Shown one piece after another: positions 1 through 64,000 of a stretch of DNA of 64,000 nt. The stretch comes from Streptomyces sp. NBC_01498 (GTDB lineage Bacteria > Actinomycetota > Actinomycetes > Streptomycetales > Streptomycetaceae): positions 372,001 through 436,000 of the forward strand of contig NZ_CP109598.1 in the NCBI RefSeq assembly GCF_036327775.1, written 5' to 3'. The position numbers and the translations under genes are program-made. The notes beneath the pieces are model-generated. The model worked only from the letters and a program-made list of their open reading frames with translations, did not search any database and was not told the DNA's origin. Positions within the stretch are counted from its first letter, which is position 1; each line of letters starts with the position of its first letter.

Positions 1-103
1 GGAGGCCCGCACGCTGATCGGCAATGTCCCGGACCCGGCGCCGGTGGGGACCACGGTCGCGCTCGCGCCCTGGGAGGCGCGAGTACTCCGGCGTCGCGTC
101 TGA
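1..103 (+). CDS. C-terminal end of a glycoside hydrolase, probably alpha-glucosidase (GH13) type (partial)
   Basis: An open frame enters from the left edge and stops at TGA 101-103, giving the last 33 residues. The end reads LIGNVPD, then a short loop, then LAPWEARVLRRRV. This fits the C-terminal beta-domain of GH13 oligo-1,6-/alpha-glucosidases, whose ends commonly read LLGNYP...LRPYEA. Other glycosidases end in a similar beta-sandwich strand, so the family is tentative. It converges with the next gene across a strong hairpin. Confidence 0.5.
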   Translation, partial: EARTLIGNVPDPAPVGTTVALAPWEARVLRRRV

Positions 104-139
104 CCTACCGTCAATACAGCTCGTGCGCACGGGACATGG

Positions 140-177
140 GGCGGGCCCCGAGGACAGGTGCGTCCTCGGGGCCCGCC
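140..177. terminator. Bidirectional hairpin between convergent genes
   Basis: A perfect 16-bp stem (140-155 with 162-177, starting GGCGGGCCCCGAGG) closes a 6-nt loop. It lies between the end of the left-edge gene and the stop codon of the minus-strand ThuA gene. There is no long T-run on either side, as is usual for Streptomyces terminators. Confidence 0.75.
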
Positions 178-192
178 TCGGCCGGGGTACCG

Positions 193-565
193 CTACCGGC
201 CGATGGTGAGGGTGTCGATGTCGAACAGGGAGCCGGCCCCACCGGTGAAGGTGAGGAACAGCGGTCCGGTCGGTGTGCCCGTCAGGTTCGTGGACACCGT
301 ACGGAAGGTCTCCCAGCCGCCCGTGTTCGGTACCGCGACCGTACCGAGCACCGGCCCGGTCGCCGAGCCCGAGCGGACCGAGACCGTACCTCCCGCACCC
401 GCCGACGAGACCTTCGCGGTGAAGGTCTTCGCCCCGGTGAGCGACGCCTGGGAGTAGCCCGCCCAGTCGCCGTTCTCGATGTAGCCGAGCGTCCTGCCGC
501 CGCTCGCCGGAGCGTGGTCGGCCGCCTGGACGCCCTGCCCCGAGGTGTAGGACTCCCCCTCGTAG
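193..565 (-). repeat. CBM6-coding repeat, copy A (other copy about 1947-2312)
   Basis: The C-terminal CBM6 coding segments of the two adjacent genes are long direct repeats. The segment covering about 460-555 matches about 2206-2297 almost base for base, including the stretch coding AADHAPASGG and GYIENGDWAGY. The interior is more diverged. It looks like recent duplication or gene conversion. Confidence 0.85.
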
Positions 566-1923
566 GTGGACGACGCCGGCGGGCTCGTACCGCCCAGCTC
601 CTTGATCCTGATGTTGCGGAAGGACACGTCGTCACCGGTGCCGTGGTTCTGGATCCCGATGTGGCCCTGTCGCAGCGAGCGCACCGGGTCGGCGTTGGTG
701 AAGTCGTTGATCTTCGCGCCGTTGAGGAAGACCTGGAGCCGCTCCCCCTCCACGAGGATCTCGTACGTGTTCCAGCTCCCCGGCGGATTCAGGGCGTTGT
801 CCCGCGCCGCGATGTCCGCCGCCTTGAAGCCGTAGACGGACCCGGTGGTCCGGTCGGCCGCGTCGCTGGAGTCGATCTGGATCTCGTAGCCCTGGTTCAC
901 CGACGTGTTGACGTCGTCGGAGGCCGGGAAGCCCACGAACACACCGGAGTTGTCGTCCCCGGCCATGCGCCAGTCCAGCTTGAGGGAGTACGAGGCGTAC
1001 TCCTTCGTGCGGTACCAGTACAGTCCCATGCCGCCCTGCGCGTTGAGGGTGGCGTCGGTGTTGGTGAAGCTGCCCGGTCCCGCCTGCGACCAGCCGGTGG
1101 TGGAGCCGTTGTACAGCGTGGTGTAGCCGGTCTCCGCGCGGCAGTCCGCCTTGGCGAAGCCCGCCGCGTACCGGATGCCGCCGAGGAGCAGCGAGCGGAA
1201 CGCGGGGTCGGCGTACGACTCCTGGGTGTGGCCGTGGCCCGTGTAGAAGGACCGGCCGCTGCCCTGCGGGTGGCACCAGGTGATCGGGTGGTCGCCGCTC
1301 ATCTCGCCGCCGCTGTAGCTCGACTCGTCCAGGCTCTGGAGCACCCGGACGTTCGGGCGGGGGTTGGTGCGGTAGTTGTACCACTCGTCGGTACGGGACG
1401 TGGTCGTGCCCAGGTGCGAGGTGGCCGCGTGCGACCGGTCCTCGTTCTTCACCGTGGCCCGCTGGATCGCCGGGTGGCTCTTGAACCAGGCGCCGACGAG
1501 CTGCTCGTACTGCGGCCACTCGTACTCGGTGTCGGCGGCGGCGTGGACACCGAAGTAGCCGCCGCCTCCGTCCACGTACCCCTGGAGCGCCGACTGCTGG
1601 CTGGTGTTGAGGACGTCGCCGGTGGTGGAGAGGAAGACGACGGCCTTGAAGCCGGCCAGGTTCGACGCGGTGAAGGAGTTGCTGTCCTCGGTGGCGGTGA
1701 CGGTGAAGTTGTTCGCCGCGCCGAGGTCCCGGATGGTCTGGATGCCGACCGGGATGGAGTCGTGGCGGAAGCCCGCCGTCTTGGAGAAGACAAGGACCTT
1801 GTACGCGGGGTCGGCGGCCTGGGCGGCGGTCGCGGGTGCCAGGAGCGACGCGGCCAGGCCGAGGGTGACGGCGAAGGCCGCGGCTGCGGTCCTCGGAAGT
1901 GTGCGGAGCTGACGGAGCATCAT
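193..1923 (-). CDS. Secreted ThuA domain / 3-keto-disaccharide hydrolase-like (DUF1080) / CBM6 protein
   Basis: About 576 aa. A Sec signal peptide (about 1-38, ending ATAAQA) is followed by a ThuA-like glutamine-amidotransferase-fold domain (about 45-265, beginning YKVLVFSKTAGFRH). Next come a DUF1080/3-keto-glycoside hydrolase beta-sandwich (about 275-440) and a C-terminal CBM6-type module (about 455-576). ThuA and DUF1080 proteins are linked to turnover of 3-keto sugars and trehalose, so an extracellular sugar-modifying role is inferred. The start is taken at the ATGATG at 1918-1923 behind AAGGGGA; a GTG at 1944 overlapping the upstream stop (GTGA) is the alternative and would make the pair translationally coupled. 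Its CBM6 is almost a copy of the one ending the upstream gene. Confidence 0.85.
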   Translation of the reverse strand: MMLRQLRTLPRTAAAAFAVTLGLAASLLAPATAAQAADPAYKVLVFSKTAGFRHDSIPVGIQTIRDLGAANNFTVTATEDSNSFTASNLAGFKAVVFLSTTGDVLNTSQQSALQGYVDGGGGYFGVHAAADTEYEWPQYEQLVGAWFKSHPAIQRATVKNEDRSHAATSHLGTTTSRTDEWYNYRTNPRPNVRVLQSLDESSYSGGEMSGDHPITWCHPQGSGRSFYTGHGHTQESYADPAFRSLLLGGIRYAAGFAKADCRAETGYTTLYNGSTTGWSQAGPGSFTNTDATLNAQGGMGLYWYRTKEYASYSLKLDWRMAGDDNSGVFVGFPASDDVNTSVNQGYEIQIDSSDAADRTTGSVYGFKAADIAARDNALNPPGSWNTYEILVEGERLQVFLNGAKINDFTNADPVRSLRQGHIGIQNHGTGDDVSFRNIRIKELGGTSPPASSTYEGESYTSGQGVQAADHAPASGGRTLGYIENGDWAGYSQASLTGAKTFTAKVSSAGAGGTVSVRSGSATGPVLGTVAVPNTGGWETFRTVSTNLTGTPTGPLFLTFTGGAGSLFDIDTLTIGR

Positions 1924-1940
1924 CGTCCCCTTGACTCGCG

Positions 1941-4820
1941 TCACTTGGTGACAGTGAGGGTGTCGATGTCGAACAGGGAGCCGGCCCCACCGGTGAAGGT
2001 GAGGAACAGAGCCCCGGACGACCCGGTGCCGGTCAGCGCGGTGGAGACGTTGGCGAACGTCTCCCAGCCACCGGTGTTGGGTACGGCGACGGTGCCGAGG
2101 ACGGCGCCGGTCGCGGACCCCGAGCGGATCGTGACGGTACCGCCGGCGCCCGCCGAGGAGACCTTCGCGGAGAAGGTCTTGCCGCCGGCCGTGGGCACGC
2201 TGGCGTAGCCCGCCCAGTCGCCGTTCTCGATGTAGCCGAGCGTCTTGCCGCCGCTCGCCGGAGCGTGGTCGGCCGCCTGGACGCCCTGCCCCGAGCTGAA
2301 CGACTCGCCCTCGACGGTCTGGCTGGAGCCGGTGGTGCCGGTCGTGAACGTGAAGGCGTCCAGGTCGAAGAGGTTGCCCTGGCCGGTCACGCCCTTGAAG
2401 ACGAGGAACAGGTCCGTCGACGCGCTGGGGGCGTTGGCGATGTTCGTCGACACGTCGACGAAGTTCTCCCAGCCGCCGGTCGGCGCCACGTTCACCGAGC
2501 CGAGCAGGGTGCCGGTCGCGGAACCGGCCCGGACCTCCAGGCTGCCGCCGACGCCGCCGGAGGAGACGCGGGCGCTGAACCGGGTGGCGTTGGCCAGGTT
2601 GTACGGCTTGAAGGAGACCCAGTCGTTGTTGTCGGTGAAGCCGACGGTGCTGCCGCCCTCGGCGTTGCCGTGCGCGGCGGCCTGGATGCCGTTCTGGGCG
2701 GAGAAGTGCTCGCCCTGGCGGTGCCGGGGCTGGAGGATACGGGCGCTGTGCGTGGTCAGCCCGGCGCCGTCGGTGTACTCGGCGTCGAAGACCCCGTAGA
2801 TGTTGGCCGCGCTGTCGTGCTCACCGTCGGCGGGCACGTTCAGGTTGCCCGAGCAGCCGGTGGCCTGGGTGATCTGGTGCCGGTGCTCGTCGTGGCCGAG
2901 AAGATAGGTGACCTTGACCTTGGAGCAGTCGATGGTCCCGTCCTCCGGGTCGCTGACGGTGACCTGGAAGGGCACCGTGTCGCCGAAGGAGAACAGCTGG
3001 CCGTCCTTGGGCGTCTGGAGGGTCACGGTCGGCGCGGTGTTGCCCGCCGTGACGACCAGACTCGCCGTGCCGGTCAGCCCCTCCGGGTCCCGCACGGTGA
3101 GCGTCGGCCGGAAGGTGCCGTTGCTGGTGTAGGTGTGGCTCGGGTTGGCGGCCGTGGAGGACGTGCCGTCACCGAAGTTCCACGAGTACGTCAGAGCCTT
3201 GCCCTCGGGGTCCGCGCTGCCGGCCGAGGAGAACGCGACGGTCAGCGGGCTGGGTCCGGAGACCTTGTCGGCGGCGGCCTTGGCGACCGGGTTACGGTTG
3301 GCGCCCGCGAGGTACTCGACGCGGTACAGGGCCTGGTTGTTGGCTCCGGTGCCGTAGTCGAGGACGTACAGCGCGCCGTCGGGGCCGAACGCCTGGTCCA
3401 TGACCTGCGTGCCGGTCCACGGGAACGCCTCGATGACGCCCGGTGTGCCGTCGGACTTGACCTCGATGGCCTTGATCCACTTCCGGCCGTACTCGGCGGC
3501 GAAGAAGCGGCCGTCGAGCGACTGCGGGAACTTCACACTGGAGTTGAGGCCGGCGTTGTAGCGGTAGACGGGGCCGCCCATGGGCGACTCGGAGCCGCCG
3601 CCGAACTCGGGCGGGGTACCGGCGTCACCGCCGTACTTGATCCAGCTCGCCTTGGCGGCGGGCAGGGTCGCCAGACCGGTGTTGTGCGGCGAGTTGTTCG
3701 CGGGCGCGGCGCAGTTGTACTTCGCGGCGGACGGGCCACTGGGGAAGGTGAACTCGCTGTACGTCTCGGCGGACGTGTTGGTGCCGGTGCAGTACGGCCA
3801 GCCGTAGTTGCCGGGGCCGGTGATGCGGTTGAACTCGACCTGGCCGCTGGGGCCGCGGCTGGCGTTGGTGACGCCCGCGTCCGGACCGTAGTCGCCGAGG
3901 TAGACGATGCCGGTGGCCTTGTCGACGGACATCCGGAACGGGTTGCGGAAGCCCATCGCGTAGATCTCGGGGCGGGTCCTGGCGGTGCCCGGCGCGAAGA
4001 GGTTGCCGGACGGGACGGTGTAGCCGCCGGCCGCGGTCGGCTTGATGCGGAGCACCTTGCCGCGCAGGTCGTTGGTGTTGCCGGAGGAGCGCTGGGCGTC
4101 GAACTGCGGGTTGCGGTCGGTCCGTTCGTCGATCGGCGTGTAGCCGGCCGACTCGAACGGGTTCGTGTCGTCGCCCGTGGTCAGGTAGAGGTTGCCCTGC
4201 GCGTCGAAGTCGATGTCGCCGCCGACGTGACAGCACTGGCCACGGTCGTTGGGAACCTCCAGCACGACCTTCTCGCTCGCCAGGTCAAGGGTGTTGTCCG
4301 ACTTCAGCGTGAACCGGGAGAGGTTGAGGTGGCCCTTCCACGCCTCGAAGGTCGCGGCGCTGCCCGTGACGGGGGCGTCGCCGCCCGGCGTGCTGAGCTT
4401 GGGCGAGTAGTAGATGTACAGATACCGGTTGGTCGCGAAGCCGGGGTCGGCGGCTATGCCCTGGAGGCCTTCCTCGTCATGGGTGTAGACGTCCAGCTTG
4501 CCCGCCGACTTGGTGTTGCCCGCGGCGTCCGTGTAACGGACCGTGCCGTCCCTCGCCGTGTGCACCACGGCGCGGTCGGGCAGAACGGCGAGTGACATCG
4601 CCTCGCCCAACTCGGCCGATCCGAGGGCGAGTTGTACTTGCTGATAGTCGCCTGCCGGGATGTCGGCGGCGGCTGCTGCTTCCTGGCCGGGGTGCTCGTG
4701 GCCCGCGTGGGCGGCGGCGGTGGGAACGCTGATCGCGCCGCCCCCCACCACCAGGCCCAGTACCGCGAGCCATCTCAGCCACTTCTGTCTCGGGCGCGGC
4801 CGTCCTGAGAGTCCTGACAT
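1941..4820 (-). CDS. Secreted PQQ-dependent sugar dehydrogenase (glucose/sorbosone type) with PKD and two CBM6 modules
   Basis: About 959 aa. A signal peptide (about 1-38) precedes a six-bladed glucose/sorbosone dehydrogenase domain (about 50-440). That domain shows AVLPDRAVVHTARDG, GLQGIAADPGF, GNLYLTTGDDTNP, RNPFRMSVD and GPDGALYVLDYG. A PKD domain (about 460-545, SWNFGDGTS), an Ig-like segment (about 550-660) and two CBM6 modules (about 670-810 and 825-959) follow. Family knowledge implies periplasmic or extracellular oxidation of aldose sugars with PQQ; the modules suggest attachment to polysaccharide. The start is ATG 4820 behind AAGGAAGG; a longer frame to 4883 lacks such a site. It is first in a two-gene operon with the ThuA protein. 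No PQQ biosynthesis genes are visible nearby. Confidence 0.88.
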   Translation of the reverse strand: MSGLSGRPRPRQKWLRWLAVLGLVVGGGAISVPTAAAHAGHEHPGQEAAAAADIPAGDYQQVQLALGSAELGEAMSLAVLPDRAVVHTARDGTVRYTDAAGNTKSAGKLDVYTHDEEGLQGIAADPGFATNRYLYIYYSPKLSTPGGDAPVTGSAATFEAWKGHLNLSRFTLKSDNTLDLASEKVVLEVPNDRGQCCHVGGDIDFDAQGNLYLTTGDDTNPFESAGYTPIDERTDRNPQFDAQRSSGNTNDLRGKVLRIKPTAAGGYTVPSGNLFAPGTARTRPEIYAMGFRNPFRMSVDKATGIVYLGDYGPDAGVTNASRGPSGQVEFNRITGPGNYGWPYCTGTNTSAETYSEFTFPSGPSAAKYNCAAPANNSPHNTGLATLPAAKASWIKYGGDAGTPPEFGGGSESPMGGPVYRYNAGLNSSVKFPQSLDGRFFAAEYGRKWIKAIEVKSDGTPGVIEAFPWTGTQVMDQAFGPDGALYVLDYGTGANNQALYRVEYLAGANRNPVAKAAADKVSGPSPLTVAFSSAGSADPEGKALTYSWNFGDGTSSTAANPSHTYTSNGTFRPTLTVRDPEGLTGTASLVVTAGNTAPTVTLQTPKDGQLFSFGDTVPFQVTVSDPEDGTIDCSKVKVTYLLGHDEHRHQITQATGCSGNLNVPADGEHDSAANIYGVFDAEYTDGAGLTTHSARILQPRHRQGEHFSAQNGIQAAAHGNAEGGSTVGFTDNNDWVSFKPYNLANATRFSARVSSGGVGGSLEVRAGSATGTLLGSVNVAPTGGWENFVDVSTNIANAPSASTDLFLVFKGVTGQGNLFDLDAFTFTTGTTGSSQTVEGESFSSGQGVQAADHAPASGGKTLGYIENGDWAGYASVPTAGGKTFSAKVSSAGAGGTVTIRSGSATGAVLGTVAVPNTGGWETFANVSTALTGTGSSGALFLTFTGGAGSLFDIDTLTVTK

Positions 4821-4986
4821 CGAGCGTCCTTCCTTACCTGATAAGGGGAGGGAGACAGGCGGAAGCGCGGGCGAGCGCGCCACCGTGTCTCACTCAGGGA
4901 GGAACCTGCCGTCCAGGGTGATGTCCCGTCACCCGGGGAGCAGTCGTGCTGGTCCGTGCAAGGGGTTGCGGGTACGGCACCGAACA

Positions 4987-5042
4987 TTCGCGGGACGCCC
5001 GCGAATTTTTTGCATGCTGGCAACGGCGCACTAATTTGTCAA
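4987..5042 (-). promoter_or_regulatory. Candidate promoter and palindrome for the sugar dehydrogenase-ThuA operon
   Basis: On the minus strand, TTGACA (5042-5037) is followed 17 nt later by a weak -10 CAGCAT (5019-5014). Just downstream is a perfect 8-bp palindrome TTCGCGGG-acg-CCCGCGAA (4987-5005), which would fall at about +2 to +20 and could be an operator. Read on the plus strand, the palindrome is followed by six T's (5006-5011), exactly like an intrinsic terminator. Both readings remain open. Confidence 0.45.
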
Positions 5043-5163
5043 GAGTCTATCCAAATACCGTGACCTGCTGGTGGAGCGGCGGCCTCCGGCAGGGTGTTCA
5101 GGCTTTTGAATCAAGGCCGTTGGCGAGGCCGTGCGAATTGGGTTCACACTATGAACAAATGGG

Positions 5164-5199
5164 CTCTCCCCCGTGCTCTTCAGCGTTCACGGGGGAGAG
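5164..5199. terminator. 12-bp perfect stem-loop in the intergenic region
   Basis: CTCTCCCCCGTG (5164-5175) pairs perfectly with CACGGGGGAGAG (5188-5199) around a 12-nt loop. It lies between the minus-strand small gene that stops at 5509 and the dehydrogenase operon. It could terminate read-through from the small gene or be an operator. The following stretch 5200-5443 is G-rich low-complexity sequence in which I see no gene. Confidence 0.4.
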
Positions 5200-5443
5200 A
5201 TGACGTATCGGACGCGGCGGGCCGGGTGTGCGCGTACCGGGCACGGTGGGGCGGGGTGCGCGGGGTGTGTGGGCGGCGGATGTGGTGGGCGGGGTGCGTG
5301 CGGCGGGGGTGACGGGCCGGGTGCGAGCGCGCCGGGCCCGGCGGGCGGGAGGTGACGGGCCGGCCGGAGGTGACGGGCCGACAGTCGCGGGCCCGGTGGG
5401 TCACGGTCCGGCCGAAGGAGGCCCCGCCCTTGAGCCCGGACGG

Positions 5444-5499
5444 GCGAACGGGCGAACGAGCGAACGAGCGAACGAGCGAACGAGCGAACGAGCGAACGG
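5444..5499. repeat. 8-bp tandem repeat, seven GCGAACG(A/G) units
   Basis: Seven head-to-tail 8-bp units, the inner five identical (GCGAACGA), run from 5444 to 5499. They lie ten bases beyond the stop codon of the minus-strand small gene. The period is not a multiple of three and the array is outside any supported gene. It has no spacers, so it is not a CRISPR array. Confidence 0.95.
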
Positions 5500-5508
5500 T
5501 CCGGGCGC

Positions 5509-5712
5509 CTACTGCTCCGGACCGCCCGCTGTCTTCTCCAGGCGGATCAGGTCGTGCGGGGTGATGCCGGAGGCGGACGAGACGTCCTCGACGGCCGCGC
5601 CGCGCCGTACGGCGAGGACCGCCTCCATCTCCACGTCGGCGCGGGCGGCGTCGGCCGCCGCCTCGGCATCACGCAGTCGCTGCACGGCCAGTTCGAGATG
5701 AGCCAGGTCCAT
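5509..5712 (-). CDS. Small conserved-looking helical protein of unknown function
   Basis: 67 aa from ATG 5712 (MDLAHLELAVQRLRDAE...). It has an Ala/Arg/Glu-rich amphipathic helix (about 1-30), then a segment resembling a helix-turn-helix (AVEDVSSASGITPHDLIRLE). The latter recalls small actinomycete DNA-binding-like proteins, but I cannot assign a family. A start at 5781 is possible, though the extra residues look non-coding. No clear Shine-Dalgarno sequence is visible. Confidence 0.55.
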   Translation of the reverse strand: MDLAHLELAVQRLRDAEAAADAARADVEMEAVLAVRRGAAVEDVSSASGITPHDLIRLEKTAGGPEQ

Positions 5713-5830
5713 GGCGGCATGCTCGCACACCGGGCCCCCGCCCGCCGCCGCCCGCGCCGCCACGGACGGCCGAGGGTCCACCGCCGGGTCGTAAGCGGGT
5801 CGGGGCCGTCATGGCCGCAGGCTCACCGGG

Positions 5831-8194
5831 TCAGCCCGCCCAAGGACCGTCCACGGACCAGACGGTGTCCTCCGTGAACGAGGCGGGGTTGTCCCAGGCA
5901 CGCGGACCGCCCCGGGTCGCCATCCACACCTCCGAGTTGATGTGCCGCAGGTAGGCGCCCGCCATGTTGTGGGCCGTGAGCCGTACTCCCCCGGCGGCGG
6001 GCAGCGCGCAGAACGTGGCGTCGCCCCGGAAGAGCGACGAACCGTCACCCGCCTCCCGGTACACGCGGAAGTCGCGATGCCGCAGATACTGCCCGGCATA
6101 GTTGCGCGACTCGAACGAGTAGCAGCCGCTGTCCGCGAGACCCGGGACGATCTTCCAGGTGGCGTCGCTCTTGAGCAGCGCGTCGCTGTTCGCGTCGACG
6201 GGCGCGGTGAAGGCGAGTCCGTCCTGGTGGCGCAGATACTTGCCGGTGTGACCGGGTGTGGTCACCCGCAGCGACCGGTACTGGCCGGTGGGCAGGGTGA
6301 CCGGTGGCGGCGGGGTGCGTGAGGCGTCGATCAGGGCGAGATTGGCCGCCTTCACCCGGGCCGCGTCGACCTTGACCACCTGCCGGTCGTACGTCAGCAG
6401 GCCGTTGGCCTCGTTCTCGACGTCGGTGATCTCGGTGTAGACCGAGGCGGAGAGACCCCGGGGCATCTGATTCTCCCGGATCGTGTCGATGAGCCCGACG
6501 AAGCGGTTGTTCAGCGCGGCGACACTCGCCTGGTCCTCGTAGCTGAAGCCGCCGCCCGGATACCACTCGTGGCCCGGTACCTTCCAGCCGAGACCGCCGA
6601 ACTCGCCGAGGACGGCCGCGCGGGCGGCCGTCGGTGTCGTGGTGCCGGGGCCGACATAGTTGTGGTTGTCGATCACGTCGCCGTTGCCGCCGTCGACCGA
6701 GCCGCAGCAGTTGACGCCGCTCATGTTGTTGACGAGACGGGAGGGGTCGTACGCCTTGACCTCGTCGGCGATCCGGGCCTGGTCGTACTGGCCCCAGCCC
6801 TCGTTCTGGTTGACCCACATCACCAGCGACGGTGAGCTGCGGTGCTGGTCGATGATCCGGTCGTACTCCGCCTCCCACTGCACGCGCGCCGCGCTGTCCG
6901 GTGTGCGGGTGTCCATCGCCGGCATGTCCTGCCAGACCAGCAGCCCGAGCCGGTCGGCCCAGTAGAACCAGCGCTGCGGCTCCACCTTGATGTGTTTGCG
7001 GACCATGTTGAAACCGAGGTCCTTGTGCTTCTGGAGGTCGTACCGCAGTGCCTCGTCGCTGGGGGCGGTGTAGATGCCGTCCGGCCAGTACCCCTGGTCG
7101 AGTGTGCCGGTCTGGAAGACGAACTTCCCGTTGAGCAGGGGGCGTTGGACGCCGCCGACCTTGCCCACGGAAATGGAGCGCATCCCGGCGTAGCTGCCGA
7201 CCGAGTCGACGGTCGTCCCACCGCCCGGCGCGGAGAGCAGATCGGCCCTGACGTCGTACAGATACGGGTCCTCGGGGGTCCACAGGCGGGGGTTGGGTAT
7301 CGCCACCGGGAACGCGGTGCCGACGGGGCCGGTGGCGGTGGCCACCGTCGTCCCGCCGGAGGACACGGTCACCCTGGCCGTCTGGCCGGCGACGACCCCG
7401 GCACCGCGGACGGTGACCCGCAGCGTGTTGTCGGACAGGCTGGGCACCAGGTCGAGCCGGGTGATGTGGGCGGACCCGGTGGGCTCCAGCCAGACGGTCT
7501 GCCAGATTCCCGACGCGGCCGTGTAGAAGATCCCTCCGCCGGGGTGCGGGGTGACCTCGCTGATCCGCTGTTTGCCGACGGCCTGGCCGCCGGTCTGGGA
7601 GGGATCGAGGACGGAGACGACGACGGTGTTGGTGCCCGTCGTCAGCAGGGGCGTGATGTCGTGGGTGAACGCGTCGAAACCACCGCTGTGGGTGGCGCCG
7701 GCCTGCCGGCCGTTGACCCAGACCGTGGTCTGCCAGTCGCTGGCCCCGAAATTGAGCTGGACCCGGCGGCCGTTCCAGCCCGCCGGCACGGTGAAGGTCC
7801 GCTTGTACCAGAGCTTGTCGTTCTGGGTGATCCGGCGCTGGATGCCGGAGAGGGCGGACTCGGCGGGGAACGGGACCCTGATCTGTTCGGGGAACGCGGC
7901 GGGCTGCCCGGCGTTCGCGCCCGTGACCGCGAAGTCCCAGACGCCGTTCAGGTTGAGCCAGTCGGGGCGGGTGAGCTGGGGGCGCGGATACTCCGGCAGC
8001 GGGTTGTCGACCGGGACCTGATTCGTCCACGGGGTGGTCATGGGGGACGGCTTGGGCTGCCAGGCGGCGGGCCTGGCCTCGGCGGGGCCGCCGGCCGCCA
8101 CCAGGCTCACGCACAGGAGCAGCAGCGCGCCGAGCCAGGCGGTCGCGCGGGCGGGGATCAGCCGCGAGGCGTACGGGACGGACGAGGCGTGCAT
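5831..8194 (-). CDS. Secreted glycoside hydrolase family 2 enzyme with C-terminal AbfB (CBM42-like) domain
   Basis: 787 aa. A signal peptide (1-40, ending PAEA) precedes a GH2 sugar-binding domain (PEYPRPQLTRPDWLNLNGVWDF), an Ig-like domain and the TIM barrel. The barrel carries FNMVRKHIKVEP, an acid/base Glu in NQNEGWGQYD (about E465) and a nucleophile Glu in LGEFGG (about E530). Residues about 650-787 resemble the arabinofuranose-binding AbfB beta-trefoil (GKYLRH, GQYLRH, GAYLRH repeats). A beta-galactosidase, beta-glucuronidase or arabinopyranosidase acting on plant hemicellulose is likely, but the exact sugar cannot be read. The start ATG 8194 has GGAGGG upstream; longer frames have none. 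Confidence 0.87.
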   Translation of the reverse strand: MHASSVPYASRLIPARATAWLGALLLLCVSLVAAGGPAEARPAAWQPKPSPMTTPWTNQVPVDNPLPEYPRPQLTRPDWLNLNGVWDFAVTGANAGQPAAFPEQIRVPFPAESALSGIQRRITQNDKLWYKRTFTVPAGWNGRRVQLNFGASDWQTTVWVNGRQAGATHSGGFDAFTHDITPLLTTGTNTVVVSVLDPSQTGGQAVGKQRISEVTPHPGGGIFYTAASGIWQTVWLEPTGSAHITRLDLVPSLSDNTLRVTVRGAGVVAGQTARVTVSSGGTTVATATGPVGTAFPVAIPNPRLWTPEDPYLYDVRADLLSAPGGGTTVDSVGSYAGMRSISVGKVGGVQRPLLNGKFVFQTGTLDQGYWPDGIYTAPSDEALRYDLQKHKDLGFNMVRKHIKVEPQRWFYWADRLGLLVWQDMPAMDTRTPDSAARVQWEAEYDRIIDQHRSSPSLVMWVNQNEGWGQYDQARIADEVKAYDPSRLVNNMSGVNCCGSVDGGNGDVIDNHNYVGPGTTTPTAARAAVLGEFGGLGWKVPGHEWYPGGGFSYEDQASVAALNNRFVGLIDTIRENQMPRGLSASVYTEITDVENEANGLLTYDRQVVKVDAARVKAANLALIDASRTPPPPVTLPTGQYRSLRVTTPGHTGKYLRHQDGLAFTAPVDANSDALLKSDATWKIVPGLADSGCYSFESRNYAGQYLRHRDFRVYREAGDGSSLFRGDATFCALPAAGGVRLTAHNMAGAYLRHINSEVWMATRGGPRAWDNPASFTEDTVWSVDGPWAG

Positions 8195-8423
8195 GGTCGG
8201 TGTGCCCTCCTCGGTCAGACGGGCGAGGACGGTGCTGGTGCGGGCCCGTAGAGTTCTTTTACATCGTTGGAAGGGGGCTGTACACCCTCGCCGCGCAGCC
8301 GGTTCCGGCCGGGCTGCGGGCCGGTGCGGCAGACGGGATGATGGGCGTGTCCGCCGTACGGACGGTGCGGCGGCCCTCGCGCCGGCCGGGCGCGCCGTCA
8401 CCGAGCCACCAGGAGGATCCGTC

Positions 8424-8738
8424 ATGAGCGTCATCCCCGAGGACCCGGCGGTCGCCGCGTTCGTCTCGGCGGTCAACGGCGGGAACAGGGACGCCTTCTA
8501 CTCCGTCCTGACCCCGGACGCCACGATGTCCGACGACGGAAGCGAACGTGATCTCGCCGTCTGGGTGGACAGGGAGATCTTCTCCGCCGGGGGCCGGATG
8601 GACATCGAGACCGCCTCCGACGAGGGCCGTTCCCTGACGGCGGCGTTCACCAACACGACGTACGGCACGATGCGGACGCGCTGGGCCTTCACCGTCACCG
8701 GCGGCCGGGTCAGCCGCTTCGAGACGGGCCAGGCGTAG
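8424..8738 (+). CDS. SnoaL/NTF2-like small protein
   Basis: 104 aa from ATG 8424 with AGGAGG at 8411-8416. The cone-shaped NTF2/SnoaL-like fold is suggested by the N-terminal helix AAFVSAVNGGNRDAFYSVLTPDATM and the C-terminal strands WAFTVTGGRVSRFETGQA. Such proteins are small isomerases, cyclases or ligand binders; no catalytic residues are diagnostic here. Its TAG stop overlaps the GTG start of the next gene by one base, so the two are probably translated together. Confidence 0.75.
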   Translation: MSVIPEDPAVAAFVSAVNGGNRDAFYSVLTPDATMSDDGSERDLAVWVDREIFSAGGRMDIETASDEGRSLTAAFTNTTYGTMRTRWAFTVTGGRVSRFETGQA

Positions 8739-9118
8739 TGGGGGACAAGCCGCGTGTGCTCGTCGTCGGCCTGGATCCCGAGCAGTTCGACCAGTGGGAC
8801 CCGGGCCCGGTGCTGTCGGCGATCGCCCGGGGGCGGGCCCGGTTCGCCGAGGTGGGTGTCGAGGCCGACTGGTGTCTGGTCGACCTCGGCGCCGACCCGG
8901 AGGGGGCGATCCGGCAGGCCCTGACCCGCGAGGAGTACGCCTGTGTGGTGATCGGCGGCGGCATCCGGACGTACGAGCCGCTGCTGGAGTTCTTCGAGAA
9001 GCTGATCAACATGATCCACCGGCACGCGCCGACCGCCGCGATCGCCTTCGACACCACCCCGGAGGACTGCGCCGACGCGGCGTTGCGATGGTTGCGTCCG
9101 GGAACACCCGGGGCATAG
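8738..9118 (+). CDS. Conserved hypothetical protein with Rossmann-like N-terminus
   Basis: 126 aa from GTG 8738, overlapping the preceding stop (TAGTG). It starts RVLVVGLDPEQFDQWDP and contains CVVIGGGIRTYEPLLEFFEKLINMIHRHAP. The alternating strand/helix pattern suggests a small alpha/beta (flavodoxin- or receiver-like) fold. I do not recognise a named family. Coupling to the SnoaL-like gene suggests a shared role. Confidence 0.72.
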   Translation: MGDKPRVLVVGLDPEQFDQWDPGPVLSAIARGRARFAEVGVEADWCLVDLGADPEGAIRQALTREEYACVVIGGGIRTYEPLLEFFEKLINMIHRHAPTAAIAFDTTPEDCADAALRWLRPGTPGA

Positions 9119-9202
9119 CGCGCTCGCTTGCCGCGCGGACCCGGTCGATGTCGGCGGACTCCACCGGCTCTCTCCTGTCCCCCGCGATTTCCGGCGGTTC
9201 GG

Positions 9203-9274
9203 GCGGTTCCAGCGGTTCCAGCGGTTCCAGCGGTTCCAGCGGTTCCAGCGGTTCCAGCGGTTCCAGCGGTTCCA
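9203..9274. repeat. 9-bp tandem repeat, eight GCGGTTCCA units
   Basis: Eight perfect 9-bp units run 9203-9274, flanked by diverged partial copies. They lie between the convergent ends of the 8738-9118 gene and the ligase. Open frames run through on both strands (coding GSS or NRW repeats), but neither frame has a plausible gene around it. The stretch 9119-9370 is otherwise empty. Confidence 0.95.
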
Positions 9275-9370
9275 GCGGCAGGATCGACCCGGTGAGCCGC
9301 CGCCCGGGGCGCGCTCAGGGCGGGTCTCCACGTGGCTACTCCGGACGGCGACCCCCGGGCGGGCCTGCCG

Positions 9371-11533
9371 CTACCCGGCCATCGCGTCGGCGCCCGTGTC
9401 AGCGGCGTCGGCGGTAACGGTGGCGTCCGCCTCAGCGGCGAGGAACTCCGCGATCAGCTCGGCGAACTCGTCCGGCGAGGCGATACGTATCCCGAGTTGT
9501 TCGGCCTTCTCCCGCTTGGATCCGGCGTTTCCTCCCGCGACCAGCAGGGACGTGCGCTTGGAGACACCGGAGGAGGACTTGCCACCCGCCCGCTCGATCA
9601 GCTCGTTCATCCCGTTGCGCGACAGCTTCTCCAGCGGTCCCGTCATCGAACCCGTGACCACCACGGTCATCCCGCTCAACGGACCTTCTTCCGCCGGGAC
9701 TTCGGCGCCAACGGCACCCGGAGAACCCTCGGCGGCCGACGGGTCGTCGGACGGCGGTGTCGCGCCCGGCTCGGTCATGTTGACCCCGGCGGCCCGCAGC
9801 TTCCCGATCAGTTCCGCCAGGTCGGCGAGTTCCGCCACGATCGCCCGCGCCTTCTCCGTACCGATTCCCTCGACCCGCCGCATCGCCTCCTCGTCCGCGG
9901 CGCACAGCACGTCCATGGAGGCGAAGTGCCGGGCGATACGCCGGGACATGGACCGGCCCGTGCCGCGTACGCCGAGCGCGGCCAGCACCCGGGACAGCGG
10001 CCGGCCCTTGGCACGTCCGATCGCGGCCAGGAGGTTGTCCGTGCTGGTCTCCCCCATCCGGTCGAGGCCGAGGATCTGCTCGCGGGTGAGGCTGAACAGG
10101 TCGCCGATGTCACCGACGAGCCCGGAGTCGACGAGCTGGACGACACGGGTCGCCCCCAGGCCCTCGATGTCGAACTGGTCGCGCCCGGCGGCGTACGAGA
10201 CGGAGGCGACCAGATGGCAGTTCCGGCCCCGGACACAGCGCCAGCGCTGCTCGGTGGTGTCGATGTCTGAGCCGCACTGCGGGCACACCTCGGGGAAGAC
10301 GACGGCCTTCTCCTCCCCGGTGCGCAGATGCGCCACGGGCGCCTCCACGCGGGGGATGATGTCGCCCGCCTTGTAGACCATCACCTGGTCACCGATCCGC
10401 AGGTCACGCCGGGTGATGTCGTTCGGGTTGTGCAGGGTGGCATACGCGACGGTCGAGCCGTCTATGACCACCGGTTCCAGGACGGCACGGGGTGCGATGG
10501 TGCCCGTACGGCCGACGTTCCACTCCACGTCCAGCAGCCGGGTCACCTTCTCGACCGCCGGGAGCTTCCAGGCGATCGCCCAGCGCGGCGCGCGGGATCC
10601 GGAGCCCGCGGCGAGCTGGTCGGCCGCCGCGTCCGCCTTGATCACGATGCCGTCGATGCCGAACGGCAGCTCCGGGCGGAGCGCGGCGATCTCCTCCACC
10701 CGGGCGCGTACGGCGTCGGCGTCGGTCACCGTTCTCGGCGGTGCGGCGGTGGCGGCCGTCGTGTGCACACCGAGGGCCGCGACGCGTGCGAGCACCTCAC
10801 CGTGGGAATCCCCGGTCAGTGCGGCGGCGAGTTCCGGTCCGGTGGTGGCGAGGGGCAGTGCCGCGTACGCGAAGAACGTCATCTCCACCCGGTACGGCCG
10901 GTCCTTGGCCCGCACGCTCCCGGCCGCCGCGCCGCGCGGATTGGCGAACGGGGTCCCGCCGTGGCCCGTACGAAGCGTGTTGGCCCGTTCGAACTGCTCG
11001 GTGGTCATCAGAACCTCGCCCCGCACTTCGAGCGTGACGGGCTCGGCGAGCCGGTCGGGCAGTCCCGCGATCATCCCGGTCGCGTGCGAGACGTCCTCGC
11101 CCGCCAGCCCGTCGCCCCGGGTGATCAGCCGGACCAGCCCGCCGTCCTCGTACCGGGCCGCGACGGCGAGCCCGTCCAGCTTCGCCTCGACATTCCAGCA
11201 CTCCACCGGGCGGCCGATCCGCCGCTCCACGGACGCGGCCCAGGTGGTGAACTCGTCGCCGCCGAACACGTTGTCCAGGGACAGCATCGGCACCGTGTGC
11301 GGCACGTCCCCGACCGCCGCACCGCCCGCCACCTTGCCGCTGGGCGAGTCGGCCGACACCTCGCCGGGGTGCGCCTCCTCATAGGCGGCGATACCGCGCG
11401 CCATACGGTCGTAGGCGTCGTCGTCGAGGGCGCTCTCGCCCGTCGCGTAGTAGGCAGCGGCGGCCTTCTTCGCGGTCTCCACCGCGACGGCGTAGGCGGC
11501 TGCGTCGACAAGAACGGCTGCGGGTGTCGTCAT
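9371..11533 (-). CDS. ligA: NAD+-dependent DNA ligase, second-type paralogue
   Basis: About 720 aa. It has an adenylation domain with the active-site lysine in [11 protein letters not shown] (about K118), an OB-fold ([45 protein letters not shown]), a four-cysteine zinc finger (CPQC...C...C), HhH repeats and a C-terminal BRCT domain ([12 protein letters not shown]...). It seals 5'-phosphate nicks using NAD+. The N-terminus lacks the usual long Ia lead of the essential housekeeping LigA, and the gene is isolated, so I judge it the accessory copy seen in many streptomycetes; that is inference. Starts at 11533 or 11542 are equally possible. Confidence 0.9.
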
Positions 11534-11676
11534 GCCGCTCATCTTGCCGCCCACCACTGACAACGCACCCTGAACGAGCTGCGAAACAGCTTCCGACCTG
11601 CGCGTTCACGGGAGATGGGCGACCGGCGACGGCCGCTCGCCCGCCGAGGTCCCGGTTACGCGGCTGAGCCCGCCGG

Positions 11677-13053
11677 TCAGCGCGGGTTCAGCTCGCAGGG
11701 GTGAACCAGGTAGGCGCCCAGCCGGCCTTCCCGGTCCCCGTCCTTGAACGCCACGGCCCGGCCGACCAGGCGGTTCCGTTCCGCACGGAGATGGACGGCG
11801 AGGTGGGGGCTGTTGAGCCGGGCGTCGGCCGTGGGCAGTTGCTGCGGGGTGCTCACGCTCAGGTCCCAGCTCTCGGAGGCGCTACCCGGCGCGGTGACCG
11901 GCGCCGTGTCCGCCGCCTCGCCCAGCCGGATCTCCACCCGGTGATCCGTCAGGATTCCGATCCGCAGCGGGACGATGCCCTCCGGGGTGGTGATCTCCCC
12001 CTCCCACTCCCCCGGTCGCAGTGTCATCGGGCGGGGGTGCTCGGTGACCGGGCTGAGTATCTCGCTGCGGAAGCCGGGGGCCAGGAGGCCCACGAGATGG
12101 CGGACGATCGCGTCGCGGGCGGCCTTGTCGGTGGAGTTGGCCAGGACGGCGACGGAGAGATCGCGCTCGGGGATCTCGATCATCATCGCGGCGATGCCCC
12201 CCATGCCGCCGCCGTGACTGCGGATCACCGGTCCGGGCCCGCGCGTGACGATCCGGCCGAGCCCGTAACCGAGGTGCTCGTTGATCGGCTCGGCGTCGTA
12301 CATGTCCGCGAGCGTGGCGGGTTCGAGCAGCCGGTGGGACCGCCGGGCGAACAGCGCCACGTCGCCGGCGGTCGCCCAGCCGGCCCCGGCGGCGGAGTGA
12401 GAGCTGAAACAGGTGGGATACGCCCGCCCACCGGCGGAGTAGCGCTCGGCGACCGGACCGGGTCCCGGGTGGTCCGGCCCGTATCCGAAGCTGCTCAGGC
12501 CCAGCGGCTCGAAGATCCGCTCACGCAGATGGCCACCCGGCTCCCGGCCGGTCACGGACTCCAGCAGCCTGCCCAGCTCGCGATAGCCGAGGTTGGAGTA
12601 CTCGAAACCGGTGCCCGGCTCGCGGACGAGGGTGCGATACCGGTCGATGTCGATCGGGACGGGACCGGCTTCGTAGTGGAAGTTGTAGAAGGCGGGAAAA
12701 CCGCCCCGGTGTCGCAGCAGTTGGCGCGGTGTCGGCGCGGTCCCTTCGCTGACACCGGAGATCGGCCGGTCGAGGTCCAGCAGTCCTTCGTCGGCCGCCA
12801 GACAGACGGCCGTCGCGGTGAACGCCTTGGTGACGGAGGCCAGTCCGTAGATGGTCTCCGGAGTGGCCGGGCGCCGGGCGGCCGTGTCCGCCCAGCCGTA
12901 GGCCCTGGCGAGCACGAGCTCGTCATGTTCGGCGATCGCGACGGACACCGACGGACAGCCGTGGTCGGCCAGCGCCTTCGTACAGAACTCGTCCAGCCCG
13001 TCCAGCCCGTCCAGCGTGCCCGTCACCGTGGCCGGCCTCCTGATCGATGTCAC
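11677..13053 (-). CDS. Serine hydrolase of the class C beta-lactamase / esterase family
   Basis: About 458 aa. The penicillin-binding-type motifs are SVTK (nucleophile Ser and Lys), YSNLGY (Tyr) and SHGGGMGG in place of KTG. A C-terminal domain of about 130 residues follows (RPGEWEGEITTPEGIVPLRIG). No signal peptide is obvious, so it may act in the cytosol as an esterase or D-amino-peptidase-like enzyme. The start could be GTG 13053 or TTG 13065. Three in-frame 9-bp repeats (12991-13015) encode a LDGLDGLD run near the N-terminus. Confidence 0.8.
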   Translation of the reverse strand: MTSIRRPATVTGTLDGLDGLDEFCTKALADHGCPSVSVAIAEHDELVLARAYGWADTAARRPATPETIYGLASVTKAFTATAVCLAADEGLLDLDRPISGVSEGTAPTPRQLLRHRGGFPAFYNFHYEAGPVPIDIDRYRTLVREPGTGFEYSNLGYRELGRLLESVTGREPGGHLRERIFEPLGLSSFGYGPDHPGPGPVAERYSAGGRAYPTCFSSHSAAGAGWATAGDVALFARRSHRLLEPATLADMYDAEPINEHLGYGLGRIVTRGPGPVIRSHGGGMGGIAAMMIEIPERDLSVAVLANSTDKAARDAIVRHLVGLLAPGFRSEILSPVTEHPRPMTLRPGEWEGEITTPEGIVPLRIGILTDHRVEIRLGEAADTAPVTAPGSASESWDLSVSTPQQLPTADARLNSPHLAVHLRAERNRLVGRAVAFKDGDREGRLGAYLVHPCELNPR

Positions 13054-13105
13054 CGCGTGGGTCAACCCTAGGGACCGCCGGGCCGGGCCCGCCCCGCGCC
13101 CCCGG

Positions 13106-14041
13106 TCAGTGCGCGATCGAGTCGATCAGCTCGCGTGCTCCCTGGCGGAGCAGCGCCACCGCGACCGAAGTACCGAGGGTGGCCGGGTCGAGCGGGCCGG
13201 CCCACTCGTGCGCGTTGAGGACCGTCTTGCCGTCGGGGGTGAAGACCCGTGCGCGCAGCGACAGTCCACCGCTGCGCTCGGCGTGCGCGAATCCCGCGAT
13301 CGGGCTGTTGCAGTGGCCCTGGAGGACATGGAGGAACATCCGCTCGGCGGAGGCTTCCCGGTAGGTGTCCCGGTCGCCGAGCCCGGAGACGGCGTCGATG
13401 GTGTCGGTGTCGTCCTCGCGGCACTGGAGGGCGAGGATGCCCGCGCCGATGGGCGGGCACATGAGGTCGACCGGCAGGATCTCGGTGACGGCGTCGGCGC
13501 GCCCGATGCGTTCCAGGCCCGCGACGGCGAGCAGCAGGGCGTCGGCCTCGCCGGCCGCGAGTTTCTCCAGTCGGCGGTTGGCGTTGCCGCGCATCGGGAC
13601 GCATACGAGCTGCGGGTGGGAGGCGGCGAGCTGGGCGACACGCCGGACCGACGACGTGCCGACGCGGGTGCCGGCGGGCAGTTCGTCGAGGGTGAGCCCC
13701 CCGGGGTGGATCAGGGCGTCGCGGATGTCGTCCCTCTTCAGGAAGGCGGCGAAGACCGTCCCGGCCGGCAGCGGGCGGTCGGCGGGCACGTCCTTGACGC
13801 AGTGGACCGCGAGGTCGGCCTCTCCTGCGACGAGGGCGGCGTCGACCTCCTTGGTGAAGGCGCCCTTCCCTTCCACCAGGGAGAGGTCGCCCATCCACTT
13901 GTCGCCGGTCGTCCTGACCGGGATCACCTCGGTCTCGATGCCGGGGTGGAGGGCGGTCAGTTCGGCGCGCACCCGCTCCACCTGGGCAAGCGCCATCGGC
14001 GAGTCGCGGGAGACGATGCGGATCAGTTCTGGGGTGGACAT
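13106..14041 (-). CDS. hemC: Hydroxymethylbilane synthase (porphobilinogen deaminase), stand-alone paralogue
   Basis: 311 aa. It polymerises four porphobilinogens to hydroxymethylbilane in tetrapyrrole synthesis. It shows [16 protein letters not shown], the catalytic Asp in VKDVP (D84), TSSVRR, and the dipyrromethane-cofactor cysteine C244 in [11 protein letters not shown]. The family usually reads GGC..P there, so the His preceding Cys is unusual. The gene is not next to other hem genes, suggesting a second copy. Start ATG 14041 aligns with the family; upstream codons do not look coding. Confidence 0.88.
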
Positions 14042-14196
14042 GGCGTTCACGATAGAGCGTCGGGCGGGCGCTCCCGTCATCCGCCCCCGTTGCCCATCTC
14101 GGCGCCGGGACAACCCTGTTGGACGCTTCGGGCAGGTGTGCGAGCGCCGCTCTCCGGGGTTCGCAACCTTTGCCGCTCTCGGCGGTCATACCTGAT

Positions 14197-14991
14197 ATGA
14201 CCAGACATGCCGTAGTTGCCCTGACCCTCGCCGCAGCGGTCGGCGGGCTCACCGCTCCGACCGCCCTCGCGGACAGCGCTCCTGTCCCCCTCGCCGCCGG
14301 GCCGGCCGCCGCCCTCGACCCCACGGACCCGGTCGTCACCGGGGTCACCGTCAACGGCGGGAAGGACGTCGTCGTCGGTACGACGGAACGCGTGTCCTTC
14401 ACCGTCACGGTCCACGGGAGTGACGACTCCGGCCTCCTCATGGCCGACGTCGATCTTCAGGGACCGGCCGTCGGTTTCTACACGACCGACGCCTTCTGCG
14501 AGAGCCAGACCGCCTGCACCATGAGCTTCACCGTCGACCCCCACCTCGATCCGTACAACGACGACGCCGACCTCAGCAACGCCAACGCGGGTGCCTGGAG
14601 AGTGAACACGCTGGTGGACACCAACGACGGGGTCTCCTTCCTCGCGATGGGCGCCGGGACGTTCCGGCTTCAGCGCGCGTCCCTGCTGACGGTCAACGCC
14701 GCGCCCGAACCGGTCGCGAAGGGCGCCACCCTCACGGTCACCGGCAAGCTGACCCGGGCCAACTGGGACACGTACCGCTACGCGGGGTACACCGGCCGGC
14801 CGGTGGCCCTCCAGTTCCGTCCGAAGGACAGCGACACGTACAGCACCGTCAAGACCGTGACGACGAACGGGACCGGGAACCTCAGCACGACCGTGAAGGC
14901 GGCGGCGGACGGGTACTGGCGGTGGAACTTCGCCGGTACGACCACCACCCCGGCGGCGAAGGCGACGGGCGACTACGTGGAGGTGAACTGA
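14197..14991 (+). CDS. Secreted Ig-like / beta-sandwich protein of unknown function
   Basis: 264 aa. A short signal peptide (1 to about 25, ending ALA) precedes two beta-rich segments (about 45-160 and 165-264). The second begins LLTVNAAPEPVAKGATLTVTGKL, typical of calcium-binding or bacterial Ig-like folds in Streptomyces secreted proteins. Two cysteines (CESQTAC) may form a disulphide. The start is ATG 14197; no Shine-Dalgarno is evident. Function is not recognised. Confidence 0.75.
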   Translation: MTRHAVVALTLAAAVGGLTAPTALADSAPVPLAAGPAAALDPTDPVVTGVTVNGGKDVVVGTTERVSFTVTVHGSDDSGLLMADVDLQGPAVGFYTTDAFCESQTACTMSFTVDPHLDPYNDDADLSNANAGAWRVNTLVDTNDGVSFLAMGAGTFRLQRASLLTVNAAPEPVAKGATLTVTGKLTRANWDTYRYAGYTGRPVALQFRPKDSDTYSTVKTVTTNGTGNLSTTVKAAADGYWRWNFAGTTTTPAAKATGDYVEVN

Positions 14992-15004
14992 GCGGGATCC
15001 GGTC

Positions 15005-15024
15005 CGTACCCTCGCCGGGGTACG
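15005..15024. terminator. Hairpin after the secreted protein gene
   Basis: CGTACCC (15005-15011) pairs with GGGTACG (15018-15024) around a 6-nt loop, just past the TGA at 14991. The remainder up to 15331 shows no gene. Confidence 0.45.
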
Positions 15025-15331
15025 ACCGGACACGGACCGTACGGGACCCCGCGCGGGCGGATCGCCGACAGGCGTAACCGCCTCGGGCCGGGCAACGGCA
15101 CGGGTGTGATCGTGATCGGCGGCGTGGCCGTCCGACGGCGTCGTTGTCGTACGGCCGATGGCCGGCGGCACGATCGCGTACGTCGTCCACCGCGCCTCTC
15201 GCCCACCCGTCACCGAGCGGGGCGGTCAGCCTCCCGTCGGCCCGCGCCGTCGCCTATACCGCCCCCTCCGGGGGACAAGCCGGGCCTCCGCCGCCGACAC
15301 GCGGCGCGGGGCCCTCTGCCGGGTCCGGAGG

Positions 15332-15691
15332 TCAGTCGGTGGTCGGTCGCCAGGCTGCTTCGGCGTCCTGGGCGGTGGGGTGGGTGGGGAAGACGTGTTC
15401 CAGGCCGACGATGCGGAAGATCCGGCTGACACGGTCGGGGACGGCGGCCAGGGCGATGGTCGCGTCGGCGGCCAGGGCGTGGTTGCGGGCGGCGAGAAGC
15501 ACGGTGATGCCGGTGGAGTCGCAGAAGGTGAGACCGGTGAGATCGAGGGTGAGCTGCCGGCCCGCCCGCAGGCCGGCCGCGGGCAGGGCGGCGCGGACCT
15601 CGGGCGCGGTGTGGTGGTCCAGTTCCCCGGTCAGTTCGATGACCACCCCGGCCGTGGTGGCACGGGTGTGAAGGGTCAGCTGCCTGGTCAC
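15332..15691 (-). CDS. STAS-domain anti-anti-sigma factor (RsbV/SpoIIAA-like)
   Basis: 119 aa, one complete STAS domain with the regulatory serine in CDSTG (S59). In this family, unphosphorylated protein binds an anti-sigma kinase and frees the sigma factor; phosphorylation of that Ser inactivates it. The GTG start (15691) overlaps the stop of the upstream PP2C phosphatase (GTGA), so the phosphatase is the obvious activator. No anti-sigma kinase or sigma factor gene lies nearby, so the downstream target is not visible here. Confidence 0.9.
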   Translation of the reverse strand: MTRQLTLHTRATTAGVVIELTGELDHHTAPEVRAALPAAGLRAGRQLTLDLTGLTFCDSTGITVLLAARNHALAADATIALAAVPDRVSRIFRIVGLEHVFPTHPTAQDAEAAWRPTTD

Positions 15692-16968
15692 GTCTGCCCT
15701 TCGCCGGCGGGTAGGGGTACATGGACGGCAAGGACGGCCGTGTCGTCGTCCACGCCCGTGCCGAAGGTGTCGAGCAGGGCGCGGATCGCCCCGATGGTCC
15801 GTGACGCGGTGGTGGGTGCCAGGGCACGGCCGAGGGCGAGGAGGGCTTCGTCGCCGTACCGGTCCCCGCCGTCTCCGCCGGCGTGGGCCTCGGTCAGGCC
15901 GTCGGTATGCAGGAGCAGGGTGTCACCGGGGGCGAGGCGGAAGGTGACGGTGGCGATGTGGGCGTCGGGGAGGACACCGATGAGCTGCCCGCCAGGGGTG
16001 GGCAACCGGTCGGCGGTGCCGTCCGCGCGCATCAGCAGGGCCGGTGGGTGGCCCCCGCTGGCCAGGGTGAGACGGAAACCGCCCCGGTCGGTGTCGGGGC
16101 TGAGCAGGCCGTAGAGGACGGTGCAGAAGCGGGGGTCGGTGCCGTGGTACTCGTGGTTGAGGACGGTGTTCAGATTGGCGAGGACGGCGGCCGGGTCGGG
16201 GTCGTAGACGGCGGCGGCACGCAGGGTGTAGCGGGCCAGGGAGGTGACCGCCGCGGCGGCGGCGCCCTTGCCGCAGACATCGCCCAGGAACATGCCCCAG
16301 GTACCGGCGGAGAGGGGGAAGAGGTCGTAGAAGTCGCCGCCGACCTCGTCGGCGGAGGCGACGTGGTAGTGCGCGGCGACATCGAGGCCGGGGACGTTCG
16401 CCAGAGTGGGTGGGAGCAGCGTTCTCTGGAGGGTGGCGTTGAGGAGCTTGAGGCGGTCGCGTTCCTGGTCGGCTTCCCGGCGGGCACGCAGCAGTTCGGT
16501 TTCGTAGGCGCGGCGGTCACGGGCGTCGAAAAGGGTGGTGCGGATCAGCAGTGGTTGTCCGTCGCCGCCCCTCTTGACCGTGGAGGTGACCATGACGGGC
16601 AGACGGGAGCCGTCGGCGGTCTTCAGTTCCAGGGCGATGCCGCTGATCTCACCCTGCATCCGTAGGAGGGGGGCGAAGTGCGTTTCGTGGTAGAGCCGGC
16701 CACCCACGGTCAGCAGGTCGGAGAAGTGTTTGCGGCCGACCAGGTCCTCGCGCGTGTGGCCGAGCCAGTTCAGCAGGGTGGTGTTGACCTTGGCGATCCG
16801 CCCGTCCAGGAGGGTGGACAGATAGCCGCAGGGCGCGTGCTCGTAGAGGTCCTCGGCGCTGTCCTCCAGCAGTGCGGAGAACCGGGCCTTCTCGTCGTCC
16901 GGCTCGCCCGGCTGCTGGTTCCCGCCCGGGTCCCCGCCCTCGGTGGAATCGCCTGTCGCGCACATCAT
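15688..16968 (-). CDS. PAS domain - PP2C (SpoIIE/RsbU-type) serine phosphatase, RsbP-like
   Basis: 426 aa. An N-terminal PAS domain (about 40-155, EHAPCGYLSTLLDGRIAKVN...) and a coiled-coil linker (about 158-192, YETELLRARREADQERDRLK) lead to a PP2C-SpoIIE domain (about 200-420). All metal-binding acids are present: GGDFYD, GDVCGKG, HTDGLTEA and DDDTAVLAV. It should dephosphorylate the STAS protein encoded next. ATG 16968 overlaps the stop of the upstream RsbQ-like gene by ATGA. The order hydrolase-PAS-phosphatase matches the RsbQ-RsbP pair of Bacillus subtilis, where the hydrolase activates RsbP through its PAS domain. Confidence 0.9.
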   Translation of the reverse strand: MMCATGDSTEGGDPGGNQQPGEPDDEKARFSALLEDSAEDLYEHAPCGYLSTLLDGRIAKVNTTLLNWLGHTREDLVGRKHFSDLLTVGGRLYHETHFAPLLRMQGEISGIALELKTADGSRLPVMVTSTVKRGGDGQPLLIRTTLFDARDRRAYETELLRARREADQERDRLKLLNATLQRTLLPPTLANVPGLDVAAHYHVASADEVGGDFYDLFPLSAGTWGMFLGDVCGKGAAAAAVTSLARYTLRAAAVYDPDPAAVLANLNTVLNHEYHGTDPRFCTVLYGLLSPDTDRGGFRLTLASGGHPPALLMRADGTADRLPTPGGQLIGVLPDAHIATVTFRLAPGDTLLLHTDGLTEAHAGGDGGDRYGDEALLALGRALAPTTASRTIGAIRALLDTFGTGVDDDTAVLAVHVPLPAGEGQT

Positions 16969-17783
16969 CCGGGGGCTCCCGCGAACGCGGCGATGGCCGC
17001 GGCGGTCTCCTCGGGGGCGGCGAGCTGGGGGCAGTGTCCGGTGGCGTCCAGGGTGATCAGGCGGCTTCCCGGTATCCGGGCGTGGACGAACGCGCCCACC
17101 TCGGACGGGGCGATCGCGTCGTTGGAGCACTGGGCGACGAGGGTGGGCACACCCACCGACGCGAGGTCGGCCCGGTTGTCGGAGAGGAACGTCACCCGGG
17201 CGAACGCCCGGGCGATGTCCGGGTGGGTGCGGCAGAAACTGTTGGTCAGTTCCTCCCCCAGCTCGGGCCGCTCAGGATTTCCCATGATCACCGGGGCCAT
17301 GGCGCCGGACCAGCCGAGGTAGTTCGCGTCCAGGGACTCCAGCAGTTCGTCGATGTCGCCGGCGCTGAACCCGCCCCGGTAACCGGTGACCGGGTCGTCG
17401 ATGAAACAGGGTGACGGGGCGAGCAGCACCAGCCCGGTGAACGCCTCGGGTTCGCGTGCCGCGGCCAGCACACCCATCATCGCGCTCACCGAATGGCCCA
17501 CGAAGGTGACCGGGCCCAGTGCCAGTTCCCGGCACAGCTCCAGCACATCGTCGGCGTACCCGTCCAGCGACGCGTGGCGCTCCGGGCTCCACGCGGCGAG
17601 ATCCGAGTTCCCCGATCCGACGTGATCGAAGAGAACGACCGTGAAGTCGCGCTCCAGCGCCGGCACCACCAGCCGCCACATGTTCTGGTCGCACCCGAAC
17701 CCGTGCGCCAGCATCAACACCGGGCCACCGGCACGCCCGGTCACCCTCACATGGTTCCTCCGCCGCACGTCCATGCGCGCCAT
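16965..17783 (-). CDS. RsbQ-like alpha/beta hydrolase
   Basis: 272 aa from ATG 17783, the length and register of B. subtilis RsbQ (269 aa). It has the oxyanion/strand motif LAHGFGCDQNMWR and the nucleophile S98 in FVGHSVSAMMG. The triad is completed by D222 in QCSNDAIAP and H250 in DATGHCPQL. A family-specific stretch runs from PSPCFIDDP through NYLGW to ERPELGEEL. RsbQ is thought to make or deliver a small hydrophobic signal that switches on RsbP under energy stress; the same role is inferred here. An ATG at 17879 with a perfect AGGAGG could add 32 residues of poorer codon usage. The 17784-18367 gap separates it from the divergent P450 and holds both promoters, which I cannot place. Confidence 0.87.
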   Translation of the reverse strand: MARMDVRRRNHVRVTGRAGGPVLMLAHGFGCDQNMWRLVVPALERDFTVVLFDHVGSGNSDLAAWSPERHASLDGYADDVLELCRELALGPVTFVGHSVSAMMGVLAAAREPEAFTGLVLLAPSPCFIDDPVTGYRGGFSAGDIDELLESLDANYLGWSGAMAPVIMGNPERPELGEELTNSFCRTHPDIARAFARVTFLSDNRADLASVGVPTLVAQCSNDAIAPSEVGAFVHARIPGSRLITLDATGHCPQLAAPEETAAAIAAFAGAPG

Positions 17784-18298
17784 CGTCGCAGACCACTGAT
17801 CGGCGCCTTCCTGCCGGGCACCCCGGGGAACGGGACGCGGCGCCCCGCCGAACCGGGCACCGGAGACCGACACGGACATCGCCCGGCCTCCTGCCCGCAC
17901 GCTCATGCCGATTCACGAGCGGGGCGCCGGTCGCTCACGGCCCGGGGATCATTCCCGACGCCGTCGGGCACGCCCGTGAACAGGCCCGCGCCGCACTCGC
18001 CCCGTGCAGCCGACCGGCCGTCACCGCTCGGGCCGTCACCCTGCGCGGGTCGCTACCGTGCGCGGGGAGTCACCGTCCGCCGGGATCGCCGTATACGGGG
18101 GTCACGCGCTCCGGCGCGTGCGGCGGCTTCCCCGGTGCGCCGGAGGCGACGTTCCACGCGGCGAAGGCCCTACCGGCGGATGACCGATCCTCTGACCAGC
18201 ACGCTTTCAGGTGGGCGCGGAGCGTCGGCCGCGCGCCCCCGGCCCCAGGCGGCTTACCCGTACAGGTGAGCTTGGGATCTCCGCGCATGGCGGCTCCC

Positions 18299-18358
18299 CC
18301 CACGGGCAATGAACTCGGAGTTGCCAATGTCACCGTGAGTGACTTTCCCTCCCGTGGG
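18299..18358 (+). promoter_or_regulatory. Inverted repeat that could hide the P450 ribosome site
   Basis: CCCACGGG (18299-18306) is complementary to CCCGTGGG (18351-18358), whose last bases are part of the GGGAG ribosome site of the ATG at 18368. Folding would sequester translation initiation. This is inference from sequence alone. Confidence 0.35.
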
Positions 18359-18367
18359 AGTGCTGTG

Positions 18368-19576
18368 ATGACCGGTGTGGACTCCGTACAAACCTGCCCC
18401 TTCCGCCACGACGTGGCTCTGGAGCCCGACCCCTTCATGGCCCGCATGCACGCCGAGGCGCCCGTCGCCCGGGTGCGTATGCCGTACGGCGAGGGCGAGT
18501 GCTGGCTGGTGACCCGGTACGAGGACGTGAAGACCGTCACCTCGGACCGCCGCTTCAGCAGGGCCGCCCTCGTCGGGCGGGACTTCCCCCGGATCACTCC
18601 GGCGCCCATCGCCCAGTCCGAGTCCATCAACCTCATGGACCCGCCCGCCCTCAACCGGGTGCGCAGGCTGATCAACAAGGCGTTCACCACTCCGCAGGTG
18701 GAGGCACTGCGCCCGTGGACCCAGCGGACCGCGGACGGACTGCTGGACACCATGGCCGCGAGCGGCGCGCCGGCCGATGTCACCGAGCACCTCGCGGAGC
18801 GGCTGCCGCTCATGACGATCAGCGAACTGCTGGACGTGCCGGAGGCCGACCGGGAGCAACTGCGGCGCCGCGCCATGGAGATGATGTCCATGAGCGCCGC
18901 CGACCGGGACCTGGCCGTCGCCGCGAAGGCCTGGCTGCGGGCCTACTTCGCCGACCTGACGGCAAAGCGGCGGCGTGCTCCCGGCAACGACCTGATCAGC
19001 GGCCTGGCCACGGCGCGGATCGGCGACGAGATGCTCGACGCGGACGAACTCACCGTGCTGGCCATGCTCCTGGTGGTCACCGGCCACGACACCACGACGT
19101 ACGAGATCAGCAACATCGTGTACACGCTGCTGACCCACCCCGAGCGGGCGGCGGAGCTGCGCGCCCGGCCCGAGCTGCTTCCCCGGGCCGTCGAGGAACT
19201 GCTGCGGCACATTCCGTTCCGGCAAGGGGTCGGTATCCCCCGGGTGGCCCTGGAGGACGTCGCGTTCGACGGTGCCGTCATCAAGGCGGGCGACACGGTC
19301 CATGTGTCATATCTGACGGGCAACCGTGACGCGCTGGCCTACGACCGCCCGGACGAGATCGACTTCCACCGGGTGGACCCCGTCCCGCACCTGACGTTCG
19401 GGTACGGCAGCCATCACTGCCTCGGTGCCCATCTGGCGCGCATGGTGCTCCAGGTCTCCCTCGGCACGCTGCTCACCCGATTCCCCGACCTTCGTCTGGC
19501 CGTACCGGCGGAGGAGGTGCGGTGGAACACCGTCTCGATCTGGCGCTATCCGCTCGCCCTGCCGGTCACCTGGTAA
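18368..19576 (+). CDS. Cytochrome P450, CYP158-like, partner of RppA
   Basis: 402 aa. It has the I-helix VVTGHDTTTYE, the K-helix ExxR in EELLRHIP and the haem loop FGYGSHHCLGAHLAR with the ligand cysteine. It ends LPVTW like other Streptomyces CYP158/CYP105-type enzymes. The next gene starts 10 nt downstream and encodes tetrahydroxynaphthalene synthase. In S. griseus and S. coelicolor, P450s paired with RppA couple the naphthol product into dimers and polymers (melanin-like pigment or biflaviolin), so that is the likely reaction. The ATG has GGGAG 7 nt upstream; an upstream frame reaches 18266 but without family support. Confidence 0.88.
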   Translation: MTGVDSVQTCPFRHDVALEPDPFMARMHAEAPVARVRMPYGEGECWLVTRYEDVKTVTSDRRFSRAALVGRDFPRITPAPIAQSESINLMDPPALNRVRRLINKAFTTPQVEALRPWTQRTADGLLDTMAASGAPADVTEHLAERLPLMTISELLDVPEADREQLRRRAMEMMSMSAADRDLAVAAKAWLRAYFADLTAKRRRAPGNDLISGLATARIGDEMLDADELTVLAMLLVVTGHDTTTYEISNIVYTLLTHPERAAELRARPELLPRAVEELLRHIPFRQGVGIPRVALEDVAFDGAVIKAGDTVHVSYLTGNRDALAYDRPDEIDFHRVDPVPHLTFGYGSHHCLGAHLARMVLQVSLGTLLTRFPDLRLAVPAEEVRWNTVSIWRYPLALPVTW

Positions 19577-19586
19577 GGAACTGATC

Positions 19587-20714
19587 ATGGCAACTCTGTG
19601 CAGACCCGCCGTCGCGGTCCCCGAGCACGTCATCACGATGGAAGAGACCGTGGAGCTGGCCCGGACACTGCACGCCGGCCATCCGCAGCTCGACCTGGCC
19701 GTGCGGCTGATCAGCAACACCGGTGTCCGGACCCGGCGTCTGGTGCAGCCGATCGGGACGACCCTCCAGCACCCCGGCTTCACCACCCGTAACGCGGTCT
19801 ACGAGGCGGAGGCGAAGGCCCGGGTGCCGGAGGTCGTACGCCGGGCCCTGGGCCACGCCGAACTGGCGCCGCCGGACATCGACATGATCGTCTATGTGTC
19901 CTGCACCGGCTTCATGATGCCGTCGATGACCGCGTGGCTCATCAACACCATGGGCTTCGGATCGGGGACCCGGCAGCTGCCGATCGCCCAGCTCGGGTGC
20001 GCGGCCGGCGGCGCGGCCATCAACCGGGCGCACGACTTCTGTTCGGCGTACCCGGGGGCGAACGTGCTGATCGTGGCCTGCGAGTTCTGCTCGCTGTGCT
20101 ATCAGCCGACGGACCTGGCCGTGGGCAACCTGCTCTCCAACGGCCTGTTCGGGGACGCCGTCGCCGCCGCCGTCGTACGCGGTGAGGGAGGCACCGGCGT
20201 ACGGCTTGAGCGCAACGCGTCCCATCTGGTGCCCGACACGGAGGACTGGATCTCCTACGAGGTCCGGGACACCGGGTTCCACTTCATGCTCGACAAGCGG
20301 GTGCCCGGCACCATGTCCGTCCTCGCGCCCGCCATGCGGGAGATGGCCGAGCCGTACGACTGGGACGTCTCCGGGCTGGACTTCTACATCGTGCACGCCG
20401 GAGGGCCCCGCATCCTGGACGACCTCTGCCGCTTCCTCGATGTACCGGCGGACATGTTCCGCTACAGCAGGGCGACACTGACCGAGCGCGGCAACATCGC
20501 CAGCGCCGTCATCTTCGACGCCCTGGACCGCTTCTTCGAGGACGGCGGCGCCGAGCACGGCGCACGCGGGGTCATCGCCGGCTTCGGCCCCGGCATCACG
20601 GCCGAACTCGCCCTCGGCACCTGGACGGTGGAGGGGAGGGGAAGCCTGCCGATCGAACGGGAAGTGATCCTCCCGACGCCGGTCCTGATGTCACGGAGCG
20701 ACGTGGCCGGCTGA
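19587..20714 (+). CDS. rppA: 1,3,6,8-tetrahydroxynaphthalene synthase (type III polyketide synthase)
   Basis: 375 aa. It condenses five malonyl-CoA to tetrahydroxynaphthalene. The N-terminus MATLCRPAVAVPEHVITM and the active-site segment LPIAQLGCAAGGAAINRAH (C138) match RppA. The catalytic His lies in IVHAGGPRILDD and the Asn in ERGNIASAVIF. The start ATG 19587 uses AAGGA embedded in the P450 stop (taAGGA), so the pair is one operon. The product oxidises to flaviolin, the precursor for the P450. Confidence 0.96.
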   Translation: MATLCRPAVAVPEHVITMEETVELARTLHAGHPQLDLAVRLISNTGVRTRRLVQPIGTTLQHPGFTTRNAVYEAEAKARVPEVVRRALGHAELAPPDIDMIVYVSCTGFMMPSMTAWLINTMGFGSGTRQLPIAQLGCAAGGAAINRAHDFCSAYPGANVLIVACEFCSLCYQPTDLAVGNLLSNGLFGDAVAAAVVRGEGGTGVRLERNASHLVPDTEDWISYEVRDTGFHFMLDKRVPGTMSVLAPAMREMAEPYDWDVSGLDFYIVHAGGPRILDDLCRFLDVPADMFRYSRATLTERGNIASAVIFDALDRFFEDGGAEHGARGVIAGFGPGITAELALGTWTVEGRGSLPIEREVILPTPVLMSRSDVAG

Positions 20715-20725
20715 TCCGGCACCGC

Positions 20726-20768
20726 GCCCGGGGCCCGTCCGGTGGAGCCGCGTGGACAGGCCCGGGGC
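20726..20768. terminator. Imperfect hairpin after rppA
   Basis: A 15-nt arm (20726-20740) pairs with 20754-20768 with two mismatches. It stands between the convergent ends of rppA and the lectin gene. Confidence 0.5.
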
Positions 20769-20821
20769 GTCCGGCACGGCGCCGCACCGCGCCGTCCGGG
20801 GGGTGTCAGAGGGTGCCCGCG

Positions 20822-21475
20822 TCAGAACTGGTCATAGTTGAAGTACTCCTTGAATCGCGGGTCCCACGCCTCCGGCCCCGGGCCCGCGGTGCCGCCGCAG
20901 GCCCCCAGCACCGCCTGGGAACGCCGCCCCGTGTCCCGCACGCACTGCCCGGTGGTCACCTCGACGAACTCCCAGCGGTCCGGGTTCGCCGAGGTGCCGC
21001 GGTTGTTCCAGGTGAAGGTGGAGCAGCCCGAGCCGGTGGTGAGGACGACAGGGGCGCCGGGAGTGGGGCCGCCGCCCTGGGCCCCGAGGCAGTAGACACC
21101 GAAGGCGCCGATCGTGAAGGTGCCGTTGCCCAGGCTCTGGAAGTGGAAGCGCTGGTGCAGTTCGTTCTTGCAGTCGAAGGTCTGGATCACGGCTCCGGCC
21201 TGCGGACGACCCCCGCCGCGGATGTCGAGGCACTTCCCGCCGACAGCGGCACGCACCTCGTAGACGGCCGCGTTGCGGAAGCTCGTCGTGTACCGGATGC
21301 CTGGGTTCTCGGCGGCCGGCGCCGAGGCCGGGGGAACGGCACGCGACACGGCGGTGGGGCTCTCGGCGACTGCCGCGCTCTGCGGCAGCGACATGAGGGC
21401 GGCTGCCGCGACGGCGACCGCGCGGGAGACGAATCCGGTGAATCTGGTGAATCCGGTGAATCGGCTTGTACGCAT
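20822..21475 (-). CDS. Secreted ricin-type beta-trefoil lectin-like protein
   Basis: 217 aa. A signal peptide (1 to about 38, ending SAAVAES) precedes a beta-trefoil region with GGKCLDIRGGG, QTFDCKNELHQRFHFQ and GVYCLGAQGGG; these are cysteines and Q-x-F/W motifs of ricin B-like folds. The C-terminal half (VTTGQCVRDTGRRSQAVLGACG) may hold a further disulphide. Carbohydrate binding outside the cell is the likely role; no catalytic domain is attached. The N-terminus contains three and a half in-frame 9-bp repeats (21431-21464) encoding FTGFTRFTGF. Confidence 0.75.
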   Translation of the reverse strand: MRTSRFTGFTRFTGFVSRAVAVAAAALMSLPQSAAVAESPTAVSRAVPPASAPAAENPGIRYTTSFRNAAVYEVRAAVGGKCLDIRGGGRPQAGAVIQTFDCKNELHQRFHFQSLGNGTFTIGAFGVYCLGAQGGGPTPGAPVVLTTGSGCSTFTWNNRGTSANPDRWEFVEVTTGQCVRDTGRRSQAVLGACGGTAGPGPEAWDPRFKEYFNYDQF

Positions 21476-21629
21476 GAGTCGTTGATACCGACCCGCGACG
21501 GCCCGACGAAGCGAGTGTCCCTAAGTTCACCCTCCGGGGCACAACAGTCATACCGGCGCGCCCGGCGACTCCGTCACCGGCTCCGTCGTGGGCCGCCGTG
21601 GTGTGGCATTCCTCCCGGAGGTGCGGAGG

Positions 21630-22499
21630 TCACGCGGCTTCGACGGGCAGCCACAGCTCACAGGTGGCCGTGCTGAAGTCGTCCGCGCGGTCGAGAACGG
21701 AGACGATCGAGGGGCCCGGCCGCAGGCGCCACGGGTTGGAGGGGAACCATTCGGTCGCTGTCGCGGCCCACGCCGTCTGGAGGGATTGCGGGTACGCACC
21801 CTCGGTACGGAAGACCGCCCAGGTGCCGGCCGGTACCTCGATGACGTCGAGGTCCTCGGGGATCCGCGTGTCACGGGTGACGGCGACGCCGTGGAGATAC
21901 GTCAGTTCGCTGCCCTCCGTGCCGTCGGGGTCGACGTCGTCGGAGACTTGCAGCAGGCCCTCCGGTTCGGTGTCGCCGAGGTCCTTGAGCCGGTGATGCT
22001 CCTGCCGCGACAGCGCGGTGATGTGCCGCTGGATGTGCGGGTTGACGCCCTGGTGGATGAGCGGGACCCGGGCGGCGTGTCCGGCCAGCCGGAACGCGGG
22101 TCTTGCGACCAGACGGGTCTCCATGGGGATGCTCCCTTCGACGGTCAGGTGGAACCTGAGCCGGGGTTGTGTACGCAGGGGGCCTCCGTCGCGGCGGACG
22201 TCACCGGGACCGGCGCCGTGGACCGCGCGGAACGCCCGGCCGAACGCCTCGGTCGAGCCGTATCCGTAACGGACCGCGATACCCAGCAGATCGTCCTCGC
22301 CCCGGACCACGTCCGCGCAGGCGGCGGTCATGCGGCGGCGCCGCACGTACTCCGACAGCGGCATGCCGGCCAGCGACGAGAACATGCGGCGCAGGTGGTA
22401 CTCGGTCGTGCCGAACTTCCCGGCCAGTCCGTGGACGTCCAGTTCTTCGGCCAGACGATCCTCCACGAGACCGACGAGCTGGTTCAGTGCCGCGATCAT
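21630..22499 (-). CDS. AraC-family regulator with C-terminal GyrI-like effector domain
   Basis: 289 aa from ATG 22499 (AAGGGGG 6 nt upstream). The N-terminal AraC DNA-binding region has two helix-turn-helix motifs (LAGKFGTTEYHLRRMFSSLAG and GIAVRYGYGSTEAFGRAF). The C-terminus (about 125-289) is a GyrI-like/effector-binding domain (ETRLVARPAFRLAGHAARVPL...WFPSNPWRLRPG...CELWLPVE), which typically binds small cationic drugs. It is divergent from the SDR gene but separated by about 840 bp, so co-regulation is uncertain. Confidence 0.88.
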   Translation of the reverse strand: MIAALNQLVGLVEDRLAEELDVHGLAGKFGTTEYHLRRMFSSLAGMPLSEYVRRRRMTAACADVVRGEDDLLGIAVRYGYGSTEAFGRAFRAVHGAGPGDVRRDGGPLRTQPRLRFHLTVEGSIPMETRLVARPAFRLAGHAARVPLIHQGVNPHIQRHITALSRQEHHRLKDLGDTEPEGLLQVSDDVDPDGTEGSELTYLHGVAVTRDTRIPEDLDVIEVPAGTWAVFRTEGAYPQSLQTAWAATATEWFPSNPWRLRPGPSIVSVLDRADDFSTATCELWLPVEAA

Positions 22500-23340
22500 C
22501 ACGACCCCCTTTTCGATGTCCACTCTGCCGAGCGGGCCCCGGGCCGCGCCCGATCGTCCCGGTCCGATCCGATCATGCGCCCGGACTGCCACCGGGGCGG
22601 GGGTGGGAGCGGCGGCGCGATCGGCCTACGGCGGTCGCCGGCTCGGGGCACCGGGGGCGTACGACTCCGACGGCCGCCCCCGATGCCCGGCGACGCGTCC
22701 GGCCAGGACCGTACGGAGCCGCCCCGTCCGGGGCCCGGGGCGGGAGGGGCGGATGCCGTGGCCGGTGGTGCCGGTGATGTCGATGCCGCGCTTCACGGTC
22801 CCTCGCTCCGGCGCGGGGGGACACCTCGGCCGGACCGGCGATCTCCGCACCGCCGGGCCCCACCCTGTCCGCCGTGTCCACCACGTCCGTCCCTCTTTCC
22901 CGACGCCACCTCCGTCGGAGGAGGAGCGACAGGTACAGCGTCGGGCGCACGCGTGCGTGCCGGACGACCTGACCCGTGCGACAGGCAACCGGCCGGGCCG
23001 CCCGCCGCTTGCGTCCCGTCCGGCGGGCCGCTCGCGGGTCAGGTCTGTACGGCGGGTGGCGGCGTGTCGTGTACGGAGCTGCGCGAGGTGCTCGGGGACC
23101 ATACCGGGGACCACGCCGAGCCCCACCGCGTGCCCGTCGACGGGTCCGGCGGCGGACCGCGAGCCGCCGGCGATCGCCTCCACGCAGCGCGACTCCCCCA
23201 CGCCGCAACCGGCGGACGGCGCCTCGTACCGGTGCGCGTCCCGCCGCACGAGGGCCACCGGAGGAGCCCCGCCCGTGCGGGCGGCCCGCCCGGCGCGCCC
23301 GGTGCTCGGCCCGGCGCACATCGACACGGTGAGGTTCCCC
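22500..23340. other. Unusually long intergenic region without a supported gene
   Basis: Several long frames cross this stretch on both strands, but their residue composition (Arg/Pro/Ala-rich) looks like G+C-driven chance. One minus-strand segment near 23090-23190 (reading AAGPVDGHAVGLGVVPGM and following residues) looks slightly protein-like and could be a decayed gene. I see no terminator, repeat or clear promoter. Confidence 0.4.
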
Positions 23341-24282
23341 ATGCGCATCTTCATGACCGGCGCGTCCGGCTGGCTCGGCTCAGCCGTCGTTCCGGAACTC
23401 GCGGAAGCGGGGCACCGGGTCACCGGCCTCGCCCGCTCCGACGTCTCCGCCGCCGCGCTCGACGCGGCCGGGGTGGAGGTGGTCCGCGGCACCCTGGACG
23501 ATCTCGCGGTCCTGCGGGACGCCGCCGCCGGCTCGGACGCGGTCATCCATCTCGCCTTCAAGCACGACATCGCCTTCACCGGCGACTTCCAGGGCGCCGC
23601 CGAGGCCGACCGGCGCGCCGTCGACACCTTCGGTGACGCGCTCGCCGGTACCGACCGCCCGTTCGTGCTCGCCTCCGGCGTGATCGGCTTCGCCCCGGGA
23701 CGGGTGGCCACCGAGCGGGTCGTGCCCAGCGTCGACGAGTCGCCGTCGGCGATCCGGTCGGCGACCGCGCGGGCCGCGCTCGCGCTCGCCGCGCGCGGGG
23801 TGCGGTCGTCCGTGGTGCGTCTCGCGCCGACCTGTCACGGCGACGGGGACAACGGTTTCCTGGCGACCCTGGTCGCCATCGCCCGCACCAAGGGCGTCTC
23901 GGGGTACATCGGCGAGGGTGCCAACCGGTGGCCCGCCGTCCACCGCCTCGACGCGGCCCGGCTGTTCCGGCTGGCGGTCGACGGAGCACCCGCCGGGTCG
24001 GTGCTGCACGGCGTCGCCGAGGAGGGCATCCCGATCCGCGACATCGCCGAGGTGATCGGCCGTCATCTGCGTGTGCCGGTCGCCTCCGTGAACCCGGAGG
24101 ACGCCCCCGCGCACTTCACCTGGCTGAGTCCGCTGCTCGGGCTCGACAGCCCGGCGTCCAGTGCGCTGACCCGCGAGCTGCTGGACTGGCGGCCGAGCCG
24201 TCCCGGTCTTCTCGAAGACCTCGACCAGGGCCACTACTTCCGGCGGTCGGCCGGTGCCGACCGACCCGCGTTCACCCCGTGA
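23341..24282 (+). CDS. NAD(P)-dependent epimerase/dehydratase-family SDR (atypical)
   Basis: 313 aa. It is an extended SDR with the cofactor loop MTGASGWLGSAV (GxxGxxG) and an acidic patch after strand 2. It shows SDAVIHLAFKHD and FVLASGVIGF, then a substrate domain from about 190 (GEGANRWPAVHRLDAARLFRL). The usual catalytic YxxxK is not visible where expected (SATARAALALA), so it is one of the atypical members whose chemistry is unclear. The start ATG 23341 is supported by family alignment. Confidence 0.85.
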   Translation: MRIFMTGASGWLGSAVVPELAEAGHRVTGLARSDVSAAALDAAGVEVVRGTLDDLAVLRDAAAGSDAVIHLAFKHDIAFTGDFQGAAEADRRAVDTFGDALAGTDRPFVLASGVIGFAPGRVATERVVPSVDESPSAIRSATARAALALAARGVRSSVVRLAPTCHGDGDNGFLATLVAIARTKGVSGYIGEGANRWPAVHRLDAARLFRLAVDGAPAGSVLHGVAEEGIPIRDIAEVIGRHLRVPVASVNPEDAPAHFTWLSPLLGLDSPASSALTRELLDWRPSRPGLLEDLDQGHYFRRSAGADRPAFTP

Positions 24283-24287
24283 ACGAC

Positions 24288-24321
24288 GAATGGCGGGGAG
24301 CACCCACGCTCCTCGCCATTC
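24288..24321. terminator. Hairpin after the SDR gene
   Basis: GAATGGCGGGGAGC (24288-24301) pairs with GCTCCTCGCCATTC (24308-24321) with one G-U pair and a 6-nt loop, six bases past the stop. It insulates the following rifamycin-response promoter. Confidence 0.75.
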
Positions 24322-24340
24322 TCAACATATAGCGCACCGG

Positions 24341-24360
24341 GGGGCTTGCGGCAAGGCCCC
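24341..24360 (+). promoter_or_regulatory. Rifamycin-associated element (RAE) upstream of rox
   Basis: GGGGCTTGCGGCAAGGCCCC, an imperfect inverted repeat, matches my memory of the conserved element found upstream of rifamycin-inactivating genes (rox, rph, arr, rgt, helR) in actinomycetes. It lies 108 bp before the GTG start of the Rox-like gene. TTGCGG inside it (24346-24351) could serve as -35 with CAGAAT (24371-24376) as -10, spacing 19 nt. The exact consensus should be checked. Confidence 0.8.
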
Positions 24361-24411
24361 GTTCGTATCGCAGAATGGCCGACCCGAGCGGGAACGCGAT
24401 GAAATGCGTGA

Positions 24412-25974
<1,563 letters not shown>

Positions 25975-26205
25975 ACGGGCGGAGGCGGTCGGAGCGCGGC
26001 GGGAGCGCGCCGCGGATGTGGCCCCGGCGCGGGTCGCGGCCGTGCCGGGGATTCGGGTCGGAGCCGACCGCCCGCCGTCCGCTCCCGCCGTCCACCGTCC
26101 GCTCCTTCCGCCCGCCGTCCGCTCCTTCGCCCGTGTCCGTGAGCGCCGGACGGGCCGTATCGGCGTGGTCCGTCCGGCGCCCACCCGCGCGCGGGCGACC
26201 GGGGG

Positions 26206-27162
26206 TCAGGGGGTGACGGATATGTTCGTCAGGCCCCGGCCGCCGGTGACGGTGTTGCTCGCGTAGACGGTCGTACGGCAACTGGCCGTGTCCGCCGTGA
26301 CGTTGATGGCGAGCCGCTTGTCGCCGGTGGCGCCGGTCAGGTTCGACTTGTTGCCGCGGAAGACCGTGCCGCAGCCCCAACCCGACTGCTGGGTGTGGGT
26401 CTCGAAGCCGTTGTTGGTGGTGTTCTTCCCGGTGTTGTTCTCGACCAGGGTGTTGTTGCCCTTCACGTCGACCCAGGAGTCGTCGAAGTTGGCGCCGGTC
26501 AGCCCCTGGCCGTCGAAGGTGTTGCCGATGATCTTCGCGCCGGTGGTGCCCTCCTTGATGTCGATGGCCTCGCCGCCGACATCGGGACCGATGGTGTTGT
26601 TGAGTATCTGGGCGTTGTCGCTCTTGTCGGAGGTGCCGCCGGCGGAGCCGACGTAGACGCCCTCGCCCATGCCCCGTCCGTCGTTGCCGGTGTTGTATAT
26701 CCGGGAGTTCTTGATGACGCCGTCCCGGCTGGAGTTGCGGAAGTGGACGCCCTCCATGTCCAGGTCGTGCACCACGACGGAGTCGATGACGACGCCGTTG
26801 GCGGTGTCCGCCATGATGCCCTTCTGGGCGCCGGTGAGGGTGATGCCCTTGACGGTCCAGTACGAGGCGCCGTTGAGGTGCAGCACGTACCCGCCGCCCG
26901 CGCTGAGCACCGCCCGCTCCGAACCGGTGAGCGTGATGCGGGAGTTGGCGGTGCCGGCGACCAGGGCCTTGAAGTTGCCGGTGTACTGGCCGTCGGCGAG
27001 CTGGATCGTGTCGCCGGGGCGGACATTGGTGAGCGCCGTCTTCAGCTCGGCGGCGGTCTTGACACTGATGACGGCCGCGTGGGCCGGAGTGGTGGCCACC
27101 GACAGCACGCCGGCCGTCGTGGCGACGGCGAGGAGGGTGGGGAGCAGCTTTCGAGCACGCAT
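26206..27162 (-). CDS. Secreted right-handed parallel beta-helix protein (pectate lyase / PL6-like)
   Basis: 318 aa. A signal peptide (1 to about 32, ending AHA) is followed by the entry motif ISVKTAAELKTALTNVRPGDTIQLADGQYTG. Coils of about 22-25 residues follow, each with V/I ladders and Asn turns (GVVIDSVVVHDLDMEGVHFRNSSRDGVIKNSRIYNTG). This is the fold of polysaccharide lyases and related glycosidases; the opening resembles PL6 chondroitinase B/alginate lyases, but the short length and unclear catalytic residues leave substrate open. Start ATG 27162 with AGGAAGG upstream. The 25975-26205 gap is a C-rich low-complexity stretch without a gene. Confidence 0.8.
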   Translation of the reverse strand: MRARKLLPTLLAVATTAGVLSVATTPAHAAVISVKTAAELKTALTNVRPGDTIQLADGQYTGNFKALVAGTANSRITLTGSERAVLSAGGGYVLHLNGASYWTVKGITLTGAQKGIMADTANGVVIDSVVVHDLDMEGVHFRNSSRDGVIKNSRIYNTGNDGRGMGEGVYVGSAGGTSDKSDNAQILNNTIGPDVGGEAIDIKEGTTGAKIIGNTFDGQGLTGANFDDSWVDVKGNNTLVENNTGKNTTNNGFETHTQQSGWGCGTVFRGNKSNLTGATGDKRLAINVTADTASCRTTVYASNTVTGGRGLTNISVTP

Positions 27163-27345
27163 CGCGAACGCCTTCCTACCTGGAGTGGGGGTCTCATATG
27201 TGAACGAGGGGCGAGCATGTGAACGATGGGGCTGATTGCCACCGTAAGGACACCCGCCATCGGCGTCAAGGTCCATACCAATAGCGGCGCATCGGAAACC
27301 TACTACCGGAGCCGCGACACGCCGACACTCCGGCCTCATGATCAC

Positions 27346-27381
27346 TTGCAGTGTGCGCACGATCGATCGTATTTTTACGTC
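27346..27381 (+). promoter_or_regulatory. Candidate promoter with a palindrome, probably giving a leaderless mRNA
   Basis: TTGCAG (27346-27351), an 18-nt spacer and TATTTT (27370-27375) place the transcription start near 27382, the A of the ATG. The 12-bp perfect palindrome ACGATCGATCGT (27359-27370) fills the spacer and could be an operator. No ribosome site precedes the ATG, in keeping with a leaderless transcript. Confidence 0.5.
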
Positions 27382-28071
27382 ATGAAGACCGCGGCACAGG
27401 CCCTCACCGAAGAGACCGATCCCTTCTGCCTCTCACCGGCGCGCGCCACACGGCTCCTCACCGGGGCGCCGTGGCGACGGTTCGCGGTGGCCGGCGACAG
27501 CCTGGCCGCCGGGACCGGGGACCCGAGTCCCGGATATCTGGACCGGCCGTGGGGCGACCGGGTCGCCGACGCCCTGCGGCGCGTCCGTCCGGAACTGGTC
27601 TATCTCAACACCGGCACGATCGGCGCGACCGCCGCCGACACGCTCGGCCAACAGATCGGTGGAATCGCGGAGTTCGGCCCGGATCTGCTCCATCTCTCCT
27701 GTGGCGCCAACGACTTGTTCCGGCGCCGGCCCGACTTCGACGCCGTCGAGGAGACGCTGCGACACGTGTTCCGGGCGGCGGCGGGGACCGGGGCGCGGGT
27801 GACGACGTTCACGCTGGGCCGGGCCTTCGACGTACCGGTGTTCCCCGACTTTCCGCAGCGGGTGCGGGCGCTCAACACCATCACCCGTGATCTGGCGGCC
27901 GAGTTCGGCATCGTCGTGGTCGAGATGTGGGACCACCCGCTCAACTCGCGGCCGGATCTGCTGAGTGCGGACCGTATCCATTTCTCGACATCGGGTCAGG
28001 CGGTCATGGCGTCCGAGGTGGTCCGAGGACTCGCGGACGTGCTCAACACGGTGACTGTCAGCGGGCGGTGA
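27382..28071 (+). CDS. SGNH/GDSL-family hydrolase
   Basis: 229 aa, no signal peptide. Block I is FAVAGDSLAAGTGDP (nucleophile Ser in GDS). The block II Gly region is NTGTIGATAADT, block III is CGANDLF (GxND), and the terminal DxxH is SADRIHFSTSG. This is a cytoplasmic esterase or lipase of the SGNH fold; the substrate is unknown. ATG 27382 is preferred over longer frames because the promoter elements end there. Confidence 0.87.
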   Translation: MKTAAQALTEETDPFCLSPARATRLLTGAPWRRFAVAGDSLAAGTGDPSPGYLDRPWGDRVADALRRVRPELVYLNTGTIGATAADTLGQQIGGIAEFGPDLLHLSCGANDLFRRRPDFDAVEETLRHVFRAAAGTGARVTTFTLGRAFDVPVFPDFPQRVRALNTITRDLAAEFGIVVVEMWDHPLNSRPDLLSADRIHFSTSGQAVMASEVVRGLADVLNTVTVSGR

Positions 28072-28151
28072 CGATTCCGGGGGCCTCAGGGACGAGGACG
28101 TGGAGACAGTGATCGTGGGTGTGAGTGTGTGGGGACGCGGTCCGGGCGGTC

Positions 28152-30008
28152 TCAGTCCCTGTCGAACTCGGCGTCGATGACGTCGTCGGCGCCGGACGGC
28201 TCAAGGCCCTCGCCCGCCCCGGCGTCCCCCGGTCCGTCGCCGGGTACCACGTCGCCGCTCTCGTCCGCTGCCGGTGGGGTTCGGTGCGCGGCCAGCGACA
28301 CGTGGGTCTGGTGGAGTTCGGAGGTGAGCGTCCCGGCCCGTACCGGGTCGGCCTCGACCTCGACGGCCTGCCGTGCGTCGGAGACGAGCAGCCGTGCGCG
28401 GGCCCGCTCGTGCTCGGGCGCGAAGTCACCGAGTTCGGTGAGGAGATGCTCCACCCGGTGGGCTGCGGCGTCGAGTTCGTTGCGGGCGTGGACGGCCTCG
28501 CGCAGCGCCTGGTCCTCGCCGTGGTTGCGGGCGGCCTCGGCGACGATCCGTTCGGCCTCCGACCGGTCGAGGCGGGCGCCCTCGCCGATGGAGACGGACT
28601 GAGCCCCGCCGGTGGCCCGGTCCCTCGCGCCGACGTGGAGGACGCCGTCGGCGTCGACGTCGAAGGTGACCTCGATACGCGGTTCGCCACGGGGCGCGGG
28701 ACGGATGCCGGTGAGCTGGAAGCGGCCGAGGACCCGGTTGTCGGCGGCCCGTTCACGTTCACCCTGGACGGCCACGACATCGACGGCCGACTGGTTGTCC
28801 TCCGCGGTCGAGAAGGTCCTGGAGCGGCGGACGGGGAACGGGGTGTTCCGCTCGATGATCTTCGTCATGACACCGCCGTGCGTCTCGACTCCGAGCGCGA
28901 GCGGCAGGACGTCCGGCGGCAGGGCGTCCCCGGCCCGGCCCGCGAGGACCCCCGCCTGGATCGCGGCGCCCAGCGCCACGACCTCGTCGGGGCTGACACC
29001 CGTACGGGGTTCCGTGCCGCCGGCGAGGCGGCGGACCAGGGCCCGGACGGCGGGGATACGGGTCGAGCCGCCGACCAGGACGACCTCGTCGATGTCCTGT
29101 TCGGTCAGCGCGGCGTCGGCGAGCGCCCGCCGGACGGGCCCGGCGCAGCGCTCCACGAGATCGGCGGTGAGCCGTTCGAACGTGGGGCGCGTGACCGTCC
29201 CGGTCAGATGCCGGGGGCCGGAGATGTCGGCGGCGACGAAGGGCAGACCTATCCGGGTCCGGGTGGCCGAGCTGAGTTCGGTCTTGGCCTTCTCCGCCGC
29301 CTCGAAGAGCCGTGGCAGGGACCGCGGGTCCGCTCGCGGGTCGATGCCGTTGTCGCGCTGGAAACCGTCGGCGAGATGGTCGACCAGCCGGCGGTCGAAG
29401 TCGGCGCCGCCGAGGTGGCTGTCGCCCGCGGTGGACCGTACCTCCACGGCTCCGTCCGCGACGTCCAGAACGCTCACGTCGAGGGTGCCGCCGCCGAGGT
29501 CGAAGACGAGCACGCTTTCGTGCTCCTTCTCGTCCGTCCCATGCCCGAACCCGTTCGTGGCGCGTCCGATCTTGTCCATTCCGTACGCGAGTGCGGCGGC
29601 GGTGGGCTCGTCGATGACACGCAGGACGTCGAGACCGGCGGTCCGGCAGGCGTCCCCGACGGCGGTTCGCCGCGCGTCGTCGTAGTGGGCGGGCACGGTG
29701 ATGACGGCTTCGGTGATCCGCTCGCCCAGGGCCCGGCCCGCGTCCTCGGCGAGTTGGCGCAGTACGGGCGCCGCGGCCGAGGTCCCGGCGCCCTCGGGAT
29801 CGGGGACCGCCTGCCGCCGGGCCGGTGGCCCGCTCCGCCGCTCGACCGCATCGGCGTCACCGGTGTCGGTGTCGGTGTCGGTGAATCCGGCCACGGGGGG
29901 TTCGGTGCGGGCGCCCCGCGCGTGGCGGACGACCGTCGCCCCGCCGTCCTTCCAGACGGCGATCACCGAGGTGGTGGTACCGAGATCGATTCCTGCTGCC
30001 TTGGCCAT
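28152..30008 (-). CDS. Divergent Hsp70/DnaK paralogue
   Basis: 618 aa. The Hsp70 ATPase motifs are present: AAGIDLGTTTSVIAVW, AVITVPAHYDDARR, VFDLGGGTLDVSVLDV and VVLVGGSTRIPAVR. The substrate-binding domain is LPLALGVETHGGVMTKIIERNTPFP...FQLTGIRPAPRG. Subdomain IB is shortened by roughly 30 residues: the stretch between KRQAV-like ARRQAVPDPEG and VLRQLAEDAG replaces a longer segment in DnaK. The lid is short and the end acidic (DVIDAEFDRD). No grpE, dnaJ or hspR is adjacent, so it is an accessory chaperone rather than the main DnaK. Start ATG 30008 with GGGAG upstream. Three in-frame 6-bp repeats (29865-29882) code a DTDTDTG stretch in the shortened segment. Confidence 0.87.
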   Translation of the reverse strand: MAKAAGIDLGTTTSVIAVWKDGGATVVRHARGARTEPPVAGFTDTDTDTGDADAVERRSGPPARRQAVPDPEGAGTSAAAPVLRQLAEDAGRALGERITEAVITVPAHYDDARRTAVGDACRTAGLDVLRVIDEPTAAALAYGMDKIGRATNGFGHGTDEKEHESVLVFDLGGGTLDVSVLDVADGAVEVRSTAGDSHLGGADFDRRLVDHLADGFQRDNGIDPRADPRSLPRLFEAAEKAKTELSSATRTRIGLPFVAADISGPRHLTGTVTRPTFERLTADLVERCAGPVRRALADAALTEQDIDEVVLVGGSTRIPAVRALVRRLAGGTEPRTGVSPDEVVALGAAIQAGVLAGRAGDALPPDVLPLALGVETHGGVMTKIIERNTPFPVRRSRTFSTAEDNQSAVDVVAVQGERERAADNRVLGRFQLTGIRPAPRGEPRIEVTFDVDADGVLHVGARDRATGGAQSVSIGEGARLDRSEAERIVAEAARNHGEDQALREAVHARNELDAAAHRVEHLLTELGDFAPEHERARARLLVSDARQAVEVEADPVRAGTLTSELHQTHVSLAAHRTPPAADESGDVVPGDGPGDAGAGEGLEPSGADDVIDAEFDRD

Positions 30009-30261
30009 GGACCACTCCCGGGTCGGGCCGGGCACCCGCGCTCGGGCCACCGGCCGTGCGTGAGTGGCACGCCCCGCGTATCCCGCGGCACGTCCCGCCG
30101 ATGGCGGAGGCCGGTACGGACCTACAACGGCCTACGACCGACGGCCTGCGACCCGCGCTCCTCCGAGGCGACATCACCCACTTCTGTCCAGTTTCACACC
30201 CTTCGCGGCGTGGTGCGAAGCCGGCGGTGTACACCCGAGACCCGGCGGCGGGCTCGACGGC

Positions 30262-30298
30262 CGGGATCAGGTGCCCGGATCAGGTGTGCCCGGATCAG
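30262..30298. repeat. Three GGATCAG-containing repeats overlapping the GH65 stop codon
   Basis: Three diverged 13-15 bp copies, each with GGATCAG (30264, 30277 and 30292), lie at the 3' end of the GH65 gene; the third includes its stop codon. The rest of 30009-30261, upstream of the Hsp70 gene, shows no gene. I did not find an inverted repeat resembling the heat-shock operators I know there. Confidence 0.7.
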
Positions 30299-32649
30299 CG
30301 GCGGCGCCCGCCCTCGTTGGGCCGGCGTCCGGGCGGGTACGGCGGTGGCGGCGGGGCGACGACCGGCGGAATGGCACGGGCATCGCCGACCCCGCCGCGC
30401 ACGGTGAGCGGGTCGCCGTAGTGGCGGATCTTCAGCGGTTCACCGGTGGGAAGGCTGTACGTCGCGGTGGTGGAGGTGATCTCGACCCGCAGATGACGGT
30501 CGCGGAACCGGACCGTGAAAGCGAGCCGGCTGATCTCCTCCGGCAGCCGGGGCGCGAACTCCAGCCGCTCCCCGTGGCGCCGCATACCGCCGAAACCGGC
30601 CACCAGGGCCGTCCAGGCGCCCGCGAGCGAGGCGATGTGCAGGCCGTCGCGGGTGTTGTGCTCCAGGTCCTCCAGGTCCATCAGCGCGGCCTCGGTCAGA
30701 TAGTCGTAGGCCAGGCGCAGGTGTCCGGTCTCCACGGCCATGACGGCCTGGCAGCAGGCCGACAGGGACGAGTCACGGACGGTGAGGGCTTCGTAGTAGG
30801 CGAAGTTGCGCGCCTTGTGGTCGGCGTCGAAGTACGCGCCGCACTTGTACATCGCGAGGACCAGGTCGGCCTGTTTGACGACCTGCTTGCGGTAGATGTC
30901 GAAGTACGGGAAGTGGAGCAGCAGCGGGTACTGGTCGGGCCGGGTGCGGGCGAAGTCCCACTGCTGGTGCCCGGTGAATCCGGCGTCCTGCTCGTGGACC
31001 CGCAACTCCTCGTTGTACGGGACGTGCATGGCCTCGGCGGCGTCCCGCCAGGTCGCGCTCTCCTCGTCGTCCACCCCGAGTCGGGACGCGCGGTCGGCGT
31101 GCCGCTCGACGATGTCCGCCGCCGCGAGCAGATTCGTCCGGGCCATCAGGTTGGTGTACGTGTTGTCGTCCACGACGGCGCTGTACTCGTCGGGGCCGGT
31201 GACACCGTCGATGTGGAAGGCGCCGCGGTGGTCGTGGTGGCCGAGGGAGCGCCACAACCGGGCTGTTTCCACGAGGAGTTCGACGGCGCACTCGCGCTCG
31301 AACTCCTCGTCGTGGGTCGCGGCGAGATAGCCCACGACGGCGTCGGCGATCCCGGCGTTCACATGGAACGCCGCCGCGCCGGCCGGCCAGTAGGCCGAGC
31401 ACTCGGAGCCCTCGATGGTCCGCCAGGGGAACGCCGCGCCGCTCAGGCCGAGTTGCGTCGCCCTCTCCCGGGCGGCGGGCAGGGTGCTCTGGCGCCAGCG
31501 CAGGGCCTGGGACACCGCGTCGGGCGTGGTGTTGGTGAGCAGGGGCAGGACGAACGCCTCGGTGTCCCAGAAGGCGTGCCCGTCATAGCCCGATCCGGTC
31601 AACCCCTTGGCGGGGAGACCGCGTTGCTCGGCGCGGGCGCCCGCCTGGAGGACGTGGAAGAGGGCGAACCGTACGGCCTGCTGGATCTTCTCGTCCCCGT
31701 CCACCTCCACGTCGGCGCAGGTCCAGAAGTCGTCCAGATAGGCGCGCTGTTCCTCGGCCAGTCCGTCCCAGCCGACGCTCGTGGCGCCCGCCAGGGCGGC
31801 GTCCACCTGGTCGCTGACGGCGGGCAGTGACCGGGCGCCGGACCAGCCGTACGCCACGATCTTGTCGAGGCGCAGGCTCGTGCCGGGGGCGAGGACTGCG
31901 GTGACGGTCAGCCGGGCGATGTCGTCGTCGGACTCGCACTGGGTCGTGGTGCGTTCGGGCCCCGACACGAAGTGGTCGGCCGCCGCGCCGACACGCAGGG
32001 CGCTGCGGCGGGTGGAGTGCACCAGCCGCAGCCGGTGTCCGGACGCGAAGGTCTGTTCCGCCTGGAGGGGTGACTCCAGGGCGACGGCGGCGCGGGGATC
32101 GCCGGTGCCGTCGGGCAGTTGCTCGTTGGCGACCAGTTCGGACTGGATCACGATGCGCGCCTCGGAGTCGACCGCCTCCACCTGGTAGGAGACGGCGGCG
32201 ACGGCGCGCTGGGTGAAGGAGACGAGGCGGGTGGAGCGCACCCGTACGGTGCTGCCGGCGGGTGAGGTCCACTCGCAGGTACGGTGCAGCAGGCCGGTGC
32301 GCAGGTCCAGGACCCGTTCGTGGGAGCGGAGTTGGCCGTAGCGCACGTCGAACGGCTCGTCGTCCACGAGCAGTCGGATGATCTTGCCGTTGGTGACGTT
32401 GATGACAGTCTGGCCGGACTCGGGGTAGCCGTATCCGGCCTCCGCGTAGGGCAGCGGGTGCAGTTCGTGGACGCCGTTGAGGTAGGAGCCCGGCAGACCG
32501 TGCGGTTCGCCCTCGTCGAGATTGCCGCGCCAGCCGACATGGCCGTTGGACAGCGCGAAGACCGATTCGCTCTGCGGCAGGACGTCGAGGCTGAGTTCGG
32601 TCTCCCGCAGGGACCAGGGCTCCACCGCGTACATCGAGTCGGTGATCAT
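30295..32649 (-). CDS. Glycoside hydrolase family 65 disaccharide phosphorylase (maltose/trehalose/kojibiose type)
   Basis: 784 aa. GH65 features are the N-terminal beta-sandwich (SESVFALSNGHVGWRGNLDEG), the (alpha/alpha)6 barrel with KGLTGSGYDGHAFWDTEAF and FPWRTI, and the general acid Glu in GVTGPDEYSAVVDDNTYTN (about E488). These enzymes split a disaccharide with phosphate, inverting to beta-glucose 1-phosphate and glucose. The start (ATG 32649) overlaps by 4 nt the stop of a beta-phosphoglucomutase-type HAD gene, the classic partner that converts beta-G1P to G6P. Whether the sugar is maltose, trehalose or another cannot be read from sequence. Confidence 0.9.
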   Translation of the reverse strand: MITDSMYAVEPWSLRETELSLDVLPQSESVFALSNGHVGWRGNLDEGEPHGLPGSYLNGVHELHPLPYAEAGYGYPESGQTVINVTNGKIIRLLVDDEPFDVRYGQLRSHERVLDLRTGLLHRTCEWTSPAGSTVRVRSTRLVSFTQRAVAAVSYQVEAVDSEARIVIQSELVANEQLPDGTGDPRAAVALESPLQAEQTFASGHRLRLVHSTRRSALRVGAAADHFVSGPERTTTQCESDDDIARLTVTAVLAPGTSLRLDKIVAYGWSGARSLPAVSDQVDAALAGATSVGWDGLAEEQRAYLDDFWTCADVEVDGDEKIQQAVRFALFHVLQAGARAEQRGLPAKGLTGSGYDGHAFWDTEAFVLPLLTNTTPDAVSQALRWRQSTLPAARERATQLGLSGAAFPWRTIEGSECSAYWPAGAAAFHVNAGIADAVVGYLAATHDEEFERECAVELLVETARLWRSLGHHDHRGAFHIDGVTGPDEYSAVVDDNTYTNLMARTNLLAAADIVERHADRASRLGVDDEESATWRDAAEAMHVPYNEELRVHEQDAGFTGHQQWDFARTRPDQYPLLLHFPYFDIYRKQVVKQADLVLAMYKCGAYFDADHKARNFAYYEALTVRDSSLSACCQAVMAVETGHLRLAYDYLTEAALMDLEDLEHNTRDGLHIASLAGAWTALVAGFGGMRRHGERLEFAPRLPEEISRLAFTVRFRDRHLRVEITSTTATYSLPTGEPLKIRHYGDPLTVRGGVGDARAIPPVVAPPPPPYPPGRRPNEGGRRR

Positions 32650-33431
32650 GAGTGCTGCTCCCCGTGGGCGCGGTCGTGGCCGGGGGCGGCGGGGCTGCCG
32701 GCGAGGTCCGCCAGGTCGGTGACCACGGTGTCCGCGCCGTGCGCCCGCAGCGCGTCGGCCTGGCCGACCCGGTCGACGCCGACGACGTAGCCGAAGTGTC
32801 CGGAGCGGCCCGCCTCCATGCCCGCCAGCGCGTCCTCGAAGACGGCGGCGTCCGACGCCTCGACGCCCAGGTCGCGCGCCGCCGCGAGGAACGGGGCAGG
32901 GTCCGGTTTGCCGGGCAGTCCGCGCTCGGCCGCCACGACGCCGTCGACCCGGACGTCGAACAGTCCCTCGGCGTCGATCGACCGGAGGATGTCGCGGCAG
33001 TTGGTGCTGGAGGAGACGACAGCGGTACGCAGTCCGCCCGCGCGGACGTCCCGGATGTAGCGCAGGGAGCCGTCGTACGCCTCGACGCCCCCGGTCCTGA
33101 TCTTCTTCAGGAGCAGTTCGTTCTTGCGGTTGCCGAGGCCCTGGACGGTGGCCCGGTCGGGCGGGTCGTCCGGCGCGCCCTCGGGAAGCCGGATGTCGCG
33201 CGAGCCGAGAAAGGCCCGGACGCCGTCGGCGCGGGGCAGCCCGTCGACGAATCGGTTGTAGTCGGCGACGGCGTCGAACGGGCGGAATTGTTCCCCGTCA
33301 CCACGCTCCCGCAGGAATACGTCGAACGTCTCCTTCCAGGCGGCGGCGTGCACCACGGCCGTCCTGGTGATGACTCCGTCGAGATCGAACAGACAGGCCC
33401 GAATTCTGTCCGGGAGGCCGAGTTTCGTCAT
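32646..33431 (-). CDS. pgmB: HAD hydrolase, beta-phosphoglucomutase type
   Basis: 261 aa from ATG 33431 (GGAGAAGG upstream). The HAD motifs are I FDLDGVITRT (nucleophile and acid/base Asp), II VVSSST, III GLPGKPDPAPF (Lys) and IV AAVFEDALAGMEAG. The helical cap is large, as in beta-PGM. It converts beta-glucose 1-phosphate from the coupled GH65 phosphorylase to glucose 6-phosphate. The DGVIT..T start and KPDPAPF are typical of beta-PGM fused or adjacent to GH65 in actinomycetes. It overlaps the downstream GH65 gene by ATGA. Confidence 0.88.
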   Translation of the reverse strand: MTKLGLPDRIRACLFDLDGVITRTAVVHAAAWKETFDVFLRERGDGEQFRPFDAVADYNRFVDGLPRADGVRAFLGSRDIRLPEGAPDDPPDRATVQGLGNRKNELLLKKIRTGGVEAYDGSLRYIRDVRAGGLRTAVVSSSTNCRDILRSIDAEGLFDVRVDGVVAAERGLPGKPDPAPFLAAARDLGVEASDAAVFEDALAGMEAGRSGHFGYVVGVDRVGQADALRAHGADTVVTDLADLAGSPAAPGHDRAHGEQHS

Positions 33432-33499
33432 GCGGCGCACCTTCTCCGTGGAAGAGGGCTGCTTTCCCGGCAATCGTAGGGCGCGCGCGGACCGTCCGC

Positions 33500-34054
33500 T
33501 CAGGGGCCGAGCTGGTCGAGAAAGCCGAGGAGGTTGGCCCGCAGGCGCTCGGTCTGCTGCTCGACGGTCAGGGTCTCCTCCATGCGCGAGCCCGGCGCGG
33601 CGGCCTTCTTTCCGCGTACGTACAGGGAGCAGGCGAGGTCGGTGCACATGTACAGCCCCACCGAGTTGCCCTCGCGGCCCGCCCTGCCGCGCTTGCGCGC
33701 CGCCATCAGGGACACCCCGCCGCCCGGGTGGGTGGTCAGACAGAGGGAGCACATGGTGCGGTGCAGAAAGCCCCGGCGCCGTGACGGATATCGCAGGGTC
33801 ACCCCGACGAGCGTGCCGTCCCTTTCCGAGCTGTCCCCTTCCTCGCCGTCCCCTTCTGTGCCGTCTCCTGGCACGTCGTCCCTTTGCACGACGAGATAGG
33901 CGCGGTCGGGCGCGGAGAGATCGAGCCATCCCAGGAAGTCGAGGTCTTCCCAGGGAAGCTCCGCGAAGCCGCGCGGAAGGGGCAGTCGCTGCGCCTCGCC
34001 CTTGGAACAATTGACGAACGACGCCCTGATGTCACGCTCGGTCACAGCTTTCAT
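33500..34054 (-). CDS. FBP-domain (FusB-like treble-clef zinc finger) protein
   Basis: 184 aa. The C-terminal half carries the four-cysteine zinc knuckle typical of FBP/elongation factor G-binding proteins (TMCSLCLTTHPGG ... GLYMCTDLACSLYVRG). FusB relatives bind EF-G and release it from stalled ribosomes; a ribosome-associated role is inferred only from fold. A low-complexity acidic insert (about 73-90, rich in G, D and E) comes from short DNA repeats. It is transcribed divergently from a TetR gene, with a perfect palindrome between, so the TetR probably controls it. Confidence 0.85.
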   Translation of the reverse strand: MKAVTERDIRASFVNCSKGEAQRLPLPRGFAELPWEDLDFLGWLDLSAPDRAYLVVQRDDVPGDGTEGDGEEGDSSERDGTLVGVTLRYPSRRRGFLHRTMCSLCLTTHPGGGVSLMAARKRGRAGREGNSVGLYMCTDLACSLYVRGKKAAAPGSRMEETLTVEQQTERLRANLLGFLDQLGP

Positions 34055-34071
34055 GGTGGCGACGCTAACAG

Positions 34072-34090
34072 TGCCTAATCATATTAGGCA
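34072..34090. promoter_or_regulatory. Perfect 19-bp palindrome between divergent FBP and TetR genes
   Basis: TGCCTAAT-CAT-ATTAGGCA is a perfect 8+3+8 inverted repeat in an AT-rich island. On the minus strand it lies just after a possible -35 TTGCCT (34093-34088), so binding would block the FBP promoter. It is the expected size for a TetR operator. Confidence 0.75.
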
Positions 34091-34147
34091 AACAATTATT
34101 TTCCCTAGGTACGCTGTGCTCCTCATCCGGCACAGGAGGTGGCGCCC

Positions 34148-34762
34148 ATGGCGCGCGTGGGACTGACCGTCGAACGGCTGACCGAGGCGGCGGCCGAGCT
34201 GGCGGACGAGGTGGGATTCGAGAACGTCACCGTCGCCGCGCTCGCCCGGCGCTTCGGGGTGAAGGACGCGAGCCTCTACGCCCATCTGAGGAACGCGGCC
34301 GATCTGCGGACGAGGATCGCGCTGCTGGCGGTGGACGAGTTCGCGGAGCGGGTGGCCGCCGCGCTGGCGGGGCGGGCCGGGAAGGACGCGCTCGTGGCGT
34401 ACGCCGACGCGTACCGGGCGTTCGCGCGGGAGCGCCCCGGTCTGTACGGGGCCACCCAGACCCGGATCGACCCGCCGCTGCCCGCCCCTCCCCCGTCGTA
34501 CGCGCGCACCGTCGGGATGACGTACGGGATGCTCCGGGCGTACGGTCTGGACGAGCCCGATCTGACGGACGCCGTACGGCTGCTGCGCAGCACCTTCCAC
34601 GGCTTCACCGCGCTGGAGGCCGGCGGCGGGTTCGCCGCCGACCGTGAGGTGCGGGCGTCCTGGGAACGGATGGTCGAGGCGCTCCATGTGCTGCTGACGC
34701 ACTGGCCCGCCGCAGGCGGGGCGGCGCCCACTGGCGCGGCCTCCCCTCATAGGGTTACGTAG
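34148..34762 (+). CDS. TetR-family regulator
   Basis: 204 aa from ATG 34148, with AGGAGGT at 34134-34140. The N-terminal helix-turn-helix is [23 protein letters not shown]; the C-terminus resembles the TetR_C WHG-type ligand domain ([15 protein letters not shown]). It likely binds the palindrome at 34072-34090 and represses both itself and the FBP-domain gene. The ligand is unknown. Confidence 0.88.
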
Positions 34763-34839
34763 CGGGGGCGCGGCCCCGAAGTCCCGCCCGGCGCGCGACG
34801 CCCCGGGCGGCGGCCGACCGACACGATGGGAGTTCGGCG

Positions 34840-36486
34840 ATGGTGCACGACAGGGCCGGGCAGCCGGCGCAGCCCGGAGACCTGGTGGACGTGGCGCGGC
34901 TGGTGACGGCGTATTACGCGCTGCGTCCGGATCCGGCCGATCCCGCGCAGCGGGTCGCCTTCGGCACGTCGGGACACCGCGGCTCCGCCCTCGTGGCGGC
35001 GTTCAACGAGGACCACATCGCCGCCACCACGCAGGCCATCTGCGACTACCGCACCCGCCAGGGCACCGACGGGCCGCTGTTCCTCGGCGCCGACACGCAC
35101 GCGCTGTCCGAGCCGGCCCGGGTCACGGCGCTGGAGGTGCTGGCCGCCAACGGGGCCACCGTCCTGATCGACTCGGACGACGGCTACACGCCCACCCCCG
35201 CCGTCTCGCTCGCGATCCTGACGCACAACCAGGGCCGCAGCACGGGGCTCGCCGACGGCATCGTCGTCACGCCGTCGCACAACCCCCCGGCCGACGGCGG
35301 CTTCAAGTACAACCCGCCCAACGGCGGCCCGGCCGGTTCGGACGCCACCTCCTGGATCCAGGACCGGGCCAACTCCCTGATCGAGGGCGGTCTCAAGGAA
35401 GTCCGCCGGGTGCCGTACGCGCGGGCGCTGGCCGCGGACACCACGGGGCGGCACGACTTCCTGGGCCGGTACGTCGAGGACCTGCCGTCCGTCCTGGACC
35501 TGGACGCGGTCCGGGACGCCGGGATCCGGATCGGCGCGGACCCGCTCGGCGGCGCCTCGGTCGGGTACTGGGGCCGGATCGCCGAGCGGCACCGGCTGGA
35601 CCTCACCGTGGTGAACCCGCTCGCCGACCCGACCTGGCGGTTCATGACGCTGGACTGGGACGGCAAGATCCGGATGGACTGCTCGTCGCCGTACGCCATG
35701 GCGTCGCTGATCGCCCAGCGCGACACGTACACGATCGCCACCGGCAACGACGCGGACGCCGACCGGCACGGCATCGTCACGCCCGACGGCGGGCTGATGA
35801 ACCCCAACCACTATCTGGCCGTGGCCATCCAGTACCTGTACGCGCACCGCGACGGCTGGCCGGACGGCACCGGGATCGGCAAGACGCTGGTGTCGTCCTC
35901 GATGATCGACCGGGTCGCCGCCGATCTGGGGCGGACGCTGGTGGAGGTGCCGGTCGGGTTCAAGTGGTTCGTCGACGGTCTGTACGACGGCGGGCTGGGC
36001 TTCGGCGGCGAGGAATCGGCCGGCGCGTCCTTCCTGCGCCGCGACGGGCGGGTGTGGACCACCGACAAGGACGGGATCCTGCTCGCCCTGCTGGCCTCCG
36101 AGATCACCGCCGTCACGGGCTCCACCCCGTCCGAGCACTACACGGCGCTGACCGGACGCTTCGGCGATCCGGCGTACGCCCGTGTGGACGCCCCCGCGAC
36201 CCGGCAGGAGAAGGCCGTGCTCGCGAAACTCTCGGCGGACCAGGTCACGGCCGGCTCGCTGGCGGGCGAGCCGATCACCGCCGTCCTCACCGAGGCGCCC
36301 GGCAACGGCGCGGCGATCGGCGGCCTGAAGGTGTGCACGGAGAACGCGTGGTTCGCGGCCCGGCCCTCGGGCACGGAGGACGTCTACAAGGTGTACGCGG
36401 AGAGTTTCCGGGGAGCGGATCATCTGAGCGAGGTCCAGGAGGAGGCTAAGGCACTGGTGTCGACGGTCCTGCGCACGGCCGGCTGA
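34840..36486 (+). CDS. pgm: Phosphoglucomutase, alpha-D-glucose phosphate-specific
   Basis: 548 aa, the length of E. coli Pgm. It interconverts glucose 1- and 6-phosphate. The phosphoserine loop is TPSHNPP, the Mg site is NDADADRHG, the sugar loop is [11 protein letters not shown] and the phosphate site is [16 protein letters not shown]. It starts 77 nt after the TetR gene and has its own GGAG. Standing near the GH65/beta-PGM operon, it completes interconversion of alpha- and beta-derived glucose phosphates. Confidence 0.95.
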
Positions 36487-36584
36487 CATTTCGTACGCCT
36501 TTGCGGTGTTGTGTGGCGCCGACGTCATACGATCACCCCGGCGGCCTCCCGTCCGCTCTCCCCCACCCCATCGAGGAGCCACCC

Positions 36585-37412
36585 ATGAACGCCGTCCCCG
36601 ACATCACGCTCAACAACGGCGTGACGATCCCCCAACTCGGCTTCGGCACCTTCCAGATCCCGCCGGAGGACACCCGGCGCGCGACGCTGGCCGCGCTGGA
36701 GATCGGCTACCGGCACATCGACACCGCGCAGATGTACGGCAACGAGAAGGAGGTCGGCCAGGCGGTCCGCGACTCCGGGATCGACCGGGACGACATCTTC
36801 GTGACCAGCAAGCTGGACAACACCGCCCACGATCCCGCCGCCGCGCACGCCGTGTTCGAGCAGAGCCTGCGGGACCTGGGGCTGGACCGGCTGGATCTCT
36901 TCCTCATCCACTGGCCGTGGCCGGCGGCCGGGGACTTCGTGGAGACCTGGAAGGCGCTGGAGGAGATGTACCGCTCCGGCAGGGCGCGGGCCATCGGCGT
37001 CTCCAACTTCCAGCCCCACCACCTGCGCCGGGTCCTCGACGGCTCCGAGATCGTGCCCGCCGTCAACCAGGTCGAGGTGCACCCGTATCTGACCCAGGAC
37101 GAGGTCAGGGCGTTCGACACCGAGCACGGCATCGCCACCGAGGCGTGGTCCCCCATCGCCAAGGGCCGGGTGCTCAAGGACCCGGTCGTCGTGAGCATCG
37201 CCGAGTCCGCCGGCCGCACGCCCGCGCAGGTGACCCTCCGGTGGGCACTCCAGCGCGGTGACATCGTCTTCCCGAAGTCGGTGACCCGGGAGCGTGTCGA
37301 GGAGAACTTCGCCCTGTTCGACTTCGAGCTGAGCGAGGCCGACATGGCCGAACTGTCCGCGCTGAACCGGGACGAAAGGACCGGCCCCCACCCGGACCGG
37401 TTCGGCAACTGA
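36585..37412 (+). CDS. Aldo/keto reductase
   Basis: 275 aa. It is an NADPH-dependent AKR with IPQLGFGTFQI and the catalytic Asp/Tyr in IDTAQMYGNE. Lys lies in VTSKLDN, His in FLIHWP, and the cofactor-binding FPKSVTRERVEEN is near the end. The size and sequence resemble the 2,5-diketo-gluconate reductase group. Start ATG 36585 behind GAGGAG. Substrate is not predictable. Confidence 0.93.
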   Translation: MNAVPDITLNNGVTIPQLGFGTFQIPPEDTRRATLAALEIGYRHIDTAQMYGNEKEVGQAVRDSGIDRDDIFVTSKLDNTAHDPAAAHAVFEQSLRDLGLDRLDLFLIHWPWPAAGDFVETWKALEEMYRSGRARAIGVSNFQPHHLRRVLDGSEIVPAVNQVEVHPYLTQDEVRAFDTEHGIATEAWSPIAKGRVLKDPVVVSIAESAGRTPAQVTLRWALQRGDIVFPKSVTRERVEENFALFDFELSEADMAELSALNRDERTGPHPDRFGN

Positions 37413-37502
37413 GCTCCGCCGGCGCCGCCCCGCCGCCGCCCGATGTTCCAACTCCGCAACTCCCGGTGAAGAAGGACCGTCGCGTACGGCAAGATCGGTC
37501 GT

Positions 37503-38573
37503 ATGACCGAACAACGGGGCGGCGCACCGCAGCACAGCGCCACGGACGAGACGATCGCGGCCCTGGCGGTCCGCCTCCGCGCGGCGGACACGGGCGGCTG
37601 GACGGCGGACGCGACACGCGCGCTGATCGTCCGGCTCGGCTGGGGCTGGAGCGAGAGCCCCACGGTGTTCACCGGCCGCTCCACCGGTGACGCGCGGCTG
37701 CGGCCCGTCGGGAAGTACGAGGAGCGGTACGTCGGCGGGGAGGCGTACGTCGAACTGGCCGTGCCGGTACGGCGCGCCGCACCGGACGCCGCCTCCCAGG
37801 CGGAGGCGTTCCGGGTGGCGAAGGACGAGCTGACCGCCACCCTCGGCGAGGCGTCGATCATGGGCGTGCACGGCAGGCTGGCACCGTTCCTCGGCGCCGT
37901 GCAGAGCTGGGGCTCCCCCTATCTGCGCTGGCGCGGCGAACGGGACACGCTCGAACTGCGCGCCGGGCCGACGGGGCCCGAGCTGGTGCTCAGGCCCACC
38001 GACCCCGCGGAGAACTGGTTCGTCCGCCAGGGCAACGGCGAGGAGCACGCCATCAGCGGCTTCTTCGGCTTCCGGCCCGACGCGTCGAACGGCGGTCTGA
38101 CCTTCCCCGGCGGCTGGAAGGCCCGCAGCTGGGAGACGGTGACGCGGGCGCTCGCCGACTTCCTCACGACCCTCCCGGCCGAGACGAGCGCGCTGCGGAC
38201 CCCGATGTGGATGCCGATCTACGGCCGGATCGAGGGGAAGGGCGCACCGATCCTGTTCGACGTCGACTGCGGTGACCGGCTGATGCTCGCCTGCTTCGCG
38301 GGCGAGGACGTCGACGCGTCGGCGCTGGGCTGGGGCACGTCGGCCGACCACCCGAAGACCGGCCGGCCCTGGCCGGACACCCGCCACCCCCGGCTGCGCA
38401 TCGACGCGGGCGGTCCGGGCGAGCCCTCCGGCCAGGAGCTGGCCGAGACGATCGTGGCGACGGCCCGTGCCATGGGTGTGGTCTCCCCCGAGGACCTGCT
38501 GATCGGCGCGGAGGCCGGGGAGGTGGGGGCGTACCGGGTCACGTTCTACGGTCTCGGGCTGTCGATGGCCTGA
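37503..38573 (+). CDS. Conserved hypothetical protein
   Basis: 356 aa with good codon bias. The N-terminus (TDETIAALAVRLRAADTGGWTADATRALIVRLGWGW) resembles the opening of DUF6301-type actinomycete proteins, but I am not certain. The rest alternates strands and helices (LEASIMG-like GEASIMGVHGRLAPFLGAV, WGSPYLRWRG) and lacks signal peptide, membrane segments or catalytic motifs. It may be an immunity or toxin-associated protein by analogy, which is only a guess. The 38574-38890 gap that follows is rich in GGTCGGC repeats and holds no gene. Confidence 0.75.
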   Translation: MTEQRGGAPQHSATDETIAALAVRLRAADTGGWTADATRALIVRLGWGWSESPTVFTGRSTGDARLRPVGKYEERYVGGEAYVELAVPVRRAAPDAASQAEAFRVAKDELTATLGEASIMGVHGRLAPFLGAVQSWGSPYLRWRGERDTLELRAGPTGPELVLRPTDPAENWFVRQGNGEEHAISGFFGFRPDASNGGLTFPGGWKARSWETVTRALADFLTTLPAETSALRTPMWMPIYGRIEGKGAPILFDVDCGDRLMLACFAGEDVDASALGWGTSADHPKTGRPWPDTRHPRLRIDAGGPGEPSGQELAETIVATARAMGVVSPEDLLIGAEAGEVGAYRVTFYGLGLSMA

Positions 38574-38890
38574 ACCGGGCGCTGTCGGGGGCCGACGGGG
38601 CGAGGCGGACGAGTCGCGGTCGGCGATCTGCGGTCGTGGTCGGCGGTCGGCGGTCGGTCGGCGCTGAACGGCTCGCGGTCGACCGTCCGCGCCGGGCGTC
38701 CCGAGGTGGGTGGCCCCGCCGGGTCCGGGTCGCCGGGGCCCGGCCGCCGTCCGACCCGGCCACGATCAACTCCCGTCCCCTGTGGCAGACTTGCCCGGAC
38801 GGCCGGTGACGCCCGGGGCCGACCCGGCGACGCGTCCCAACACGTCGTGCCGCCTCCGTCGCACCGCCACGTACGCATCGGAGCTTCGTC

Positions 38891-39676
38891 ATGACGGCAG
38901 GCACGCCCAAACCCCAGGTCGACACCAGCAAGCCGCACCCCGCGCGGGTCTACGACTGGCTGCTCGGCGGCAAGGACAACTACGAGGTCGACCGTCGGGT
39001 GGGCGGGTCCCTGCCGGCCGAGTCGAAGGCCGCCGCCCGCCAGAACCGGGCGTTCATGCACCGCGCCGCCGCCTGGCTGGCGGGCCACGGCGTGACCCAG
39101 TTCCTGGACATCGGCACCGGCATCCCGACCGAGCCGAACCTGCACCAGATCGTGCAGGCGATAAACCCAGCGGCGCGCATCGTCTACGCCGACAACGACC
39201 CGATCGTGCTGCGCCACGCCGAGGCCCTGCTCTTCAGCAGCCCCGAGGGCAGGACGGACTACATACAGGCCGATGTGCGCGCGCCGCAGGACATAGTGCG
39301 TCACGCCCGAGGCACCCTCGACTTCGACCGGCCGGTCGCGCTGTCGCTCATCGCGCTCATGCACTTCGTCCCGGACGACGAGGGGCCGTACGAGATCGTC
39401 TCCAGCCTGCTGGACGTGCTGCCGTCGGGCAGCTATCTGATGCTGTCGCACGCCGCGTCCGACATCATGCCTGAGCTGTCGGCCAAGGTCGTCGCCGAGT
39501 ACGCGAAGGGCGGCATCCGGCTGGGATTCCGTACCCACGCCGGGGTCGGCCGCTTCTTCGACGGACTGGAACTGGTCGAGCCGGGGCTGGTCACCGCCCC
39601 CTCCTGGTTCAAGGACACGACGGCGCCCACCGACGAGGCGAGCGGCATCTACGCGGGCGTGGCCCGGGTGTCGTAG
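38891..39676 (+). CDS. SAM-dependent methyltransferase, DUF574 / SAV2177 family
   Basis: 261 aa. The family signature DTSKPHPARVYDWLLGGKDNYEVDR is at the N-terminus, the SAM loop is FLDIGTGIPTEPNLHQI, and YADNDPIVLRHAEALL follows. This actinomycete-specific family is large, and its substrates are mostly unknown. It ends at a perfect hairpin. Confidence 0.92.
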   Translation: MTAGTPKPQVDTSKPHPARVYDWLLGGKDNYEVDRRVGGSLPAESKAAARQNRAFMHRAAAWLAGHGVTQFLDIGTGIPTEPNLHQIVQAINPAARIVYADNDPIVLRHAEALLFSSPEGRTDYIQADVRAPQDIVRHARGTLDFDRPVALSLIALMHFVPDDEGPYEIVSSLLDVLPSGSYLMLSHAASDIMPELSAKVVAEYAKGGIRLGFRTHAGVGRFFDGLELVEPGLVTAPSWFKDTTAPTDEASGIYAGVARVS

Positions 39677-39684
39677 CCCTTCCG

Positions 39685-39712
39685 CACCCGCCGGGAACGG
39701 TCCCGGCGGGTG
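39685..39712 (+). terminator. Perfect 12-bp hairpin after the methyltransferase
   Basis: CACCCGCCGGGA (39685-39696) pairs with TCCCGGCGGGTG (39701-39712), loop ACGG, followed by TGTTCCTCC. It starts nine bases past the TAG stop. Confidence 0.85.
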
Positions 39713-39835
39713 TGTTCCTCCTCGTGAACCCCCGGCGACGCGCGGCCGGGTCGCTGCACCGGACCGCGGGTGGGTCCGGCTTACGCTGCACCGGTGGTAC
39801 GACCTGCCGTGGACGTGAGAACGAGGTGCAGTGCG

Positions 39836-40645
39836 ATGCCGACCGTCATGCGCAAATGGGCCTGGCTGCCCGTTCTGGCCGTCGGGCTGGGGCTGTACTT
39901 CATCGTCCAGGCCACCCTCGTCGACACCGGCAACGTCAACTACGTACCGGCGATGATCATGTTGGGCGCGGTCGTCGTGCCCCTGTCCTTCCTCACCTTC
40001 GTCGCCGGGCGCACCGGCCAGTGGCAGGTCGGGCCGTTCACGCTGGGAATCGCCGCGCTGTTCGGCGGCGTGGTCGGGATCGTGACCGCCGGACAGCTGG
40101 AGTTCGACACCCTGCGCGGTCTGGGCACCAGCACCCTGATCGGTATCGGGCTGATCGAGGAGTCCTGCAAGCTGATCGTCCCGGTGCTGATCCTGGTGTG
40201 GCAGGCGCGGCGCGGCACCGTGCGCGTCGGCGACGGTCTGCTGATCGGCGTCGCGGCGGGCATGGGGTTCGCCGCGCTGGAAACCATGGGGTACGCGTTC
40301 ACGGCGCTGCTGGCGTCCCAGGGGAACATCGGGGACGTCGAGGAGACCCTGCTGCTGCGCGGACTGACCTCGCCCGCCGCGCACATGGCGTGGACGGGGC
40401 TCGTCTGCGGGGCCCTGTGGGGGGCCGTGGCGGCGCGCTGGTCGCTGGGGGCCGTCGTACGGCTGGTGGTGACGTTCCTGGCGGCGGTCGCCCTGCACGC
40501 CCTCTGGGACGGGACGACGGGGCGGTTCACCTACGTGCTGCTGGCCCTGGTCTCCCTGGGCTGGCTCTTCTTCGAACTGCACCGCGGCGACACCCTGTCC
40601 GGGGAGCCGCCGACGGCGGACGCGGGCCGGCTGTGGCGGCAGTGA
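39836..40645 (+). CDS. PrsW-like intramembrane metalloprotease
   Basis: 269 aa with about eight membrane segments. The PrsW/CAAX-type motifs are in order: IEESCK (EExxK), GFAALETMGYAF (FxxxE), SPAAHMAWTG (His) and ALHALWDGTTG (HxxWD). In Bacillus, PrsW cleaves the anti-sigma factor RsiW. Here no anti-sigma gene adjoins, so the target is unknown. Start ATG 39836 with GAGG upstream. It precedes the AHSA1 gene by 18 nt. Confidence 0.85.
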   Translation: MPTVMRKWAWLPVLAVGLGLYFIVQATLVDTGNVNYVPAMIMLGAVVVPLSFLTFVAGRTGQWQVGPFTLGIAALFGGVVGIVTAGQLEFDTLRGLGTSTLIGIGLIEESCKLIVPVLILVWQARRGTVRVGDGLLIGVAAGMGFAALETMGYAFTALLASQGNIGDVEETLLLRGLTSPAAHMAWTGLVCGALWGAVAARWSLGAVVRLVVTFLAAVALHALWDGTTGRFTYVLLALVSLGWLFFELHRGDTLSGEPPTADAGRLWRQ

Positions 40646-40663
40646 GGGCGCTACGTTTGCGCC

Positions 40664-41128
40664 ATGTACTCGACCGAGGTCTCCCGGCGGATGCGGGCCC
40701 CGCGTGCCGCCGTCTATCGCGCGCTGCTGGACGCGGACGCCGTCGCGGTGTGGCGGGCGCCCGAGGGCATGAGCGCGCGGGTGCACGAGTTCGACGGTCG
40801 CGAGGGCGGGCGGTTCCGGGTCTCGCTCCTGTACGACGCGCCGACGGACACCGGCAGGTCGGCGCCGCGCCGGGACACGTACCACGGTCACTTCGCGCGG
40901 CTGGTGCCCGGCGAACTGGTGGTGGAGGTGCTTGAGTTCGAGACCGACGACGCCGCGATGCGGGGCACCATGACCATGACGACGACGCTGACGGACGTCG
41001 ACGGCGGGACGGAGGTCCGGCTCGTCCACGAAGGGGTGCCGGACGCGGTGCCGGCGGCCGACAACGAGACGGGTACGCGGATGTCGCTGGACAGTCTGGC
41101 CCGGCTCGTGGAGGACACCGGGCACTGA
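40664..41128 (+). CDS. AHSA1 / SRPBCC (START-like) domain protein
   Basis: 154 aa, one START-like ligand-binding domain: STEVSRRMRAPRAAVYRALLDADAVAVWRAPEGM at the N-terminus and the long C-terminal helix MSLDSLARLVED. Members bind hydrophobic ligands or act in stress response. Probably co-transcribed with the PrsW-like gene. Confidence 0.88.
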   Translation: MYSTEVSRRMRAPRAAVYRALLDADAVAVWRAPEGMSARVHEFDGREGGRFRVSLLYDAPTDTGRSAPRRDTYHGHFARLVPGELVVEVLEFETDDAAMRGTMTMTTTLTDVDGGTEVRLVHEGVPDAVPAADNETGTRMSLDSLARLVEDTGH

Positions 41129-41137
41129 GGCATGGGC

Positions 41138-41180
41138 CGGCGGGCCGTTGTCGGACGCGGCTGCCGACGGTGGCCCGCCG
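41138..41180. terminator. Bidirectional hairpin between convergent genes
   Basis: CGGCGGGCC (41138-41146) pairs with GGCCCGCCG (41172-41180), with an inner GTCGG/CCGAC extension after a 3-nt bulge. It abuts the stop codon of the minus-strand gene. Confidence 0.7.
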
Positions 41181-42014
41181 TCAGGCGCGGCGCCCGCGCC
41201 CGCCGCTCTTCCGGCCGCCCGAACCGCCGCCGCCCCGGGGGGTGTTCCGGGAGTTCCCGCCGCCGGTGGGCCTGCCGGTAGCGCGGCCCGTCGTCTTCCC
41301 GTTCCCGCCGGAGCCCCGGGGTTTCGGCTTGTCGCCGGAGGCCGGCTTCTGCTTCTGTTTCGGGTCGGGCCGCGCCTGGGCCTGCGCGGCGCGGCGGCCC
41401 CGGGTGCTGTTGACCGTGCGCCCCCGGACGATCCCGATGAACTCCTCGACCAGATCGGTCGTCCGCTCCTCCGGCCACGACAGGGCGACGCGTGACTCGG
41501 GGGCGTCGGTGACCGGCCGGTAGGTGAGGTCCTTGCGGTGGTGCAGCCGGGCCAGCGACTGCGGGACGACGAGAAGTCCCACGCCCGCCGCGACCAGTTC
41601 GACGGCGTCCGCCGTCGTCGCGGGCCGTTCGATCGCCGGCCGGCCGGGCAGGGGCCCGTCCCAGTCGAGGGTGTCGTCGAGAGGGTGCAGGACGATGTCA
41701 CCGGCCAGATCGGCGGCCGACACCTCGTCCGCCGCGCTCACCAGATGGTCCTTCGGGACGACGACCACGGTGGTCTCGGTGTAGAGGGGGATCGCGCTGA
41801 GTTCCGTCCGGTCGACCGGCAGACGTACGAGACCGGCGTCCGCCCCGCCCGCGCGCAGCACGCCGCCCGCCTCCGCCGCGGCGACCGCGGTGAGGGTCAG
41901 CGGGACCCCGGGAACCCGCTCGTCCCAGATCCGCAGCCATTTGGTGGGGGTCACCCCCGGCACGTACACGAGCCGGAACGTGGGGGACGCGAGGGGTACC
42001 TCCGAGCCTGTCAC
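41181..42014 (-). CDS. LysR-type effector-binding domain protein without DNA-binding domain, with basic tail
   Basis: 277 aa from GTG 42014 (GTG 42047 also possible). Residues about 8-200 match the LysR substrate-binding fold (TFRLVYVPGVTPTKWLRIWDERVPGVPL, VVVVPKDHLVSAADEVSAADLAGDIVL, AAGVGLLVVPQSLARL). The helix-turn-helix that normally precedes it is absent. The last 70 residues or so are a disordered tail rich in Arg, Gly, Lys and Pro, which may bind nucleic acid or a partner. It is divergent, with about 60 bp between, from the DUF5997 gene, a pairing I recall from other streptomycetes. Confidence 0.82.
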   Translation of the reverse strand: MTGSEVPLASPTFRLVYVPGVTPTKWLRIWDERVPGVPLTLTAVAAAEAGGVLRAGGADAGLVRLPVDRTELSAIPLYTETTVVVVPKDHLVSAADEVSAADLAGDIVLHPLDDTLDWDGPLPGRPAIERPATTADAVELVAAGVGLLVVPQSLARLHHRKDLTYRPVTDAPESRVALSWPEERTTDLVEEFIGIVRGRTVNSTRGRRAAQAQARPDPKQKQKPASGDKPKPRGSGGNGKTTGRATGRPTGGGNSRNTPRGGGGSGGRKSGGRGRRA

Positions 42015-42073
42015 GCCGGTCAGGCTACCGGTCGTGGTCGGAGGCACCGCACGCGCTCGATAGTCTGGGGCCC

Positions 42074-42472
42074 ATGACGTCGCAGCAGACCACCCAGACC
42101 ATGAAGCCCGCCACGGCGGCGAAGAAACTGGGTGTGTACCTCCCGGCCACCCCCGCCGACTTCCAGGAGGGAGTCGTCTCGCGCGGTGAACTGAACGCGC
42201 TCCAGAGCGATCCCCCCGAGTGGCTGCGGGACCTGCGGCGCGACGGCCCGCACCCCCGGCCGGTGGTCGCGGCCAAGCTGGGTGTCTCCATCGCGGGTCT
42301 GGCCCGCGGCGGTGTCACCGACCCGCTCACGACGGAGCAGATCGACGCGCTCAAGGAGGAGTTCCCGTCCTGGCTGCGCCGCGAGCGCGCCACCCAGGCC
42401 GAGGTCCGGAAGGAAGCGGCGCGCGTGAAGGAGAAGAACGCGGAGCGGGAGACCGGCGGCAGCGGCTCCTGA
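42074..42472 (+). CDS. DUF5997 family protein
   Basis: 132 aa, a small soluble protein: MKPATAAKKLGVYLPATPADFQEGVVSR, then VVAAKLGVSIAGLARGGVTDPLT and a charged C-terminal helix. The repeated AAKLGV(S/Y) segments look helix-turn-helix-like. Function unknown. It may work with the divergent LysR-effector protein, possibly supplying the missing DNA-binding part; that is speculation. Confidence 0.82.
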   Translation: MTSQQTTQTMKPATAAKKLGVYLPATPADFQEGVVSRGELNALQSDPPEWLRDLRRDGPHPRPVVAAKLGVSIAGLARGGVTDPLTTEQIDALKEEFPSWLRRERATQAEVRKEAARVKEKNAERETGGSGS

Positions 42473-42492
42473 CCGGCTCGGGGAGAGTCCCG

Positions 42493-42534
42493 GCGTACGG
42501 GGGCGGCCGGGGATTCCCGGCCGCCCCCGTACGC
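42493..42534. terminator. Perfect 19-bp hairpin between convergent genes
   Basis: GCGTACGGGGGCGGCCGGG (42493-42511) pairs perfectly with 42516-42534 around the loop GATT. It ends two bases before the stop codon of the membrane protein gene. Confidence 0.92.
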
Positions 42535-42536
42535 GG

Positions 42537-42980
42537 CTACCGCAGCGCCCGGGGCCGGTGGTCGGTGAGCAGGGACCAGATGACGAAGACTCCCATGGCG
42601 ATCACAACAACCGCCCAGACGGGCTGGTACGGCAGCCACATGAAGTTCGTGACGACACTGATCGCCGCGACGGCCACGCCGAGCCACCGTGCCCAGGACG
42701 CCCCGCTGATGATGCCGATCCCGGTGAGGACCAGCACGATGCCCACCGCCACGTGGATCCATCCCCAGGTGGTCAGCGTGAACTGGTAGGTGTAGCTGCC
42801 GTTCAGTGTGAAGACCTTGTCCCGGGCGATGCTGACGACGCCGTTCAGGATGGCCAGTACGCCGTCCACGAACAGCAGGACCCCGGCGAACATCGCCCCG
42901 CCCGTCGCCCAGGCGGTTCCGCCGTGACTCTTGCGGGACGGTGTCTGGTGTGCCCCCGAAGGGGACGCGGTCTGTGCCAT
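42537..42980 (-). CDS. DUF7144-type small integral membrane protein
   Basis: 147 aa with four predicted membrane segments (about 28-50, 72-94, 99-118 and 122-140), Trp/Gly-rich (TTWGWIHVAVGIVLVLTGIGI). The start is ATG 42980 behind GAGGAGG. The family is common in actinomycetes and has no known function. Confidence 0.85.
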   Translation of the reverse strand: MAQTASPSGAHQTPSRKSHGGTAWATGGAMFAGVLLFVDGVLAILNGVVSIARDKVFTLNGSYTYQFTLTTWGWIHVAVGIVLVLTGIGIISGASWARWLGVAVAAISVVTNFMWLPYQPVWAVVVIAMGVFVIWSLLTDHRPRALR

Positions 42981-43176
42981 GAGAGCCTCCTCGGCCGACT
43001 GTGTGGCCCGCTCCGCGAACCACTCCGGCATGGGCCCGACAATCCGCCGTCCGTGCTCCCCTGACCACCGGTACTACGCCGTTCAGGTGAACGGTGACGG
43101 TCCGGAACCGAGTGTCACGGGACCTCCGGGCCCCGTCCGCTCCTTCCTCGATTGACTTCTCGGTTCACTTCTCGGT

Positions 43177-43371
43177 TCATTCCTCGATGTGGATGGCCAG
43201 CGCCGGGCAGACGGACGCGGCGTGGCGGGTGTCGTCGGCCTGGTCGGCCGGGGGCGCGGCGTTGAGCAGGACGGCGATGCCGTCCTCGTCACGCTGGTCG
43301 AACACGTCGGCGGCGGCGACCACGCACTGCCCGGACGCGACGCACCTGTCCTGGTCGAGGGTGATCTTCAT
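43177..43371 (-). CDS. Small [3Fe-4S] ferredoxin for P450
   Basis: 64 aa. Three cysteine ligands are seen, in RCVASGQCVVAA (C-x5-C) and SVCPALAI. The second-position cysteine of a [4Fe-4S] site is missing, so a [3Fe-4S] cluster is expected as in ferredoxins of Streptomyces P450s such as SuaB. It follows the P450 gene by 70 bp on the same strand and should carry electrons from the reductase encoded upstream. Confidence 0.93.
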   Translation of the reverse strand: MKITLDQDRCVASGQCVVAAADVFDQRDEDGIAVLLNAAPPADQADDTRHAASVCPALAIHIEE

Positions 43372-43441
43372 GAGGGCTCCTTGGGCGGGGGGACGGGAAA
43401 CGGGCGATCGGTGGGTGGCAGGGGCGGGCGGCGGGGGGCGG

Positions 43442-44671
43442 TCACCAGGTGACGGGCAGCTCGTAGACGCCGTACACGCTGCCGTCGTGCTTGAACGGGA
43501 CGTCCTCGATGGCGCCCGCGAGCCGCAGGGTGGGAACACGCCGGTAGAGGGTGCTGTAGACGATCTGGAGTTCCAGCCGGGCCAGGGGCTGGCCGAGGCA
43601 CTGGTGGACCCCGAAGCCGAACGCCACGTGGTGCCGGGCGTCGCGCTCGATGTCGAGGCGGTCGGGGTCGGGGAAGACGTCGGGGTCCCGGTTGCCGATG
43701 TCGTTGGCCATGATCAGGCCGTCGCCCGCGCGGACGAGCCGGCCCCCGATCTCGATGTCTTCGAGGGCGACCCGGCGGCGCCCGTTGTGGACGATGTTGA
43801 GATAGCGCAGCAGTTCCTCGACGGCCGAGGAGACCAGCTTCGGATCGTCGGAGTCACGCAGCAGCGCGAGCTGGTCGGGGTGTTCGAGCAGCGCGAGCGT
43901 ACCGAGCGCGATCATGTTGGCGGTGGTCTCGTGTCCGGCGATCAGCAGGAGCACGCCCATCTGGGCCGCTTCCTTCCGGGTCAGCTCCCCCGCCGTCACC
44001 CGCCCGGCCAGACCGGACAGCAGATCGTCGGCCGGGGCTGCCAGTTTCCGGCCCATGAGGTCGTCGAGATAGCCGAACAACTGCCGCTGGGCGGCGATGC
44101 GTTCCTCGGGTGCCGCGTCGCGCCTGATGACGACCTTGCTGTTGTCCTGGAAGAAGTCGTGGTCGCCGTAGGGGACGCCGAGCAGTTCGCAGATCACCAG
44201 CGAGGGCAGCGGCAGCGCGAACGTCTCCACCAGGTCGACCGGTTTCGGACCGGCGAGCAGGTCGTCGATCAGATCGTCCACGATCTTCTGGACGGCGGGA
44301 CGCAGCGCCGCCACCCGCTTGATCGCGAAGGGGGCCGTCACCATGCGCCGCAGCCGGGCGTGTTCGGGGTCGTCCTTCAGGATGAAGCTGACTCCGGCGC
44401 CGTCGGGCGGGAGCGGGGTCTGGAGCGGGTAGCCGGGCCGGGTGATGTCGGCGCTGACCCGTGGGTCGGCGAGCAGGGCGCGCTGTTCGGCGTACCGGGT
44501 GACCAGCCAGGGGGTGCTGTCGTCCCACATCCGGACCTTGGTGAGCGGGGCGGTCCTCTGCTGGGCGACCGCGGTCGGCGGAGGGTCGAAGGGGCAGCCG
44601 GGCGCCCGGTCCATCGGGAAGGCCGGTATGGCTTCCGGGGTGTCGCCGGCGGGTTTCACGGTGGTGGACAT
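43442..44671 (-). CDS. Cytochrome P450, CYP105-like
   Basis: 409 aa from ATG 44671 (GGAGCGGAC upstream). The I-helix is LLLIAGHETTANMI, ExxR is in EELLRYLN and the haem loop is FGFGVHQCLGQPLARLELQ. The tail ELPVTW is typical of CYP105. These enzymes hydroxylate diverse xenobiotics and natural products; no biosynthetic cluster adjoins, so the substrate is unknown. It sits between its ferredoxin reductase and ferredoxin. Confidence 0.93.
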   Translation of the reverse strand: MSTTVKPAGDTPEAIPAFPMDRAPGCPFDPPPTAVAQQRTAPLTKVRMWDDSTPWLVTRYAEQRALLADPRVSADITRPGYPLQTPLPPDGAGVSFILKDDPEHARLRRMVTAPFAIKRVAALRPAVQKIVDDLIDDLLAGPKPVDLVETFALPLPSLVICELLGVPYGDHDFFQDNSKVVIRRDAAPEERIAAQRQLFGYLDDLMGRKLAAPADDLLSGLAGRVTAGELTRKEAAQMGVLLLIAGHETTANMIALGTLALLEHPDQLALLRDSDDPKLVSSAVEELLRYLNIVHNGRRRVALEDIEIGGRLVRAGDGLIMANDIGNRDPDVFPDPDRLDIERDARHHVAFGFGVHQCLGQPLARLELQIVYSTLYRRVPTLRLAGAIEDVPFKHDGSVYGVYELPVTW

Positions 44672-44811
44672 GTCCGCTCCAAAGGGGGGTTGGTTGTGGG
44701 GGATGGGGCACCTGGGGGCGGTGCCGTGGGTGCGGCGATGCGGTGGTGAGGTCAGCACGGGGGCCGTGGGGGTGGTGGTGCCCCTGGGGTGGCCGGGCCC
44801 CGGTCGCTCGC

Positions 44812-44841
44812 ACGTCCCGGGACGTCCCGGGACGTCCCGGG
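44812..44841. repeat. 10-bp palindromic tandem repeat, three ACGTCCCGGG units
   Basis: Three perfect 10-bp units (44812-44841) with degenerate flanks contain two complete self-complementary GGGACGTCCC decamers plus half sites. The period equals about one helical turn. The array lies in the 201-bp gap between the reductase stop and the P450 start. Confidence 0.95.
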
Positions 44842-44872
44842 ACGCCGCGGTGCGGTCAGCGGTGCGGTGCGG

Positions 44873-46123
44873 TCAGCGCGGGGCCCCGGAGGCTGCCGGG
44901 TCCGGTCGTCCGGCGGCGAGCGCGTCGACGACCTCCTGGCGGCGCAGCCGGGTCTGCTTGGGCATGTTCCAGCCGAGTACGCCGGTGACCCGGCCCTCGT
45001 GGCGGTAGCGCGCGACGAACCGTCCGGTCGCCGGGTCGCCCTCCACCACGGTCATCTCGGCGCCGGCACCGGCGGGCACGGCGCCGTGCACCTGGATCTT
45101 CGTCTCGAACTGGTCGGTCCAGAAGTACGGCACGGGCGTGTACGCGCGGTCCGCGCCCAGGATGTTGGCCGCGACGGTCATCGCCTGCTCGCCGGCGTTG
45201 GTCCGGTTCTCCAGCCGCAGCAGCCGGCCGAGCCCGTCGTGGTGCCAGCGCGCCACGTCCCCGACGGCGTACACACCCTCGGCCGCCCGGCAACGGGAGT
45301 CGCAGACCACGCCGTTGTCGATCCGCAGCCCGCTGTCCTGGAGCCAGTCGGTGACCGGGACGACGCCGATCGCCACCACGACGAGGTCCGCGGGCAGCAC
45401 CTCACCGTTGTCGAGAGCCACGCCGGTGACGGTGCCCGCGCTGCTGGTCAGCCCGCGTACGCCGGCGCCCGGCCGGGTTCCGACGCCGCGTCCGGTGTGC
45501 AGGAGTGCGAGCAGGTCGGCCACGCCGTGGCCGAGTTGGCTCGCCATCGGCGCGTGCTGGGGTCCTGCCAGGGTGACGTCCAGGCCCATGGTGCGGGCGG
45601 TCGCGGCGATCTCCGCGCCGAGGACGCCGTCGCCGACGACCACGGGGCGTGTGCTGCGCGACAGTCCGGCGCGCAGCGCGAGCGCGTCGTCGAGGGTCCG
45701 CAGGTAGTGGACCCCGGCCAACGCTTCCTGGCCGGGCAGGGTACGGGGACGCGTGCCGGTGGCCACCACGATCGCGTCGGCGCGCAGCGTGCGGCCGGAG
45801 GCGGTGTGCACCGTGCGGGCCGCCGCGTCCAGGCCCGCCGCCGGGTCGCCGAGGACGAACTCGGCGCCGAGGGCCGACAGCGCCTTCTCCGGGCGCAGCT
45901 GGGCCCGTTCGGGCTCCCAGACACCGGCGAGCACCTGCTTCGACAGCGGCGGCCGGTCGTACGGGGGGTGTTTCTCGGCGCCGAGCACCGTCACCGGGCC
46001 GGTGAAGCCCTGGCGTCGTAACGCCTCCACCGTGGTCAGCCCGGCGGCGGACGCGCCGATCACGAGCACGTCGGCGGGCTCACCCGCCGTCGTGTGCGAC
46101 GACCGGTCGACCGTTGCTCTCAT
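44873..46123 (-). CDS. NAD(P)H-ferredoxin reductase (FAD, rubredoxin reductase type)
   Basis: 416 aa from ATG 46123 (GGAGGAG upstream). The FAD motif is VLVIGASAAGLTTVEALRRQG, then PPYDRPPLSKQVLAG, the ATGTRPR motif, the NAD motif VVGDGVLGAEIAATA and VYAVGDVARW. It reduces the ferredoxin that feeds the P450. With the two downstream genes it makes a full class I P450 system. Confidence 0.93.
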   Translation of the reverse strand: MRATVDRSSHTTAGEPADVLVIGASAAGLTTVEALRRQGFTGPVTVLGAEKHPPYDRPPLSKQVLAGVWEPERAQLRPEKALSALGAEFVLGDPAAGLDAAARTVHTASGRTLRADAIVVATGTRPRTLPGQEALAGVHYLRTLDDALALRAGLSRSTRPVVVGDGVLGAEIAATARTMGLDVTLAGPQHAPMASQLGHGVADLLALLHTGRGVGTRPGAGVRGLTSSAGTVTGVALDNGEVLPADLVVVAIGVVPVTDWLQDSGLRIDNGVVCDSRCRAAEGVYAVGDVARWHHDGLGRLLRLENRTNAGEQAMTVAANILGADRAYTPVPYFWTDQFETKIQVHGAVPAGAGAEMTVVEGDPATGRFVARYRHEGRVTGVLGWNMPKQTRLRRQEVVDALAAGRPDPAASGAPR

Positions 46124-46378
46124 GGTGGGAACTCCTCCGTCTGCGGTTCGGCAGGGAACGTGGGGGTCGTGCGGGGCCTCTGCCGCGGGTGTCGCGGGCG
46201 CGGGCGGGCTCGGTGGGCTCGGTGCGGGTGCGAGCCGTGGAGCATGCGGGGGCCGTGGGGCGGGTCCCGAGGAGGGGGCCGGACGGTCGTCCGCTCGTGG
46301 GCAGGTCGGGTCGTCGCCGTGCGGGGACGAGGTGAGGAGGGATCAGGACGGGAGCTGCGGGGAGGGGAGAGGAGGAGG

Positions 46379-47065
46379 TCAGGGCCGGGTGACGGGGGCC
46401 AGCCAGAGCCCGACGATCGCGTCGATCAGGCCCGTACCGGTGTCCTGCCAGTTCGATCGGGGGGTGTCGGCACCGAGCGCGAGCGACCGTTCCCGCTCGG
46501 CGCAGACGTGCGTCATCAGCTGTCGGGCCATGTCGGCGCGATCGGCCCGTACATCGGCCGGCTGGTCCGGCAGGCAGACGTCGAGGCCCTCGATGATCCG
46601 GTGCAGCGACGGCGCGGTGCGTGATTCCTGGACCATGACCTCGCGCAGGGCGGGGTCGGTCATCGCCTGTGCGGCGAACCGGGCGTACCAGGTGGGGCTG
46701 CCCAGTTCGGCGAGATGGTCGGTGACCGGGCGTACGAGACAGGCCACCCAGTCCCGTACGCCGGGAGTCTCGCCGATCCCGGCCACCATCCGGCGGCGGA
46801 GCTGTTCGAGCGCCTCCGCGTGTTTGCGGGCGATGGCCCGCACGAGATCGGTCTTCGTGCCGAAGTGGTAGCCGACGGCGGCGTTGTTGCCCTGTCCGGC
46901 CGCCTCGCTCACCTGCCGGTTGGAGACCGCGAACACACCGTGCTCGGCGAACAGCCGCTCCGCCGTCGCGAGGATCAACTCGCGTGTCGCGTCGGAGCGT
47001 TCGCCCCGGCCGTTCCTGCCTCGCTCGGTCACGAGCGGACCGGCACGTCGCGCGGGGTCACCCAT
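46379..47065 (-). CDS. TetR-family regulator upstream of the P450 system
   Basis: 228 aa from ATG 47065 (GAGGATC upstream; GTG 47068 possible). The HTH is VFAVSNRQVSEAAGQGNNAAVGYHFGTKTDLVRAI, and a TetR_C-like domain follows (QAMTDPALREVMVQESR). Same strand and order as the reductase, P450 and ferredoxin genes, so it probably represses the module. The 255-bp gap downstream (46124-46378) is G-rich, with no gene. Confidence 0.88.
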   Translation of the reverse strand: MGDPARRAGPLVTERGRNGRGERSDATRELILATAERLFAEHGVFAVSNRQVSEAAGQGNNAAVGYHFGTKTDLVRAIARKHAEALEQLRRRMVAGIGETPGVRDWVACLVRPVTDHLAELGSPTWYARFAAQAMTDPALREVMVQESRTAPSLHRIIEGLDVCLPDQPADVRADRADMARQLMTHVCAERERSLALGADTPRSNWQDTGTGLIDAIVGLWLAPVTRP

Positions 47066-47122
47066 CACAGATCCTCGTGGTCGGCTTCGAGTACGCGATC
47101 AGTTAACCGCCGCCCGCCCACT

Positions 47123-47140
47123 AAGGCAAGCGACTGACTT
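47123..47140. promoter_or_regulatory. Imperfect palindrome upstream of the P450-system TetR gene
   Basis: AAGGCA-agcgac-TGACTT is an 18-bp inverted repeat with one mismatch per arm (AAGnCA...TGnCTT), 58 bp before the TetR start. It is a candidate autoregulatory operator. Confidence 0.45.
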
Positions 47141-47265
47141 AATATCGCCGCCCGACCGTGCCCGGCATCGGAGTGGTCTCTCGGGCGACGGGATTATCGG
47201 GGGCTCCCGGCGTCTATGGGTGCAGAGTCCGACCGTCCCCGCAGTACCCGTAGAAAGAGAACCCC

Positions 47266-47457
47266 ATGCGCATCCGCACAGCAGTCGCCGCCACCGCTCT
47301 CGCCGCCGTCACCCTCCTCGGCGGCGCGGGTGCCGCCACCGCCATGACGCCGGGCAGCGGCCCCCACGGCGGCAACTACGGTGTGAACAGCGAGTTCGTC
47401 TCCACCTGGATCAAGAACAGCTTCAACACGATTGTCGTCTTCGGCGACAACATCTGA
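47266..47457 (+). CDS. Small secreted peptide of unknown function
   Basis: 63 aa. A clear Sec signal peptide (1 to about 26, TAVAATALAAVTLLGG...ATA) leads to a mature peptide of about 37 residues with no cysteine. It ends WIKNSFNTIVVFGDNI, rich in Asn, Phe and Val. Start ATG 47266 with GAAAGAG upstream, and a strong terminator follows, so it is a monocistronic secreted peptide. I do not recognise the family; it is not a chaplin, since it lacks the paired Cys and GN repeats. Confidence 0.8.
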   Translation: MRIRTAVAATALAAVTLLGGAGAATAMTPGSGPHGGNYGVNSEFVSTWIKNSFNTIVVFGDNI

Positions 47458-47477
47458 GCTGTCCTTCGCACGCTGTC

Positions 47478-47509
47478 GTCGGCCTCCCGTGGATACATGG
47501 GAGGCCGAC
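47478..47509. terminator. 14-bp hairpin between convergent genes
   Basis: GTCGGCCTCCCGTG (47478-47491) pairs with CATGGGAGGCCGAC (47496-47509), with one G-U pair and loop GATA. It serves the small peptide gene and the minus-strand channel gene. Confidence 0.88.
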
Positions 47510-47515
47510 GGCCGT

Positions 47516-49741
47516 TCAGGGTCCGTCGGGCGGACCGAGGAGGGAACCGGGGCGCCCCGGCCCCTCCGCTGTGTCGGCCGTCGCGACAGGCCGCTTCCGC
47601 TGTCGGGCCTGTTCGACCGGCTCGGTCGGATCGGTCGACTCGGTGAACTCGGTGCGGTCGGCCTGCCCGGTCCGGTCGGCATGCTCCGCGCAGTCGGTCG
47701 GCGCCGTGCGTTCCATGATTTCCGTTTGCTCCGTGCGTTCCGTGCGCTCCGTGCGTTGTGCGCGCTCCGTGAGTTGTGCGCGCTCCGTGTGCTCGGTTGT
47801 GATGACGACCACCTGGTCCAGGGCGTGCCACACCCGCCGCTCCCCCTTGTGGGGGTTGAGCCGGACCCCGTGGTCGGGGGCCGTCGTCCACCGGTCGTGG
47901 CGGCGGTAACCGATGGCGCACTCGCCCCGGTCGCGCGCGGCGGCCACGACGGTGGCGAAGGTCGCCTCGACGCCCGGACGGATGTACGTCCCGGCGGGCC
48001 GCAGCGAGATCGTGCTGCCGTCGGGGGAGAACAACTCGTCGAACACGGCCGCCAGATGGCGGTTCTGCGCTATCTGCGCCATCAGCAGTCCGGTCAGCTG
48101 CCCGCTGACGATGACGTCGGAGCCGGGGGCGACGGGTGCCAGCGGCCGGTTGCGGTCGTCGGTCAGTTCGCTGACCACGCACAACTCCCGTCCTCCGGTG
48201 TGTTCTTCGAGCAGCCGCAGGGCCAGCAGGGTGACCAGTGTCCAGTCGTCGGGGCGGTCCGGGCCGTCGTCGGGGTCCGGGCCGAGGACCACGAGTCCGT
48301 CGTACGGAGTGAGGTCGAGCCCGAGCAGGGTCTCGGGCCGGGACAGGGCGGCGGAACGGAACCGTACGGTCAGCCGATCGGCCTCCCCCTCCCCCGCGAC
48401 GCCTTCCCCCGCCGCACCGAGCCGTTCCCCCGTGTCGGCCGGCTGAGGCTCCCTCGGTCCCGGTACGGCCCTGTCCATGACCACGTCGAGGGTGGAGCCC
48501 GGCCGGGCCGTACGCCGTAACTGCTCGACCACCAGGGGCGCCCGCCGGTTCCAGCCCAGCACCAGCAGCCGCGCGGGGGCCTCCGGCGGCGGGCGGTCCC
48601 CGGCGAGGGCCGACGGGTCCACGAGAGGCCGGCAGTCCTGCCGCCGCGCCGAGGTCTCGTCGTGGGTGACGACGATCAGCCGGCTCCCCGTCCCGAGAAC
48701 CGTGTCGGCGGGCGGATTGAGCACCGTACGCCCCTCCGGGGTGAGCAGTCCGACCACGCAGGAGTCGGCGTGGCCCAGCAGCGCCGCGCCGAAGGAAGCG
48801 CCGTGGAAGGCGGTCGCGTCGGCGAGGTGGAACTCGTCGCCCGCGAAGTCGAGCAGGTCCCGCAGGACGAGGGAGAGGCCGGGCCTGCCCACGCACTGGG
48901 CGATGAGCCGGGCCGTGACCGTGTCGGTCTCCAGGACCGTGCCGCGCGGTCCGGCCGCCAGCCGGGCCGCCGCCCGGTACCGGTCGTCCCGCACCGCCGC
49001 GAGTACCGGAGGGGCGTCCGGCGCGCCGCCGACGACCGCGCGCAGCGCGAGGAGGATCCGCAGGATCTCGGCGTCCGCCCCCGGTTCACCGGACGGCAGC
49101 ACCAGGACGGTGCTCGCCGTCCCCGGGCCGACGAGTGCGAGAACGGCCGGGTCGCTCGCGGGGCCGCTACGGCAGATGAGCCGGGTGCGCGCGGCGGGGC
49201 CGACCTGGGCGGCCAGCGCCCGTTCCATCTCGGTCTTGTCCCGGTCGGCGAGCAGGACGATGGCCCGGGGCCGGTGCGGGGTCTGGGCGGCGATCAGCTC
49301 CCTCACCACCGTGGTCACCTGGTCCGACCAGCCGAGCAGCACCACATGGCCCTGCTCCAGGACCGTCGACCGCCCACGGCTCAGCTCCGCCATCCGCTCG
49401 GCCAGACTCGTGGTGATCACGCCGACGAGGGTCGACACGCACAGCAGAGCCACCAGCCCGAGCAGGGCGGACAGCAGCATGCGCAGCGGTGTGCCGGTCA
49501 TCGCGCCCAGCCGCAGTGTCTCGGCGCTGGTCCGCCAGGCGGCCGTCAGCCTGCCCGACAGGGACCTCGGTGAGCCGGGGTCGGTCCACACCAGCAGCAT
49601 GCTGACCGGGACGACGACGGCCAGGCAGGTGATCACCAGCCAGCCCATCAGCGTGCCGGTGCTGCGGGCCAGCGTCCGGTCGAACCGGTAACTCGCCCGG
49701 TCCCGCCACGAGACCGGACGTCGCACCTTCGCTTCTGCCAC
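47516..49741 (-). CDS. CASTOR/POLLUX-like ion channel with two RCK/TrkA-N-type domains
   Basis: 741 aa from GTG 49741. Two membrane segments (about 32-52 and 86-112) flank a pore-like region. Two RCK-type nucleotide-binding domains follow (GHVVLLGWSDQVTTVVRELI and RLLVLGWNRRAPLVVEQL), as in DMI1/CASTOR/POLLUX. Plant relatives are nuclear-envelope calcium/potassium channels; bacterial function is unproven. The C-terminal 80 or so residues are a repetitive Thr-Glu-Arg tail (TERAQRTERTERTEQTE) encoded by 9-bp-type repeats (about 47600-47800). The 49742-49935 gap holds no gene. Confidence 0.83.
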   Translation of the reverse strand: MAEAKVRRPVSWRDRASYRFDRTLARSTGTLMGWLVITCLAVVVPVSMLLVWTDPGSPRSLSGRLTAAWRTSAETLRLGAMTGTPLRMLLSALLGLVALLCVSTLVGVITTSLAERMAELSRGRSTVLEQGHVVLLGWSDQVTTVVRELIAAQTPHRPRAIVLLADRDKTEMERALAAQVGPAARTRLICRSGPASDPAVLALVGPGTASTVLVLPSGEPGADAEILRILLALRAVVGGAPDAPPVLAAVRDDRYRAAARLAAGPRGTVLETDTVTARLIAQCVGRPGLSLVLRDLLDFAGDEFHLADATAFHGASFGAALLGHADSCVVGLLTPEGRTVLNPPADTVLGTGSRLIVVTHDETSARRQDCRPLVDPSALAGDRPPPEAPARLLVLGWNRRAPLVVEQLRRTARPGSTLDVVMDRAVPGPREPQPADTGERLGAAGEGVAGEGEADRLTVRFRSAALSRPETLLGLDLTPYDGLVVLGPDPDDGPDRPDDWTLVTLLALRLLEEHTGGRELCVVSELTDDRNRPLAPVAPGSDVIVSGQLTGLLMAQIAQNRHLAAVFDELFSPDGSTISLRPAGTYIRPGVEATFATVVAAARDRGECAIGYRRHDRWTTAPDHGVRLNPHKGERRVWHALDQVVVITTEHTERAQLTERAQRTERTERTEQTEIMERTAPTDCAEHADRTGQADRTEFTESTDPTEPVEQARQRKRPVATADTAEGPGRPGSLLGPPDGP

Positions 49742-49935
49742 TCCCGCCCCTCCCCCTCGTGCCCCGTGCACTTGTGCCTGCGCGGCGGGTACGGCGCCGA
49801 CGCGCTCCCGCATCCGCACAGTGCTGCTTACGGCGGCGGGACACGCCGAAATCGCGAGTCGATTCACCCGTTCGGGAACGCGGCCGGGTCTGCTCAGGCG
49901 CGGGGCACACCGGCCCGGCCGGGGCCGGAGGGCGG

Positions 49936-50520
49936 TCAGAGTCCGGGTGCGCCCCAGACCGGGAACCAGCGGGCGAGGTCGGTCTCGATCCGGAGATCGT
50001 CGCCGATGACGGCTCTGACCTGGAGTTCACGCTGGCTGTCCCGCTTCTCGGCGGTGCCGGGCAGCGGTGCGAAGGGGTAGAAGGTGCCGCGCTTGTAGAG
50101 GTAGACGAGGGCGAGCGGCCGTTGTTCCGCGTCGCGGAAACTGATCAGTGAGCAGAGGAGCTGGGGGCCGAATCCGGCCTCCTGGAGGAGCGTGTTGACC
50201 GCGTGCAGATCGTTGACCAGCGAGGCCGTGTCGCCGGGGTCCTGGCGGGCGAGCAGCCAGGTGTAGCCGTACGAGTCCCGGCTGAACTCCACGGGGTGGC
50301 CGTCCTGACGTACGTCCGCGTCGAGCAGTTCCCGTACGTCCTGTCTGACCTGGGCGAAACCGCCCCCCTCGACACCGGCGAAACAGACCGAGCCGAAGCC
50401 GGTGGGTGTGTAACCGGCTCCGGCCTGGAGGGTGAGCGCGGCGGCGGGGAGGGCGAACAGCTGGTCGAGATCGGGGCGGACCGGTTTGCTCCGGCCGAGG
50501 ATGGTGTCGAGAAGACCCAC
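49936..50520 (-). CDS. pspAB: PspA-associated protein PspAB
   Basis: 194 aa from GTG 50520 (GAGGAG upstream). It opens GLLDTILGRSKPVRPDLDQLFALP and ends LARWFPVWGAPGL, as in the actinomycete PspAB family. It contains GFGPQLLCSLISFRD and LALVYLYKRGTFYPFAPL. It lies 31 bp after htpX. The family is linked by conserved neighbourhood to the phage-shock (PspA) envelope-stress system; the molecular role is not known. Confidence 0.88.
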   Translation of the reverse strand: MGLLDTILGRSKPVRPDLDQLFALPAAALTLQAGAGYTPTGFGSVCFAGVEGGGFAQVRQDVRELLDADVRQDGHPVEFSRDSYGYTWLLARQDPGDTASLVNDLHAVNTLLQEAGFGPQLLCSLISFRDAEQRPLALVYLYKRGTFYPFAPLPGTAEKRDSQRELQVRAVIGDDLRIETDLARWFPVWGAPGL

Positions 50521-50551
50521 GGGACCAGCTCCTCAGGGGTGAAGGACCGAC

Positions 50552-51457
50552 TCACGGACGGGCGAGGTCGGCGGAGATCCGGGCCAGCTGGTCGAGCCGC
50601 TGCTCCAAGGTCGGGTGGGAGGCGAGCAGCCGCCCCAGGCTCTCGCCGGAGGAGAAGGCCGGGACGAAGTAGAAGGCGTTGTACGGCTCCGCCTTCCGCA
50701 GGTCACGCGTCGGGATGCGCGCCATCTGACCGTCGACCTTGGTCAGTGCCGACGCGAGTGCCGAGGGCCGTCCGGTGAGCAGCGCGGCCGTGCGGTCGGC
50801 GGAGAGTTCGCGGTAGCGGGAGAGCAGCCGGGTGAGCAGGAAGCCGATGGCGTACACCACGGCGCTGACCAGGGGGATGATCAGGATCGCGAGTCCGACG
50901 GGTCCGGAGTTGCGGGCGCTTCTGGCCAGTCCGCTGTAGAGCGCGATCCGGGTCAGCACGCCGGCGAGGACGCCCAGGAACGAGGCGATGGTCATGACCG
51001 CGACGTCGCGGTGGGCCACGTGGGACATCTCGTGGGCGAGGACGCCTTCGAGTTCCTCGGGTTCCAGTCTGCGGAGCAGGCCGGTGGTGGCGCACACGAG
51101 TGCGCTGCGTTCGCTGCGGCCGGTGGCGAAGGCGTTGGGTATGTCGCTGTCGGAGATCGCCACCTTGGGCTTCGGCATGTCGGCGAGCGCGCAGATACGG
51201 TCGACGGCGCCGTGGAGTGCGGGCGCCTGTTCGGGGGTGACCTCGTGCGCGCCCATGCCGAAGGCGGCGATCTTGTCGCTGAACCAGAACTGCCCGACGA
51301 AGAGCGCGCCGACGAGGATCAGGATCACCGGCCAGAACTTGCCGAGCACCGCGAGAAGCACACCGAGCAGGACCACGTAGAGCAGGCCGATCAGGAACAG
51401 GGTGGTCACCATGCGCGTGGTCAGTCCGCGGTCCTTCGTGTAGCGGGTTCGTGTCAT
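50552..51457 (-). CDS. htpX: Zinc metalloprotease HtpX
   Basis: 301 aa. Two N-terminal membrane helices (about 15-60) precede the zinc site HEMSH in VLAHEMSHVAHRD. Two more helices (about 165-215) are followed by the third ligand Glu in SRYRELSAD. It degrades misfolded membrane proteins. Start ATG 51457 with GGAGG. It leads a two-gene operon with pspAB. Upstream, 51458-51873 is a 416-bp gap with a short AAAACGGAGCAAAG segment but no gene. Confidence 0.93.
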   Translation of the reverse strand: MTRTRYTKDRGLTTRMVTTLFLIGLLYVVLLGVLLAVLGKFWPVILILVGALFVGQFWFSDKIAAFGMGAHEVTPEQAPALHGAVDRICALADMPKPKVAISDSDIPNAFATGRSERSALVCATTGLLRRLEPEELEGVLAHEMSHVAHRDVAVMTIASFLGVLAGVLTRIALYSGLARSARNSGPVGLAILIIPLVSAVVYAIGFLLTRLLSRYRELSADRTAALLTGRPSALASALTKVDGQMARIPTRDLRKAEPYNAFYFVPAFSSGESLGRLLASHPTLEQRLDQLARISADLARP

Positions 51458-51873
51458 CGCTCGCCTCCGTCAGATGTCGCCTCCCTCCATTTTCCACCTC
51501 ATCCGAGCAAAACGGAGCAAAGGGGGCGTACGGCGACGGAGCGGTGACATGGCCACCACAGGCGGTGACGGTCGGAGCGCCGGGCGGGTGAGGAACGGCC
51601 GGCGCGCGGACGTGCCGTCGCCGCCGTGCTCCGGGGGCCGTACCTGCGGCCGTCCGGCCCGAGACCCGTACCGTGCCCGGAGTCCGGGTCACGCCGGCGA
51701 GCGGACGCCGGCGAGCGACCGTCCGGACCCGGTCGGCGCCGGCGCGCCGCACCCCGCGCATCACAGCAGCGGCGATCCGTGCCGGTCCGCGCCCCCGCGG
51801 TCGTCGCGCGATTCGTGCTCGCGTACGAGATGCGTCCGCGGGGGCCGGGCGGCGGCCTCGGCCGGAGGGCGGA

Positions 51874-52752
51874 TCAGACCCGGTCGGCCGCGATCAGCAG
51901 GTACTGGAAGGAACCGTCCTTGTACGAGTTGATGAACGCCTCCTCGATGCCGGTGACCAGTGACGACGTCGCCCGCAGCTCCCAGTAGGGCAGGGTCTCG
52001 GCGGTCAGGTCGACGATGGTCTGCGGTACGAGGCGGTTGTCGGCCATCGCCTTCAGATACTCCCGGCGGGAGTGGATGTTGCACTCGAAGTGCGCGTTGA
52101 TCTGGGACACCCACTTCGAGGGCTGGCCGTAGCGCGGGTTCCAGCAGCCGGTGATCGTGACGTACCGGCCGCCGACGGCCAGGATGCGCGAGTGTTCCGC
52201 GAAGAGGTCGTCCAGGTCGACGTACATGCTGGACTCGTTGTTCCAGGAGCCGGTCGCGTGGCCCTTCTCGAAGGGCATGTCGAGCATGTTGCGGACGCGG
52301 GCCCGGACATGGTCCTCGATGCCGAGTTCCCGGGCGCGCCCGTTGGCGAACTCGGCCTGTTTGGCCGAGAGGGTGACGCCCTCGACGTCGCAGCCGAACC
52401 GCTGGTGCGCCATGACCATCGAACCGCCCCGGCCGCAGCCGGCGTCCACGAGGGTGTCGTCGCGGCCGACGGAGCCGAGGTGGTCCAGGAGGACTTCGGC
52501 CTGCGCCGACTCCAGCCGGTGGAGTTCGGCGATGAGCCGCTTCTCGTAGCCGCTGTCGCCGGTGTCCCCGAGCGCGGCGTGGTCGACGTCGCCGATGCCG
52601 TAGTGGTGGTGGTACAGCCCGTCGACGTCACCGAGGCGCAGGTTCACGGGCCTGGCCTCCCCGTCCCAGTACCGGGCGATGTCTCCCTGGTAGGGCGAAG
52701 CCGGCCCGGGGATGTACACGGAGGTGCCGGAGGTGAGCTGGGTGCTGGTCAC
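51874..52752 (-). CDS. gppmt: Geranyl diphosphate 2-C-methyltransferase
   Basis: 292 aa. The SAM-binding motif is TLVDAGCGRGGSMVMAHQRFGCDVEGVTLS, with NIHSRREYLKAMADNRLVPQ near the end, as in GPPMT. It methylates C2 of geranyl diphosphate, the first step to 2-methylisoborneol (earthy odour). It follows the synthase by 15 bp; the GTG start has AAGGAG about 12 nt upstream. Confidence 0.95.
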   Translation of the reverse strand: MTSTQLTSGTSVYIPGPASPYQGDIARYWDGEARPVNLRLGDVDGLYHHHYGIGDVDHAALGDTGDSGYEKRLIAELHRLESAQAEVLLDHLGSVGRDDTLVDAGCGRGGSMVMAHQRFGCDVEGVTLSAKQAEFANGRARELGIEDHVRARVRNMLDMPFEKGHATGSWNNESSMYVDLDDLFAEHSRILAVGGRYVTITGCWNPRYGQPSKWVSQINAHFECNIHSRREYLKAMADNRLVPQTIVDLTAETLPYWELRATSSLVTGIEEAFINSYKDGSFQYLLIAADRV

Positions 52753-52767
52753 AGTGAAAAGAACTCC

Positions 52768-54006
52768 TTACCAGAAGTCGGGCAGGCTGTATCGGTAGGT
52801 GTTGGTCTGGTGCCAGTAGTGGTTGCCGTCGACCCAGGCCGCCACGCCGCGGAGGAAACGCAGCACGTTCGGGACGGGACAGTCGGCCGCCAGGGCGGCG
52901 GCCTCGGCCTCGAAGTCGTGCATGAGGTCGTTGTGGACCTCGACCGCCTTCAGATAGGCGTCCCGGTCGGAGACTCCGTCCCGGTCGGCGATGACCACGG
53001 GCAGGTTCAGATGCCGGCCGGGGCTGTCGAGTTCCTTCGTGTACGAGTAGAGGTCGTTCACGATGGTGGTGGCGTTGGAGGCGAGCGCGACGACCCGCTG
53101 CATGGCGGGCAGCGCGTGCAGATCGGCGGGCAGTTCGTAGCCGCCGACGGTGTCGGTGATCGTGGGACAGGGGCGGAAGTTGTTGAACTGGCGCATCGCC
53201 AGGTACTCCCACACCTCCGGTACGTGATCCGTCTCGGCCCACGCGGCCTCGGCGAGGTAGCCCAGGTGCAGCCGGGCCATGTCGTGCCGGTACCGGTCGG
53301 CCTGCGAGTCGGTGGCCTGCCGGACGAAGTACTCCATGGCGGAGCGGTAGGCACGCCGGGGCGCGTCCGCGTGGAGCGAGCGGGCCCACTCGGGCTCGTA
53401 CTCCTTCGTCGTGTGCAGCGGATCCAGGGCCGTGTGCGCCAGCAGCAGGCGTCCGCCGAGGCCGACGGGTGAGCCGCCGTGGTCCTCGCAGTAGCAGTCG
53501 TCCAGCGCGTTCTCGGCGACCATCAGCCGGGTGGCGATCATCAGATGGTCGACGGTGGGGGCGTCCGGGTGGCAGGCGACCATGTAGCGGCCCACGGAGA
53601 AGCCGTCGAACTGGTCCTCCCACTCGGGGGGCACCGCCTGGACGTCGTCCACCGCCCAGACCCGGATACGGCTCCCGACCTCTTCCACCCTGACCGGGTC
53701 GGGCTCCGCCACCGGATGGTGGTAGAGGCCCGGGACGGGACTGCCCTTCGCCGGTTTGCCGGACTCCGGCGGCGCGGGCGGCGCCGACGGCACGGCGGGC
53801 TCCGTACGGCGGCCGGGACGCAGACCCGCCGTACCGAGCCCGGTGGGGCCGCCGAGCACCCGCCCCGGGGCGGGACCCGGCGGCGTCACCACGTCGGCGG
53901 CGGCCCGGTCGCGTACCCCGGCGAAGGCCGCCGCCACGGACGGCCCCGACGGGAGCACCGACGGCCGGGGGCCGGGCGGCGAGGACCGCCCGAGCACCTC
54001 AGTCAC
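52768..54006 (-). CDS. 2-methylisoborneol synthase (class I terpene cyclase)
   Basis: 412 aa. A disordered Pro/Gly/Ala-rich N-terminal region (about 1-90) precedes the cyclase. The cyclase has an Asp-rich metal motif DDCYCEDHG and the NSE motif in NDLYSYTKE, with RY near the C-terminus. It cyclises 2-methyl-GPP to 2-methylisoborneol. The N-terminal region ([16 protein letters not shown] and neighbours) probably contains the encapsulin-loading signal, as proposed for family 2B cargo. GTG 54006 overlaps the encapsulin stop by 8 nt. Confidence 0.95.
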
Positions 54007-55411
54007 GGGTGCGGGCGATCTGCACGTTCTCCAGCACGCCCAGCGCGTCGGGCACCAGGACGGCGGCGGAGTAGTACGTGGTCACCAGGTACGAGATGAT
54101 CGCCTGCTCGCTGATGCCCATGAAGCGCACCGACAGGCCGGGTTCGAACTCGTCGGGCAGCCCGGTCTGGCGCAGACCGACGACGCCCTGCTCCTCCTGG
54201 CCGGTGCGCATGGCGATGATGGAGGTGGTGTTCTCCTTGGTGACGGGGATCTTGCCGCAGGGCAGGATCGGGACACCGCGCCAGGCCGGGACCTGCTGGC
54301 CGCCGAGGTCGACATGGTTCGGGTAGAGGCCCCGGCGGTTGAGCTCACGCCCGATGGCCGCGATCGCCCTGGGGTGGGCCAGGAAGACCTTGGTGCCGCG
54401 CCGGCGGGAGAGCAGCTCGTCGAGGTCGTCCGGGGTGGGCGGGCCGGAGTGCGGCTGGAGGCGCTGCTTGAAGTCGGCGTTGTGGAGCAGGCCGAACTCC
54501 CGGTTGTTGACCAGCTCGTACTCCTGCCGCTCCCGCAACGCCTCGATGGTGAGCCTGAGTTGCTCCTCGGTCTGGTTCATCGGGCCGTTGTAGAGGTCCG
54601 CGACCCTGGTGTGGACGCGCAGCACGGTCTGTGCGACGGAGAGTTCGTATTCGCGGGGCTTCAGTTCGTAGTCCACGAAGGCGCCAGGGAGGGCGACCTC
54701 ACCGGTGTGGCCGGACGACATCGCGATCTCGGCCTCGCCGTGCCGGTTCTGCCGCTGGAGGGGCAGTGCGCGGAACCGCTCGACGTGGGCCCTGAGTTGC
54801 GGGGCGGAGGACTGCACGGCGGCGAAGTCGGAGCGGGAGAGGGTGAGCAGAACGCCGTCGGTCGCGGCGGTCGCGGTGTAGTCCCAGCGCACGTCGTCGT
54901 CCAGCAGGGCCTCGTCGCCGAACCGGTCGCCGTCGGCGAGGACGGCGAGGGAGACCTCGTCACCGTAGGGACCGACGGTCGTCCGGTTCACCCGGCCGTG
55001 GGCGATCAGATGGATGTGCTCGGCGGGCGTACCGCGCTCGACCAGGGGCTCGCCCGCGCGGAAGTCGCGCTGGACACAGCGGTCGGCGAGCGCGGTCAGC
55101 ACCTCGACGTCGTCGAAGCCGTGCAGCAGGGCCAGTTCACCCAGCTCGCGGGGGATGACGCGGACATCGGCGCCGTCCTGGACGAAGTCCACGCGTCCGT
55201 CGCCCACGGTGTAGGTCAGCCGCCGGTTCACCCGGAAGGCGCCGCCCTTGGTCTCGACCCAGGGAAGCGTCCGCAGCAGCCAGCGGGAGGTGATCTCCTG
55301 CATCTGCGGGGCGGACTTGGTGGTGGTGGCGAGATTGCGGGCAGCCGCGGTGCCAAGGCTGGACTGCGGGGGCGATTCCGGCTGTGCTTCCGGGCTGGTG
55401 TCGACGGTCAT
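53999..55411 (-). CDS. Family 2B encapsulin shell protein with inserted cNMP-binding domain
   Basis: 470 aa from ATG 55411 (AAGGAG upstream). HK97-fold segments surround an inserted cyclic-nucleotide-binding-type domain (about 92-212, [26 protein letters not shown] ... [10 protein letters not shown]). The tail [38 protein letters not shown] is shell-like. This is the EshA/encapsulin 2B family; its operon with 2-MIB synthase indicates a protein nanocompartment enclosing the terpene cyclase. The start is supported over 55459 by the ribosome site. Confidence 0.95.
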
Positions 55412-55606
55412 CGGGCGGGTTCTCCTTTGCCACGGCGGTGATCGGCGTACACGCGCCAACCGGTGGAACGGGTGAGGAAGGACGGAGCAGGGACCAAGAA
55501 CAAGGACGGACTGTGGACAAGAGCAAAAGGGCGAATCACGGGCAAGGCGTCCAGATCCATGGGAACGCTAACGGCGGGTGGGCCCAACTCGCCTGAAACG
55601 GCTGGT

Positions 55607-55693
55607 GAGTTAACTCGATCCGGCGATCTTGTTGCGCATGAGGTTTATCTGCTCGGCAGATGGTGTGCGATTTGTTCGATTGATGAGTCGAAC
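55607..55693 (-). promoter_or_regulatory. Candidate regulatory region of the encapsulin-2-MIB operon
   Basis: Two inverted repeats stand out in a locally A+T-richer stretch. GAGTTAACTC (55607-55616) is a perfect 10-bp palindrome. GTTCGA-N8-TCGAAC (55674-55693) is palindromic at 16 of 20 positions. They lie about 200 and 270 bp before the encapsulin start. No clear -10/-35 pair was found. The rest of 55412-55717 holds no gene. Confidence 0.4.
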
Positions 55694-55717
55694 ACGGACG
55701 CGCGCGGTCCGGGGAAA

Positions 55718-55771
55718 CGCCCGAGCGGGGCGGTCCGGAGAATCGCTTCTCCGGGCCGCCCCGCTCGGGCG
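55718..55771. terminator. Very long 25-bp hairpin
   Basis: 55718-55742 pairs with 55747-55771 with a single G-U pair around the loop TCGC (arms start CGCCCGAGCGGGG). On the minus strand it is followed by TTTCCCC, so it terminates the dehydratase gene that stops at 55806. Confidence 0.93.
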
Positions 55772-55805
55772 TCTTTCCTCGGTGCTGCCGTGACCCGTCT
55801 CCCCG

Positions 55806-56780
55806 TCAGGCGGACGGCCCGGAGGACAGGAGCGAGGCATAGCGGTCGAGGTCGATGTTGCCGCCGCTGACGATCACACCGACGCGCCGTCCACGCAGTT
55901 GACCGGCCAGATCGCGGGCGGCGGCGAAGCCGAGGCATCCCGTCGGCTCCACCACGATCTTCATGAAGGTGGCGAAACTCCGCATCGCCGCGACCAGTTC
56001 GGCGTCGCCGGCAGTGTGGAAGTCCGTGACGTCACGGCGGATGATGTCGAACGTCCAGGCGCCCAGGTGCTGGGTCTGCGCGCCGTCGGCGATGGTCCTC
56101 GGGGTGTCAATGTGCACGACGGCCCCCTCGCGCACGGACCTCCGGCCCTTGTCCCCGGACTCCGGTTCGACTCCGTACAGACGGCAGCCCGGCGACAGCG
56201 CCTTCGTGGACAGGGCCGTACCGGACAGCAGTCCACCGCCGCCGAGCGGTACGAACAGGGCGTCGAGGTCGCCCACTTCCTCGAACAGCTCCTTGGCCGC
56301 GGTGCCCTGCCCGGCGATCACCCACGGGTGGTCGTAGGGCGGGATCAGCGTGAGACCGCGGGCGTCGGCCAGCGCGCGGCCGATCTCCTCGCGATCCTCC
56401 GTATAACGGTCGTACGGGACGACCTGTCCTCCGTACCCCTGGGTCGCGGCGACCTTCGCGGCGGGCGCGTCGTGCGGCATCACGATCGTGGCCGGTATGT
56501 CCAGGAGCCGGGCGGACAGCGCCACGGCCTGTGCGTGGTTGCCCGAGGAGTAGGCGACCACTCCGGCACGCCGCTGTTCGGGAGTGAACCGCGACAGGGC
56601 GTGGTACGCGCCACGGAACTTGAAGGCGCCCATGCGCTGGAAGTTCTCGCACTTGAACACCACCTCGCAGCCGAGTCGCTCGTCGATCAGGCGCGAGCGG
56701 AGCACCGGGGTGCGGTGGGCGTACGGCGCGATACGCGCGGCGGCGTCCTGGACGTCGTCATAGGTCGGCGACTGAGGCAT
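55806..56780 (-). CDS. PLP-dependent threonine/serine dehydratase-like enzyme (serine racemase / IlvA-like)
   Basis: 324 aa, fold type II. The PLP lysine lies in GAFKFRGAYHA, with SSGNHAQAVA and the phosphate loop GGGGLLSG. There is no ACT regulatory domain, so it is the short catabolic or racemase type (threonine dehydratase, serine racemase or hydroxyaspartate ammonia-lyase). Start ATG 56780 with GGAAGGA upstream. Likely monocistronic, bounded by hairpins on both sides. Confidence 0.9.
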   Translation of the reverse strand: MPQSPTYDDVQDAAARIAPYAHRTPVLRSRLIDERLGCEVVFKCENFQRMGAFKFRGAYHALSRFTPEQRRAGVVAYSSGNHAQAVALSARLLDIPATIVMPHDAPAAKVAATQGYGGQVVPYDRYTEDREEIGRALADARGLTLIPPYDHPWVIAGQGTAAKELFEEVGDLDALFVPLGGGGLLSGTALSTKALSPGCRLYGVEPESGDKGRRSVREGAVVHIDTPRTIADGAQTQHLGAWTFDIIRRDVTDFHTAGDAELVAAMRSFATFMKIVVEPTGCLGFAAARDLAGQLRGRRVGVIVSGGNIDLDRYASLLSSGPSA

Positions 56781-56805
56781 CTGCGGCTTCCTTCCGGACA
56801 GGCGT

Positions 56806-56832
56806 GCGGCCCGGCACAGTGTGCCGGGCCGC
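56806..56832. terminator. Perfect 12-bp hairpin after the CsbD gene
   Basis: GCGGCCCGGCAC (56806-56817) pairs with GTGCCGGGCCGC (56821-56832), loop AGT. A second stem, CGCCGTCC with GGACGGCG (56841-56859), lies beside it. Together they separate the CsbD gene from the dehydratase gene. Confidence 0.85.
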
Positions 56833-56868
56833 GGTCGCCGCGCCGTCCGGGGGACGGCGGAGGCGGTG

Positions 56869-57042
56869 TCAGTGCTTGAAGGTGTCCTTCGTCTTCTCCT
56901 TGGCCTGGCGCGCGTCGCCCTTGGCCTGCTCGGCGCGGCCCTCGGCGGTCAGACGCTCGTTGCCCACGGTGCGGCCGGCGGCTTCCTTCGCCCTGCCCTT
57001 GGCCTGCTCGGTCTTGGCCCGCGTCTTCTCATTGGCAGCCAT
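56869..57042 (-). CDS. CsbD-family small stress protein
   Basis: 57 aa from ATG 57042 (AGGA about 15 nt upstream). It starts MAANEKTRAKTEQAKGKAKE and continues AAGRTVGNERLTAEGRAEQAKG, ending KTKDTFKH. This is the highly charged CsbD-like sequence, controlled by general stress sigma factors in Bacillus. It has its own terminator. Confidence 0.92.
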   Translation of the reverse strand: MAANEKTRAKTEQAKGRAKEAAGRTVGNERLTAEGRAEQAKGDARQAKEKTKDTFKH

Positions 57043-57146
57043 GATCACTCACATCCTGCTGCGATCGACTTCAGGGACACCCGTCTGATAACCGCCGACG
57101 CGCGGCTCAAACACGACACCTGCTCCCGCCTCGTCCGACGGGACCC

Positions 57147-58097
57147 TCAGACCGTCGCCCGCAGGTGCTCGCGCGCCCACTCCTCGAAGGTCGTGAGCGG
57201 GACACCGAGCGCGCGGGCGAATTCCGGGCGGGCCGGCTGCGGGAAGTCGTTGAGGGCGGCCTGGCCGAAGCCCATGTCGGGCATCCCCGCGGCGACGGCT
57301 TCCTCGCCGGTCAGGTCGGGCGCGGTCAGGTCGGCGCCCAGACGGGCGGAGAGGATCCGGGCGATGTCCGTCATCGCCAGAAGATCGCTCGCCAGTTCGA
57401 TCTCGACCCGGTGGAACCGCTCAGGTGCGGCCACGGCAGCCGCCGCGGCCACGCCGATGTCGCCGACGGCGACGAGAGACAGCCGGGTGCCGGGCTTCAG
57501 GAGGGTGACCAGACCGCCCTCGACCCCGCGCGGGAAGACGATCCCGGCGGCGGGGCGGAGGTTCTCCATGAAGTAGCCGGGCTTGATGAGCGTCCAGTGC
57601 GTGAAGCCCGCGTCGCGTACCCGGTCCTGGATCTCGCTCTTCGCGGAGTAGTACGGATCCATCCAGGCCCAGTCGCCCCTGACCCAGTCGGTGTGCTGTC
57701 CGGCGCCGGAGACCGAGGTGTGCACGAACTGCGGCACGCCCGCCGCCTTCGCTCCCTCGATCAGGTTCACGGCCTGGGCGACCTCGCCCTCGAAGGCACG
57801 CCCGCCCACATCGGGCATCTGGACCGAGAAGACGGCGCGGGCCCCTTCTGCGGCCCGTTTCAGGGAGTCGCGGTCGTCGAGGTCCCCGGTGACCAGCTCG
57901 GCGCCGAGCACCGCCACGGCCTTCGCCCTGGCGCTCGCCGGGTCGCGGACCAGCGCCCGGACCGGGATACCGGACGCGAGCAGGGCGCGGGCGGTGGCGC
58001 CCCCCTGCTGTCCGGTGGCGCCGACGACGAGGACGGGCGCGGAGGCGGGTGGGAGCGGGGTCGGGGTCGGGTTCGGGGGCGCTGATTCTGACGTCAT
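57147..58097 (-). CDS. NmrA-like NAD(P)-binding protein
   Basis: 316 aa from ATG 58097 (GAGGAC upstream). A Rossmann N-terminus follows a Pro-rich lead: VLVVGATGQQGGATARALLASG (GxxGxxG), then LVTGDLDDRDSLKRAAEGARAVFSVQ. It shows HTSVSGAG and the substrate part HWTLIKPGYFMENLRPAAG. No YxxxK is apparent, as in NmrA/HSCARG redox sensors. It is divergent from a TetR gene with a shared operator, so that regulator probably controls it. Confidence 0.9.
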   Translation of the reverse strand: MTSESAPPNPTPTPLPPASAPVLVVGATGQQGGATARALLASGIPVRALVRDPASARAKAVAVLGAELVTGDLDDRDSLKRAAEGARAVFSVQMPDVGGRAFEGEVAQAVNLIEGAKAAGVPQFVHTSVSGAGQHTDWVRGDWAWMDPYYSAKSEIQDRVRDAGFTHWTLIKPGYFMENLRPAAGIVFPRGVEGGLVTLLKPGTRLSLVAVGDIGVAAAAAVAAPERFHRVEIELASDLLAMTDIARILSARLGADLTAPDLTGEEAVAAGMPDMGFGQAALNDFPQPARPEFARALGVPLTTFEEWAREHLRATV

Positions 58098-58148
58098 GAG
58101 GTCCTCGGTGATGACTCGCGGCCAGGGCCCGGCGCAGACCACGGGCCC

Positions 58149-58205
58149 TAAGTGGCGGGGGCCGCCACTTACGTTCGGGTACGATACGGAGGGCCCCGCC
58201 ACTTA
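58149..58205. promoter_or_regulatory. TetR-type operator with an extra half-site between NmrA and TetR genes
   Basis: TAAGTGGCGG-ggg-CCGCCACTTA (58149-58171) is a perfect 10+3+10 palindrome. The same arm, CCGCCACTTA, recurs at 58196-58205, 34 bp away. It fills the divergent intergenic region (58098-58285). Confidence 0.85.
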
Positions 58206-58285
58206 GCAAGCTCGTATCGCTCGGGCACCTCGGCAGGCCCGGCCTACCCGGCACGTCGGCCACTCGACAATTCGGAGAGGACGCC

Positions 58286-58849
58286 ATGACCGTCCAGCGC
58301 GCGGACGCGCGTCGTAACTACGCACGGATCCTCGCCGTCGCCGAGGCCGAGGTGGCCGCGCGCGGCGCCGACGCCTCGCTGGAGCAGATCGCCCGTACGG
58401 CGGGGGTGGGATCGGCGACCGTACGGCGGCACTTCCCGGGGCGGCGCGCGCTGCTGGAGGCGGTGTTCGGCGAGCGGATCGAGGCGCTGTGCGGCCGTGC
58501 GCGCGCCTTGACCGGCGCGGCCGATCCGCGGGCCGCGCTGCTGGAGTGGCTGGGCGCGCTCACCTCGTACGCCGCGTCCGCGCGGGGCATGGCGGACGCG
58601 CTGGTCCAGGACGGCGCGGTCGGCGGCCCGGAGCGCGTGAACGCGTGTTCCGAGAAGCTCTGCGGGGCGGTCGAACCACTGCTGGAACGCGCCGCGCGGG
58701 CCGGTGCCGTGCGGGCGGACGTGACCGTCGCCGACCTGGTCACGCTGGTCACGGGCATCGCCCTGGCCACGGAGCACCACCCCGATCCCGAGGCGGAGGC
58801 GCACCGGCTGCTCGGCCTGACGGTGGCGGGCATCAGCCCGCGGAGGTGA
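58286..58849 (+). CDS. TetR-family regulator
   Basis: 187 aa. HTH: ASLEQIARTAGVGSATVRRHFPGRRALLEAVF. The C-terminus resembles SbtR-like TetR_C. Likely binds the 58149-58171 palindrome and represses itself and the NmrA-like gene. The start ATG 58286 has GGAGAGG upstream. Confidence 0.9.
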   Translation: MTVQRADARRNYARILAVAEAEVAARGADASLEQIARTAGVGSATVRRHFPGRRALLEAVFGERIEALCGRARALTGAADPRAALLEWLGALTSYAASARGMADALVQDGAVGGPERVNACSEKLCGAVEPLLERAARAGAVRADVTVADLVTLVTGIALATEHHPDPEAEAHRLLGLTVAGISPRR

Positions 58850-58873
58850 GCGAGGACCCCGCGAACCGGGGGT

Positions 58874-58972
58874 CGTTCACCCGCGGGTCGTGCGTCCGTG
58901 CGTCGTGCGTCCGTCGATCACCCGTCTGCCGTTCACGCGCACGCCGTTCACCCGCCCGCCGTTCACCCGTCG
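58874..58972. repeat. GTTCACCCG-type direct repeats
   Basis: Several copies of GTTCAC(C/G)CG, together with GTGCGTCCGT copies, fill the space between the two TetR genes and run slightly into the second. Confidence 0.7.
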
Positions 58973-59511
58973 GTCGTGGTGATGCGCGTGATCGCCTCCA
59001 ACGTCAGCTCCCGGCCGTGCGGTTCGCGGGCCAGGGCGCGGTGCAGGGCCAAGCCCTCGATGAGGGCGTCGAGTTGGCGGGCGGTGTCCGGGTCGAAGTG
59101 TTTCTCCAGGTGGACGCGGCTGCGGCGCATCCACTCGTGGGTGAGTTCGCGGTACTCCGGGCGCCGGGCGGCGAGGGTGTACAGCTCCTGCGTGAGGACG
59201 AGGTCGCGCTGGGGTCCCTCGGACAGGACGTGCACGAGGTCGGCCACGGCTTCCCGGGCCTGGTCGCGGTCGGCCGGGGCGGAGAGGTACGCGTCGAAGA
59301 CCGCGACGATATGGCCGGTGAAACGGCCGAAGGCTTCGCGCAGCAGCTCGTCGATCCCGCCGAAGTGGTAGGTCATCGAGCCCAGGGGCACCTCGGCCCG
59401 CGCGGCGATCTTCCGGTGGGAGACACGGGCGAGGCCCTCTTCGGCGATGAGGTCGAGCGTGGCGGCGATGATGCGTTCGCGGCGCTGCGGGTCGGTGTGT
59501 CCGGTGGCCAT
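58963..59511 (-). CDS. TetR-family regulator, probable controller of the adjacent MFS gene
   Basis: 182 aa. HTH: GLARVSHRKIAARAEVPLGSMTYHFGGIDELLREAF; the C-terminus resembles transport-linked TetR_C domains. It lies 213 bp downstream of the MFS gene on the same strand, and the 11-mer CGAACGTACAC occurs upstream of both, so control of both is inferred. Confidence 0.88.
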   Translation of the reverse strand: MATGHTDPQRRERIIAATLDLIAEEGLARVSHRKIAARAEVPLGSMTYHFGGIDELLREAFGRFTGHIVAVFDAYLSAPADRDQAREAVADLVHVLSEGPQRDLVLTQELYTLAARRPEYRELTHEWMRRSRVHLEKHFDPDTARQLDALIEGLALHRALAREPHGRELTLEAITRITTTDG

Positions 59512-59607
59512 GGCGGCGCGCTCAGAGGGTACGGGCCGGGCGGGCGCCGGGTCGTACGATCGGTCGCCTGCGCGGGCCGGGCCCGGGGAAGTCCATCGGC
59601 ATAGACG

Positions 59608-59618
59608 CGAACGTACAC
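59608..59618. promoter_or_regulatory. CGAACGTACAC motif upstream of the TetR gene
   Basis: CGAACGTACAC at 59608-59618 is identical to the core of the palindromic site at 61034-61048. It lies 97 bp upstream of the TetR start. Confidence 0.5.
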
Positions 59619-59724
59619 CGGGGAGTTCCTCCGTACCGGCGCTTCTCCCTCTCCCTCCCCATGCGGCCTCCTCAGGAGGTCGGCGGAAAGTCGAGGGTCG
59701 ACGCGCACCGGCCGGCGGGACGGC

Positions 59725-61011
59725 TCACGGGCGTCGAGGCCGCAGCACCCCCGCCGACAGGATCACCAGGACCCCGGCCAGGGGTACGACCAGCAGGCCC
59801 ACCCGAAGACCCGACTCGTCGGCGACCAGCCCGACGACCGGCGGGGAGAGCAGGAAGCCCAGTCGCATCAGCCAGGAGACGATCGTGAGGCCCGATCCGG
59901 GCTTGAGACCGGGCAGTTCGTCGGCCTCGTGCATCGCCGCGGGCACGAGGGTCGCCACGCCGAATCCGGCGGCGGCGAAGCCCAGGATCGTCCCGCTAGT
60001 GGTGGGTACGGCGAGGGCGAGTCCCATGCCGATCGCGACGACGACGCCGCCGGAGCGTGCGACCGTACGCCGGCCGAACCGGTCGACCATCCGGTCACCG
60101 ATGACACGGCCGACGAACTGGGCCCCGACCAGGGCGATGTAGCCGGAGGCCGCCAGGGTCGCCGAGGCGTGCAGCGAGTCGGCGAGATAGAGCGCGGCCC
60201 AGGAACTGCCCGCGTCCTCGACAAGGGCACCGGACGCGGCGATGAGGACGAGGGCCGCCAGTACGTAAGCGCCGCGCAGACGCGCGGAGTCACGGTCCCC
60301 CGGCCACGCGGCCCGCCCCCGGTCACCGCCGTCCGCGCTGTCCGTCCTCGCCGCGTCCGTATCCGCACCGCCCGCCTTCGCGCCGTCCGTCGTCACATCG
60401 TCCGTCCGCGCCGCGTCCGGATCGGTGTCGGGCCCGGACAGGCAGAACCGCAGGGCGACGCAGGCGGCGATCCCGAACAGCACCGCCGAGATCAGCAGGT
60501 GCTGCCCCTGGGGCAGGCCGAGCGCGATCGCCCCGGCCGCCATCGATCCCCCGGTCACGGCGCCGACGGACCAGATCGCGTGGAACGAGTTGATGAGGGA
60601 GCGACCGTAGCGGCGCTGGACACGCAGGCCGTGGGCGTTCTGCCCGACATCGGTGAGGGCGTCCATCGCTCCCGCCAGGAACAGGGCCGCCGCGAACAGC
60701 GCCACGGATCCCGCCAGTCCGGCGGCGAGAACTCCGAGGCCGGTCAGCAGGGTGCCGGCGACCGCGACGCGCGCCGACCCCAGCCGCCGGACGAGCGCCC
60801 CGGCCGCCGGGCCCGCCGCGACGGCGCCGGCCGGAAAGGCCACGAGGGCCAGTCCGTACGCGGCGTTCCCGATGCCGAGATCCGTCTTGATCTGCGGGAA
60901 ACGCGGCAGGAGGTTGGCGAACAGCGCCCCGTTGGTGAAGAACAGCACGGCGACAGCCGCGCGCGCCCGGCGTTCGGCGTGGGTGGGCAGGCGTATCGCG
61001 TCGACGGTCAT
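59725..61011 (-). CDS. Major facilitator superfamily transporter
   Basis: 428 aa, about 12 membrane segments, starting with a short cytoplasmic lead. MFS loop motifs appear in GALVRRLGSARVAV and GDRMVDRFGRRTVAR. The central loop (about 190-230) is enlarged by Asp/Thr/Ala-rich repeats (TDPDAARTDDVTTDGAKAGG). The sequence resembles the FucP/YbjJ-like actinobacterial group; export or import and the substrate are unknown. Confidence 0.9.
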   Translation of the reverse strand: MTVDAIRLPTHAERRARAAVAVLFFTNGALFANLLPRFPQIKTDLGIGNAAYGLALVAFPAGAVAAGPAAGALVRRLGSARVAVAGTLLTGLGVLAAGLAGSVALFAAALFLAGAMDALTDVGQNAHGLRVQRRYGRSLINSFHAIWSVGAVTGGSMAAGAIALGLPQGQHLLISAVLFGIAACVALRFCLSGPDTDPDAARTDDVTTDGAKAGGADTDAARTDSADGGDRGRAAWPGDRDSARLRGAYVLAALVLIAASGALVEDAGSSWAALYLADSLHASATLAASGYIALVGAQFVGRVIGDRMVDRFGRRTVARSGGVVVAIGMGLALAVPTTSGTILGFAAAGFGVATLVPAAMHEADELPGLKPGSGLTIVSWLMRLGFLLSPPVVGLVADESGLRVGLLVVPLAGVLVILSAGVLRPRRP

Positions 61012-61033
61012 GGGCGGGAGCCTACAAGGAGAG

Positions 61034-61048
61034 CGTACGAACGTACAC
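61034..61048. promoter_or_regulatory. Palindromic operator upstream of the MFS gene
   Basis: CGTACG-AA-CGTAC (61034-61046), extended by AC, is an inverted repeat 23 bp before the MFS start. Its CGAACGTACAC half (61038-61048) recurs upstream of the adjacent TetR gene. Confidence 0.6.
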
Positions 61049-61105
61049 TCCTCCCTGTGGACGAGCGCCGGACCTGAGGAAGTGGGGCAGGCGACGGTGG
61101 GGCAC

Positions 61106-61149
61106 GACCTCGGGCCCGGTGCCGGTCGTCCGGCTCCGGGCCCGAGGTC
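61106..61149. terminator. Perfect 14-bp hairpin after the second PQQ-type dehydrogenase
   Basis: GACCTCGGGCCCGG (61106-61119) pairs with CCGGGCCCGAGGTC (61136-61149) around a 16-nt loop, 15 bases past the TAA stop of the minus-strand gene. Confidence 0.88.
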
Positions 61150-61164
61150 ACACTCCGGTGCTGA

Positions 61165-62304
61165 TTACGCGGGGTCGATACGGGAGATGGCGCCGCCGAT
61201 GCCGAGCACGTAGAGCTCGCCGTCGCCGTCCTGCACGAAGGAGATGGCCTCGCCGCCGCTGACCCCCAGGTCGCCCTGGCCGGTCACCTCGCCGTTCGCG
61301 ATCTGGAGTGTGCGGACGGTGCCGTCGCAGTAGTCGCTGAACACGTACTGCCCTTGGAGGGCCGGGATCGCGTCGCCCCGGTAGACGTAGCCGCCGGTCA
61401 CCGAGCAGCCGAGGCCGGTGCGGTCGTACTCGAACACCGGAGGCGTGTGGTTCGCGGGCTCGGTGCCGCCCCGGAACGGGTGGGTGCCCTCCATGGAGGA
61501 CCAGCCGTAGTTCTCGCCACCCGCGCTCGCCCCGGAGGCCCAGTCGATCTCTTCCCAGTCGCTCTGGCCGACGTCGCCGATGAGCATGTCGCCGTTGGCC
61601 GAGTCGAAGGAGAAGCGCCAGGGGTTGCGGAGCCCGTACGACCAGATCTCGTCCCTGGCGTTCGGGTCGGCCACGAACGGGTTGTCGGCCGGGACGGCGT
61701 ACGGCTCGCCACCGGTCGGGTCGATGCGGAGGATCTTGCCGAGCAGGGTGTCGAGGTTCTGCCCGTTGCCGTGCGGGTCGCCGCCCGCGCCACCGTCACC
61801 GAAGGCGATGTAGAGATATCCGTCCGGCCCGAACTTGATGTCGCCGCCGTTGTGGTTCTCGTACGGCTGCGTCTGGGTCAGGACCGTACGCCGCGTCTCC
61901 GGCTGGAGGGCGCCGTCCCGCACCGCGAACTCGTCGATGGTGCTGGTGCCTTCAAGATCCGTGAAAGAGATGTAGAAGTGTTCGAGTTCGTTGTCGAACG
62001 CGACGCCCAGCAGGCCGCGTTCGCCGTCGGTGGTCGTCTCGTCGGATATGTCGAGGACGGGCGCGCCGAGGCCCTGGTCGCCCAGGACCCTTACGGTGCC
62101 CGCGCGTTCGGCGATCCAGACCGTGTCGCCCGGTCCGGCGGCACCGGCGATGGGGTTGGTGGCCGTGGCCACTTCCGTGAGCACGACGTCCGCCGCCGCC
62201 CGGGGCGGGTCGGCGGGCTGGTCGGCGTATGCCGAACCCAGGGCGAGTGAACCGATGAGGCAGATGGCGCCGATGACGGCCGTGCTTCTGGTACGAGTTT
62301 TCAC
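61165..62304 (-). CDS. Secreted PQQ-dependent sugar dehydrogenase (glucose/sorbosone family), single-domain
   Basis: 379 aa from GTG 62304 (AGGAGG upstream). A signal peptide (about 1-30, ending AYA) precedes a six-bladed propeller: GTVWIAERAG-like GDTVWIAERAGTVRV, GERGLLGVAFD, NHNGGDIKFGPDGYLYIAFGDGG, GLRNPWRFSFD and GGYVYRG. It shares the fold of the 1941-4820 enzyme without its modules. The stop is TAA. Probably monocistronic; substrate unknown. Confidence 0.9.
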   Translation of the reverse strand: MKTRTRSTAVIGAICLIGSLALGSAYADQPADPPRAAADVVLTEVATATNPIAGAAGPGDTVWIAERAGTVRVLGDQGLGAPVLDISDETTTDGERGLLGVAFDNELEHFYISFTDLEGTSTIDEFAVRDGALQPETRRTVLTQTQPYENHNGGDIKFGPDGYLYIAFGDGGAGGDPHGNGQNLDTLLGKILRIDPTGGEPYAVPADNPFVADPNARDEIWSYGLRNPWRFSFDSANGDMLIGDVGQSDWEEIDWASGASAGGENYGWSSMEGTHPFRGGTEPANHTPPVFEYDRTGLGCSVTGGYVYRGDAIPALQGQYVFSDYCDGTVRTLQIANGEVTGQGDLGVSGGEAISFVQDGDGELYVLGIGGAISRIDPA

Positions 62305-62536
62305 CGTGACCTCCTGGAGGCGGCGGATGGGGGGAACCCGCCCGGCTGCCTGGCGCAGGGTCGTACTGGGGCTTCGCCCGCGCCAACACACAACCGGGGT
62401 GGGGGGGATTGAGTGCCGCTGGCCACGCATGAGGCTACAGGGACGGAGCGGCCTGGCCTAGACCAATAGCCGCCCTTTCCCGCTGTCTCCCCTGAAGCCG
62501 TCATCCCTCCGGCCCGGCTGTCCCCGCCTTCGGGCC

Positions 62537-62606
62537 GGACGGACGGGGCTGGACGGACGGGGCTGGACGAGACAGGGCCGGACGAGACAGGGCCGGACGG
62601 GCGGCC
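62537..62606. repeat. 14- and 15-bp tandem repeats, two copies each
   Basis: GGACGGACGGGGCT occurs twice (62537-62564), followed by GGACGAGACAGGGCC twice (62565-62594) and a partial copy. The array lies 5' of the dehydrogenase promoter region and ends next to the stop of the next minus-strand gene. The rest of 62305-62611 shows no gene. Confidence 0.95.
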
Positions 62607-62611
62607 CCGGG

Positions 62612-63646
62612 TCAGAGCGGCGCGCGCAGGCTGCTGCGGCCCGCCCGCCAGGCGGTGAGCGTCTTCTCCACCAGCCGTGCGTCCAGCATCTCCGTGGCGT
62701 TGACGCCGAAGGCCACGTCCTTCTCGAGCCAGGGCTCGTCCGCCAGCAGCCCGCCGACCACGTCCCGGCGGGCCACCTGTTCATGGACGGCGTCGGCCTC
62801 GACGTGCTCCGCGTAGAAGTGCTCGGCCGCCTCGCCCGCACCGGTCCGGCGCATCGCCCGGACCAGGCGGCGCGAGGACGGCGAGGAGGTGACCTCCAGG
62901 GCGGCGAAGTGTCCCACCAGCGCGCCACGCAGCGCCCGGTGCAGCCCGAACATCGACATCAGATTGACGCTCGCCAGCATCTCGGCCGTCGCCACGTCGA
63001 GATACCGGCCGTACGTCGTGTCGAGTCCCAGGTCCGTCATGAGGTCGGCGAAGAGCCGCGAGTGCATCCGGTCCGCCCGGCCGGCGCCGTACTCGTCGTA
63101 CTCGACCGCGACCATGGCCGCCTTCGCCCGCCCGCGCAGGCGCGGGATCACCCAGAGGTGCGGATCGGCCTCCTTGAGGTGGTAGAGCGAGCGCTGCGCC
63201 GCGTACTCGCGGAGCTGCCACAGCTCTCCGGCGTCCCGCAGATGGTGGGAGAGCCCCGCGCCGCCGACCGGCTCGACCAGAAGTACCGCCAACGCCTCGT
63301 CGGCGCCCGGCGGTTGGGCCCGGGTGTCCTCGCGCAGCGCGGCGAGGAAGCGGCGTTCCAGGGCGGCCCGCAGCCCGAGCAGCGCGGGGTCCCACTCCCG
63401 GGCGGGGTCGACGTCGCGGAAGCCCCGGTAGTGGAGCTCGTAACAGACGTAGAGCGCGAGGTGCAGATCGTCCCCGTACGGATCCGCCGCGTCGGCCGTG
63501 CCGTCCGGCGGCAGAGCGCTCCGATCACCGGGCCGGTCGCGCAGAGCGCGTACGACTCCGTGGCTGAGGTCGCCACGGCCGTCCGGCAGAGCCGGGTCGG
63601 CCGGTGAGGGGGCGGGGGCCTGTCGCGTCGTGTGTCGCGTCGTCAC
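62612..63646 (-). CDS. Haem-oxygenase-like iron-containing redox enzyme (HDO superfamily)
   Basis: 344 aa, mostly helical. Candidate metal ligands are Glu in CYELHYRG, Glu/His in EYDEYGAGRADRMHSRLF and the H-E-D-H set in AEHVEADAVHEQ. HDO enzymes use a diiron centre for oxidations such as N-oxygenation and desaturation. The GTG start overlaps by 4 nt the stop of a CDGSH iron-sulphur protein, a likely electron donor. Confidence 0.87.
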   Translation of the reverse strand: MTTRHTTRQAPAPSPADPALPDGRGDLSHGVVRALRDRPGDRSALPPDGTADAADPYGDDLHLALYVCYELHYRGFRDVDPAREWDPALLGLRAALERRFLAALREDTRAQPPGADEALAVLLVEPVGGAGLSHHLRDAGELWQLREYAAQRSLYHLKEADPHLWVIPRLRGRAKAAMVAVEYDEYGAGRADRMHSRLFADLMTDLGLDTTYGRYLDVATAEMLASVNLMSMFGLHRALRGALVGHFAALEVTSSPSSRRLVRAMRRTGAGEAAEHFYAEHVEADAVHEQVARRDVVGGLLADEPWLEKDVAFGVNATEMLDARLVEKTLTAWRAGRSSLRAPL

Positions 63647-63945
63647 TCCTCGGCCTCCTCGCTCGGCCCGGCGGGGTCGCCGCGTTCGCCCCGCTCACTC
63701 CGCTCACCGCGTTCGTCGTGCGTCGCCGACGGGCGGTCGGCGGGCTCCCTGACCCTGCGGCGGTGGCTGGTGTCGCACCACGGGTACGTACGGCTGCGGC
63801 GGCACGCGCACAGGGCCACCGTGAACCGGTCCGACCTCACCGTGGTCCCGTCGTCGAGGACCACCTCCACGGGGCCGTCGACCAGGAACGGCCCGTCCCG
63901 GGTCGGCGTCACACGGCGGGGCCTGTCATCGGACGCGTTCGACAC
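63643..63945 (-). CDS. CDGSH iron-sulphur domain protein
   Basis: 100 aa from GTG 63945. It has one CDGSH-type [2Fe-2S] site, ALCACRRSRTYPWCDTSH (three Cys, one His); the Gly of CDGS is replaced by Thr. A charged, low-complexity tail rich in Glu/Arg/Gly runs from about 70 to the end. It is coupled to the downstream HDO gene by GTGA overlap. Probably an electron carrier for that oxidase. Confidence 0.88.
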   Translation of the reverse strand: MSNASDDRPRRVTPTRDGPFLVDGPVEVVLDDGTTVRSDRFTVALCACRRSRTYPWCDTSHRRRVREPADRPSATHDERGERSERGERGDPAGPSEEAEE

Positions 63946-64000
63946 GGACCATCACCCGCCCTTCCTTGTCGTCACCGGGCGCGCCGGGCCGGGGCACGGG
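63926..64000 (-). CDS. C-terminal end of an unidentified gene (partial, runs off the right edge)
   Basis: A minus-strand frame enters at 64000 and stops at TGA 63926-63928; it ends GDDKEGRVMVRVERVR. It overlaps the CDGSH start by 20 nt, so it belongs to the same operon. Too little remains to name it. Confidence 0.6.
   Translation of the reverse strand, partial: PVPRPGAPGDDKEGRVMVRVERVR

Follow-up and report, generated by a model that had tools for sequence, protein, structure and literature searches.

The closest described system is the RsbQ-RsbP pair of the B. subtilis sigma B network, in which RsbQ binds the PAS domain of the phosphatase RsbP and the RsbQ catalytic site is needed for phosphatase activation (PMC3183031). 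An RsbQ and PAS-phosphatase pair was reported in Streptomyces in 2011 by Nadezhdin et al. (PMC3183031), who listed S. ambofaciens and S. pristinaespiralis as having two copies of the module apiece. The main text of that paper does not use the term STAS and states the target as known only in B. subtilis, and according to its authors no experiment backs energy sensing, not even by the B. subtilis module; the label of energy sensor given to the present locus in a sequence-only reading is an assumption. Two other actinobacterial systems bear comparison, namely Rv1364c of M. tuberculosis, a PAS-PP2C-kinase-STAS fusion (PMC10950880), and S. lividans SLIV_19850 / SCO3690, a streptomycete gene described as similar to RsbQ, whose deletion lowered diamide tolerance (PMC6295645).

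The locus analysed here lies in a 64-kb stretch of Streptomyces DNA (the window) and consists of three overlapping genes on the minus strand, encoding in order a hydrolase, a PAS-PP2C phosphatase and a STAS protein (Table 1). The stop codon of rsbQ and the start codon of rsbP share ATGA (16965-16968) and the rsbP stop and STAS start share GTGA (15688-15691), so that the gene trio and both overlaps of the sequence-only reading were confirmed when ORF coordinates and junctions were checked. The locus resembles B. subtilis RsbQ-RsbP in hydrolase clade and triad, in the PAS, helical linker and PP2C order and in rsbQ-rsbP gene order, but differs in having a substrate-like STAS protein as third overlapping gene, in a Gly for Glu72 in the PAS domain and in that its kinase and sigma targets are candidate genes. 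Its first two genes correspond to the RsbQ-PAS modules with PPM output described for Streptomyces (PMC3183031). As in Rv1364c, a PAS-PP2C protein is coupled to STAS; however, Rv1364c holds all parts including the kinase in one protein and no RsbQ is named with it in the PMC10950880 passage describing it, whereas the window has separate genes and no kinase. The operon is a known kind of sensor in extended form. Its description as a complete switch in a streptomycete holds for the identities of RsbQ, RsbP and STAS, but the RsbQ-RsbP pair was already in print; the addition beyond PMC3183031, in comparison to literature from 2009-2018 and 2024, is the third-gene STAS and the sigma and kinase linkage in relatives.

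Table 1. Features of the rsbQ-rsbP-STAS operon and its surroundings (window coordinates).
Feature	Position	Strand	Evidence
rsbQ-like alpha/beta hydrolase gene, 272 aa	16965..17783	-	Pfam Abhydrolase_1; B. subtilis RsbQ 1wom match; tree
rsbP-like PAS-PP2C (SpoIIE-type) phosphatase gene, 426 aa	15688..16968	-	Pfam, motifs, synteny
STAS anti-anti-sigma (RsbV-like) gene, 119 aa	15332..15691	-	TIGR00377; third-gene recurrence
Upstream region, common to operon and divergent P450 gene	17784..18265	-	ORF layout
PAS domain, RsbP-PAS class, residues 46-148	16525..16833	-	Pfam PAS_9; class residues; AlphaFold model
Predicted helical linker, PAS to phosphatase, residues 150-175	16444..16521	-	model helix 129-154
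SpoIIE/PP2C catalytic domain, residues 221-417	15718..16308	-	Pfam SpoIIE (PF07228), 156 bits; motifs
Codon of Ser59 in DSTG, likely phosphorylation site	15515..15517	-	motif; Ser conserved

No sigma-70-like site was found in the upstream region, and no terminator was found. Autoregulation through a SigB-like promoter, for which we took GNNT-N13..17-GGGTA[CT] as the consensus, was not favoured, as the motif was not clearly enriched upstream: the looser form occurred at 8 of 224 loci (3.9 expected) and was absent from the upstream region of the window, and the stricter GTT(T) form occurred at 4 loci (0.9 expected). A role in defence was also dropped, since none of the three operon proteins matched a PADLOC defence system.

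The hydrolase possesses the RsbQ triad as claimed, S98 (17490-17492), D222 (17118-17120) and H250 (17034-17036) on the minus strand, and its best match among solved structures was B. subtilis RsbQ 1wom (286 bits). Membership of the RsbQ clade had been named beforehand as a refutation test, and a FastTree phylogeny of 223 locus rows (two short rows dropped from 225) placed the window hydrolase, RsbQ 1wom and Olei00960 in one clade with a support of 88. Outside this clade fell three plant D14/KAI2 receptors, three hydrolases from the same genome that served as root and the divergent loci L081, L082 and L084. This placement ruled out a general esterase mis-called as RsbQ, and the other hits in the genome reached at most 46 bits.

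The phosphatase retains intact GGDFYD, GDVCG, TDGLTE and DDDTA motifs, in agreement with the metal ligands predicted for it, where GGDFYD (residues 210-215) is the first metal-site motif and lies just ahead of the SpoIIE/PP2C domain match. Its PAS domain is of RsbP type by 8 of 9 class positions, scored by residue class at positions mapped through the residue-number spacing in PMC3183031 and not by alignment with RsbP itself, with the class belonging to each position partly a reading of a figure legend in that source. The AlphaFold model of residues 22-176 had a mean pLDDT of 95.5 and predicted a 26-residue helix for the linker, a region expected to be a coiled coil in RsbP; the PAS domain is followed by DAR where a DIT motif would be, and DIT is absent. 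The position of Glu72, whose change to Ala is a null mutation of RsbP in B. subtilis (PMC3183031), is Gly110 in the window, and among 221 PAS domains it is Gly in 179 and Glu in 33. As Glu72 is part of a 75% consensus, it is not strictly required for membership of the RsbP-PAS class, but its replacement weighs against the partner switch proposed below.

The third protein matched STAS_2 and ant_ant_sig (TIGR00377, 76 bits where the cut-off is 53.45) and contains the expected DSTG at residues 58-61. Its phosphorylatable Ser is kept in all 110 operon STAS proteins including that of the window, and by analogy the STAS protein would be the substrate of the operon phosphatase.

The operon is likely to serve a SigB-type partner switch as its input arm, with a full chain leading from hydrolase to phosphatase, STAS protein, kinase and sigma factor. 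Each binding, dephosphorylation and sigma-release step is modelled here on B. subtilis. The RsbQ-like hydrolase would touch the phosphatase at its PAS domain, and whether inhibition of the PP2C domain is relieved through the helical linker would depend on a small hydrophobic compound lodged in the hydrolase active site. The activated phosphatase would then dephosphorylate the co-encoded STAS protein at Ser59, and this protein in its unphosphorylated form would bind an RsbW-like anti-sigma kinase, and capture of this kinase would free a sigma factor of the SigB/F/G family.

For the sensing step only, it is possible but unlikely that the hydrolase instead supplies the PAS domain, by synthesis or delivery, with a ligand or cofactor, perhaps haem-like or redox, with the PAS domain as the sensor, as in Model 1 of Nadezhdin et al. 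2011 (PMC3183031). PMC3183031 equates one PAS position with the haem-ligating His of Dos/FixL, and 188 of 221 PAS domains have His there, yet the B. subtilis residue at this position is dispensable according to the same source. Similarly, Foldseek searches with the PAS model returned the haem PAS domains of FixL and DosP among the nearest solved folds, but flavin-binding and other PAS domains in the same lists scored similarly. Alignment of the PAS domain against solved structures gave no close match and one weak match of 26.5 bits.

Recurrence of the operon was assessed in 237 loci. An evenly drawn class survey, in which 74 of 394 genomes were positive, supplied 76 of them; the others were the best 80 of at least 574 relatives in a scan of named genomes, 80 from a genus survey (mainly top scorers among the matches listed, then thinned) and the window. 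Removal of 12 duplicates with identical RsbQ DNA left 225 distinct loci, in which a PAS domain followed RsbQ directly in 221, PP2C in 214 and STAS as third gene in 110 (one of the STAS-bearing loci, L085, is a broken operon scored by distance); these pooled counts are weighted toward close relatives. In the class survey the corresponding values were 72/76, 66/76 and 19/76. The RsbQ-PAS-PP2C part of the order named in the proposed synteny check recurs, and its frequency in the evenly drawn survey indicated that the gene grouping is not due to chance. Start codons permitting a 1- or 4-base overlap between rsbQ and rsbP were found in 176 of 221 loci.

These counts bear on a rival reading in which the targets of the RsbQ-RsbP pair are anti-anti-sigma proteins from unlinked genes, while the STAS protein is not the main substrate but a dispensable passenger or a decoy that tunes the switch. 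A third-gene STAS was missing in 115 of 225 loci, suggesting that the phosphatase frequently has a target whose gene lies outside the operon; the RsbQ tree requires 28 or more changes in STAS presence, and the genome of the window has five further anti-anti-sigma genes over the family cut-off. Against this, a start codon permitting a 1- or 4-base overlap with the rsbP stop is available in 88 of the 110 STAS-bearing loci and Ser59 is invariant, which indicates that the STAS gene is retained alongside that of the phosphatase in a switchable form, and we regard the passenger role as improbable.

The statement of the sequence-only reading that no kinase or sigma factor lies nearby held for the 64-kb window, where locally built SigBFG and RsbW-like kinase profiles found neither gene, but not for several relatives that carry both beside the operon. 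A SigB/F/G-type sigma gene was present in the fetched stretch of 21 of 225 loci, and in 18 of these it lay within 1.5 kb of the operon. For sigma genes above 150 bits, a limit that excludes the 117-bit match of L184, 18 were near the operon and 3 far from it, corresponding to 27 versus 1.7 per Mb; 12 genomes totalling about 112 Mb gave 114 matches, a background of about 1 per Mb. Near was defined as no more than 1.5 kb either before rsbQ or past an operon end fixed 1.7 kb beyond rsbQ, a rule that places the L322 sigma gene and the L119 kinase gene in the far group although both are close by. The linked kinase was likewise more frequent near than far (9 versus 4, p = 0.002), but this test is partly circular as the profile was built from linked genes, and both near/far tests count related loci as independent.

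Both a sigma gene and an RsbW-like kinase gene, the latter always from one family, were present at L040, L119, L257, L270, L303 and L322 in six arrangements, for example sigma-kinase-RsbQ-RsbP-STAS at L257. At the four two-partner loci that were checked, the sigma factors exceeded the TIGR02980 cut-off and the kinases the PF13581 cut-off. The window does not hold a complete SigB partner-switch locus of this kind, and the occurrence of all five genes together in relatives points to SigB/F/G sigma factors as the likely target class. It is very unlikely that the enrichment reflects mere clustering of regulators in chromosome arms with no functional meaning. Many RsbQ and SigBFG genes of the complete genomes, among the matches listed, do lie near chromosome ends (coordinates judged by eye, uncounted), but the contrast in sigma density holds within the same stretches and both partners occur together in six different arrangements. 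Sigma or kinase linkage, found at 23 loci, required at least 20 state changes on the RsbQ tree. Linkage was more common with STAS (18 of 109 loci) than without it (5 of 114; Fisher p = 0.004), but an influence of STAS presence on linkage was not upheld, as no effect was seen on phylogenetically independent pairs.

For the window operon, comparison with relatives suggests that the kinase and sigma partners of the switch are most likely encoded elsewhere in the genome. The linked-kinase family has one clear unlinked member in this genome (182.9 bits, the next 71.9), and this gene at 6671607-6672041, which has no adjoining sigma gene, is the best kinase candidate. The same family was found at E under 1e-42 in 102 of 145 RsbQ-positive versus 83 of 247 RsbQ-negative genomes of the genus, and at E <= 1e-25 in 123 of 145 versus 140 of 247, with at most 10 candidates scored per genome and related genomes counted as independent. 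In this genome 50 of 62 HATPase_c_2 matches exceed the family cut-off, and there are eight SigBFG factors. Three of the SigBFG genes, located at about 2146.6, 6508.9 and 7124.1 kb, are the sigma candidates, and the latter two may have their own phosphatases as other PP2C genes adjoin them.

In a broader and more tentative interpretation, to which we give somewhat less than an even chance, RsbQ-RsbP-STAS may be a transferable actinomycete cassette that has repeatedly gained and lost linkage to SigB-type sigma factors and to a single RsbW-like kinase family, and that here would act at a distance on the orphan candidate kinase. If so, rearrangement of the linear chromosome would rewire which stress regulon is controlled by the hydrolase sensor. 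Self-contained five-gene cassettes such as that of L257, which are suited to transfer into a test host, may also help to identify the ligand for a bacterial hydrolase related to the plant strigolactone/karrikin receptors.

The three genes of the operon overlap at an ATGA (hydrolase/PAS-PP2C) and a GTGA (PAS-PP2C/STAS) junction, and all residues named in the sequence-only reading were correct when read off the sequence. The top solved-structure match of the hydrolase was B. subtilis RsbQ (1wom, 286 bits), followed by Olei00960 (245 bits) and then plant KAI2/D14-type proteins (186 bits or less). No close paralogue was found in the strain's own genome (self-match 611 bits, next match at most 46 bits), where the window spans 372001-436000 on one 7.27-Mb contig. 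A tree built with FastTree from the RsbQ sequences of 223 loci plus five solved proteins, and rooted on three hydrolases of the strain's own genome, clustered the window hydrolase with RsbQ and Olei00960 (support 88), with all three plant receptors and also three divergent loci outside the RsbQ clade. Since the window sequence grouped with RsbQ and the plant receptors fell outside, the earlier assignment to the RsbQ clade is retained. Three RsbQ-like hydrolases (loci L082, L084 and L103) had no adjoining PAS match, and the first two of these lay outside the clade.

Nine residues typical of RsbP-PAS were named in Nadezhdin et al. 2011 (PMC3183031) and were mapped onto the window phosphatase by the spacing of the residues numbered in its text. 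Eight positions matched by residue class (C47, L50, L86, R91, Y93, H94, H97 and P124) and the ninth, Glu72, corresponded to Gly110, a column with Gly in 179/221 and Glu in 33/221 relatives, window included. Because E72A is null in B. subtilis (PMC3183031), this is a real lineage difference, although the nine residues named are a consensus at the 75% level. The predicted structure of the PAS domain and following helix (mean pLDDT 95.5) placed residue 94 within a long helix (88-105) and residue 110 within the next strand (107-116). Of 221 PAS domains encoded downstream of RsbQ, 188 share His94, whose column PMC3183031 aligned with the haem-ligating position of Dos and FixL; as fold searches with the PAS model returned flavin-type and other PAS domains as well as haem-type ones, this haem-binding hint is only a lead. 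The STAS protein exceeded the anti-anti-sigma family cut-off (76 vs 53.45 bits) and is one of six own-genome genes to do so. Asp58, Ser59 and Gly61 were invariant among 110 operon STAS proteins, residue 60 being Ser or Thr in 109.

RsbQ was detected in 74/394 evenly drawn class-survey genomes (E <= 1e-40) and in 145/392 genomes of the window's genus (E <= 1e-90), and its distribution is patchy. Among the 76 class-survey loci fetched, PAS followed RsbQ at 72, PP2C was present at 66 and STAS was the third gene at 19. Loci of the window's genus within this survey had PAS in 17/17, PP2C in 16/17 and STAS third in 14/17. Pooling the class-survey loci with relatives picked mainly by score gave 225 distinct loci (PAS next 221, PP2C 214, STAS third 110). 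The operon also occurred on linear Streptomyces plasmids, two of which were examined, one with and one without STAS. In a Rhodococcus ruber record (L126) the hydrolase was 82% identical to that of the window, above the other two Rhodococcus copies among the matches listed (72 and 74%), with PAS-PP2C present and no STAS match. Lateral transfer is probable for this copy and likely for the RsbQ operon. The best-scoring class-survey relative (L085) carried a decayed operon, and at L051 and L064 a single long open frame downstream of RsbQ (928 and 935 residues) carried a kinase domain towards the C-terminus, with a weak STAS match beyond, apparently a fused phosphatase-kinase version.

Features of the operon, its surroundings and related loci
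Feature	Coordinates	Strand	Length	Remarks
Operon	17783 down to 15332	minus		
Hydrolase, first gene		minus	272 aa	
PAS-PP2C protein (P0002), second gene		minus	426 aa	
His94 codon of P0002	16687-16689			
STAS protein, third gene		minus	119 aa	
Serine hydrolase	11677-13065			Beta-lactamase Pfam family (PF00144, 193 bits)
hemC (hydroxymethylbilane synthase)	13106-14113			313 bits vs cut-off 164; beyond operon 3' end, in chromosome arm
Cytochrome P450	18266-19576			divergent from rsbQ
Type III polyketide synthase ORF	19425-20714			after P450; Chal_sti_synt/RppA Pfam domains
Candidate kinase, own genome	6671607-6672041		156 aa	
L126 hydrolase	6001-6816			
L085 (G301) decayed operon	3426-5716			stop inside rsbQ; PP2C match absent; STAS in two stretches; linked-family kinase on opposite strand
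L257		one strand		sigma-kinase-RsbQ-RsbP-STAS
L040		one strand		sigma-RsbQ-RsbP-STAS-kinase; kinase lower-scoring (116 bits)
L119				RsbQ-RsbP-STAS followed by sigma and kinase
L303				RsbQ-RsbP-STAS with a divergent pair of sigma and kinase genes
L270				sigma and kinase on other strand; no STAS match
L322				sigma and kinase on other strand; weak STAS match only (48 bits), farther off

The P450 and polyketide synthase pair (18266-20714) resembles rppA-P450 pigment operons, and the serine hydrolase matched named beta-lactamase or peptidase families below cut-off only.

Profiles built from the own genome's eight SigB/F/G-type (SigBFG) factors and its 30 best HATPase_c_2 domains found no RsbW-like kinase or SigBFG gene in the 64-kb window, bearing out the first impression that neither lies nearby. 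Across relatives, sigma genes over 150 bits occurred at 21/225 loci, 18 of them no more than 1.5 kb from the operon and three in the farther sequence, which was 2.6 times longer. This corresponds to 27 vs 1.7 per Mb (binomial p = 4.5e-8, with related loci not independent) on a background of ~1 per Mb (114 matches, 12 genomes, ~112 Mb). One short-kinase family recurred beside the operon: listed pairs among nine linked kinases were ~46-72% identical over the domain, those of L040 and L328 forming a more distant pair (36-45% identical to the others), and for those compared with the 30 top-scoring kinases of the strain's own genome, the best matches were ~33-44% identical. Both partners were present at six loci (L040, L119, L257, L270, L303 and L322); at L257, L119, L040 and L303, the four checked, sigmas exceeded the TIGR02980 cut-off, and the kinases there that of PF13581. 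A nearby sigma or kinase (23 loci) required at least 20 state changes on the RsbQ tree, which suggests that partners were repeatedly joined to and split from the operon.

The linked-kinase alignment had a single clear match in the own genome (182.9 bits, next 71.9), and the 20 kb fetched for it contained no sigma match. The kinase family (E under 1e-42) occurred in 102/145 RsbQ-positive vs 83/247 RsbQ-negative genus genomes, uncorrected for kinship. Sixteen of the 21 operon-linked sigmas clustered in the sigma tree with the strain's own SigBFG genes at about 2146.6, 6508.9 and 7124.1 kb, another four with the one near 2158.6 kb, and one stood apart. No kinase match occurred in the 20 kb fetched for each of the first three. 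The gene near 2146.6 kb, with no PP2C gene beside it, is the least spoken for, because those near 6508.9 and 7124.1 kb (loci L375 and L374, near 6508.0 and 7123.5 kb) each have another PP2C gene close by on the other strand.

Anatomy, gene order, overlaps, conserved active-site motifs and the neighbourhood statistics of the related loci were observed here. In B. subtilis, the hydrolase contacts the PAS domain, a helix relays to the phosphatase, RsbV is dephosphorylated and sigma B is released (PMC3183031, PMC10950880, PMC4598750, PMC5468089). By analogy, the hydrolase-PAS-phosphatase chain would act on the co-encoded STAS protein, which in turn may act on an RsbW-like kinase and SigB-type sigma factor encoded elsewhere in the genome; 'energy' as the signal is doubted by the authors of PMC3183031 themselves. 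The RsbQ-RsbP pair is already known in streptomycetes (PMC3183031), and the main text of that paper makes no mention of a STAS third gene. No priority is claimed for the STAS third gene or for the cassettes that include sigma and kinase genes, which point to a likely target class.
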